This document shows positions 1 to 32,857 of a DNA stretch of 32,857 nucleotides, one piece after another. Position numbers and translations under genes: made by a program. Under the pieces are notes generated by a model. The model was given only the letters and a program-made list of their open reading frames with translations, ran no database searches and had not been told where the DNA came from. This DNA is from a bacterium (GTDB lineage: Bacteria; Vulcanimicrobiota; Vulcanimicrobiia; Vulcanimicrobiales; Vulcanimicrobiaceae). How positions within the stretch are numbered: the first letter of the stretch is position 1; each line of letters begins with the position of its first letter. The stretch spans positions 1-32,857 of the forward strand of contig JAKAPQ010000009.1 in the NCBI GenBank assembly GCA_021806945.1, read 5' to 3'.

Positions 1-87
1 CGCCTCGTCGTCCACCACGAGAATCTTCTTGTTGAAGTCGGGGTGCTTGTTAAACGTCCCCCGTTTGCTTTGGAGCGATCCGTTCAT
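1..87 (-). CDS. Response regulator, N-terminal fragment (runs off window start)
   Basis: Reverse strand from ATG at 87 reads MNGSLQSKRGTFNKHPDFNKKILVVDDEA; KKILVVDDEA is the classic receiver-domain start. Overlaps the 3' end of the next gene by 38 nt. Confidence 0.6.
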   Translation of the reverse strand, partial: MNGSLQSKRGTFNKHPDFNKKILVVDDEA

Positions 88-973
88 AGAATTTCGCGAC
101 GGCGCTGTAGTCGAGAGCGCCGTCTCCTTCTGCAGACTGCAACGTGTACAACTGGTAGGCCAGAGCCGCAACGGGAAGTGGGACGAGCATAGATCGGGCC
201 GCGTCGAGGGCCGCTGCCAGATCCTTACGCAGCAGATCCATGGCGAAGCCCCCCTCAAAGGTACCCGCAAACCAGGTCTTGGGCAACCAGTTCTCCAGCA
301 GATAGTTGGAACCCGTTGCCGTTACGATGACCTTACGGACCGCGTCGAGGTCGGCGCCGGCGGCCTTCGCGAAGGTCAGGGCCTCGATGTTGGCCAGCAT
401 GACGCTCGAGATGATGAGTTGGTTCACGAGCTTGACCGTCTCGCCCAAACCGACGGGTCCCACGTGGAACGGCGTTCCCATCGCTCGCAAGATCGGCTCG
501 ATTCGCTCGAAATCCGCGTCGTCGGCACCGGCCATGATCGTGAGCGTACCGTCGCTTGCTCGCACGGGGCCCCCGCTCACGGGTGCGTCGACGAAGCGAT
601 GGCCCGCCGCCCGTAGTCGCAACGCGAACGCCCGCGACGCGATCGGCGAGATCGTCGACATATCGATAAAGGTGACACCGTCGCCAACCGTTTTCAGGTC
701 ACCCTGGGCGTGAAGGGCCGCCCCCCGCGCCCCGAAGAGCGCTTCTTCCACCTGCGGGGCGTCCGGCACGCATGTGATGACGACGTCGCTCGCGGCGGCG
801 ACCGCCGCCGGGTCCGCAGCTTCTACGACGCCGCCGGCAACCAAACGTTCGAGCGGAGCGCGATTGCGATGGGCGCAGGCCGTCACGGGAAATCCGGCGC
901 GCCGCAGGCAGGCAGCCATGGGCTCACCCATCGCTCCGACGCCGACGAATCCGATCTTCGCGAAGTTCTTCAC
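50..973 (-). CDS. 3-hydroxyisobutyrate dehydrogenase-like NAD(P)-dependent oxidoreductase
   Basis: GFVGVGAMGEPMAACLRRAGF Rossmann motif, FVDAPVSGGPVRASDGTLTIMAGA, GETVKLVNQLI. Start taken at GTG 973 (VKNFAKIGF). Confidence 0.9.
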   Translation of the reverse strand: MKNFAKIGFVGVGAMGEPMAACLRRAGFPVTACAHRNRAPLERLVAGGVVEAADPAAVAAASDVVITCVPDAPQVEEALFGARGAALHAQGDLKTVGDGVTFIDMSTISPIASRAFALRLRAAGHRFVDAPVSGGPVRASDGTLTIMAGADDADFERIEPILRAMGTPFHVGPVGLGETVKLVNQLIISSVMLANIEALTFAKAAGADLDAVRKVIVTATGSNYLLENWLPKTWFAGTFEGGFAMDLLRKDLAAALDAARSMLVPLPVAALAYQLYTLQSAEGDGALDYSAVAKFYERIAPKQTGDV

Positions 974-1090
974 CAGGGCGCCTCTTAACGCAGCGGCGAG
1001 CGCCTTCCTGGCTCGAAGGGCCGTAGGGGGACTCCGCACGCTGGCCGAAACCGCCCTAGCGCACCACAATCACAGGGGGGAATCTACATC

Positions 1091-1999
1091 GTGTTAGCCG
1101 TCATTCGCCGTCCGACGTTCGACGAGATGAATCTCTCGACGGGCAAGCGCGTTCGCCTGCACCGGCTGATGTACGAGCACGGCCCGGCCAACGGCACCCT
1201 GATGATGCTGCCGATCGATCAAGGGCTCGAGCACGGCCCGATCGACTTCTTCTCTAATCCGGATTCGCTGGACACCGATTGGATCTACCGCCTCGCGGTT
1301 GAAGGGAACTTCTCCGGCATCGCGCTGCACGTGGGCCTCGCGGAAAAGTACCACAAGGAGTATGCGGGCAAAGTACCGCTCGTACTGAAGGTCAACGGCA
1401 AGACCAACGTTCCCAGCGACGACGACTCGTTCAGTTCGCTCACGTCGTCGGTCGAAGATGCCGTGCGCCTTGGTGCCGATGCGGTCGGCTACACGCTCTA
1501 CGTCGGCAGCCCCGCACAGGACGTCGACATCGCGCAGTGCAACGAAGTGCGCCGCGACTGCGACCGGTACGGCATGCCCCTGATCGTCTGGGCCTATCCC
1601 CGCGGTGCCGCGATCAAAGCCAAGGGCGGCATCGACTCGCTCTACGCGATCGATTACGCCGCGCGCGTCGCCTGCGAGATGGGCGCCGACATCATCAAAC
1701 TCAATCTGCCGAAGTGGGAAGCCGCGACCGCCGACAAGTTGCCAAAACCCTACAACACGCTCGAACTGTCGGACGAAGCGGGACTCGCAAAGGTCGTGAA
1801 GTCGGCCGGCCGCTCGTTGGTGCTGGTCTCCGGCGGCAGCAAGATGGGCGACGACGACACGATCCACAAAGCGAAGATCGCGATGGAGGCTGGATGCGTA
1901 GGGCTGATCTTCGGACGCAATATGTGGCAGCGCAAGTGGGACGACGCCCTAGCCATGGCCGCCCGCATGCACGTCCTCATGAAAGCTCACGCCCAATAA
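1091..1999 (+). CDS. fbaB: Class I (DhnA-type) fructose-bisphosphate aldolase
   Basis: MMLPIDQGLEHGPIDF..., PLIVWAYPRGAAIKAKGG, ADIIKLNLPKW, VSGGSKM; DhnA-type aldolase motifs. GTG start preceded by GGGGGG; ATG at 1127 is the alternative. Confidence 0.88.
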   Translation: MLAVIRRPTFDEMNLSTGKRVRLHRLMYEHGPANGTLMMLPIDQGLEHGPIDFFSNPDSLDTDWIYRLAVEGNFSGIALHVGLAEKYHKEYAGKVPLVLKVNGKTNVPSDDDSFSSLTSSVEDAVRLGADAVGYTLYVGSPAQDVDIAQCNEVRRDCDRYGMPLIVWAYPRGAAIKAKGGIDSLYAIDYAARVACEMGADIIKLNLPKWEAATADKLPKPYNTLELSDEAGLAKVVKSAGRSLVLVSGGSKMGDDDTIHKAKIAMEAGCVGLIFGRNMWQRKWDDALAMAARMHVLMKAHAQ

Positions 2000-2032
2000 C
2001 CCCCGTGTCATCACACGCAACCCCATGTTATT

Positions 2033-2272
2033 ATGAGCGCACCGCCAGCCTCAATTGAAGAGCGCGTCAACGCCGCGCTAGACAAGGTGCGCCCCGGCAT
2101 CCAAATGGACGGCGGCGAGGTGTGGCTCATCAAAGTTGAGGGCTCGACCGCGTTCGTCCAAATGCTCGGCGCCTGCGGCGGCTGCCCAGCCTCGAACCTG
2201 ACGCTAAAGGGTGCGATCGAAACGATCGTCTGCGGCGAGGTACCCGAGATCCGCGAGGTCGTCCAAGTTTAG
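2033..2272 (+). CDS. NifU-like C-terminal domain Fe-S scaffold protein
   Basis: 79 aa; VRPGIQMDGGEVWLIKVEG...GACGGCPASNLTLKGAIETIV with the CxxC of Nfu domains. Confidence 0.88.
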   Translation: MSAPPASIEERVNAALDKVRPGIQMDGGEVWLIKVEGSTAFVQMLGACGGCPASNLTLKGAIETIVCGEVPEIREVVQV

Positions 2273-2320
2273 CTGGGATGAGAAGGCCGGCCTCCAAGAC
2301 GGACTTCTCATCTCATCTAG

Positions 2321-2898
2321 CGCGCCTAGCGCGGGATTTCGATATCCGCGAACAGCTCCGCCACCTCGAAATCGAGCCATGGAAGCGCCGGATGCGTGAA
2401 GCGCGCCCCCGCTTCGTAGGTTCGCTTATCGCGGACCGTATGTGCCACGATCGCGCGTTTCATCGGATCGACGTCGAGCACGATCGTCGCACCCGTTGCC
2501 AGATACCGAGCGATCTTCCTGGCGAGCAGAGCTACGCGCTGCGACGGCGAGCGCACTTCAGCGGCGATATCCGGCGCAAACGGCGGCTCGTCGGCTTCCT
2601 CGTCGCTCAGCGGGCGCAAACGATCGTACGAAACGTACGCCACATCCGGAACGAACGACGTGTCCGTGCCGTCCGCCGCGCCCAGTCTGAAGCGCCACTC
2701 CGTTCCGACCAAACCGCGCCGCCGCGCGCAGCGTTTGATCGCCGTGGCAAGGGTGGACTGCACCAGTGCGTGCACCCGTTTAGGGCTCATCTTGGGATAG
2801 GGCCGACCGTCGAGATATTCGGTCTCCGGCCGGTCGTCCAATAACATTGCCATCTCTCGCACTCCATCGGCATTCTATCACGCCAAGCCGCCGGTCGT
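2321..2898. repeat. 578-bp direct repeat, copy 1 (contains Uma2 gene)
   Basis: Aligns without indels to 3703-4280 at a constant offset of 1382 bp. Confidence 0.93.
2326..2862 (-). CDS. Uma2-family (DUF820) putative restriction-endonuclease-like protein, copy 1
   Basis: VPDVAYVS...APDIAAEVRSPSQ...LLARKIARYLATGATIVLDVDP pattern of Uma2/DUF820. Confidence 0.8.
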   Translation of the reverse strand: MREMAMLLDDRPETEYLDGRPYPKMSPKRVHALVQSTLATAIKRCARRRGLVGTEWRFRLGAADGTDTSFVPDVAYVSYDRLRPLSDEEADEPPFAPDIAAEVRSPSQRVALLARKIARYLATGATIVLDVDPMKRAIVAHTVRDKRTYEAGARFTHPALPWLDFEVAELFADIEIPR

Positions 2899-2964
2899 AC
2901 GAGCCCGACGGCTCAGAGCGACTGAACCTTGCGCCATTTAGACTGGTCTGTTAGACTAGACTAT

Positions 2965-3204
2965 ATGAAAACCGTAGGTGCATTTGAAGCCAAGACCCAT
3001 CTTTCCGAGCTGCTCAAACAGGCGGAGGCCGGGGAAACCATCGTCGTCACCCGCCACGGCCAGCCCGTCGCGCAAATCAGCCCGGTGGCGACCGAATCGG
3101 CCGGCGTCTTACCTAAAGAAGCAATGCGACGGCTCCGATCCCTCGGACTGCGCATCGACCGCGACGAGATTCGCGGCCTACGGGACGCCGGACGACGCGC
3201 GTGA
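2965..3204 (+). CDS. Phd/YefM-family antitoxin
   Basis: MKTVGAFEAKTHLSELLKQAEAGETIVVTRHGQPVAQISP. Confidence 0.92.
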   Translation: MKTVGAFEAKTHLSELLKQAEAGETIVVTRHGQPVAQISPVATESAGVLPKEAMRRLRSLGLRIDRDEIRGLRDAGRRA

Positions 3205-3623
3205 CCGGCGCTGCCGGACCCGCAATCGTTGTCGATGCCTCCACCACGATCGGGTGGACGCTCGCCGACGAACGAGATCGGTACGCTCTCGCCGTCGCGG
3301 CTTACGTCGAGGAGAACGGCGCGCTCGTGCCGGCGCTCTGGCGTTGGGAAGTGCAGAACATTTTGCTGACGGCGTGCCGGCGCGAGCGGATAACGGAAGC
3401 GCAGATGACCGAGGCTGTCATGCTTCTAGCGCATTTGCCGATCGAGATAGATCCCACGAAGACGTTCGGCGCGGAGCTCGCGCTGGCGCGTCAATACGGC
3501 CTCACGGCTTACGACGCTGCATACCTCGAACTCGCGATGCGCTCTAATTCCAAACTTGCAAGCAACGACAAAGCGCTCAGAAAAGCCGCGCGCGGTGCGG
3601 GTCTATTCTACGAAATCGACTAG
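3201..3623 (+). CDS. VapC-type PIN-domain toxin
   Basis: VVDASTTIGWTLADE, PALWRWEVQNIL, LTAYDAAYLELAMR, LASNDKALRKAA: PIN acidic residues. Overlaps the antitoxin stop. Confidence 0.92.
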   Translation: MTGAAGPAIVVDASTTIGWTLADERDRYALAVAAYVEENGALVPALWRWEVQNILLTACRRERITEAQMTEAVMLLAHLPIEIDPTKTFGAELALARQYGLTAYDAAYLELAMRSNSKLASNDKALRKAARGAGLFYEID

Positions 3624-3702
3624 AACGCGCCCTGTCATCCTGAGCCTAACGTAAAAATGGCGCATCCGCGCTGCGCGGCCCCAGTGCACTTCCATCCGCT
3701 TC

Positions 3703-4280
3703 CGCGCCTAGCGCGGGATTTCGATATCCGCGAACAGCTCCGCCACCTCGAAATCGAGCCATGGAAGTGCCGGATGCGTGAAGCGCACCCCCGCTTCGTA
3801 GGTTCGCGTATCGCGGACCGTATGTGCCACGATCGCGCGTTCCATCGGATCGACGTCGAGCACGATCGTCGCACCCGTTGCCAGATACCGGGCGATCTTC
3901 CTGGCGAGCAGAGCTACGCGCTGCGACGGCGAGCGCACTTCAGCGGCGATATCCGGCGCAAACGGCGGCTCGTCGGCTTCCTCGTCGCTCAGCGGGCGCA
4001 AACGATCGTACGAAACGTACGCCACATCCGGAACGAACGACGTGTCCGTGCCGTCCGCCGCGCCCAGTCTGAAGCGCCACTCCGTTCCGACCAAACCGCG
4101 CCGCCGCGCGCAGCGATCGATCGCCATGGCAAGCGCGAACTGCACGCGCGCGTGCACCCGTTTGGGGCTCACCTTTGGATAGCGGCGACCGTCGAGATAT
4201 TCGATCTCCGGCCGGTCGTCCAATAACATTGCCATCTCTCGCACTCCATCGGCATTCTATCACGCCAAGCCGCCGGTCGT
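3703..4280. repeat. 578-bp direct repeat, copy 2
   Basis: Same boundaries as 2321-2898 at offset 1382; substitutions clustered toward the 5' end of the encoded gene. Confidence 0.93.
3708..4244 (-). CDS. Uma2-family (DUF820) protein, copy 2
   Basis: Near-identical to 2326-2862; differences mostly in the N-terminal third. Confidence 0.8.
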   Translation of the reverse strand: MREMAMLLDDRPEIEYLDGRRYPKVSPKRVHARVQFALAMAIDRCARRRGLVGTEWRFRLGAADGTDTSFVPDVAYVSYDRLRPLSDEEADEPPFAPDIAAEVRSPSQRVALLARKIARYLATGATIVLDVDPMERAIVAHTVRDTRTYEAGVRFTHPALPWLDFEVAELFADIEIPR

Positions 4281-4307
4281 GCGAGAACGCGCAGTTCGCC
4301 GCCTTCT

Positions 4308-4333
4308 GTCATCCTGAGCCTGTCGAAGGACGA
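4308..4333. repeat. Interspersed repeat-like motif GTCATCCTGAGCCTGTCGAAGGACGA
   Basis: Motif seen at 4308; partial copy GTCATCCTGAGCCT at 3634-3647. From memory this resembles a short intergenic repeat common in many bacterial genomes. Confidence 0.5.
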
Positions 4334-4441
4334 GCCCCTGCCGCCCACGGCCAGTAGGGCGGGGGAGGAGCGGCACAGAAAGGCCTCGACTGCTTACTTT
4401 GCCCCGGTCCCCTCTCCCGGTCCTCTCTAAGGAGGCCACCC

Positions 4442-5641
4442 ATGGCCGTAAGATCGCTCAAGGCGCTCCTCTCCTCATTCGTCGCCGTCTGGATGTTCGT
4501 TGCGCCAGCCACCGCGCAAAATCAGACCGGGTTCGACTCGATGGCCCAGAGCACCATCAACGACATGCAGCAGCGTCTGCTTTCGCAGGCCGCGCTGCAG
4601 CGGTATCGCGGCGGCAGGGATACCGGAAGCGGGCCCGAGGTCGATCTGCGAATCGTCTTTCCTAACAACCAAACCGGGCTCGACAACATCATGATGACGT
4701 TGCTCGAACCGATCGGATCGGGCGCGCACCAATGCGAGGCGCTGGCGGTCAAGAACGGTACGCAGGTCATCCATTCTTATTTTCACGCGAGCAAAGACGT
4801 GCGGCCGGGGCACGCCTACGATGTCGTCGTCACCGATTCAATGGGCGACAAATTCTTCGTGGGCCGCATTCTCGTCAGTACGCGATCGCCGCAGGCGTAC
4901 GATATCTACGCGCCGCTCCTGACGCCCGGTTCGCCGCATTACACCGGCCCAAACTCCGCCCCGCAGCTTGCGATCGGCATCTACGGTCAGGCGATCACGC
5001 CCGCTCTGCTCCGAAAAGCGCGGATCTCGAACTCGCGATTCCGCGGTGTGCTGGTGGTTTTCGTCTGGCCGGGCAGCCCGGCGCAGCGCGCGGGGCTACG
5101 GCCCGGCGACATTATCGTGGGGTTCGACGGACATCCGAGCACCTCGATGCAGGTGATGGCCGGATTGGCGCAATCCGCTCCTACGCAATCCATGCAGTTC
5201 GTAATCCTGCGACATGCGCGCGTGATGCACTTGGGCGTTGGGGCGAGCGCCATCGCGCTGGTTCAATCGTGGCTGGTTTCGGCTCCGTCGCTCGGCATGC
5301 GCGGGCTGACCATCACCCCGAAGTTGTTGCAGATCCTGGGCCGTCCAGACCTGACGTGGCTCCACGGCGTCGAAGTCTTCGACCTGATGGCGAACGGCCC
5401 GGCCTCCGCCGCCGGACTGCGCGCCGGCGACATCATTACCGAAGTCAACGGCCAAGCCTGCGCATCGATGGACCAACTGCTCTCACTCATCCGCGATCGA
5501 CGAAACGGCATTCCGACGCAGTTCGTGCTCATCCGCAACCATCAAAACATGAACCTCACGGTCCCGGTCGGAAGCAACTCGTGGACACCTCCGGTCGCCG
5601 GACCCGGCTTTATCCCACCGGCGACGCCTCGGCCCTCCTGA
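4442..5641 (+). CDS. Secreted protein with two PDZ domains
   Basis: Signal-peptide-like N-terminus; GSPAQRAGLRPGDIIVGFDG and GPASAAGLRAGDIITEVNGQ are two PDZ signatures; no protease catalytic domain seen. Strong SD TAAGGAGG. Confidence 0.85.
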   Translation: MAVRSLKALLSSFVAVWMFVAPATAQNQTGFDSMAQSTINDMQQRLLSQAALQRYRGGRDTGSGPEVDLRIVFPNNQTGLDNIMMTLLEPIGSGAHQCEALAVKNGTQVIHSYFHASKDVRPGHAYDVVVTDSMGDKFFVGRILVSTRSPQAYDIYAPLLTPGSPHYTGPNSAPQLAIGIYGQAITPALLRKARISNSRFRGVLVVFVWPGSPAQRAGLRPGDIIVGFDGHPSTSMQVMAGLAQSAPTQSMQFVILRHARVMHLGVGASAIALVQSWLVSAPSLGMRGLTITPKLLQILGRPDLTWLHGVEVFDLMANGPASAAGLRAGDIITEVNGQACASMDQLLSLIRDRRNGIPTQFVLIRNHQNMNLTVPVGSNSWTPPVAGPGFIPPATPRPS

Positions 5642-5746
5642 GGCGTCCCGGAGCAACCGGGGCTTTACGGCACACCATGTAAAGGCGTCCGCGGCCGTTA
5701 GGTAATCCGCCGATAGATGTGTCGACTATCGAGAGCGGCCTCGCCG

Positions 5747-6163
5747 TTAGAGTTGGGGATTGCACCGGTCGTAGCGTCCGCCGTAGGCGTTTGTGAAATC
5801 GTGAACGCGTTGCAACTCCTGTTGTATCCGCTCGATCATCGTCGATCGGACGGCTAATAGCCAGTACTTCGTTCGCTTCTCGTACGTTTCCGCGGTCGTG
5901 GCGGCGAACCCGTTCTTCGTGAACACCTCAATGGCGGCAGCCCGGTTGCGCGGATCGTTGAAGTACATCTGATGTTCGAGGACGACCACTTCGGCTCCGG
6001 CCGGCAACCGCAGACGAATCGAAGCGATAATCTGATCCCAGCCCCGGGACTCGTCGCGCGCTCGACGGCGGTCGGCACGGTTCCGAAAATGCCGAACGAC
6101 GAACGATGCCGAAAATGCGAGGGCCATCGTTGCGATCGCGCCTAGAAACGGGAACTGGTTCAA
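5747..6163 (-). CDS. Membrane-anchored protein with RraB-like (RNase E inhibitor) domain
   Basis: One TM segment (FPFLGAIATMALAFSASFVV), then MYFNDPRNRAAAIEVFTKNGFAATTAETYEKRTKYWLLAVRS...VHDFTNAYGGRYD resembling RraB. TTG 6163 start is a guess. Confidence 0.45.
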   Translation of the reverse strand: MNQFPFLGAIATMALAFSASFVVRHFRNRADRRRARDESRGWDQIIASIRLRLPAGAEVVVLEHQMYFNDPRNRAAAIEVFTKNGFAATTAETYEKRTKYWLLAVRSTMIERIQQELQRVHDFTNAYGGRYDRCNPQL

Positions 6164-6257
6164 TTCACCGGCCCCACGCCATGGAACGCTTGGGCGAGCG
6201 CTTGACGCTTTCCACTCAGCCGAGGTTCCCCATATGGCCGAATTTTCCGGCCCCGGC

Positions 6258-7052
6258 TTAGTAGACGCCCAGGATGCGGGTGTCTGGACCGAGACCGATC
6301 GCAATAGCGGCTGCATCGGGTTCGCTCGGGCAATCGAACTCGACGTAAAATCTGTATTCGAATGCCGCGCGCCGGCTCGGCCGAGCCACGAGGTTGCGAA
6401 GGTTCAGGGATTTTTCAGCAAGCCTTCCCAACGCTTCGTGCAGGCTGCCGGCGCGGTGCGGCAGTTCGAAAGCGAGGAGCGCTCTGCCCAGATTGCGCCG
6501 CGCCATACTTTGACGCGCGATTAGAAAGAAGCGGGTGAGGTTTTCGACCGGGTCTTGAATCGCTCGCGCCAAAATTCGGCCGCCATACCGGTGCGCCGCA
6601 AGTGCCGAGCCGATGGCGGCGACATGCACGTCTCCAGTCTCGACGACGGTACGAATGGCGCCCGCAGTATCGTCGGCAGTTTGTATACGCAGATCGGGCC
6701 GCCTGGAAAGAAACTCGCGGCATTGTTCGAGCGCCACCGGATGCGACGCGATCGTGGTGATATCTTCGAGAGAAGAGCTCGGCGTTCCGACCAGGACCTG
6801 CACGATTGGATGGGTGGTCTCGTCGACGACCCTCAACTGCGGGTGTTCCGCGATCAGATCGTAGGACCGCGCGATCGATCCGTACATCGTATTTTCGCAC
6901 GGCAGCAGCCCAAGACCAATCTCCGCTGAGGCGATCGCTCCAACAAGATCGTCGAAGGTGCGATACCCGCGCGTCGGGACATCGCCCATGAGAGCGACGA
7001 TCGCCTCCTCACTGAAAGCGCCGGGCTCGCCCTGGAATCCGATCGCACTCAT
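6258..7052 (-). CDS. pheA: Prephenate dehydratase (PDT + ACT)
   Basis: IGFQGEPGAFSEEAI, ENTMYGSIARSYDLI, SHPVALEQCREFL, TRFFLIAR, HRAGSLHEALGRLAEKSLNLRNLVARPSR ACT signature. Confidence 0.92.
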   Translation of the reverse strand: MSAIGFQGEPGAFSEEAIVALMGDVPTRGYRTFDDLVGAIASAEIGLGLLPCENTMYGSIARSYDLIAEHPQLRVVDETTHPIVQVLVGTPSSSLEDITTIASHPVALEQCREFLSRRPDLRIQTADDTAGAIRTVVETGDVHVAAIGSALAAHRYGGRILARAIQDPVENLTRFFLIARQSMARRNLGRALLAFELPHRAGSLHEALGRLAEKSLNLRNLVARPSRRAAFEYRFYVEFDCPSEPDAAAIAIGLGPDTRILGVY

Positions 7053-7077
7053 GAGGCGCGAGCGGAGTGCGGATAGT

Positions 7078-8250
7078 TCAACCGGCGTCGCTAGGAACGG
7101 GCGCCTCCGCGCGAAAGACACGAAGCGCCGCCGCTACCCCCGCGCCCGCGCGAATCGGCACGCCGAGTCCCAGTAGTTCGCACTCGATCGCGCCGAGCGC
7201 ACCTAGCACGTCGGCCTGGGACAGCTCGCCCATCGTGCCGATGCGCAGAATCTTGCCCTTCAACTCCGCCTGACCCCCGGACAGAACGATGCCGCGCTCT
7301 TCCCGCAACGCGCGTAACAAGCCGCCGGCGTCGATGCCGTCGGGGACGCGAGCCGCGACGACGGTCGGCGAATGCGCGCCCGGCTGCGAGAAGATCGAGA
7401 TGCCGAGCGCCTCGAGACCCGTGCGAATCGCACGTGCGTAGGTCTCCAGCCGCATCCAAACGTGGCGCGCGCCTTCGAGGCCATAGCGCTCCAGCGCCTC
7501 GTCCAGCGCGAAGTACGCGCTGACCGGCGGCGTCCACGGTGTCTGCCCTTGCCGCGCAAACTCGCGCGCTTTGAGCAGATCGAAATAAAAGCGCGGCATG
7601 GGATTGCGTTCGATTCGCTGCCAAGCCCGCGCTCCGACCGCAACCATCGCCAGTCCCGGAGGCGCGGCGAAGACTTTCTGCGGAGCCGTCACGACGACGT
7701 CGAATCCCCAGTCGTCCATTCGGAACTCCGAGGCTCCCATGCCGCTGACCGCGTCCACGATCGTGACCGCTCCGTGCTCGCGCGTCACCGCGGCGATTGC
7801 CGCCATGTCGTTTTGAACGCCGGTGGAGGTCTCGTTTTGCGTGAGCAGCACCCCCGCGATGCGCCGGCTTGCATCGGCTCTTAGGCGCTCGGCAAGTGCC
7901 TGTGGATCGAGCGCGTAGCCCGGCGCCGTCTCCAACGTCTCCACCTCGCAACCGTGAGTCTGGGCGATCGCGGCGAGACGGCGGCCGAAGAAGCCGACCG
8001 GGCAGGCAAGCAGTCTCTCCCCGGGTGCAAACGTACTCACGACCGCCGCTTCGAGGCCGCCCGTACCCGAGCAGCCAAGCAGCACGATCTCACCCGTCGT
8101 GCCGAAGACCGGGCGCAAGCGCTCCACCAGCCGCCCCTGCAGCGCTGCGAACTGCGGGCCGCGGTGGTCGATCATCGCCTGACCTGCAGCCGCGAGCACC
8201 GATTCGGCAACGGTTACGGGTCCAGGTATGAACAGAATATGTTTTCTCAC
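7078..8250 (-). CDS. Class V aminotransferase (alanine/serine-glyoxylate aminotransferase family)
   Basis: FIPGPVTV, MIDHRGPQF, GCSGTGGLEAAV, VDAVSGMGASEFRMDDWGFDVVVTAPQKVFAAPPGLA (PLP Lys). Start GTG 8250 with GGAGGGG upstream. Confidence 0.88.
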   Translation of the reverse strand: MRKHILFIPGPVTVAESVLAAAGQAMIDHRGPQFAALQGRLVERLRPVFGTTGEIVLLGCSGTGGLEAAVVSTFAPGERLLACPVGFFGRRLAAIAQTHGCEVETLETAPGYALDPQALAERLRADASRRIAGVLLTQNETSTGVQNDMAAIAAVTREHGAVTIVDAVSGMGASEFRMDDWGFDVVVTAPQKVFAAPPGLAMVAVGARAWQRIERNPMPRFYFDLLKAREFARQGQTPWTPPVSAYFALDEALERYGLEGARHVWMRLETYARAIRTGLEALGISIFSQPGAHSPTVVAARVPDGIDAGGLLRALREERGIVLSGGQAELKGKILRIGTMGELSQADVLGALGAIECELLGLGVPIRAGAGVAAALRVFRAEAPVPSDAG

Positions 8251-8350
8251 GAAACGGCCCCTCCAATCGCGCCGTGCCGGCCTTTCGAGCCTTCGTGCCG
8301 TATCCTTTGCCGGCGAAACGTAACCGTTCCCGCCCGGAAGACGCTCCACA

Positions 8351-9520
8351 TCAGAGGGCCTCGCTTTGACGAACGTAGCCGACTTCCGTCGCCAAGCGGA
8401 TGAGATCGGCGTCGCGAACCGACCGTCGTTGCGCAGCAAACTCTTTGAATCGCTCTTCGAGGGCGTTACCACGCGACTCGTCGCCATGGAATCCGAGCCG
8501 CGCGGCCCGCTTCAGGAGCGCATGGCGGCCGGAGTTTCGGCCGAGCGGCAAGCTCGTTGCGACGCCTACCGAAGCCGGATCGACGATCTCGTAGGTCGTG
8601 CGCTCCTTCAGTACGCCGTCTTGATGGATGCCCGATTCGTGAGCGAACGCATTCTTGCCGACGATCGCCTTGTTTTTCTGGACGGGCATGTGCGTTGCCG
8701 CAGCGACCGTGCGTGAAAGCCGTTGCAATTTTGCCGCGTCGAAACGCGAGTCACACAAAAACAGGTCCCGTCTCGCACGCAGCGCGCAGACGATCTCCTC
8801 GAGACCGCAATTGCCTGCGCGCTCGCCGATACCGTTGATCGTGCATTCGACCTGCTGGACGCCTCTTTGAACCGCGGCCAGTGCGTTGGCCGTCGCCATC
8901 CCTAAGTCGTCGTGCGTGTGAACGCTCATCGTAACTTCTCCGGCGCGATCGACGTGATCGCGAAGATAGCCGATCAATTCGGAAAACTCGGCAGGCGTCG
9001 TGTACCCGACCGTATCGGGGACATTGATGATCGTGGCGCCGGCGGCGATCACGGCGGAGAATACCTGCGCCAGATATGCTGGGTCCGTGCGGGTCGCGTC
9101 CTCGGCGGAGAACTCAACCTCCGCGCAGCCTTTGCGCGCGTAACGCACGCTCTCGACGGCTAATTCAAGCGCGCTCGCGCGAGAGATGCACAACTTACGT
9201 TGTAAATGAATGTCTGAGGTCGCCAGAAAGACGTGAACGCGCGAGCGCTCGGTGCCGCGTAAACTCGTCACCGCCGCGTCGATATCTCCCCGGGTGCAGC
9301 GAGCGAGCGCCGCAACGCGAGAGGAGCGTACCGCTGCCGCGATCTGCGCGACGCTCTCTGCTACGACGGATGAGGCGGCCGGGAACCCCGCTTCGATCGT
9401 GTCCGCGCCCGCGGCATCGAGCATTTTAGCGATCCTCAAGCGTGCGCTCGCGCTCATCGCCGCGCCCGGCGACTGCTCGCCGTCACGTAAGGTCGTATCG
9501 AATATCTCGATCGCTCTCAC
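8351..9520 (-). CDS. leuA: 2-isopropylmalate synthase-like protein lacking the C-terminal regulatory domain
   Basis: IFDTTLRDGEQSPGAAM, EFSAEDATRTDP, NVPDTVGYTTP, SVHTHDDLGMA, CTINGIGERAGN, NKAIVGKNAFAHESGIHQDGVL, LGRNSGRHAL; ends at 389 aa. Substrate (2-ketoisovalerate or pyruvate) not determinable here. Confidence 0.85.
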   Translation of the reverse strand: MRAIEIFDTTLRDGEQSPGAAMSASARLRIAKMLDAAGADTIEAGFPAASSVVAESVAQIAAAVRSSRVAALARCTRGDIDAAVTSLRGTERSRVHVFLATSDIHLQRKLCISRASALELAVESVRYARKGCAEVEFSAEDATRTDPAYLAQVFSAVIAAGATIINVPDTVGYTTPAEFSELIGYLRDHVDRAGEVTMSVHTHDDLGMATANALAAVQRGVQQVECTINGIGERAGNCGLEEIVCALRARRDLFLCDSRFDAAKLQRLSRTVAAATHMPVQKNKAIVGKNAFAHESGIHQDGVLKERTTYEIVDPASVGVATSLPLGRNSGRHALLKRAARLGFHGDESRGNALEERFKEFAAQRRSVRDADLIRLATEVGYVRQSEAL

Positions 9521-9522
9521 GG

Positions 9523-9639
9523 CTAGTCATGCTCCTCGTTAAAGCAGAAGCCCCCGCCGGACGGGCGGGGGCTTCTGCTTGGTCGAATGATTATCGCGTT
9601 CTGCAGGGAGCAACCTCGACCGATCCGGACGACGGGCAT
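9523..9639 (-). CDS. Putative leader ORF upstream of leuA (MPVVRIGRGCSLQNAIIIRPSRSPRPSGGGFCFNEEHD)
   Basis: ATG 8 nt after predicted -10; Ile-Ile-Ile run just before the hairpin; reads through the hairpin and stops 2 nt before the leuA GTG. Confidence 0.4.
   Translation of the reverse strand: MPVVRIGRGCSLQNAIIIRPSRSPRPSGGGFCFNEEHD
9542..9580. terminator. Perfect 17-bp stem hairpin upstream of leuA (candidate attenuator)
   Basis: AAGCAGAAGCCCCCGCC-GGACG-GGCGGGGGCTTCTGCTT. Confidence 0.75.
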
Positions 9640-9647
9640 CTTCGACT

Positions 9648-9677
9648 ACGCTATCACGGCGGCGCACGGCCGGTCAA
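9648..9677 (-). promoter_or_regulatory. leuA leader promoter: TTGACC-N18-TAGCGT
   Basis: -35 at 9677-9672, -10 at 9653-9648, then 8 nt to ATG 9639. Confidence 0.55.
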
Positions 9678-9680
9678 CGC

Positions 9681-9696
9681 ATTAACGAAGGTTAAT
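9681..9696. promoter_or_regulatory. Putative operator ATTAACGAAGGTTAAT
   Basis: Shared 10-bp-period ATTAA-type repeat; see 16231-16246 and 20289-20304. Confidence 0.5.
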
Positions 9697-9700
9697 CCAT

Positions 9701-9730
9701 TTGACAGCCGCACGTTTTCTCTGGTATGGA
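9701..9730 (+). promoter_or_regulatory. proC promoter: TTGACA-N18-TATGGA
   Basis: TTGACA 9701-9706, TATGGA 9725-9730, 8 nt, ATG 9739. Confidence 0.7.
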
Positions 9731-9738
9731 GAGTCATC

Positions 9739-10587
9739 ATGGAAAACGTAGGAATCATCGGACTGGGAACGATCGGCACGGCCATCGCGGAGGGCCTTCA
9801 CGCGGCGCTCCCGGATCTCGAGATTCTCGGGACGCGGCGCCAAGGCGCCATGCCGGCGTATGTAACACCGTGTGCCGGTAATCGCGAGTTGTTGCGACGG
9901 GCGCGGCTGGTCCTCTTCTGCATCAAGCCCCAGCACGCAACGGCGATCCTCGAGGACCTGCGTCCCGGACTCGGGCCCGAGCATCTCGTGGTTTCGACCT
10001 GTGCCGGGCTCGATATCGACACGCTCTGCAAACATGCCGGTAACGCGAAGGTCGCGCGGGCGATGCCGAATCTTCCATGTCAGATCGGCGAAGGGATGAC
10101 GGCGCTCTGCTTCCCGCCTGCCTGGACCGCAGCAGCGCGCGATCTCGTTACCCGTCTCTTCGATGCGATCGGCAAGACCGTCGTCGTCGAAGAGCGGCAT
10201 TTCGATGCCGTAACGGCGCTCAGCGGATGCGGGCCGGCGTACGTCTACACGATCATCGAGGCCCTGAGCGACGGCGGCGTGAAGCAAGGCCTGCCCAGGG
10301 ATATCTCTAAGCTGCTCGCCGCGCAGACGGTTCTCGGCTCCGCGCAGCTCGTTTTGAGCACGCATCTTCACCCCGCGGAGCTGCGCGACCGCGTGGCCAC
10401 GCCGGCCGGCTGCACGATCGACGCGCTCGCGTGCCTGGAGGACGGGCGTCTGCGGGGCACGCTGATCTCCGCGGTCGCGGCGGCGGCCGAGCGGAGCGCC
10501 GTTCTCACGCGTATAGCAGCCAGCGCTCGCGCCACCGATTCTGACCGCGCGTCGCGTTCAGGTACGCCAGGCGCAGAGATGCCGTAA
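9739..10587 (+). CDS. proC: Pyrroline-5-carboxylate reductase
   Basis: VGIIGLGTIGTAIAEGL, KVARAMPNLPCQIGEGMTAL, ALSGCGPAYVYTIIEALSDGGVKQGL, PAGCTIDALACLEDGRLRGTLISAV. Confidence 0.93.
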   Translation: MENVGIIGLGTIGTAIAEGLHAALPDLEILGTRRQGAMPAYVTPCAGNRELLRRARLVLFCIKPQHATAILEDLRPGLGPEHLVVSTCAGLDIDTLCKHAGNAKVARAMPNLPCQIGEGMTALCFPPAWTAAARDLVTRLFDAIGKTVVVEERHFDAVTALSGCGPAYVYTIIEALSDGGVKQGLPRDISKLLAAQTVLGSAQLVLSTHLHPAELRDRVATPAGCTIDALACLEDGRLRGTLISAVAAAAERSAVLTRIAASARATDSDRASRSGTPGAEMP

Positions 10588-11422
10588 TCGGGCGTGCAGC
10601 CGGGAACTGCGCGCCGTCGACCTCGGAGATTGGCATGACCTCCGATGCAGTGCCGGTGAAAAACGCCTCGTCGGCACCGAGAAAGGCGTCGACCGTGAGC
10701 GTTTCGATGCGCACGCCGATGCCGAGATCGCGCGCCAAGTCGATCACCGTAGCCCGCGTGATTCCAAGGAGCACGTCGGCGGATTCATCGTTCGTATAGA
10801 GCACGCCGTCGCGTACGATGAAGACGTTCTCGCCACTGCCTTCGGCGATCTCTCCGCGGTCGTTGAGGAGTATCGCCTCGTCGAAACCGCGCCCGAATGC
10901 CTCCTGCAAGGCCAAAATCGAATTGGTATAATGCCCGCTCGCCTTCACGGTGGATGGAAGCGACCGCGACGGCGTTTTTTGAAATGGTGAGATCGTCACG
11001 CGTGCGCCGCGCGGATCGTCACCGATCAGGGACCCGTTCAGCGACCGAAGCGCGATCAAGACACGCGTCGGGCAATTGTCGCGCGGGGCAAGCGAGATGC
11101 CGTTTTGGCCGAAGAAGACCAGCGGCCGGATGTAGCCGGACGAGAACGCGTTGGATTTCAGCGTCTCCACGACCGCTTCACAAAGGTCGCGAACCGTAAA
11201 CGGGATAGCGAGCCCGTAAACCTCGGCCGAGCGAAAGAGGCGCTCGACGTGATCGCGTAACCGGAAGACAGCCGTTCCCCAGGCCGTTTCGTAGGCGCGT
11301 ATTCCCTCGAACACCGCCGACCCGTAGTGCAGCGCGTGCGTGAACGGCTGGATCGCAACGTCGTCAGCGTCGCGAATCGCACCATCGAACCAGACGAATT
11401 CGCGCTGCGCCGATGCGATCAT
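10505..11422 (-). CDS. ilvE: Branched-chain amino-acid aminotransferase
   Basis: [75 protein letters not shown] at 11422 overlaps the ilvD stop (ATGA). Confidence 0.93.
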
Positions 11423-13098
11423 CGAAGATGACGCGCGCTCGTCACCGCGCCGTCCGCGGCGGACCCGACGAGTGCAACGTATTTTGCAAACACCCCACCG
11501 GCATAGCGCCCTAGCGGAGCAACCCAACTCTGCAGGCGTTCGCGCAGCAAAGCGTCCTCGACCGCGACGTCGATGCGGCGTGCTGCGATATCGATCGTGA
11601 TGACGTCGCCGTCGCGCAATGCCGCAATCGGCCCGCCGACCGCAGCTTCGGGCGCGACGTGGCCGAGCATGAATCCGCGCGTGCCGCCGCTGAACCGACC
11701 ATCGGTGACCAGGGCTACGTCGGGGCCGAGGCCGGCACCCACGATCGCGCCGGTAACCCCGAGCATTTCGCGCATCCCCGGGCCGCCTTTGGGCCCTTCG
11801 TAGCGAATGACGAGCACGTCGCCCGCGACGATGCGTCCTTCCATCACGGCACGCATGGCGTCTTCTTCGCAATCGAAGACGCGCGCCGGCCCCTCGTGTC
11901 GCGTCCGCGTGAAGCCGGCGAATTTCATGATCGCGCCGTCCGGCGCGACGTTGCCGCGCAAGACCGCCAGGCCCCCATTAGGTTTGAACGGACGACCGGC
12001 CGTGGCGATGACGCCCTGTCCCGGCGACTCGACGACGGTCGCCACGGCTTGCTCGAGCGTCGTTCCATGCGCAGTGGCAGCCCCGCCATGGACGAGATTA
12101 CCCTCGACGAGGCGCTTGATGATGAGCGCCGTTCCGCCGGCCCGGTCCACGTCGAGCGCGACATACTGTCCGGCCGGGCGAAGATCGGCGATGACCGGCG
12201 TCTGCCGGCTGATGCGATCGAACTCATCCAACTTCAAAACGACGCCGGCTTCCCGCGCAATTGCGATGAGATGCAGTACGGCATTCGTCGAACCCCCGGT
12301 GCCCGTCACGAGCGCGATTGCATTTTCGAAGGCTTCTCGCGTCAACAGATCGCGCGGCACCACGTTTCGCTCCAGCAGGTCCATGACGAGCGCTCCGGCT
12401 GCGCGCCCGACCTGCTCGCGGCGCATATCGGTCGCACCGACGCTCGAACTTCCTAGCGGGGAGAGACCGAGCATCTCGAGCGCCATAGCCATCGTGTTGG
12501 CCGTATATTGGCCGCCGCATGCGCCGGCGCCGGGACAGGCGCGGTCTTCGATGCGTTTGAGTTGCGCCTCATCGATCGTGCCTGCCCCACAAGCGCCGAT
12601 CGCCTCGAACACGTCGACGATCGTCAAATCGCGGCCGTCGAGATTTCCCGGAGCGATCGGGCCGCCGTAAAGCACGACCGACGGGACGTTTAAGCGAGCG
12701 AACGCCATCGCGGCCGCGGGAATCGTCTTGTCGCAGCCGACCAGCCCGATCATCGCATCGAACAGATAGCCGTGCCCACAGAGTTCGATCGAATCCGCGA
12801 TCACTTCACGCGAGACCAGCGAGGCCTTCATGCCCTCGGTGCCCATCGCGATTCCATCGCTGATGGCGATCGTGTTGAATTCCATCGGCGTTCCGCTGGC
12901 AGCACGAACGCCGGCCTTCACGTGTTCGGCGAGTTCGCGCAGGTTGTACCCGCACGGCATCGTCTCCGCCCACGTGTTGGCGATGCCGACGATCGGCTTT
13001 GCCAGATCGCCGTCGGTGAACCCGATCGCCTTGAACATCGCTCGCGCCGCGGCGCGCTGAGGCCCCTGCGTGAGCGCTGCGCTTCGAGATTTCAACAT
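11419..13098 (-). CDS. ilvD: Dihydroxy-acid dehydratase
   Basis: [105 protein letters not shown]. Confidence 0.96.
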
Positions 13099-14111
13099 AC
13101 GCGAAACTTCAACTCTTCGTCCTGCGGCGCCAGCCACGGCATCAGCGCCCGCAAACGTTCTCCGACCTGCTCGATCGGATGCGACCGCGCGGCGTCGCGG
13201 AACCGGTCGAATCCTCCGGAGCCGGCCGCATGTTCTCGCACCCATTCGCGCGCGAAGCTCCCGTCCTGAATCTCGCCGAGCACCGCTCGCATGGCCTTGC
13301 GCACCTCTTCTCCGATGATGCGCCGTCCGCGCGTATAGTCGCCGTACTCGGCGGTGTTACTGATCCCCTCACGCATGCCACCGATACCCCGTTCGTGCAT
13401 GAGATCGACGATCAGCTTGAGTTCGTGCAAACATTCGAAGTACGCCATCTCCGGCGCGTAGCCCGACTCCACGAGTGTCTCAAAACCCGCCGTAACGAGC
13501 GCCGAGACGCCGCCGCACAGCACGGCCTGCTCTCCGAAAAGATCGGTCTCGGTTTCGTCTTTGAAGGTCGTTTCGAGGATCCCCGCACGCCCGCCGCCGA
13601 TGGCACCGGCGTACGCGAGCGCCAGCTCGCGCGTGTTGCCCGAAGGATCTTGGTGTACGGCGATCAAGCAAGGAGTGCCGCGCCCTGCTTCATATTCCGA
13701 ACGCACGAGCCGCCCGGGGCTCTTCGGGGCGACCATGAACACGTTGGCGTTTTTCGGTGGGACGACCGTCCCGAAATGGATGGCGAAGCCGTGTGCGAAC
13801 GCAAGATAAGCGTTCGGGCGCAAACGGTCGCCGACGGAGTGCAAATAGACCGACGGTTGTTCTTCGTCGGGAACCAACAGCATGACGACATCGGCCATCG
13901 CAGTTGCTTCCTCGACGCTCGCGTAGCGCAAACCGTCTTCGCGTGCGATTGCTTCGGATCGCGAATGCGCGCGCAAACCCACGACGACGTCGGCGCCGGA
14001 GTCGTGCAGGTTACACGCGTGGGCGCGTCCCTGACTGCCGTAGCCGATCACGGCAATCGTCTTTTGCGAGAGCACGCGGCGGTCCACATCGCGGTCGTAG
14101 AATACGTTCAT
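13092..14111 (-). CDS. ilvC: Ketol-acid reductoisomerase
   Basis: [93 protein letters not shown]. Confidence 0.96.
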
Positions 14112-14323
14112 GGATTGTTCTCCTTGTCTTCCCGAGCGAGTTTGTCTATTTGCATACGCAGACGTGCGAGCGCTTCGGAGGGGCCGTCGAGATGGATACG
14201 AACGCGAAACGAACCATCGCGCTGCAATGCTTCCACACGCGTGTAGACGCAGCCGAATCGGTGCGCAAGATGAATGAGACGCGCGAGGATCCTACCGTCG
14301 CGTACGTTCAACGCTGCAATCAT
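14108..14323 (-). CDS. Very short acetolactate synthase small subunit (IlvM/IlvN-like ACT domain), 71 aa
   Basis: [37 protein letters not shown]... ACT-like; sits between ilvB and ilvC with ATGA overlaps. Confidence 0.7.
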
Positions 14324-16020
14324 CGCTCCGCCTCCATCATCTCGTGCATCGCCTGGCCGGCCGGAACGATCGGCCAGACGTTCTCCTCGGGATAGCAGGC
14401 GCAGTGCAGCAGCATCGCCGACGGATGCGCGATCAGCCGTTGGAGAGCGCCGGCGAGATCTTCCGGTGCCCGTACCGATTCCGCGCGTATCCCGTACGCG
14501 TGCGCGATCTCGCAGAACTCCGGGTTATCGCTCAGGTTGGTCGCCGAATAACGGGCGTCGTAGAACAACTGCTGCCATTGCCGCACCATACCGAGGTTGC
14601 GGTTGTCGATGAGCACGATCTTTACCGGCAGATCGTAGCGCCGAATCGTCGCCAGCTCGGCGAGCGACATTTGAAATCCACCGTCTCCGACGATCGCCAC
14701 CACCGGGCGCCCCCCAGGCACAAACGCCGCCCCGATCGCCGCGGGAAGGCCGAAACCCATCGTACCCAGCCCCGCGGAGGTCAGAAAATTGCGTGGATGC
14801 GCCGGGCGCGCCCGCTGCGCGGCCCACATTTGATGCTGGCCCACATCGGTTGCCACGATGGCGTCCGGCGCTAGCCGTTCGAAGAGTTCGCCGATTGCAT
14901 CGGTAGCGCTGAGCCTCCCCGATTGAGATCGGTCGCGCGGCAGTGATCCTCCGAGCGCGCGCACGCGCTCGCACCAGTCGTCGAAGGTGGGAATCTGCTG
15001 CCCATCGAGCGCCGCGACCAGTTCGCGGAGCGTTTCGCGCAGATCGCCGTGCAGGCACACGTCCGCGCGAACGATCTTTCCGAATTCGCTGCTGTCGATA
15101 TCGGCATGAACGATCTTCGCGCCGGGGGCGAAGCGATTGGGCGGCCCCGTCACGCGGTCGTCGAACCGCATGCCAAAAGCCAAGATGAGATCGGCCTGCG
15201 CGACGGCGAGATTGGCGGCTTTCCATCCGTGCATTCCGAGCATCCCGAGAAAGCGTTCGTCCTGCGGATCGGCGGCGCCCAATCCGTTGATCGTCGCCGC
15301 GTGCGGCAGGCGCACCCGCTCGCAGAAGCGCCGGTAGACCGCGCTCGCATCCGCAGCACGCACGCCGCCGCCGATTATCGCAACGGGCTGCCGTGCGCTG
15401 CGAATCAATTCGACGGTCGCGGTAACCGCCGCGTGCGACGCACGGGGCAATGTCCTCGAACCAAGCGAACGAATCGGCGTCGAATCCTCCGGAACGATCG
15501 TCTTCAAGACGTCGGTCGGCAGATCGAGTAACACGGGTCCCGGGCGTGGTCCGCGCGCCAATCGAAACGCCGTCCGCAGCGCGGGCAAGAGATCGCGCGC
15601 GTTGCGCACGACGAGGTTGCGTTTGGTGATCGCATGCGTAATTGCGGTAATGTCGGCTTCTTGAAAGCCGTCGGTTCCCATCAGGGTAGTGCTGACCTGG
15701 CCCGTGATGGCGACGAGTGGAATGCTGTCCATCATGGCATCGAGGATCCCGGTAACGAAGTTTGTGGCACCGGGACCAGACGTCGCCACGCAGACGCCGA
15801 CCTTGCCGCTAGCGCGTGCGTATCCGCCCGCTGCAAATACCGCCGCAGCCTCGTGGCGAACCAGAACGTGGCGAAGCCGGTGTCCGAACAGCGCATCGTA
15901 AAGCGGCATGATCGCGCCGCCCGGGTAGCCGAAGATCACCTCGACGCCCTCGGCCCAAATCGCGTCGAGAATGACCCGCGCGCCGGTACGCTGGGCTTGC
16001 TCGGCTCGCTCGGCAATCAC
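14320..16020 (-). CDS. ilvB: Acetolactate synthase large subunit
   Basis: VIFGYPGGAIMPLYDAL, VLVRHEAAAVFAAGGYARASGKVGVCVATSGPGATN, GMRFDDRVTG, GLGTMGFGLPAAIGA, GDGGFQMSLAELATIRRYDLPVKIVLIDNRNLGMVRQWQQLFY (ThDP motif). Confidence 0.96.
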   Translation of the reverse strand: MIAERAEQAQRTGARVILDAIWAEGVEVIFGYPGGAIMPLYDALFGHRLRHVLVRHEAAAVFAAGGYARASGKVGVCVATSGPGATNFVTGILDAMMDSIPLVAITGQVSTTLMGTDGFQEADITAITHAITKRNLVVRNARDLLPALRTAFRLARGPRPGPVLLDLPTDVLKTIVPEDSTPIRSLGSRTLPRASHAAVTATVELIRSARQPVAIIGGGVRAADASAVYRRFCERVRLPHAATINGLGAADPQDERFLGMLGMHGWKAANLAVAQADLILAFGMRFDDRVTGPPNRFAPGAKIVHADIDSSEFGKIVRADVCLHGDLRETLRELVAALDGQQIPTFDDWCERVRALGGSLPRDRSQSGRLSATDAIGELFERLAPDAIVATDVGQHQMWAAQRARPAHPRNFLTSAGLGTMGFGLPAAIGAAFVPGGRPVVAIVGDGGFQMSLAELATIRRYDLPVKIVLIDNRNLGMVRQWQQLFYDARYSATNLSDNPEFCEIAHAYGIRAESVRAPEDLAGALQRLIAHPSAMLLHCACYPEENVWPIVPAGQAMHEMMEAER

Positions 16021-16040
16021 CGCATCTCCCCTCTTCCAAG

Positions 16041-16073
16041 AAAAAGGCCCCTCGCCGGACCGGCGGGGGCTCC
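16041..16073 (-). terminator. Attenuator terminator upstream of ilvB
   Basis: Minus strand GGAGCCCCCGCCGGTCCGGCGAGGGGCCTTTTT: GC-rich stem plus T5. Confidence 0.85.
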
Positions 16074-16095
16074 TGCGTCTTTCTTCATCAGAGTC

Positions 16096-16179
16096 TTACG
16101 CAAAGGCCGATCTGCACGGATCCGAATGGAACGGCCTAGTAAGGAGTACGCGTACGAGGAGTCGAGTCGCTATCGGCAT
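16096..16179 (-). CDS. ilv leader peptide MPIATRLLVRVLLTRPFHSDPCRSAFA
   Basis: 27 aa, LLVRVLL cluster; ATG 8 nt after -10; terminator follows. An alternative in-frame ATG lies at 16197. Confidence 0.75.
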   Translation of the reverse strand: MPIATRLLVRVLLTRPFHSDPCRSAFA

Positions 16180-16187
16180 GTGCAGGA

Positions 16188-16216
16188 ACCGTATCATGCG
16201 CGCCCCAGCGCGTCAA
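16188..16216 (-). promoter_or_regulatory. ilv leader promoter: TTGACG-N17-TACGGT
   Basis: -35 at 16216-16211, -10 at 16193-16188. Confidence 0.55.
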
Positions 16217-16230
16217 CGAATCCGGTGCAT

Positions 16231-16246
16231 ATTAATCGGGATTAAC
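16231..16246. promoter_or_regulatory. Putative operator ATTAATCGGGATTAAC
   Basis: ATTAA repeated at a 10-bp period upstream of the ilv leader promoter; overlaps the lysC stop. Confidence 0.5.
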
Positions 16247-16975
16247 GTTTTCACCGCCGACGTGCGTTCCCAGACCGCTGCGCAAGCCGATAATGCGCAG
16301 GCTCGTCCCCGTTCGGTACGCGAATTCCGCGGCGCGCTCTTGCATCACGCGTGCGCCGCTGCGCGCCAGATCGCGCAATTGTTTTAGCGATAACCGCTCG
16401 AAAGCCGAGGCACCCGGCTGTTCGCGCGGGTCCGCGTCGTACACGCCGTCCACGTCGGTATAGATTTCGAGCGGAACGTTGCCGAGGGACCAGGCGACGG
16501 CAACGGCGGTCAAATCGCTGCCACCGCGCCCGATCGTGGTGAGCCGCCCATCGCCGGTCGAGCCTTGGAAACCGGCCACCACCGGAACGACACCCTCGGC
16601 AACGAGCCGCTCGAGCAGTACCGGCCGTACCGCGACGATCTCGGCATCGCCGTGCGCCTCGTCGGTGAGAATACCGGCTTGCGCTCCGCTCAGCGCGATC
16701 GCACGCACGCCGCGCGCAGATAGTTCCTCGGCAAACAGGCCCGCACTGATCAATTCACCGCACGCGAGCACCAAATCGCGATTCGCGCTGCCCGGCGCAC
16801 TTCCAACCAAGGCTGCCAGTGCATCGGTCGAATACGGCGAGGGCGCTCGGCCGAGTGCCGATACGACGACCACCGGATCGCGTCGTTCCCCAACGGCAGC
16901 CAGCACGCGTCCGATGGCGATCTCCCGCAGTTCGCGCGTCGCAAGCGACGAACCACCGAATTTCTGAACGATCAT
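16232..16975 (-). CDS. lysC: Aspartate kinase, catalytic domain only (247 aa, no ACT)
   Basis: MIVQKFGGSSLATRELREIA, VVVVSALGRAP, TIGRGGSDLTAVAVAWSLG, EIYTDVDGVYDADPR; ends at SGLGTHVGGENVNPD, before where ACT domains would begin. Confidence 0.9.
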   Translation of the reverse strand: MIVQKFGGSSLATRELREIAIGRVLAAVGERRDPVVVVSALGRAPSPYSTDALAALVGSAPGSANRDLVLACGELISAGLFAEELSARGVRAIALSGAQAGILTDEAHGDAEIVAVRPVLLERLVAEGVVPVVAGFQGSTGDGRLTTIGRGGSDLTAVAVAWSLGNVPLEIYTDVDGVYDADPREQPGASAFERLSLKQLRDLARSGARVMQERAAEFAYRTGTSLRIIGLRSGLGTHVGGENVNPD

Positions 16976-17922
16976 AGGCGGCTCACTGCGACCAAATCGC
17001 CAATTATCGCCGACGCCGTTTGCTCGCGCCCCGCTCCAGGCCCGATCAGAGTCAGAGTACCGCATCCACGCCCAATCACGCGAACCACGTTCTGCGCTCC
17101 CGTCGCTGCGGCCATCGGATCGGCAAGCGGCACGACGACCGGCTCGACCACCGCCTCCAATCGAGTGCGATTTCCTTTGAGCGTGGCAACCAAACGCAAG
17201 GCGCCGCCGTCGGCACGCGCGTCGCGGACCTGCCGGCGATCGATCGCCTCGATGCCGGTGCGCGCAATGCTTTGCCACGGGAGCCAGCGCTCGAACGCGG
17301 CGTGAGCGAGCAGCGAGAGCTTTTGCGCCGTGTCGGTGCCGTTGAGATCGTTCGCGGGATCGGACTCGGCATATCCGTGTGCCCGCGCCGATTCGAGCGC
17401 GGCGCCGAACTCGCAGCCGGCTTCCATTGCGACCAAGATGTAGTTGGTCGTGCCGTTCAGGATTCCGGATATTTCGAGGATCTCTTCGCCGGCCAGCGCC
17501 GAGCGCAGCACGGAGAGCGCCGGAATAGCACCGCCCACTGCTGCGTCGAACAGCAGCTGGACGCCGCGATCGCCGGCAAATGCGAAAAGTTCCGGTCCGT
17601 GCGTTGCGATGAGCGCTTTGTTGGCAGAGACGACGTGCTTGCCGCAGGCTATCGCCTCCTTTACGAGATCGTATGCCGGCTCGAGCCCGCCCAGGCATTC
17701 GACGATCACGTGGGTGCGCGAGTCTCGAATAACATCCATGGCATCCGCGGTCACATGCGCCATGACTGCCTGCGGGTGACGCGTTTTTCGAACGTCGCGT
17801 ACGAGTACGCCCCGAAGCGAAAACGCCGCCACGTCGCGGTCGTGCGCGTGCAGTAGGCGCTCTGCTACGCCGCTGCCGACGGTTCCGCACCCAAGGAGGC
17901 CGACGTTCACGGTGCGTTTCAT
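16972..17922 (-). CDS. hom: Homoserine dehydrogenase without C-terminal ACT domain
   Basis: VNVGLLGCGTVGSGVAERL, VSANKALIATHG, FDAAVGGAIPALSVLR, ILNGTTNYIL, GYAESDPANDLNGTDTAQKLSLLA; 316 aa. Confidence 0.94.
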   Translation of the reverse strand: MKRTVNVGLLGCGTVGSGVAERLLHAHDRDVAAFSLRGVLVRDVRKTRHPQAVMAHVTADAMDVIRDSRTHVIVECLGGLEPAYDLVKEAIACGKHVVSANKALIATHGPELFAFAGDRGVQLLFDAAVGGAIPALSVLRSALAGEEILEISGILNGTTNYILVAMEAGCEFGAALESARAHGYAESDPANDLNGTDTAQKLSLLAHAAFERWLPWQSIARTGIEAIDRRQVRDARADGGALRLVATLKGNRTRLEAVVEPVVVPLADPMAAATGAQNVVRVIGRGCGTLTLIGPGAGREQTASAIIGDLVAVSRL

Positions 17923-18809
17923 GCCGTCGCCTTCGTAACAAGCAACCCCTGCGATGCAATCGCCGTCGGCACGATCCGCGCACCGACTCCGGCACGCCTA
18001 AAACACGCCGCTACGCGATCCGGCGCGTCGCCCGCGCCACCCTCCGAGAGCAGCAACACGCTTGGCCCGGCCCCGGACAGCACGACGTGCACGCCGAAAG
18101 CCGATTGCCCTAGCGCTTCCGAAAGACCTGGGAAAAGCGCTGCCCGGTACGGTTGATGAACGCAATCGCGAGTGGCGAGATCGAGCCGTGCGAGCCGCCC
18201 GCTCGCCAAACAAGCCGCCAGCATGCTCGCGCGCTGTAACGATCGGCCGACGTCGGCGCGCGCGTACGATGCCGGCAGCACCCGTCGCGCGGCAGCCGTA
18301 TCCAACGGGCGATCGGGAATGACGAGCGTGCAGCGCAGCGCCTCCGGCACCGGCAACGGCAACGTGCAGAGGTGCGGCCCTTCTTGCAGCACGAAACATA
18401 AGCCGCCGTAAAGTGCCGCCGCTGCGTTATCGGCGTGGCCTTCGGCCTGCACGAGTAAGCGCAGCATTTCATCTCTCGAGACCGCGTCGCCCCGAGCTCG
18501 GTTCGCAATCGTCATCCCGCAGAGCAACGCTGCAGCGCTACTGCCCAAACCGGCTCCAAGCGGAATATCGTTGTGAATATCGATCTCGAAGGCAAACGAT
18601 TGTGGAGCCTCGGCGATCAATGCGATGCCCGCGCGAACGCGCTCGGCCAGCCCGTCATGCGTCGGCAGCTGCGAACCGGTAACGCGTACGTACGGCGGAC
18701 CATCGCCGGCTCTCGCGCGTGCCGTCATGCGCAGATCGAGCGCGATCGCGACCGAATCGAATCCCGAGCCGAGATTCGCCGAGCTAGCCGGCACGCTGAC
18801 TTCGATCAT
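17919..18809 (-). CDS. thrB: Homoserine kinase (GHMP family)
   Basis: VPASSANLGSGFDSVAIAL, DIPLGAGLGSSAAALLCGM, HADNAAAALYGGL, VVLSGAGPSVLLL. Confidence 0.94.
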   Translation of the reverse strand: MIEVSVPASSANLGSGFDSVAIALDLRMTARARAGDGPPYVRVTGSQLPTHDGLAERVRAGIALIAEAPQSFAFEIDIHNDIPLGAGLGSSAAALLCGMTIANRARGDAVSRDEMLRLLVQAEGHADNAAAALYGGLCFVLQEGPHLCTLPLPVPEALRCTLVIPDRPLDTAAARRVLPASYARADVGRSLQRASMLAACLASGRLARLDLATRDCVHQPYRAALFPGLSEALGQSAFGVHVVLSGAGPSVLLLSEGGAGDAPDRVAACFRRAGVGARIVPTAIASQGLLVTKATA

Positions 18810-20074
18810 CGGAGCGCCTCCACGATCGCCCGCTCCAGCGACGGCAGATCGCCGGCAACGCGGCGCAACGGATTCGCTAACGTCTTACTTGGGTCGCCAT
18901 GGTAGCGCTCGATGCTCGCGACGTCTTTGAGGCTCGATCCGGTAAGAAGCGCGACGACGTCGTCTGCAGCGGCGATCGTGCCGCGTTCGCGTAACGCCGC
19001 CGCACCCGCCAGCGTTGCGGCCGAAGCGGGTTCGCAGGCCAGCCCGTCGCGCGCGAGCACGGCGCGCGCTTCCGCGATTGGATCGTCGTCGATCGCGATA
19101 GCGGTGCCGGCAGTCGCATGCAGAGCGCGCAGCGCCGGACGCCAAGAGACCGGGTTCCCGATTTTGATCGCGGTCGCAAACGTCGTGGCATGCACCGGGA
19201 CGAGCGGTTCGTTCTGCTGCCATGCGCGCACGAACGGCGCGGCACCCGCAGCTTGCACGACGGCGATTCGCGGCACGCGCTCTGCCAAACCGAGCGCCTG
19301 CGCTTGTAGAAATCCCTGCGCGAGCGCCACGCAATGTCCGAGGTTGCCGCCCGGAACGATGACCCAATCGGGCGCGCGCCACCCACGGGCTTCGAGCAAT
19401 TCGAACGCAACGGTCTTCTGCCCCTCGCGCCGGAACGGGTTGAGGGAGTTGACGAGATAGACGGCGCCACGTAGCGCGAGCTCGCGCGCCGCCTGCATCG
19501 CAACGTCGAAGTCGCCGTCGATGACGAGCGCGATCGCGCCCGCATCGAGCGCCTGCGCGAGCTTCGATGTTGTCACATGCCCCGCGGGTAAGAGCACCAC
19601 CGCCGGCAGGCCCGCGCGCGCTGCATAGACGGCCAAACTTGCCGAGGTATTCCCCGTACTGGCGCACGCCAGAACGCTCGCGCCAGCGGCTCGCGCCCGG
19701 GTTACGGCGACGGTCATCCCCGCATCTTTGTACGAACCGGTCGGATTGCAACCGAGATGCTTGACCGCGAGTCTCTCGAGCCTGCTCCAGGCTGCCGCTC
19801 GTTCCGCACGCAACTCCGGAGCGTTGCCTTCTTGAAGCGTCACGATTTGCGAATCGTTCACGGGTGGCAAGAGCTCGCGAAATCGCCAAACACCGCTACG
19901 TTCGTGCAACACCTGCGAGGCCAGCCTCGAACGGAACACGGCGCGTGCGTCGCGCGGCAGCGTGAGGCCCCGCTCGTACGTGACGTTAACCACATCGCCG
20001 CACGATGCGCACGGCATCGATTCCGATCTTTCAGGCGCATTTGTCGCGCACGTCCCGCATGATAACACCAACAT
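18806..20074 (-). CDS. thrC: Threonine synthase
   Basis: N-terminal CGTC/CASC zinc-ribbon-like motif, KHLGCNPTGSYKDAGMTVAV, ACASTGNTSASLAVYAARAG, VPGGNLGHCVAL. ATG 20074 preceded by GAGGAG. Confidence 0.93.
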   Translation of the reverse strand: MLVLSCGTCATNAPERSESMPCASCGDVVNVTYERGLTLPRDARAVFRSRLASQVLHERSGVWRFRELLPPVNDSQIVTLQEGNAPELRAERAAAWSRLERLAVKHLGCNPTGSYKDAGMTVAVTRARAAGASVLACASTGNTSASLAVYAARAGLPAVVLLPAGHVTTSKLAQALDAGAIALVIDGDFDVAMQAARELALRGAVYLVNSLNPFRREGQKTVAFELLEARGWRAPDWVIVPGGNLGHCVALAQGFLQAQALGLAERVPRIAVVQAAGAAPFVRAWQQNEPLVPVHATTFATAIKIGNPVSWRPALRALHATAGTAIAIDDDPIAEARAVLARDGLACEPASAATLAGAAALRERGTIAAADDVVALLTGSSLKDVASIERYHGDPSKTLANPLRRVAGDLPSLERAIVEALR

Positions 20075-20100
20075 TAAGGTCTCGCTCCTCTTATGCAAAC

Positions 20101-20125
20101 GGCCCCCACCATCTCGGTGAGGGCC
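20101..20125 (-). terminator. thr attenuator hairpin
   Basis: Minus strand GGCCCTCACC-GAGAT-GGTGGGGGCC, 10-bp stem, weak T tract (GTTTG). Confidence 0.65.
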
Positions 20126-20152
20126 GCCGTCGACTGCTAGGAATTCTAGCGA

Positions 20153-20236
20153 TTACGACAATAGCGCGCCCACCGAGCTCCCGAAGGTGCTCGTAACGGT
20201 CGTCTGCGAAGTGCTAATCATCGCGGATGCATACAT
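20153..20236 (-). CDS. thr leader peptide MYASAMISTSQTTVTSTFGSSVGALLS
   Basis: 27 aa with five Thr and one Ile; ATG 8 nt after -10; attenuator hairpin follows, then thrC. Confidence 0.8.
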   Translation of the reverse strand: MYASAMISTSQTTVTSTFGSSVGALLS

Positions 20237-20244
20237 GTCTGGTT

Positions 20245-20273
20245 AACCTAGCATGCAACCGGTGGAGTGTCAA
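20245..20273 (-). promoter_or_regulatory. thr operon promoter: TTGACA-N17-TAGGTT
   Basis: Consensus -35 at 20273-20268, -10 at 20250-20245, ATG at 20236. Confidence 0.75.
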
Positions 20274-20288
20274 TCGTTCTACGGCCGT

Positions 20289-20304
20289 ATTAAGCCATAT
20301 TAAC
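20289..20304. promoter_or_regulatory. Putative operator ATTAAGCCATATTAAC
   Basis: ATTAA repeated at a 10-bp period, 15 nt upstream of the thr -35. Confidence 0.55.
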
Positions 20305-20312
20305 GATCTCGT

Positions 20313-21593
20313 TTACCGCACGAACAGATAGCCTTGGTTCGGAATCGTCAGGATGTACCTCGGGTTCGCGGGATCTTCCTCGATCTTCTTGCGCAGGTTA
20401 TGCATGTGCACGCGCAGCGCCGCGAGTTCTTCTTTACCGTCCGACCCAAAGAGGCAACGCGCAGCCTCCTCCGCCTCGACGACGCGCCCAACGTTGTCAA
20501 CGAGCACCTTGAGCAACATCGCCTGGCGCACCCCCAAACGCACTTCGCGTCCGTTGACCCGCAGCTTCCGCAATTTCAGATCGAAAAGTATCGAAGCCAC
20601 AGCCGGGAGCGTGCTGCCCGTTACGAACGCCTCATGCAGGGCTTGTTCGGCCGCGGCCGCCTCGTGCTCCTGAAGTAGCAGCGAAATCGTGACGTTGCTA
20701 TCCGTAAAATGGAGGACCGTGATGTCGCGCTCCCGGAGCGCGGCAAAGACTTTACAGAAGACGCCGACCGTGCTTCTGATCCCACTTCCCACGACGCACA
20801 CTTTCGCGCAATGGGTCGTGGCGTGCGAGTGCAGCGAGAGTTCTGCGGCGATGTCTTGCGCGAGGTTGACGCGGTCCGCGTCGACGGTGAAGCGCATTCG
20901 CTTAGGAAAGAACTGCAGCATCTCGAGCGATACGCCACGGTCCGCAAGCTGCTCGATCATCTGCGTTCGCTGCCTCCGCCAGCGATCGCCATCGTCGTGC
21001 GTCGGGCGCACGCTTACGAATGCGGCCCCCGTCGATATGGTAATGGACGTAACCGGTTTCGAGCGTTCTTCGAACGCGTCGTCTCGAACGATCGTCCCGC
21101 GATTCTCAAGAACGCTGCGGATTTCATAGGGTACGCCCAACTCGCGCGCCCGCTCGGCCGCAACGGGCGGCAGCGCGCCGGCGCGCAGATCCGCGAGTTC
21201 CATCAACTCCATGTAACTTGCAAACTCTACGGTGGTTGCCGTCGGCACGCGTGCCGGATCGGCGGACATTACGCCGTGCGCATCGGTGTATACGATGACG
21301 CGTGCCGACTCGAGCCTCGCGGCGAGCGCCATCGCCTCAGCCTGACCCCCCCCGACCAGGATCGGCATCCCGCTGTGCGAACGATCGCCGGCATCTCCTA
21401 TCGCACGATGGTCTGGAAACAGCGTCGACGAGCAGCCCCGCTGCAATAGTGCGCCGGCGACGGCCGCGGGCGATGCGCAGACGACGATGACCGCCGCCCC
21501 CCCGTCCCGAAGGTCGGCGATCCGTGCGACGATGGCATCCATCAATCGTGCGTTCTCTACGACCGGGCGCCCGAAAGTGACGACGTCAACCAT
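20313..21593 (-). CDS. Chimeric regulator: degenerate aspartokinase-like domain, two ACT domains, C-terminal OmpR/PhoB-type winged helix
   Basis: AK-like: VGGGQAEAMALAARLESARVIVYTDAHGVMSADPARVPTATTVEFASYMELMELADLRAGALPPVAAERARELGVPYEIRS. ACT: VCVVGSGIRSTVGVFCKVFAALRERDITVLHFTDSNVTISLLL. wHTH: LRKLRVNGREVRLGVRQAMLLKVLVDNVGRVVEAEE...LRVHMHNLRKKIEEDPANPRYILTIPNQGYLFVR. Confidence 0.88.
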   Translation of the reverse strand: MVDVVTFGRPVVENARLMDAIVARIADLRDGGAAVIVVCASPAAVAGALLQRGCSSTLFPDHRAIGDAGDRSHSGMPILVGGGQAEAMALAARLESARVIVYTDAHGVMSADPARVPTATTVEFASYMELMELADLRAGALPPVAAERARELGVPYEIRSVLENRGTIVRDDAFEERSKPVTSITISTGAAFVSVRPTHDDGDRWRRQRTQMIEQLADRGVSLEMLQFFPKRMRFTVDADRVNLAQDIAAELSLHSHATTHCAKVCVVGSGIRSTVGVFCKVFAALRERDITVLHFTDSNVTISLLLQEHEAAAAEQALHEAFVTGSTLPAVASILFDLKLRKLRVNGREVRLGVRQAMLLKVLVDNVGRVVEAEEAARCLFGSDGKEELAALRVHMHNLRKKIEEDPANPRYILTIPNQGYLFVR

Positions 21594-22006
21594 TGGCGAG
21601 AACGCCGGTCAGCAGGATCGCCTCGAATGCGGCCGTGCGCGGGCCGGCCAAAATTGAATCGCTCTCGCTCGGGTTACGCATTTCGATGGTAAAGTCGGGT
21701 TTGGCACACTTGGCCGGGACACCGTTGAACGAATGGTGATGGGAGACGTCTACCACGTTCGCGGGGCACTCGGCGAGCAGCGTGGAGATCTGCAGGAGCG
21801 CACCGGGTGCGTCGACGATCTGCGCAGGGTTGCCGGCCGGGGCCGCGACCAACCCGCTCGCGCGCGCGGCTTTTGAGCGTCACGTTCGCTCCGGTCAGTC
21901 GTGAGGGCGCCGGCGAGTGGCGGAATGCGGTATCTAGCACGATCCCCGAAAGCTGCGCGTGCGCGGCCTCGAGGTCGCTGAAAGACGGTATCGTGGCGAT
22001 CGTCAT
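21586..22006 (-). pseudogene. ilvA (threonine dehydratase) remnant: N-terminus joined to C-terminal ACT domain, catalytic core missing, frame broken
   Basis: 22006 onward: FSDLEAAHAQLSGIVLDTAFRHSPAPSRLTGANVTLKS (ilvA N-term). Other frame from TTG 21852: DAPGALLQISTLLAECPANVVDVSHHHSFNGVPAKCAKPDFTIEMRNP (ilvA-type ACT). Confidence 0.75.
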
Positions 22007-22027
22007 GTCATCTCCGCATTCCTCAGA

Positions 22028-22062
22028 AGAAAGAAGCCCCCGCCGGACCGGCGAGGGCTTCT
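22028..22062 (-). terminator. Attenuator hairpin upstream of the ilvA remnant/chimera
   Basis: Minus strand AAGAAGCCCTCGCCGG-TC-CGGCGGGGGCTTCTTTCTTC. Confidence 0.8.
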
Positions 22063-22082
22063 TCTGCTATGAACCGCTGTCT

Positions 22083-22160
22083 CTACGCAGTCGCCATCCG
22101 TCGCCGGTTCGATACCGTGCGCATAATCGTAAGGGTGGCAAGCATAAAAGCGCGGAACAT
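22083..22160 (-). CDS. Leader peptide MFRAFMLATLTIMRTVSNRRRMATA
   Basis: 25 aa with ATLTIMRTV; ATG 8 nt after -10 (TAAAGT); hairpin follows. Confidence 0.7.
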   Translation of the reverse strand: MFRAFMLATLTIMRTVSNRRRMATA

Positions 22161-22168
22161 GTCCGCAC

Positions 22169-22198
22169 ACTTTAACACGCGAAACACGCAGCCGTCAA
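22169..22198 (-). promoter_or_regulatory. Leader promoter: TTGACG-N18-TAAAGT
   Basis: -35 at 22198-22193, -10 at 22174-22169. Confidence 0.6.
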
Positions 22199-22479
22199 GG
22201 CAGTGCAGCGGCGCCGAGACGGGGAACCCGTCGCAAACGCGAAGCGCGTACTCAGAATAGACCGCTCGCCGATCTCGGTCGGTCCTCACGCGCGGAACGA
22301 ATATCTGGCCAAGGTTAGAGAGGCTCGCTCCCCGGTGTGCGGGGCAGCCGCGCTGAAATCTGCGTGCCATCCGGAGAGCCGGCTCTCTGCGGGATGGGCC
22401 AGCTCGCCGGTGACCGCTTTACCGGCACGGGCAGGCACCTCTCGGATCGAGAGCACCGCTGGTTTGACGATGATCACCC

Positions 22480-23216
22480 CTATGATTTCCCTTCGGCTCT
22501 TGTGGCTCGCAGAACCGCGCTGAACACCGCGTGCGCGGTGTTCAGCGTCGCCAGCAGATTCGTTTTTTCCGACGGGCACGGTGGCCGACCTTCTACGATC
22601 CGTGTAAACGGGCAAAAAGCGCCCATGCAACTGGGAACGTAAAAACAATTCCCGCATGCTGCGTCGGAACGATAGTCCGACCGTGACGTCCCACGTGCGA
22701 GTTTTTCATCATCGACGAGCGCTTCTCCGGAATCCGTCAACTTGCCGATCTGGTTGTGGGCATCATCGAAAACAAGCGTACATTTGTACGGTGTGGCGTC
22801 AGAGTCGACGACCACCGAGTTTCCGCGACTAGCAGTACCGCGTGCCCGGCCCGAAGGCGTTGAAACCGATATAGTCGCGGGTATTCCTACTCAGGGCGGC
22901 TGTGCATAGCGCGTGCAGCGCGGGTTCGCGATCGGCAAGCTGCCGCAGGTCCCCCGGGGACGGCCCACCATCCCAAAGGGCGTGAAAATCCAGCGTGAAT
23001 CGTTGATCTTGTCCGAAGGCCTCGGTGAAGAGGCCGACCAGATCGCGCGCGGCATCGTAGTTGTCTTGGTGGACATTTACGCGCACGAGGACGTTGTGCG
23101 GGTAATCCGATGTTCGTTCGACGCTGCGCATCGCGTTGAAGCGCGATGGCTTGTGCGCAGCGAGAACTCTCTCTGGTTTCGACACCGCAGCGGCGTTCGG
23201 TGAACTCCGAGATCAA
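22480..23216 (-). pseudogene. Radical SAM/SPASM peptide-maturase-like gene, decayed
   Basis: Frame A (22829-23185): ...SDYPHNVLVRVNVHQDNYDAARDLVGLFTEAF...FNAFGPGTRYC; frame B (22480-22830): SRGNSVVVDSDATPYKCTLVF...CGNCFYVPSCMGAFCPF...CPSEK (SPASM Cys pattern). Frameshift at about 22830; no upstream CxxxCxxC found. Confidence 0.65.
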
Positions 23217-23575
23217 CCTTGGAGACGGAGAGCATCACCGGTTTCGGCTTAACGACCGTCTTGTGGCGCTTGCCCAGGAACGTGTCGAACGCGTTAGGCT
23301 TGGACTTCCGAGGCCAAGAATGAGGCAAGAAACTTCTGCAATTTCTACGCCTCCTTTTCGGGCACGACTTCCCCGTCGCCGGGGGAACGGGGCGCTCCGG
23401 TTCTTCACCACGAGCCAACGACGGCAGACGCCGCATGGCTGGAGCCATTGCGCTGTTTCTCGATAGCGCACTTAGAAAGACCACGCGCCGCGCGCGGAGA
23501 AAGCCAAGAGGAGCACATGCACAACGAATAAGGCTTTCAGAACGGGAGGTCGCGGCAGGACGCCAACGTGCGGTC

Positions 23576-25777
23576 ATGATCGCTTCGCCACGCCGGCAAG
23601 AACTGGTGAACGAACTGCGGCGCGCAGAACGCCCGATAGCGCTGTGCGCTCCGCCGGGCTACGGCAAATCGACGTTTGCCGCGATGCTGCGCGAAAACGG
23701 CGTGTATGCTCCCATCGAGGAATCCCGCACGTGCCCACAACTGAAAGGAGCGGCGATCGTCGGCCCTTCGCAACTCGCCTTCGACGAGGCCGAGATGCGC
23801 ACGCTACTCGCCCCGTTCGAGCTTTCGCCTACGGCGTTCGCGCAGGTCGTGGAGTTGACGCGCGGCTGGCCCGCCGGAGCGCTCTACTTCCGGCGCCTGG
23901 CGCATCTGGGACTCCTCGACGACGCCTTGACTGACCTTCGCTCGGCTGCATACGACGATCTCTACGATTACCTCGACGAGCAGGTGCTGAGGCCGTGCAC
24001 CGCAGGGACGCGTGAGGCGTTACTACTTCGAACCGCCTGCGAACGCGACGAGTTCCTGCTCGTTGAGGATCCGGCGTCGCGGCTGAAAGACGTGCCGATG
24101 CTGCTCTGCGATGCCGATGGGCACAAGTGGGTACATCCGCTGCTTAAGGCTGCCGTCCGGGCCCGGCAAGGAAGAGAACTGATCGCGTACTGTCTGCGGC
24201 GTTCGCTGGCGGCCGAACGGAGCAGTGAGCCGATGCTTGCGGCGTACTGGGCGATCGCGGCCGAGCATTTTGAGCGTGCGGCGCAGCTGCTCGATGGCAT
24301 AGCGCTCGACGAGAACGGCCGAGCCGTGGCGGCGAGATTACCCTTTGCGGAATTGCTGCGGCATCCACGGCTATGGACGGCGACGCTCAATGAACGCGAA
24401 GCGCGCAGCACACCGCACGAACGCTTGCTCGAAGCCGCGGCAATCGCAGACGTTGCCTTGCAGACGCTCTCGCCTGCGGAGCACGTCGCCGCGATCGCCT
24501 GCGCCGCTCGCGCACACATGGCAATGGGCAACGTGACGGCCGCTCTGGCAGCATGCGAAGATCCACGAGCCGCGGGCTACGCCTCGTCCGAGGTTCGCGC
24601 GCTGAGGCTCTACCGTTCCATATTGCTCGATCGCATGTACGGCGATCGAGAGACGGAGATACGGTCGGAATTAGGAGCCTTGGCGGGAGAGTGCACGGCG
24701 GTTGTCGCAATGGCGCACGTGCAATTGGCGCGCAACGCTGCTCTGCGCGGCATCCAAGATATCGCGGCCGAGCACTGGGGCCCAGCATGCGCGATCGCGG
24801 AGGCGTTGCCGGATCCCGTCTTGGAATACGAAGTCCGCGCAGAGCGGGCGCTCGTAACCGTATTCCTCGGAGGCAACGTGCAAAGCCTTGCTATCGAACC
24901 GGGCCCGGAAGAATCGACCATGCGAGCGCTAGCACTCGCCGCACTCCTACGACTCGCAGGGTCGCGGGGCGACGGCGCGCGACGGGTGGATGAAGCTTTG
25001 CGCTTAGCGTTTGCAATCGGCGACCGCTTTTTGGAAGATGCAGGGCGAATGCTGGCAAGTCACGAGCGGGTCCGAACGACGATCGAGATAGCGCTTTTTA
25101 GCGGGGAGGTTCGCAAGAATGCTGCCCTGCTGAGTTGCTCGCAGCGGGAATATGCCGTGCTCTTTACGTTGGCTGCCGCTCCCGGTCGAGCTATGAATGC
25201 GAAACGACTGGCCGAAAGCATATGGGCCACTCGAAACATGGAGTCGTCGCGGCGAGCCCTCAAGGTCACCGTCTCGCGGCTGCGCGCCCGCTTAGGAGAT
25301 CGTGCGATGGTGTGTTTCCGGAGGGGCCGCTATGCGCTGCCGGAAGAGATCACGGTAGACCTGCCGGAACTCGTCGCCGCGCTGAGCGCCGCCACGGCCG
25401 ACGGCAACGTCGAGCGACTTTGCCGATTCCGGAGTCTGTTGAGGGCGACGCGTCCGCCGCGGCTGCGCGACGCCGAATGGTTTGCACCGGTCGAAACGCG
25501 CTTGAACGCGCTCCGTCACGAGCTTGCGCGGGCGCTGGCGCAGTCCTCACTGGCCTGCCATGATGCGCAAGAGCTGCGCGCACTCGGCCTGGATCTGTTG
25601 GCTGCCGATCCTTGCGACGAGTACGGTTGCGAGCTGGTAATACGCAGCTATTTGCTCGGGGAAGACACGCGAGCAGCCGTCGTCGCGTACGAGCGCTTCG
25701 CGCAGGTGGTACACGACGAACTCGGTGCCGTACCGTCGCCCGCACTGCGCGCCCTTGCCGAGCGAACGCGGCAATGA
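23576..25777 (+). CDS. MalT-like transcriptional regulator with reduced NTPase, winged helix and BTAD domain
   Basis: APPGYGKST Walker A; LTRGWPAGALYFRRLA; SCSQREYAVLFTLAAAPGRAMNAKRLAESIW...LKVTVSRLRARLG wHTH; C-terminal BTAD-like ...CDEYGCELVIRSYLLGEDTRAAVVAYERFAQVVHDELGAVPSPALRAL. Confidence 0.8.
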   Translation: MIASPRRQELVNELRRAERPIALCAPPGYGKSTFAAMLRENGVYAPIEESRTCPQLKGAAIVGPSQLAFDEAEMRTLLAPFELSPTAFAQVVELTRGWPAGALYFRRLAHLGLLDDALTDLRSAAYDDLYDYLDEQVLRPCTAGTREALLLRTACERDEFLLVEDPASRLKDVPMLLCDADGHKWVHPLLKAAVRARQGRELIAYCLRRSLAAERSSEPMLAAYWAIAAEHFERAAQLLDGIALDENGRAVAARLPFAELLRHPRLWTATLNEREARSTPHERLLEAAAIADVALQTLSPAEHVAAIACAARAHMAMGNVTAALAACEDPRAAGYASSEVRALRLYRSILLDRMYGDRETEIRSELGALAGECTAVVAMAHVQLARNAALRGIQDIAAEHWGPACAIAEALPDPVLEYEVRAERALVTVFLGGNVQSLAIEPGPEESTMRALALAALLRLAGSRGDGARRVDEALRLAFAIGDRFLEDAGRMLASHERVRTTIEIALFSGEVRKNAALLSCSQREYAVLFTLAAAPGRAMNAKRLAESIWATRNMESSRRALKVTVSRLRARLGDRAMVCFRRGRYALPEEITVDLPELVAALSAATADGNVERLCRFRSLLRATRPPRLRDAEWFAPVETRLNALRHELARALAQSSLACHDAQELRALGLDLLAADPCDEYGCELVIRSYLLGEDTRAAVVAYERFAQVVHDELGAVPSPALRALAERTRQ

Positions 25778-28395
25778 CCGTTACGTCGCCATACGTCGTC
25801 GAGCGCGACCTCGTTGACGCGCTAGTCGCCTGCAAGGCAAAAGTCTACCGGTTGATCGCTCCGGCGGGCTTCGGCAAGTCCTTCATGGCGGCGCAGATCG
25901 GCCGCCGCTTTCCGAAAAGCGCGGTCTGTGACTGTCTAGGAGTGCGGGAGACCGTCGAGCTGGCGCAACGCCTGATCGAAGCCTTCTCAGTGCTCGCAGG
26001 AGAGCGTGGCAAGCGAATTAAGGACGAGACAGCGTCTCTTGCATTCTCGAGCGTCGACGAACGGCGAGCATACCTCGAACAGATCTGGGATGCGTTGCCG
26101 GATTATGGCGTTTTGATCGTCGAGAACGCCGAAGAGATCCTCGATCGGCGGGAGGCGCTCGCCTTCCTGGCGACGTTGTTTGCGAAGCGCCCACGCGGTG
26201 CGCTGGTCGTGTGCAGTCGCAACGACCTTCCTCTGCGCTGGAGCGACGCGCTGTTTCCGCACGAGAACATCGCAGTACGCGAGCAGCACCTACGCTTCTC
26301 GAGGGAAGAGTTCGCAGCACTCTTTGACGGCACTATGGTCTCTTCCGCGGAAATCGCTCACACGTACGCCTGGGCGGGCGGTTGGCCGTTCGCGGCAGCG
26401 CAGGTGGCTCGATACATGCGTGAAGGTGGCGACATGCGCGGGCTGACGCCGGAAGGAACGTCACCGCAGGATCTTGCCGAGAAGCTGCTCGAGCAGTTAT
26501 TGTGCTCGCTGCCGGAAGACCTGCGTACCGGCGTGATTCGCTGCGCCGCGATCACACAGCCTCGTGCGGAAGATTTCTCCGGAAGCGGTGATGCGCTCGG
26601 AGCGCCGGCCTTTGCCGATCGTTTGGTGAGCGCGTTTCCGTTCATAACGCGGCGCGTCGACGGAACCTACGAGATGCATCCGATAGCGCGTGCCACGATC
26701 GTACGTCTGCATGGCGCGGCGTTCGACGCGATCATCGGAAGGGTGGTCGCGGACGCGCGCCGTCGTGGGGACCATCTGCGATGCGCGGAGCTGCATCTGC
26801 AATGGGGCGACGAAGACAAAGCGGCGCGCGCACTGATTCGCGTGGGAATGGGTACGATGGACCTCCCAGCGCCGCGGTATCTCGCGGTACTCGAACGCTT
26901 GGGGCGCGGCGTCCTCGTCCGCTTTCCGCAGCTTTGGGCGCTGTCGTCCATCTATTGGCAGAATCGCTTCGGTTCACTCGCGGGAGAGGTGCAACATATC
27001 GTTGCGCGGCTACCCCGGAGTGTTCCTCTGGAGACACGTGCTGCATGTATTGCGATCGCGTGCTACCATCTCTCCGATCGCGGAGAATGGCAAGGAGCAT
27101 TTCACCTGCTCGATTCCTTCGAGAAATTTCTGCGCCATAACGGAAGAACGGCTGAACGGGAGGATGTGTGTGCATATATTCCGATCTTTCATGCGTACGC
27201 TGCGGTCAGCAACGGGAAGGAGTACGCTGATGCAGAACTGTGGCGGCGTTACGGCTCGGCGATCTCGCGTTCCGACATCGCGCTGACCGAACATTATACG
27301 ACCGAGGCGCGCATCGCTTTCTTGCGCGGTCGACTCGAACTTGCGGCAGCATCGCTCGAGCGAATGGTCGCCGCAGCGCGCCGGACGCGCTATCCCACGC
27401 ACGAAAGGATCGCGCTCGGGAAAGCCATAGCAATCGCATGGTTGCTGGGCGATGATGAAGCGCTTGAGCGCTATCGTACGGATCTCCTGACGCTCCTGCG
27501 CGATCCTATGGTTCCGGATGATCTTGCCGCGCACGAAGCGGAGCAACTGCTCGATGCTTCATGGGGGTTGCCATGGAGCGGCACGGAGCGGACGAAGGGC
27601 GACGCGTCCTTCCTGCGTTTGATGTACGCCGCTGCCGCGTTGGAGGAGGAGGATGCGCTGGCTGCGCTTGAAGAGGCATATGGAATCGCCACTGCGACGC
27701 GTAGTTTTTGGGGAGTTACGCTTGCGTACACCGCGCTAGCGTGCTTCGACCCCGAACGAAGCGCGCTACTCGACGAAGCGTTGAGCTATGCCGAACGCAG
27801 CGATTTCTCTGCATTTCGAGAGGCCATCACGTCGGTCCGTGGAGATCGTGTTTCGTGCGGTTCTTTGACACGTTTCGCGCAAAGGTTCCGCGAGGCCGGA
27901 GAACGCGCGCGTACCTGCGTGCACGTCGATCTCCTGTGCCGGCGCCTGCGCCGCAACGGCGAGGTGCTCCGCCTGGGAAAGCGAGAGCTCGAACTTGTTT
28001 TGCTGCTCGCTGCCCGCGGCCAGTCCGTGCAACGCATGGAACTGGTCGACGCCTTCTGGCCGGGGCGCGGCGAAGACGCCGCATTCAACGCGTTGAAGGC
28101 CTGCGTGAACCGCGTGCGCAGGCGCACGCGTAGCCAGGAGTTGATCGTGGCAACGGCCGGCGATTATGCGCTCTCCCCACAGGTCGCATGCGTCGATCTC
28201 GACGTCGCGGAGTGCTATGCTGAGATTGCCAAGCGCGGTTGCGTTGCCGCCATGCGTGCCGGTACGAGGCTCTTGCGCGACCTTCCCGAGGATCTCGACA
28301 TGCCTGCATCGTGGGGTGCCCGGGCCGCAGAGCGCGTACGAGCGTTGCGCGCACGCACGGCAGAGCCGGGCTCTAGCCCGCTCGCGTCTCAGTGA
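25774..28395 (+). CDS. MalT-like/STAND NTPase transcriptional regulator with C-terminal winged helix
   Basis: APAGFGKSF Walker A, GVLIVENAEEI Walker B-like, ALVVCSRNDLPLRWSDALFPHENIAVREQHLRFSREEFAAL, helical repeats, wHTH LRLGKRELELVLLLAARGQSVQRMELVDAFWPG. ATGA overlap with the upstream gene. Confidence 0.82.
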   Translation: MTVTSPYVVERDLVDALVACKAKVYRLIAPAGFGKSFMAAQIGRRFPKSAVCDCLGVRETVELAQRLIEAFSVLAGERGKRIKDETASLAFSSVDERRAYLEQIWDALPDYGVLIVENAEEILDRREALAFLATLFAKRPRGALVVCSRNDLPLRWSDALFPHENIAVREQHLRFSREEFAALFDGTMVSSAEIAHTYAWAGGWPFAAAQVARYMREGGDMRGLTPEGTSPQDLAEKLLEQLLCSLPEDLRTGVIRCAAITQPRAEDFSGSGDALGAPAFADRLVSAFPFITRRVDGTYEMHPIARATIVRLHGAAFDAIIGRVVADARRRGDHLRCAELHLQWGDEDKAARALIRVGMGTMDLPAPRYLAVLERLGRGVLVRFPQLWALSSIYWQNRFGSLAGEVQHIVARLPRSVPLETRAACIAIACYHLSDRGEWQGAFHLLDSFEKFLRHNGRTAEREDVCAYIPIFHAYAAVSNGKEYADAELWRRYGSAISRSDIALTEHYTTEARIAFLRGRLELAAASLERMVAAARRTRYPTHERIALGKAIAIAWLLGDDEALERYRTDLLTLLRDPMVPDDLAAHEAEQLLDASWGLPWSGTERTKGDASFLRLMYAAAALEEEDALAALEEAYGIATATRSFWGVTLAYTALACFDPERSALLDEALSYAERSDFSAFREAITSVRGDRVSCGSLTRFAQRFREAGERARTCVHVDLLCRRLRRNGEVLRLGKRELELVLLLAARGQSVQRMELVDAFWPGRGEDAAFNALKACVNRVRRRTRSQELIVATAGDYALSPQVACVDLDVAECYAEIAKRGCVAAMRAGTRLLRDLPEDLDMPASWGARAAERVRALRARTAEPGSSPLASQ

Positions 28396-28961
28396 GCGTA
28401 CTGACTGTTCGGGGCCCGCTGCGTCGCCATCACGTGAACGGTCCGCTCCACGAACGCCGTGAAGGTCCTCGACGGATCGAGCACTACATTGCGCCCTTTC
28501 ACCCAGTTGTGAAAGAACAGCCCGCCCAATCCCAGCGTGGCATAACCCACGATCGTAGCGGTCGAAGCCGCGCCTTTCTTCTGCTCGCCCTGCACGCTTC
28601 CGCTGGCGTTGGAAAGCCGTACCTTCTCGCCGTCCGCAGCGTAGACGAACTGGAACTTTAGTCCAAGGCTTCCGGAGTGCCCGTTCCCACCGGCGCGATC
28701 GACCGAGACGACTTCGCCTTGACCGCCGGCTCCTTTAGGGATGACGATCCAGCCGTTCGCGGCCACGTCGTGGTCCACGGCGAAGTTGAAGATGTCGCCG
28801 ACCTTGGCCGTACCCGAGTCGAGCTTCTGGGCTAGGCTCACGACGACTTGCGTGCCTCCTGGGATCGTCACGCGGGTAGCGGCCATGACCGGCCGGCCGA
28901 TTGAGAAGGAGGTCGTCAGCAGTACGGCAAGCGCCAGCCGTCCAACACGATCGATGCCCAT
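28389..28961 (-). CDS. Secreted protein of unknown function
   Basis: Signal-peptide-like N-terminus; VTIPGGTQVVVSLAQKLDSGTAKVGDIFNFAVDHDVAANGWIVIPKGAGGQGEVVSVD; SD AGGAAAG upstream. Confidence 0.75.
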   Translation of the reverse strand: MGIDRVGRLALAVLLTTSFSIGRPVMAATRVTIPGGTQVVVSLAQKLDSGTAKVGDIFNFAVDHDVAANGWIVIPKGAGGQGEVVSVDRAGGNGHSGSLGLKFQFVYAADGEKVRLSNASGSVQGEQKKGAASTATIVGYATLGLGGLFFHNWVKGRNVVLDPSRTFTAFVERTVHVMATQRAPNSQYAH

Positions 28962-29047
28962 GGTGTCACGCTCACTTTCCTGGCTATGAGGCTGGGCACG
29001 GGCGGCCTGTCCGAAGCTCGCCTGCGTTCCCAGCCATCGAAGTCCTC

Positions 29048-29081
29048 ATTGTGCCTCCAGCGCGGTTACGGCCGAGTTACA
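29048..29081 (-). promoter_or_regulatory. PhoB-box-like promoter for 28961 gene: TGTAAC-N5-CGTAAC-N11-CACAAT
   Basis: Direct repeat (29081-29065), -10 CACAAT at 29053-29048; same layout as two copies at 30414-30508. Confidence 0.65.
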
Positions 29082-29245
29082 GGAGCGGCGAGCCGTACCT
29101 CAACACCCAATTGGAATGCGCACACCAACCACCATGCCCGGTATCTGTTGCGCTCGGACGATCGGCCAGGCCAGCATTCCGATGATAATTTCGATATTGC
29201 GAGTGTACGCATGAAGGCCCCATTTGACGTGGCTCCACGGGCGTT

Positions 29246-29827
29246 TCACCCAACGACGAAGTGGGCCATTACCACGATGATGGCGATCTGCATAACGCCC
29301 TGGGCACCGGCCAAGACGATGTTGATCCGATTGAGTCGCATGATGCGCTCGCGATTCGGCTCGAGGCGCCGCAGCTCGCTCCAGATGCGCAGGCTGTTGG
29401 GGAGCATAACGCCCAGTCCTTGAATCGTCATGACCGTCACGAGGACCAAGGCACCGATTGCCCACGGGAACTGCGGGTGGCCTGGGGTCAGGAAACCCAG
29501 CGATGAGGCCAGCAGCCAGCCGGCCGTGCCCGTGGTGAGCGAAACCATTGGAAAGTACAGCAGCGTGCGCGGCACGAGGTAGGTGATGACCGCTGTGCGC
29601 GCGCGCACGTCGAGACTCTTGAGCACCGGCCCGATGACGAAACCCATAAAGAGGTCGGCACCGGTCCAGAGTGCTCCCGAGAGCACGTGAATCCAGTTGA
29701 GCAAATAGAAGCTGCGCGCGGAAAGCGCGACGATCATGACGATGGGGAAGGCGACCGTCCACCACGTTAGTTGGCGGTAGAGCGGAGGCGAAGGGAAGAG
29801 CGACTGGGCCTCGGCTGTCGCCGTCAC
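29246..29827 (-). CDS. Multi-pass membrane protein, CopD-like
   Basis: About 5 hydrophobic segments; LNWIHVLSGALWTGADLFMGFVIGPVL. Confidence 0.6.
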   Translation of the reverse strand: MTATAEAQSLFPSPPLYRQLTWWTVAFPIVMIVALSARSFYLLNWIHVLSGALWTGADLFMGFVIGPVLKSLDVRARTAVITYLVPRTLLYFPMVSLTTGTAGWLLASSLGFLTPGHPQFPWAIGALVLVTVMTIQGLGVMLPNSLRIWSELRRLEPNRERIMRLNRINIVLAGAQGVMQIAIIVVMAHFVVG

Positions 29828-29839
29828 GATCGAAACGCC

Positions 29840-30364
29840 TCACGGCCTCCTAGCGGGTTGCTGGGGCTCGAAGAGGATGTACGGCTCCGTTGGCTCGCGA
29901 TTGGGCGGGACGTAGGCCGCGGCCTCGGCACCGGCCGGGCCCAGCGCTTTAATGAAAGCGTAGATCGCTCGCGCGTCCCGCCTGCTCAGCGCGTGCAGGC
30001 TCGTCCACGGCATCGGCGGATTGCCCGTGCCGGCGCGCGCGAGATGCAGCCACTTCGCTTCCGTAATGTGAGCGACGAACAGTCGCAGGTTTGCGGGATA
30101 CGACGTACCCCAGGGTCCGCGGAAACCCAGATCGCTCCCCGTAAGCCACTTCGACTCCGGCAGACGACCCTGGGACTGGTCCCAGCCCGGGGTATGGCAG
30201 TCGTTACAGCCGCCGGCGATAACAAGGTATCTCCCCGCATCGAGCGTCGAGGCTGCACGAACGTACGGTCTCGACGCCGCGCTTGCGCGAACGACCGGCC
30301 CGCATGCCGCTAAGAATCCTAAAGATAGCAGGACGATCGCGAATCTCATCCGCAAAGCGCTCAC
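29840..30364 (-). CDS. Cytochrome c-type protein, likely lipoprotein
   Basis: GGCNDCHTPGWD heme motif; LGFLAAC lipobox; GTG 30364 with GAGGAGG 9 nt upstream. Confidence 0.8.
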   Translation of the reverse strand: MSALRMRFAIVLLSLGFLAACGPVVRASAASRPYVRAASTLDAGRYLVIAGGCNDCHTPGWDQSQGRLPESKWLTGSDLGFRGPWGTSYPANLRLFVAHITEAKWLHLARAGTGNPPMPWTSLHALSRRDARAIYAFIKALGPAGAEAAAYVPPNREPTEPYILFEPQQPARRP

Positions 30365-30413
30365 AGCGATATGCCTCCTCGAGCCGCCCGTGTTTCTAGC
30401 CGTCGGCAGCTCC

Positions 30414-30450
30414 ATTTTACGTTGAGCGCGGTTACAGCGGAGTTACAAAC
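30414..30450 (-). promoter_or_regulatory. PhoB-box-like promoter for cytochrome gene: TGTAAC-N5-TGTAAC-N11-TAAAAT
   Basis: Arm GGTTACAGCGGAGTTACAAAC (30430-30450) plus -10 at 30419-30414. Confidence 0.65.
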
Positions 30451-30471
30451 GGGCCCGGAAGGATCCAGCCT

Positions 30472-30508
30472 GTTTGTAACTCCGCTGTAACCGTGCGGAA
30501 GGCACAAT
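30472..30508 (+). promoter_or_regulatory. PhoB-box-like promoter for cupredoxin gene: TGTAAC-N5-TGTAAC-N11-CACAAT
   Basis: Arm GTTTGTAACTCCGCTGTAACC (30472-30492), -10 CACAAT 30503-30508. Confidence 0.65.
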
Positions 30509-30574
30509 GAGAACCCGTGCATGCTTGATGCGGGCGTATCGAGCAGATTCTTTCGACGGGATGCGAGTATATTG

Positions 30575-31558
30575 ATGGAAATCTTGAAACGGCACGCCAC
30601 TTCGGTCGTCGCGCTTGCCATTACGGCGGTTGCCCTGTTGGTCGGCTGCGGACCGGCGGGCACGGCCTTGCAGCCTCTGCGGCCGTCATCGTGGCAAGTG
30701 ATCGCCGGCTCGTCGAGCCAGCAGGAAGCGCTTCAGGCACTGCAGTTCTTCCCCGCCACGATCACGATCAATGCCGGCGACACCGTCACCTGGACGTTCC
30801 CCGCGGGCGAGCCGCACACCGTAACGTTTCTCGGCAGCGGACAGGCGACGCCACCGCCCGCAACCGATCCGAGCGATGCCGACCCAGCGGGCGGATCGAC
30901 CTACGATGGCTCAACGTATACGAGCTCTGGTTTCCTTCTGATGGGGAAGAGCTACTCGCTGACGTTCACGAAGCCCGGCACCTATCCGTATTACTGCTTG
31001 ATTCACATGCCCGAGATGGAAGGCACCGTCGTGGTGCAGCCCGCTGGTTACACCTACCCGGCAACTCAGGCGATCTACAGCGCGCAGGCACAGGCAGGCA
31101 TCGCCGCCGACCTCAACTCAGCCAGCTCCGCACTTACGCTCTTTCCATATGTTAGCGGCGGACCGCACTTGGTCGCCGGTATCTCCCCTGGACTCGCCAC
31201 GGGGACGCCCGCGCCTTCGACCGTTCTGCGCTTTCTCGACGGCCCCAGCCTGAGCGCCACCGCGGTCACGGTGGCCGTCGGCACAACCGTCACGTGGACC
31301 AACCTATCCAACAACGAGCCGCATACGGTGACGTTCCCACCGGTGGGGCAGACCCCGCCTCCGACGTTGAGTCCCTTCTCGCCTCCTTCCGGCGGATCGT
31401 CATACGACGGGACCACCTTGACGAATTCCGGCGTGCTGTGGCCGGGCGCGAGCTACAGTCTGACGTTCACCAAAGCGGGAACGTACACATACTACTGTCT
31501 GTTTCACGACGACGAGGGCCATATCGGCACGGTGAACGTAGGGGGGACTCCCGTGTAG
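30575..31558 (+). CDS. Lipoprotein with two plastocyanin-like cupredoxin domains
   Basis: ALLVGC lipobox; ATITINAGDTVTWTFPAGEPHTVTF...YPYYCLIHMPEMEGTVVV and TVAVGTTVTWTNLSNNEPHTVTF...YTYYCLFHDDEGHIGTVNV. ATG 30521 is an in-frame alternative start. Confidence 0.87.
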   Translation: MEILKRHATSVVALAITAVALLVGCGPAGTALQPLRPSSWQVIAGSSSQQEALQALQFFPATITINAGDTVTWTFPAGEPHTVTFLGSGQATPPPATDPSDADPAGGSTYDGSTYTSSGFLLMGKSYSLTFTKPGTYPYYCLIHMPEMEGTVVVQPAGYTYPATQAIYSAQAQAGIAADLNSASSALTLFPYVSGGPHLVAGISPGLATGTPAPSTVLRFLDGPSLSATAVTVAVGTTVTWTNLSNNEPHTVTFPPVGQTPPPTLSPFSPPSGGSSYDGTTLTNSGVLWPGASYSLTFTKAGTYTYYCLFHDDEGHIGTVNVGGTPV

Positions 31559-31754
31559 GATGACCGCCTCTGGTTAGAAACGTAAGATACGCGTACGCCG
31601 TGGCGATGGTGGCGCCTGTCATGACGAACGGGCTTTCGTGCCGGCGCACGCCGCGCTCCTGGAGCGGCCGCGACGGCAGGCCCCGCCGCACGCGAAGGTG
31701 GAAGCCTCGCGGATGCGTGCCTCCGGCATCGATCCCTGAGCGGGCGGATCTTTC

Positions 31755-32573
31755 GTGGAAGCGTTGGCGCTGCGCGAGCGTATGGTCGGCCGCCTCAAAG
31801 CCGCCGGCGCCATCCGCACCCCCGCCGTCGAACACGCGTTGCGTGCCGTGCCGCGCCATGCCTTCATACCGAACGTACCCGTGGAGGAGGCGTACGCGGA
31901 CGGCGTCGTCTTCGTCAAAGCCCACGCCGGCCTTACGATCAGCTCCGCATCGCAGCCCACGATGGTCGCGCTGATGCTCGAACAGCTCGAGGTGACGCCC
32001 GGTTCGCGTATTCTGGAGGTCGGTACGGGTAGCGGCTACAACGCGGCGTTGCTGGCGCACCTCACCGGCCCAAACGGTTTCGTAACCACCGTGGAACTGG
32101 AGCCGGATCTTGCCGGCGCCGCGCGACGCGCACTCGCGCTCTTCGGTACTGTGAACGTGCGCGTCGTAACCGGCGACGGATCGGGCGGGTATCCCGGGGA
32201 CGAGCCTTACGATCGCGAGATCGTTACGGCGTGCGCGCTCGATCTTGCGCCCGCTTGGTGGGAACAGCTGCGCGACGGCGGGCGTCTCGTCGTCCCGCTG
32301 GCACTCGACCAGGTCCAGCGCTCGATCGCCTTCGAGCGCGACGGCTCGCTGTTACGCAGCACGAGCGTCATCGACTGCGCCTTCGTCGCGTTGCGCGGAA
32401 GCGCGGCCCAAACGCCACGTGCCGCCGGCGACCGGGCGATGGCGATTGCATCGGGCACGATGCAGGTCACCGCCATGCGGCACAACGCTATCGATCCTGC
32501 CGTTCTCGCACGCGCCGAGGTCGTCGTCGAACGCGCGACGACGACCTTTGCGATCGGTAGCCGGCGCGCCTAA
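31755..32573 (+). CDS. pcm: Protein-L-isoaspartate O-methyltransferase family
   Basis: VPRHAFIP, ISSASQPTMVALMLEQLEVTPGSRILEVGTGSGYNAALLAHL, GDGSGGYPGDEPYDREIVTACA, LRDGGRLVVPL. Confidence 0.9.
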   Translation: MEALALRERMVGRLKAAGAIRTPAVEHALRAVPRHAFIPNVPVEEAYADGVVFVKAHAGLTISSASQPTMVALMLEQLEVTPGSRILEVGTGSGYNAALLAHLTGPNGFVTTVELEPDLAGAARRALALFGTVNVRVVTGDGSGGYPGDEPYDREIVTACALDLAPAWWEQLRDGGRLVVPLALDQVQRSIAFERDGSLLRSTSVIDCAFVALRGSAAQTPRAAGDRAMAIASGTMQVTAMRHNAIDPAVLARAEVVVERATTTFAIGSRRA

Positions 32574-32819
32574 TTACGATTTCTTGAAGTAGGCGGCGTT
32601 GATCTCGACGTAGTTCTCCCACTTCGCGGGGACGTCGGAATCAGCGAAGATCGCTTCGACCGGGCAGGCGGAGACGCACGCGCCGCAGTCGATGCAGACC
32701 TCCGGGTCGATGTAAAGCATCTCATCCGCATCCTCACCATGGATGCAATCGACCGGACAGACGTCGACGCACGACTTGTCCTTCGTTCCAATGCACGGTT
32801 CGGTGATGATGTACGTCAT
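32574..32819 (-). CDS. Ferredoxin with two Fe-S cluster motifs (FdxA-like)
   Basis: MTYIITEPCIGTKDKSCVDVCPVDCIHGEDADEMLYIDPEVCIDCGACVSACPVEAIF. Confidence 0.95.
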   Translation of the reverse strand: MTYIITEPCIGTKDKSCVDVCPVDCIHGEDADEMLYIDPEVCIDCGACVSACPVEAIFADSDVPAKWENYVEINAAYFKKS

Positions 32820-32857
32820 GTGAGCCGATCGACCCCTCTGTCCGGTTATAGTGAAGT

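Follow-up and report, generated by a model that had tools for sequence, protein, structure and literature searches.

The window analysed here, a stretch of 32,857 nucleotides from an uncultured bacterium of the phylum Vulcanimicrobiota (Eremiobacterota), carries on its minus strand a threonine-biosynthesis operon in the order thrC, thrB, hom and lysC, followed past lysC by ilvB, ilvC and ilvD (Table 1). The thrC start codon (ATG) is at 20074, with GAGGAG upstream. Before it lie a sigma70-like promoter, a short open reading frame holding five threonine codons and, 27 nt past the stop codon of that frame, a GC-rich terminator hairpin. A first-pass annotation of this DNA had named the same four downstream genes, which the gene assignments confirm, and had placed the promoter, leader frame, terminator and complementary segments correctly when read on the minus strand; it proposed a threonine attenuator before thrC.

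Table 1. Features of the threonine operon leader and neighbouring loci, in window coordinates.
Feature	Position	Strand	Remarks
Sigma70-like promoter, TTGACA-N17-TAGGTT	20245..20273	(-)	Read from sequence; plan shared with relatives of family f1
Promoter -35, TTGACA	20273-20268	(-)	17-nt spacer to -10
Promoter -10, TAGGTT	20250-20245	(-)	8 nt to leader ATG
Leader ORF, 27 codons, peptide MYASAMISTSQTTVTSTFGSSVGALLS	20153..20236 (ATG at 20236)	(-)	Thr codons 9, 12, 13, 15, 17
1:2 (anti-antiterminator) hairpin, CGAGCACC-UUCG-GGGAGCUCG	20174..20193	(-)	RNAfold
Antiterminator 5' arm (region 2), CUCGGUGGGCGCGCUAUUGUCGU	20155..20177	(-)	Duplex dG -27.7
Antiterminator 3' arm (region 3), CGACGGCGGCCCUCACCGAG	20113..20132	(-)	Overlaps terminator 5' arm
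Terminator hairpin (3:4), GGCCCTCACC-GAGAT-GGTGGGGGCC	20101..20125	(-)	GC-rich, dG -20.3
Weak U tract, GUUUGCAUAAG	20100-20090	(-)	Directly 3' of terminator hairpin
thrC, threonine synthase	18806..20074	(-)	TIGR00260
thrB, homoserine kinase	17919..18809	(-)	TIGR00191
hom, homoserine dehydrogenase, 316 aa	16972..17922	(-)	Without C-terminal ACT region
lysC-like aspartate kinase, 247 aa	16232..16975	(-)	Catalytic domain only, no ACT domains
Leader before ilvB, branched-chain, MPIATRLLVRVLLTRPFHSDPCRSAFA	ORF 16179-16096; unit with terminator 16179-16046	(-)	Same promoter-to-ATG spacing
Leader before ilvA remnant/regulator, MFRAFMLATLTIMRTVSNRRRMATA	ORF 22160-22083; unit with strong terminator 22160-22031	(-)	Attenuator-like
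Aspartate kinase C-terminal part (ACT domains) fused to OmpR-type winged helix (P0001)	20313-21593	(-)	Directly upstream of thr leader

Two of the pairings are larger than had been described. The antiterminator was originally given as CTCGGTG (20177-20171) with CACCGAG (20119-20113), and these segments are exactly complementary in the window, but the true duplex extends over about 20 nt (20177-20155 with 20132-20113). The seven-base-pair version alone was rejected, as each congener departs from it at one position (CTCGATG, CTCGGCG), whereas the longer duplex holds in all three. The 1:2 hairpin is likewise present but exceeds the CACC/GGTG pairing first noted, and its 5' side consists of the codons for Thr15, Ser16 and Thr17.

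Viewed by itself, the window gives an incomplete signal. The -10 hexamer matches the consensus at three of six positions and the promoter was missed by a mechanical scan; the terminator was missed by the scanner because its tail has fewer than five T, the longest run being three consecutive U, in line with the earlier remark that the T tract is weak. The whole leader region folds modestly better than shuffled sequences (z -1.92), and five threonine codons in nine arise with a frequency of about 1e-4 under nucleotide shuffling of the window frame (shuffles with stops scored as failures). Such statistics were rejected as proof of the element, the folding score and the consensus scans being insufficient, and comparison with relatives was therefore needed; it is conservation in relatives that raises the window element above chance. 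Where a long U tract might be expected, TTGCAT stands 3' of the hairpin (20100-20093), and the same hexamer follows the hairpin of thrC leaders in genera g1 (that of the window), g7, g11, g30 and part of g33.

Threonine-codon leaders with the same plan were found 25 times, spanning nine genera and two families of Vulcanimicrobiota, and in every one about 20-28 nt separate the stop codon from a terminator hairpin. A covariance model built from seven thrC leaders contributed one more thrC leader (G060) and ten others; two further candidates (L203, L208) were examined and left out of the 25, and the low-scoring matches that were inspected (E above about 1e-6) were discarded, being mostly bare terminators or threonine-rich coding sequence. 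Fifteen leaders precede thrC and ten (for example MSALCVMMTTTITTTTTLGEGRSGSTSA) lie elsewhere, in genomes where thrC has none. Eight of these ten clearly precede hom, the homoserine dehydrogenase gene, with the identity of Hom checked by Pfam for one of them; the remaining two (L198, L205) stand outside that count because the downstream frame is illegible. hom stands first behind the threonine leader in genomes of genera g9 and g20. When the region upstream of all thrC copies was searched, most genomes had no threonine leader there: at several such loci an ilvD-like or other coding sequence directly precedes thrC, and several of these genomes have a threonine leader before hom instead. Since the leaders stand before thrC or, where legible, hom, the threonine-codon leader accompanies threonine-biosynthesis genes despite operon rearrangement. 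The leader conservation that the first-pass annotation had asked about thus extends across nine genera, and the attenuator that it proposed is supported by leaders with the same terminator and antiterminator logic in 25 genomes. Both the anatomy of the window element and its conservation are direct observations.

Within the window's genus, the congener peptides MYAAAMISTLQTMSTSAFWSSMSVLLS and MCAMAMISTSQTISTSAFGISASVQLS have the same frame length and layout as that of the window, threonines 9, 12 and 15 are invariant across the three congeners, most codon changes are nonsynonymous, and the terminator region is conserved at an identity of 0.91-0.94. Other genera of the family have unmistakable poly-threonine leaders, namely MMLFASSVTTTTTTTTTTTTGGRFGVGLT (G008), MISMFVSTTTTTTTTTTVVRCRVDVG (G031) and MTIFGLAATTTTTTTTLRAFGVGLM (G092), and the second family, f2, has leaders such as MYCTIITTTTTTITRSQGLWAGAALR. 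Threonine codons number five of 27 in the window, three in each congener and 4-13 in the other relatives (8-13 in most of those outside the window's genus), so the genus has the poorest threonine leaders within the thrC set. The peptide had been called new and threonine-rich; its sequence is new, but its threonine content is reduced relative to that of relatives.

This composition bears on which amino acid the leader would sense. The leader might respond to several amino acids (Ile, Ser and Thr, or translation in general) and not to threonine as such, and the conserved core of the genus, I-S-T-x-Q-T-x-x-T-S, the mixture of Ile and Thr in family f2 leaders (MYCTIITTTTTTITRS), the role of threonine as precursor of isoleucine and the presence of ilv genes downstream would all fit. 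We consider this unlikely, given that threonine is overwhelmingly dominant in the relatives, that the same threonine leaders go with hom in other genera, and that ilvB has separate leaders with branched-chain codons.

In every leader, the 3' part of the frame, after the threonine codons, can pair with the bases preceding the terminator and with the terminator 5' arm. The window duplex exceeds dinucleotide shuffles (z -3.0, p 0.012), as do those of all three congeners, the window's included (each p 0.008-0.012), and, overall, those of 22 of the 25 leaders (p<=0.012), these genomes being related and not independent trials; for the three f2 leaders p was 0.06-0.09. When seven relatives are aligned, the antiterminator register has 84.6% of its cells paired, against at most 45.7% when it is slid by 1-3 columns. 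Compensatory changes, which the first-pass annotation had suggested as a check alongside conservation, are few. MAFFT misaligned the arms of genus g1 against the others, and covariation was counted on the seven alignable sequences only; two antiterminator pairs (not above shuffles) and three terminator pairs changed on both sides. Covariation was accordingly rejected as proof. The arm shared by the antiterminator and the terminator hardly varies, plausibly as a result of its taking part in both pairings.

The alternative-structure analysis that had been recommended was carried out on 14 leaders by folding with a simulated ribosome (A-site plus 15 nt masked). At most threonine-codon positions tested, a stall lets at least eight antiterminator pairs form while the terminator 3' arm is still to be transcribed. 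For the window the count is 11 with the ribosome halted at Thr13, and at Thr9 or Thr17 the antiterminator is partial, with six. When the ribosome instead occupies the stop codon, the terminator alone folds in all 14 leaders. In these models the antiterminator and terminator pairings are energetically exclusive of each other. Once the hairpin is complete, the terminator mostly wins at thermodynamic equilibrium even with a stalled ribosome, so the switch must act co-transcriptionally, through kinetic folding, which is the accepted mode of working of known attenuators. The hairpin could instead be only a terminator or an mRNA-stability element, with the short frame spurious, and the consensus scans, in which promoter and terminator are weak, and the modest folding score of the region would allow for that; the frame, its codons, its spacing and the mutual exclusion of the two pairings are conserved across 25 leaders, which makes such an account highly improbable.

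We conclude, with a probability of about 0.86, that the window element is a ribosome-mediated (leader-peptide) threonine transcription attenuator of thrC-thrB-hom-lysC. We infer that the leader is translated, that the response depends on threonine, and that transcription terminates at the hairpin in the cell. The signal sensed would be charged tRNA-Thr. RNA polymerase would start 0-3 nt ahead of the leader ATG, giving a nearly leaderless 5' end on which a ribosome would load. With ample threonine, the ribosome would reach the stop codon and mask region 2, the terminator 3:4 would fold, and transcription would end before thrC. When threonine is short, the ribosome would stall at threonine codons 12-15, over the 5' side of the 1:2 hairpin, leaving region 2 exposed to pair with region 3 before the terminator 3' arm is made, and the polymerase would read through into the operon.

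The start of the leader is close to its promoter. The -10 element precedes the leader ATG by 8 nt in the window and by 6-12 nt wherever the promoter of a leader is clear, and relatives of family f1 share the plan TTGAC-N17/18-TAnnnT, 8-12 nt before the leader ATG. As a -10 element at 8 nt leaves no room for a Shine-Dalgarno sequence, translation of the window leader is probably leaderless. The pattern TTGAC-N17..19-TANNNT-N6..11-ATG has 26 matches in the window's own genome (a 2.36-Mb draft) and two for the reversed pattern. The matches include thrC and further units of mini-ORF and terminator before ilvB, the ilvA remnant/regulator, a metY-like gene and the DAHP synthase gene. The metY-like and DAHP synthase leaders (L135 and L136, on contigs C2 and C20) are both of the leaderless type with a terminator; the former, MFRLTMRMLGFMCCTQRRAARAVFA, is rich in Met and Cys and precedes a PLP enzyme of Cys/Met metabolism, probably metY, and the latter, MTVSVSRSYSYWWQTPHSWCR, carries Tyr and Trp. 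The same search rule, a promoter followed after 6-12 nt by a mini-ORF and then a terminator, found leaders of ilvB, thrC, hom (MFTRPTTMICPMCGMQEACGGDRRA) and DAHP synthase in genome G008 and of ilvB and a class-IV aminotransferase in G037, so that other attenuators were recovered in all three genomes tried, and it offers a simple means of finding attenuators. The codons of these leaders match the amino-acid genes behind them, for ilvB, metY and DAHP synthase in the window's genome and for ilvB, hom and DAHP synthase in G008, which adds support to the attenuator reading of the threonine leader.

Several of these loci have features of their own. The hom leader of G008 (L167, C23:78374-78413) combines Met, Cys and Thr codons and is distinct from the pure threonine leader before thrC in that genome. 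The ilvB leader unit is kept in the congener L032 (11375). Also in L032 (5781 onward), the gene after the MFRAFMLATLTIMRTVSNRRRMATA-type leader is cut to about 11 codons, and the leader and terminator stand directly before the regulator gene. A leuA-like HMGL gene in the window is preceded (about 9677-9523, minus strand) by a leader-type promoter and a strong terminator hairpin, AGCAGAAGCCCCCGCC..GGCGGGGGCTTCTGCT, that lies inside a short frame with no clear Leu run.

The gene directly upstream of the threonine leader encodes the ACT-domain part of an aspartate kinase joined to a winged helix, and it holds this position in all three congeners. Homologues occur in a few other genera (G071, G073, G103, G110, G027), and at L035 a trp operon ends with a shorter ACT-winged-helix version. 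The main rival to attenuation arises here: in the window's genus the leader may be a decaying relic, with threonine sensing largely passed to this regulator at the thr promoter and the hairpin giving constitutive partial termination. Threonine codons do fall from 8-13 in most relatives to 5, 3 and 3 in the genus, and the regulator that accompanies the operon in all three congeners has ACT domains where the operon's LysC and Hom are without theirs. Against decay stand a promoter, frame length, threonines 9, 12 and 15 and terminator/antiterminator that are kept in the three congeners (identity 0.91-0.94 in the terminator region), and an antiterminator duplex that beats shuffles in each (p 0.008-0.012). 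We regard the relic as doubtful, if less so than sensing of several amino acids; the regulator may share threonine control with the leader and could equally be a second layer.

A broader reading, which we put forward only tentatively, joins these observations. Vulcanimicrobiota would possess genome-wide leaderless leader-peptide attenuators for threonine, branched-chain amino acids, Met/Cys and Trp/Tyr, and in the window's genus a second layer over the thr operon would have come about by movement of the aspartokinase ACT part onto a winged-helix DNA-binding protein, itself placed behind a Thr/Leu/Ile leader-terminator that once belonged to an ilvA gene since lost. With the ACT part on the regulator and the operon LysC and Hom free of ACT domains, enzyme feedback would on this broader reading have been converted into transcriptional control.

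Among known systems, the threonine attenuator proposed here most readily recalls that of E. coli thrL/thrABC (Rfam RF00506, Thr_leader), whose logic the first-pass annotation had invoked. The two share a leader frame with threonine codons, the 1:2, 2:3 and 3:4 pairings, and a terminator before the first threonine-biosynthesis gene. The likeness ends at the 5' end, where thrL has a Shine-Dalgarno-bearing 5' UTR whereas here the leader ATG lies 8-12 nt from -10 (8 nt in the window) and is probably leaderless; here also the U tract is weak, and thrC comes first (hom in other genera), in contrast to the gammaproteobacterial order thrA-thrB-thrC. The window had no match to Rfam Thr_leader at E<=10 and none to the other Rfam families, T-box and metabolite riboswitches included; among the relatives the best Thr_leader score was 34.5 bits (L009), below the gathering cutoff of 55, and membership in that family was rejected.

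In its probable leaderless start the element resembles actinobacterial attenuators, in which the leader frame lies at or next to the transcription start site (as predicted here) behind a TTGACn/TAnnnT promoter, with regulatory codons and, in several cases, a Rho-independent terminator. Leaderless leader-peptide genes are established in Streptomyces lividans (trpL1, ilvL, leuL), with nearly the same promoter motif as in the window's genome (PMC8079986), and in Corynebacterium glutamicum for ilvBNC (PMC11857589). No threonine attenuator has been reported there before threonine-biosynthesis genes: the S. lividans 'thrL' precedes thrS and has two Thr and no clear terminator (PMC8079986), and no conserved RNA structures were found for actinobacterial threonine operons (PMC1262725).

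Leader-peptide systems were known to a genome-wide study of 2010 from Proteobacteria and Actinobacteria alone, with hisS of Firmicutes as its own addition (PMC2965389), and a 2013 survey of 255 genomes suggested that the Rfam amino-acid attenuators, that of threonine included, originated in gammaproteobacteria (PMC3766115). In the open-access literature, attenuators of threonine-synthesis genes were found described only for gammaproteobacteria, and no earlier threonine attenuator in Vulcanimicrobiota was found. Lying outside Rfam Thr_leader and without a precedent in that literature, the element carries a known mechanism into a new phylum; its gene targets are new as well, and its leader is probably leaderless. 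A conserved threonine attenuator that serves other targets than thrL, with no Rfam-level similarity to it, argues that the mechanism is older than the gammaproteobacterial examples or has arisen repeatedly.

Follow-up and report, generated by a model that had tools for sequence, protein, structure and literature searches.

The window analysed here (the whole stretch of DNA, 32,857 nucleotides) carries on its minus strand, in this order, a leader peptide, a probable remnant of ilvA, a regulator gene, a 215-bp gap and the operons thrC-thrB-hom-lysC and ilvB-ilvC-ilvD-ilvE, with leuA and a divergent proC farther along in the minus-strand direction, beyond the ilv operon (Table 1). The regulator gene is one uninterrupted reading frame, from an ATG at 21593 to a stop at 20313, and its start is overlapped by the stop of the ilvA remnant (ATGGTTGA), in which a large internal part of ilvA is missing. 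The thr operon ends in a lysC without ACT domains, as the first-pass annotation of this DNA had stated, and among 99 genomes of the family a second, ACT-less LysC was found only in the window's genus. We make no claim, from the short LeuA or from Hom, that allosteric domains have been lost generally in this DNA; the closest LeuA proteins of genomes without the regulator mostly lie in frames that are similarly short. A frame of about 75 aa between ilvB and ilvC (14319-14112, minus strand) resembles a minimal IlvM/IlvN regulatory subunit.

Table 1. Features of the regulator locus and of its candidate target operons, in window coordinates
Feature	Position	Strand	Basis or remark
Leader peptide MFRAFMLATLTIMRTVSNRRRMATA, upstream of ilvA remnant/regulator	22083..22160	-	conserved in G001 and G002
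Probable ilvA remnant: N-terminal piece, then C-terminal piece in another frame	21586..22006	-	weak Pfam ACT matches only
Regulator gene, 426 aa: degenerate aspartokinase lobe, two ACT domains, winged helix	20313..21593	-	ORF, Pfam, conservation
Shortened aspartokinase-like part, residues 1-180	21054..21593	-	PDB and aspartokinase alignment, Pfam
Tandem ACT, residues 181-325, presumed amino-acid sensor	20619..21053	-	Pfam, AlphaFold model, fold search
PhoB/OmpR-type winged helix, residues 335-426	20316..20591	-	Pfam, comparison within family
Candidate operator 1 (thr operon), direct repeat TTAATATGGCTTAATA	20288..20303	-	16 nt from TTGAC
thr promoter: TTGACA, 17 nt, TAGGTT	20245..20273	-	by eye
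Thr-rich leader peptide MISTSQTTVTSTFGSSVGALLS	20153..20221	-	thr operon
Attenuator-like hairpin CGGCCCTCACCGAGATGGTGGGGGCCG, then TTT	20100..20126	-	thr operon
thrC (threonine synthase), first in target operon 1	18806..20098	-	PALP Pfam match and position
thrB (homoserine kinase)	17919..18809	-	Pfam
hom (homoserine dehydrogenase, no ACT domain match)	16972..17922	-	Pfam
lysC, catalytic aspartokinase without ACT	16232..16975	-	ORF, family search
Candidate operator 2 (ilv operon), TTAATCCCGATTAATA	16230..16245	-	overlaps lysC stop, 15 nt from TTGAC
ilv leader peptide MPIATRLLVRVLLTRPFHSDPCRSAFA, then GC-rich hairpin and TTTTTCTT	16096..16179	-	
ilvB, first in target operon 2, then ilvC, ilvD, ilvE	14320..16020	-	
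proC, divergent target 3	9739..10587	+	
Candidate operator 3, two-faced, between leuA and proC	9673..9706	both	also in G001 and G002
leuA-type 2-isopropylmalate synthase, target 3	8351..9520	-	

The architecture proposed on first reading, an aspartokinase-like region followed by two ACT domains and a winged helix, is borne out by Pfam matches above cut-offs, by alignment and by a fold search. In Pfam, Trans_reg_C (residues 348-424, 6.9e-16), ACT_9 (265-323) and ACT_7 (260-321) all lie above their gathering cut-offs, as does an AA_kinase match at residues 78-151 that covers only profile positions 148-225 of 234, in the C-lobe. The first ACT domain (about 181-250) has no Pfam match of its own and is seen in the alignment with aspartokinases and in the AlphaFold model. 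NCBIfam aspartate-kinase models cover about residues 81-325 with scores far under their cut-offs, and sequence matches in the PDB are to aspartokinases for residues 80-331 and to KdpE/RegX3-type winged helices for 320-426. The AlphaFold model has a mean pLDDT of 72 (mostly above 80 in the ACT region, poor in residues 105-180); aspartokinases rank first in a fold search with it, and the ACT pair superimposes on isolated aspartokinase regulatory parts with a TM of about 0.75-0.80 (0.79 for that of 2re1). Pfam gave no match in the regulator to a receiver domain of the OmpR/PhoB type, to the TyrR-type domains (sigma54-type AAA+, Fis-type HTH) or to the Lrp/AsnC domains (AsnC-type HTH, RAM).

The kinase part was described at the outset as shortened and probably dead, and the comparison agrees. 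No complete amino-acid-kinase domain above a family cut-off was found in the regulator with Pfam or NCBIfam, its N-lobe lacks about 70 residues relative to the same genome's own aspartokinase, and TFGRPVV stands where aspartokinases have KFGG(S/T)S, with YTDAHGVMSADP kept. Loss of this motif predicts no aspartate kinase activity, which we regard as implausible for this protein.

A core of the two ACT domains and the winged helix (ACT2-wHTH) was present in 8 of the 99 genomes, from five genera (hereafter, carriers). Identity over the core is 93-100% among the three genomes of the window's genus (the other two being G001 and G002) and 47-60% for the five others, which represent four further genera. 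A frameshift or assembly chimera artificially joining two genes, one way in which the fusion could have been spurious, is excluded, since the reading frame runs uninterrupted across this junction in seven further genomes, each assembled separately, at 98-47% identity. Searching the wider phylum added no carriers, and a non-exhaustive scan of GTDB r220 with two peptide patterns gave full-core matches only in members of the same family, labelled Candidatus Eremiobacterota wherever named. We define the fusion family here by an aspartokinase-type ACT pair and a winged helix with RVHxHNLRKKIE, with at least 47% identity over ACT2-wHTH; the window's regulator belongs to it. This recognition-helix region is identical in all members except at x, and the fusion regulators form a single clade in the tree (support 100). 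Within the window's genus, dN/dS is 0.02-0.05 for the ACT domains, 0.03-0.10 for the winged helix and 0.09-0.22 for the kinase part; the ACT domains and winged helix are under strong purifying selection and the kinase part is the least constrained. The three carriers of the window's genus are close relatives of one another, and so is the pair from the G071 genus; the counts therefore overstate how many cases are independent.

Erosion of the kinase part has gone to different lengths across the family. Most of it is kept in G027, whose regulator has 456 aa, compared with 426 aa in the window's genus, and less of it in G110; the regulators of G071, G073 and G103 consist of ACT-ACT-wHTH only. As three members have lost the kinase part, catalysis cannot be the function common to the family. 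A complete, ACT-bearing aspartokinase is kept on contig C127 of the window's genome and in nearly all relatives, and the ACT module was therefore duplicated. The first-pass annotation had it moved off the enzyme and onto a DNA-binding protein: the joining to a winged helix stands, but the enzyme on C127 is intact and the fusion is a paralogue, which eliminates a transfer from the only aspartokinase. The tree, which has long branches and one outgroup fragment, did not single out an aspartokinase clade as the source of the ACT pair. Among the winged helices of G002, the nearest one found belongs to the PhoB encoded beside phoR and pstB. Judging from these sequences, a PhoB-type winged helix may have been joined to an aspartokinase paralogue, its half-site being kept and the context changed. 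If this is true, the stages by which an allosteric feedback domain became a transcription factor are still visible, from the near-complete kinase part of G027 through the shortened ones of the window's genus and G110 to its absence in G071, G073 and G103.

The thr, ilv and leu/proC promoters of the window share a candidate operator, a direct repeat TTAAY-N5-TTAAY with a 10-bp period that lies upstream of TTGAC promoters. The segment 20245-20310, singled out beforehand as a place where the protein might bind, contains both candidate operator 1 (read 20303-20288) and the thr promoter, and this operator is conserved in G001 and G002, the two other genomes of the genus. Candidate operator 3 reads TTAACCTTCGTTAAT then TTGAC on its minus face, toward leuA, and TTAACGAAGGTTAAT then TTGACA on its plus face, toward proC. 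The distance to TTGAC falls into two classes one helical turn apart, 4-6 or 15-16 nt, with the thr, ilv and his sites in the latter. A consensus promoter scan missed the promoters that we describe by eye, whose support is therefore alignment and position.

Defined post hoc from the sequences themselves, the pattern TTAAN6TTAAN{4,17}TTGAC has four matches at three places in the window and none in 100 shuffles, and it occurs in 7 of the 8 carriers compared with 8 of the 91 non-carriers of the family (Fisher p = 3e-6, for relatives that are not independent). All matches in carriers precede amino-acid operons or the regulator gene, namely thr, ilv and leu/proC in the window's genus, trpD in G071 and G073, his and cys in G103 and the regulator gene in G110. 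Repeats without the standard spacing are found before cys genes in G027 and in G110 (the latter without TTGAC) and before the regulator in G027. The exact TTAAT repeat was rejected as the operator of the trp carriers G071 and G073, where the match needs TTAAC. Upstream of thrC and ilvB, carriers have no mismatch to TTAAT-N5-TTAAT and non-carriers at least three. In the G071 genus, trpG and trpD of the two carriers are separated by a site, a promoter, a Trp-rich leader (MYLVRWCVNWCSDHPGGW) and a terminator; in the ten non-carriers with a readable region, trpG abuts trpD and there is no site. In G007, a non-carrier, a weaker repeat (TTAAA/TTAAG) stands together with TTGAC and a leader containing Met/Cys ahead of a sulfite-reductase gene (C3:217584-217617); it may be an exception or the site of another regulator.

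Most promoters with a candidate site are followed by a leader peptide rich in the cognate residues; examples in other genera are the his (MDEYSLLVASRHHHHHGPPGPCCE) and cys (MLHRRKGRGMCCCVSSFCKGAEVIAT) leaders of G103 and the cys leader of G110 (MFEVSARKPFMCPFPCCRTGLFRLSM). On the minus strand of the window, the attenuators extend over 16179-16046 (ilv), 20221-20100 (thr) and, tentatively, about 9639-9523 (leu); in G001 and G002 the Thr leader has a lower Thr content. The leader peptide upstream of the ilvA remnant precedes a terminator-like hairpin reaching to about 22027, with a sub-threshold Rfam Thr_leader match; the ilvA attenuator has apparently passed to the regulator. In G001 and G002, where ilvA is almost gone, a Thr/Ile-type leader and hairpin equivalent to 22160-22027 are kept. 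We discarded attenuation as a carrier trait: ilvB attenuators occur widely across the family, non-carriers included, so that attenuation predates the regulator, which would add a layer to it. Amino-acid pathways are patchy in the phylum, with thrC in 27 and ilvB in 18 of 46 family genomes at the thresholds used.

Taken as a whole, we read the fusion as a one-component transcription factor of amino-acid biosynthesis that senses through its ACT domains, binds TTAAY-N5-TTAAY and most likely activates when the amino acid is scarce, a reading to which we assign a probability of about 0.76. A duplicated aspartokinase would have ceased to work as a kinase and acquired a C-terminal PhoB-type winged helix. 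Its tandem ACT domains would sense an amino acid, most likely Thr or Ile in the window's genus, and its winged helices would bind the repeats just upstream of the -35 box at the thr, ilv and leu/proC promoters. Upon amino-acid scarcity, the regulator would then activate these promoters, on top of leader-peptide attenuation. Other carriers may apply the same ACT-wHTH core to trp, his or cys operons. Its gene lies after trpA in G071 and G073 and after metX in G103, and adjoins sulfate-assimilation genes in G027 and G110 (gene names from translations). The first-pass annotation proposed a Thr/Lys-sensing regulator; since the regulators adjoin trp, met or cys genes and the sites lie at trp, his and cys operons, the effector probably differs among members.

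Regarding the sign of control, we lean toward activation, by a modest preference. At thr, ilv and his, the site is separated by 15-16 nt from the -35 box downstream of it and so falls outside the core promoter, as is the case for PhoB-type activators. The regulator gene itself lies downstream of starvation-type attenuators, an arrangement that suits an activator better without being decisive. The same protein and sites could instead make a repressor: with the amino acid bound, the ACT domains would promote DNA binding and the operons would be shut off. This less probable but serious alternative follows the classical logic of end-product control, and some sites do abut the -35 box (4-6 nt); in G027, the site immediately before the start codon of the regulator, where a repressor might be expected, also points this way as far as autoregulation is concerned. 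A different protein could also be the one that binds. The phylum's PhoB has the most similar winged helix found, and its boxes are TTAAT repeats of the same 10-bp period, a resemblance by which PhoB could bind some of the sites. That the repeats are simply Pho boxes, with the fusion protein acting elsewhere, is nevertheless improbable: non-carriers have PhoB too, yet only carriers show the sites at amino-acid promoters, and Pho boxes near pst are mostly CTTAAT with T-rich spacers, unlike the amino-acid sites.

The presence of the second, ACT-less LysC only in the three genomes that have the fusion next to thr genes raises the thought that the ACT pair serves mainly as a trans regulatory subunit of this enzyme, in an arrangement like that of alpha2beta2 aspartokinases, with DNA binding secondary. 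We consider this unlikely, as the search found no second ACT-less LysC in the other five carriers, where ACT and winged helix are conserved all the same, and as the winged helix is itself under strong selection. It would be just as much of a long shot for the fusion of the window's genus to capture the ACT-less LysC in trans in addition, one ligand gating both aspartokinase and thr/ilv/leu transcription, and for the sensor to be retuned elsewhere to Trp, His or Cys. An eroded kinase part and an upstream ilvA remnant might suggest a non-functional relic of gene fusion; with the low dN/dS in ACT and winged helix (0.02-0.10) and conservation across genera together with matching sites, this is very improbable.

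The regulator shares tandem ACT domains and a partial kinase C-lobe (residues 80-331) with the regulatory region of aspartokinase LysC (C. glutamicum 3ab4/3aaw, Thermus 2dt9); in contrast to LysC, it lacks the catalytic N-lobe motif and has a winged helix, and by motif would be no enzyme. With the response regulators PhoB, KdpE and OmpR it shares the C-terminal Trans_reg_C winged helix and perhaps the binding of direct repeats near the -35 box, for which there are candidates with a carrier-specific distribution, but an aspartokinase-derived ACT sensor takes the place of the receiver domain, which would leave no phosphorelay. TyrR/PhhR and Lrp/AsnC carry ACT or ACT-like sensors on transcription factors that control biosynthesis, and so likewise couple ACT-type amino-acid sensing to DNA binding; they differ in DNA-binding domain and domain order, and the ACT pair described here is of aspartokinase origin, with a kinase remnant. 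Metabolic enzymes have been reused as sensors of DNA-binding proteins in MocR/PdxR (aminotransferase and wHTH) and in the ROK repressors (sugar kinase-like domain and wHTH), whereas our regulator derives from a different enzyme and keeps mainly its allosteric part, having lost the catalytic one. As for control in two layers, one report (PMC5794164) describes dual control of ilv in S. aureus by CodY and a leucine-rich attenuator, similarly a DNA-binding amino-acid sensor over leader-peptide attenuation; CodY is global and belongs to another family, while the fusion regulator is aspartokinase-derived and more local.

No description of regulators combining aspartokinase or ACT domains with Trans_reg_C was found in the open-access full texts searched. 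The allosteric region of aspartokinase would be a new source for an enzyme-derived one-component regulator, and it comes with a candidate regulon. If the proposed mechanism is true, a phylum without studied amino-acid regulation gains a first regulon for which a candidate operator is defined, and in several pathways a DNA-level switch overlies leader-peptide attenuation. Being small, the ACT-wHTH core might also be a model on which to engineer amino-acid sensors.

Two further features of the window deserve mention. Beside the cluster, the plus strand encodes two large proteins (23435-28395) with AAA-like and Trans_reg_C regions, one of them with BTAD. On the minus strand, two near-identical ORFs of 178 aa (VREMAMLLDDRPE...), at 2326-2862 and 3708-4244, represent a recent duplication.
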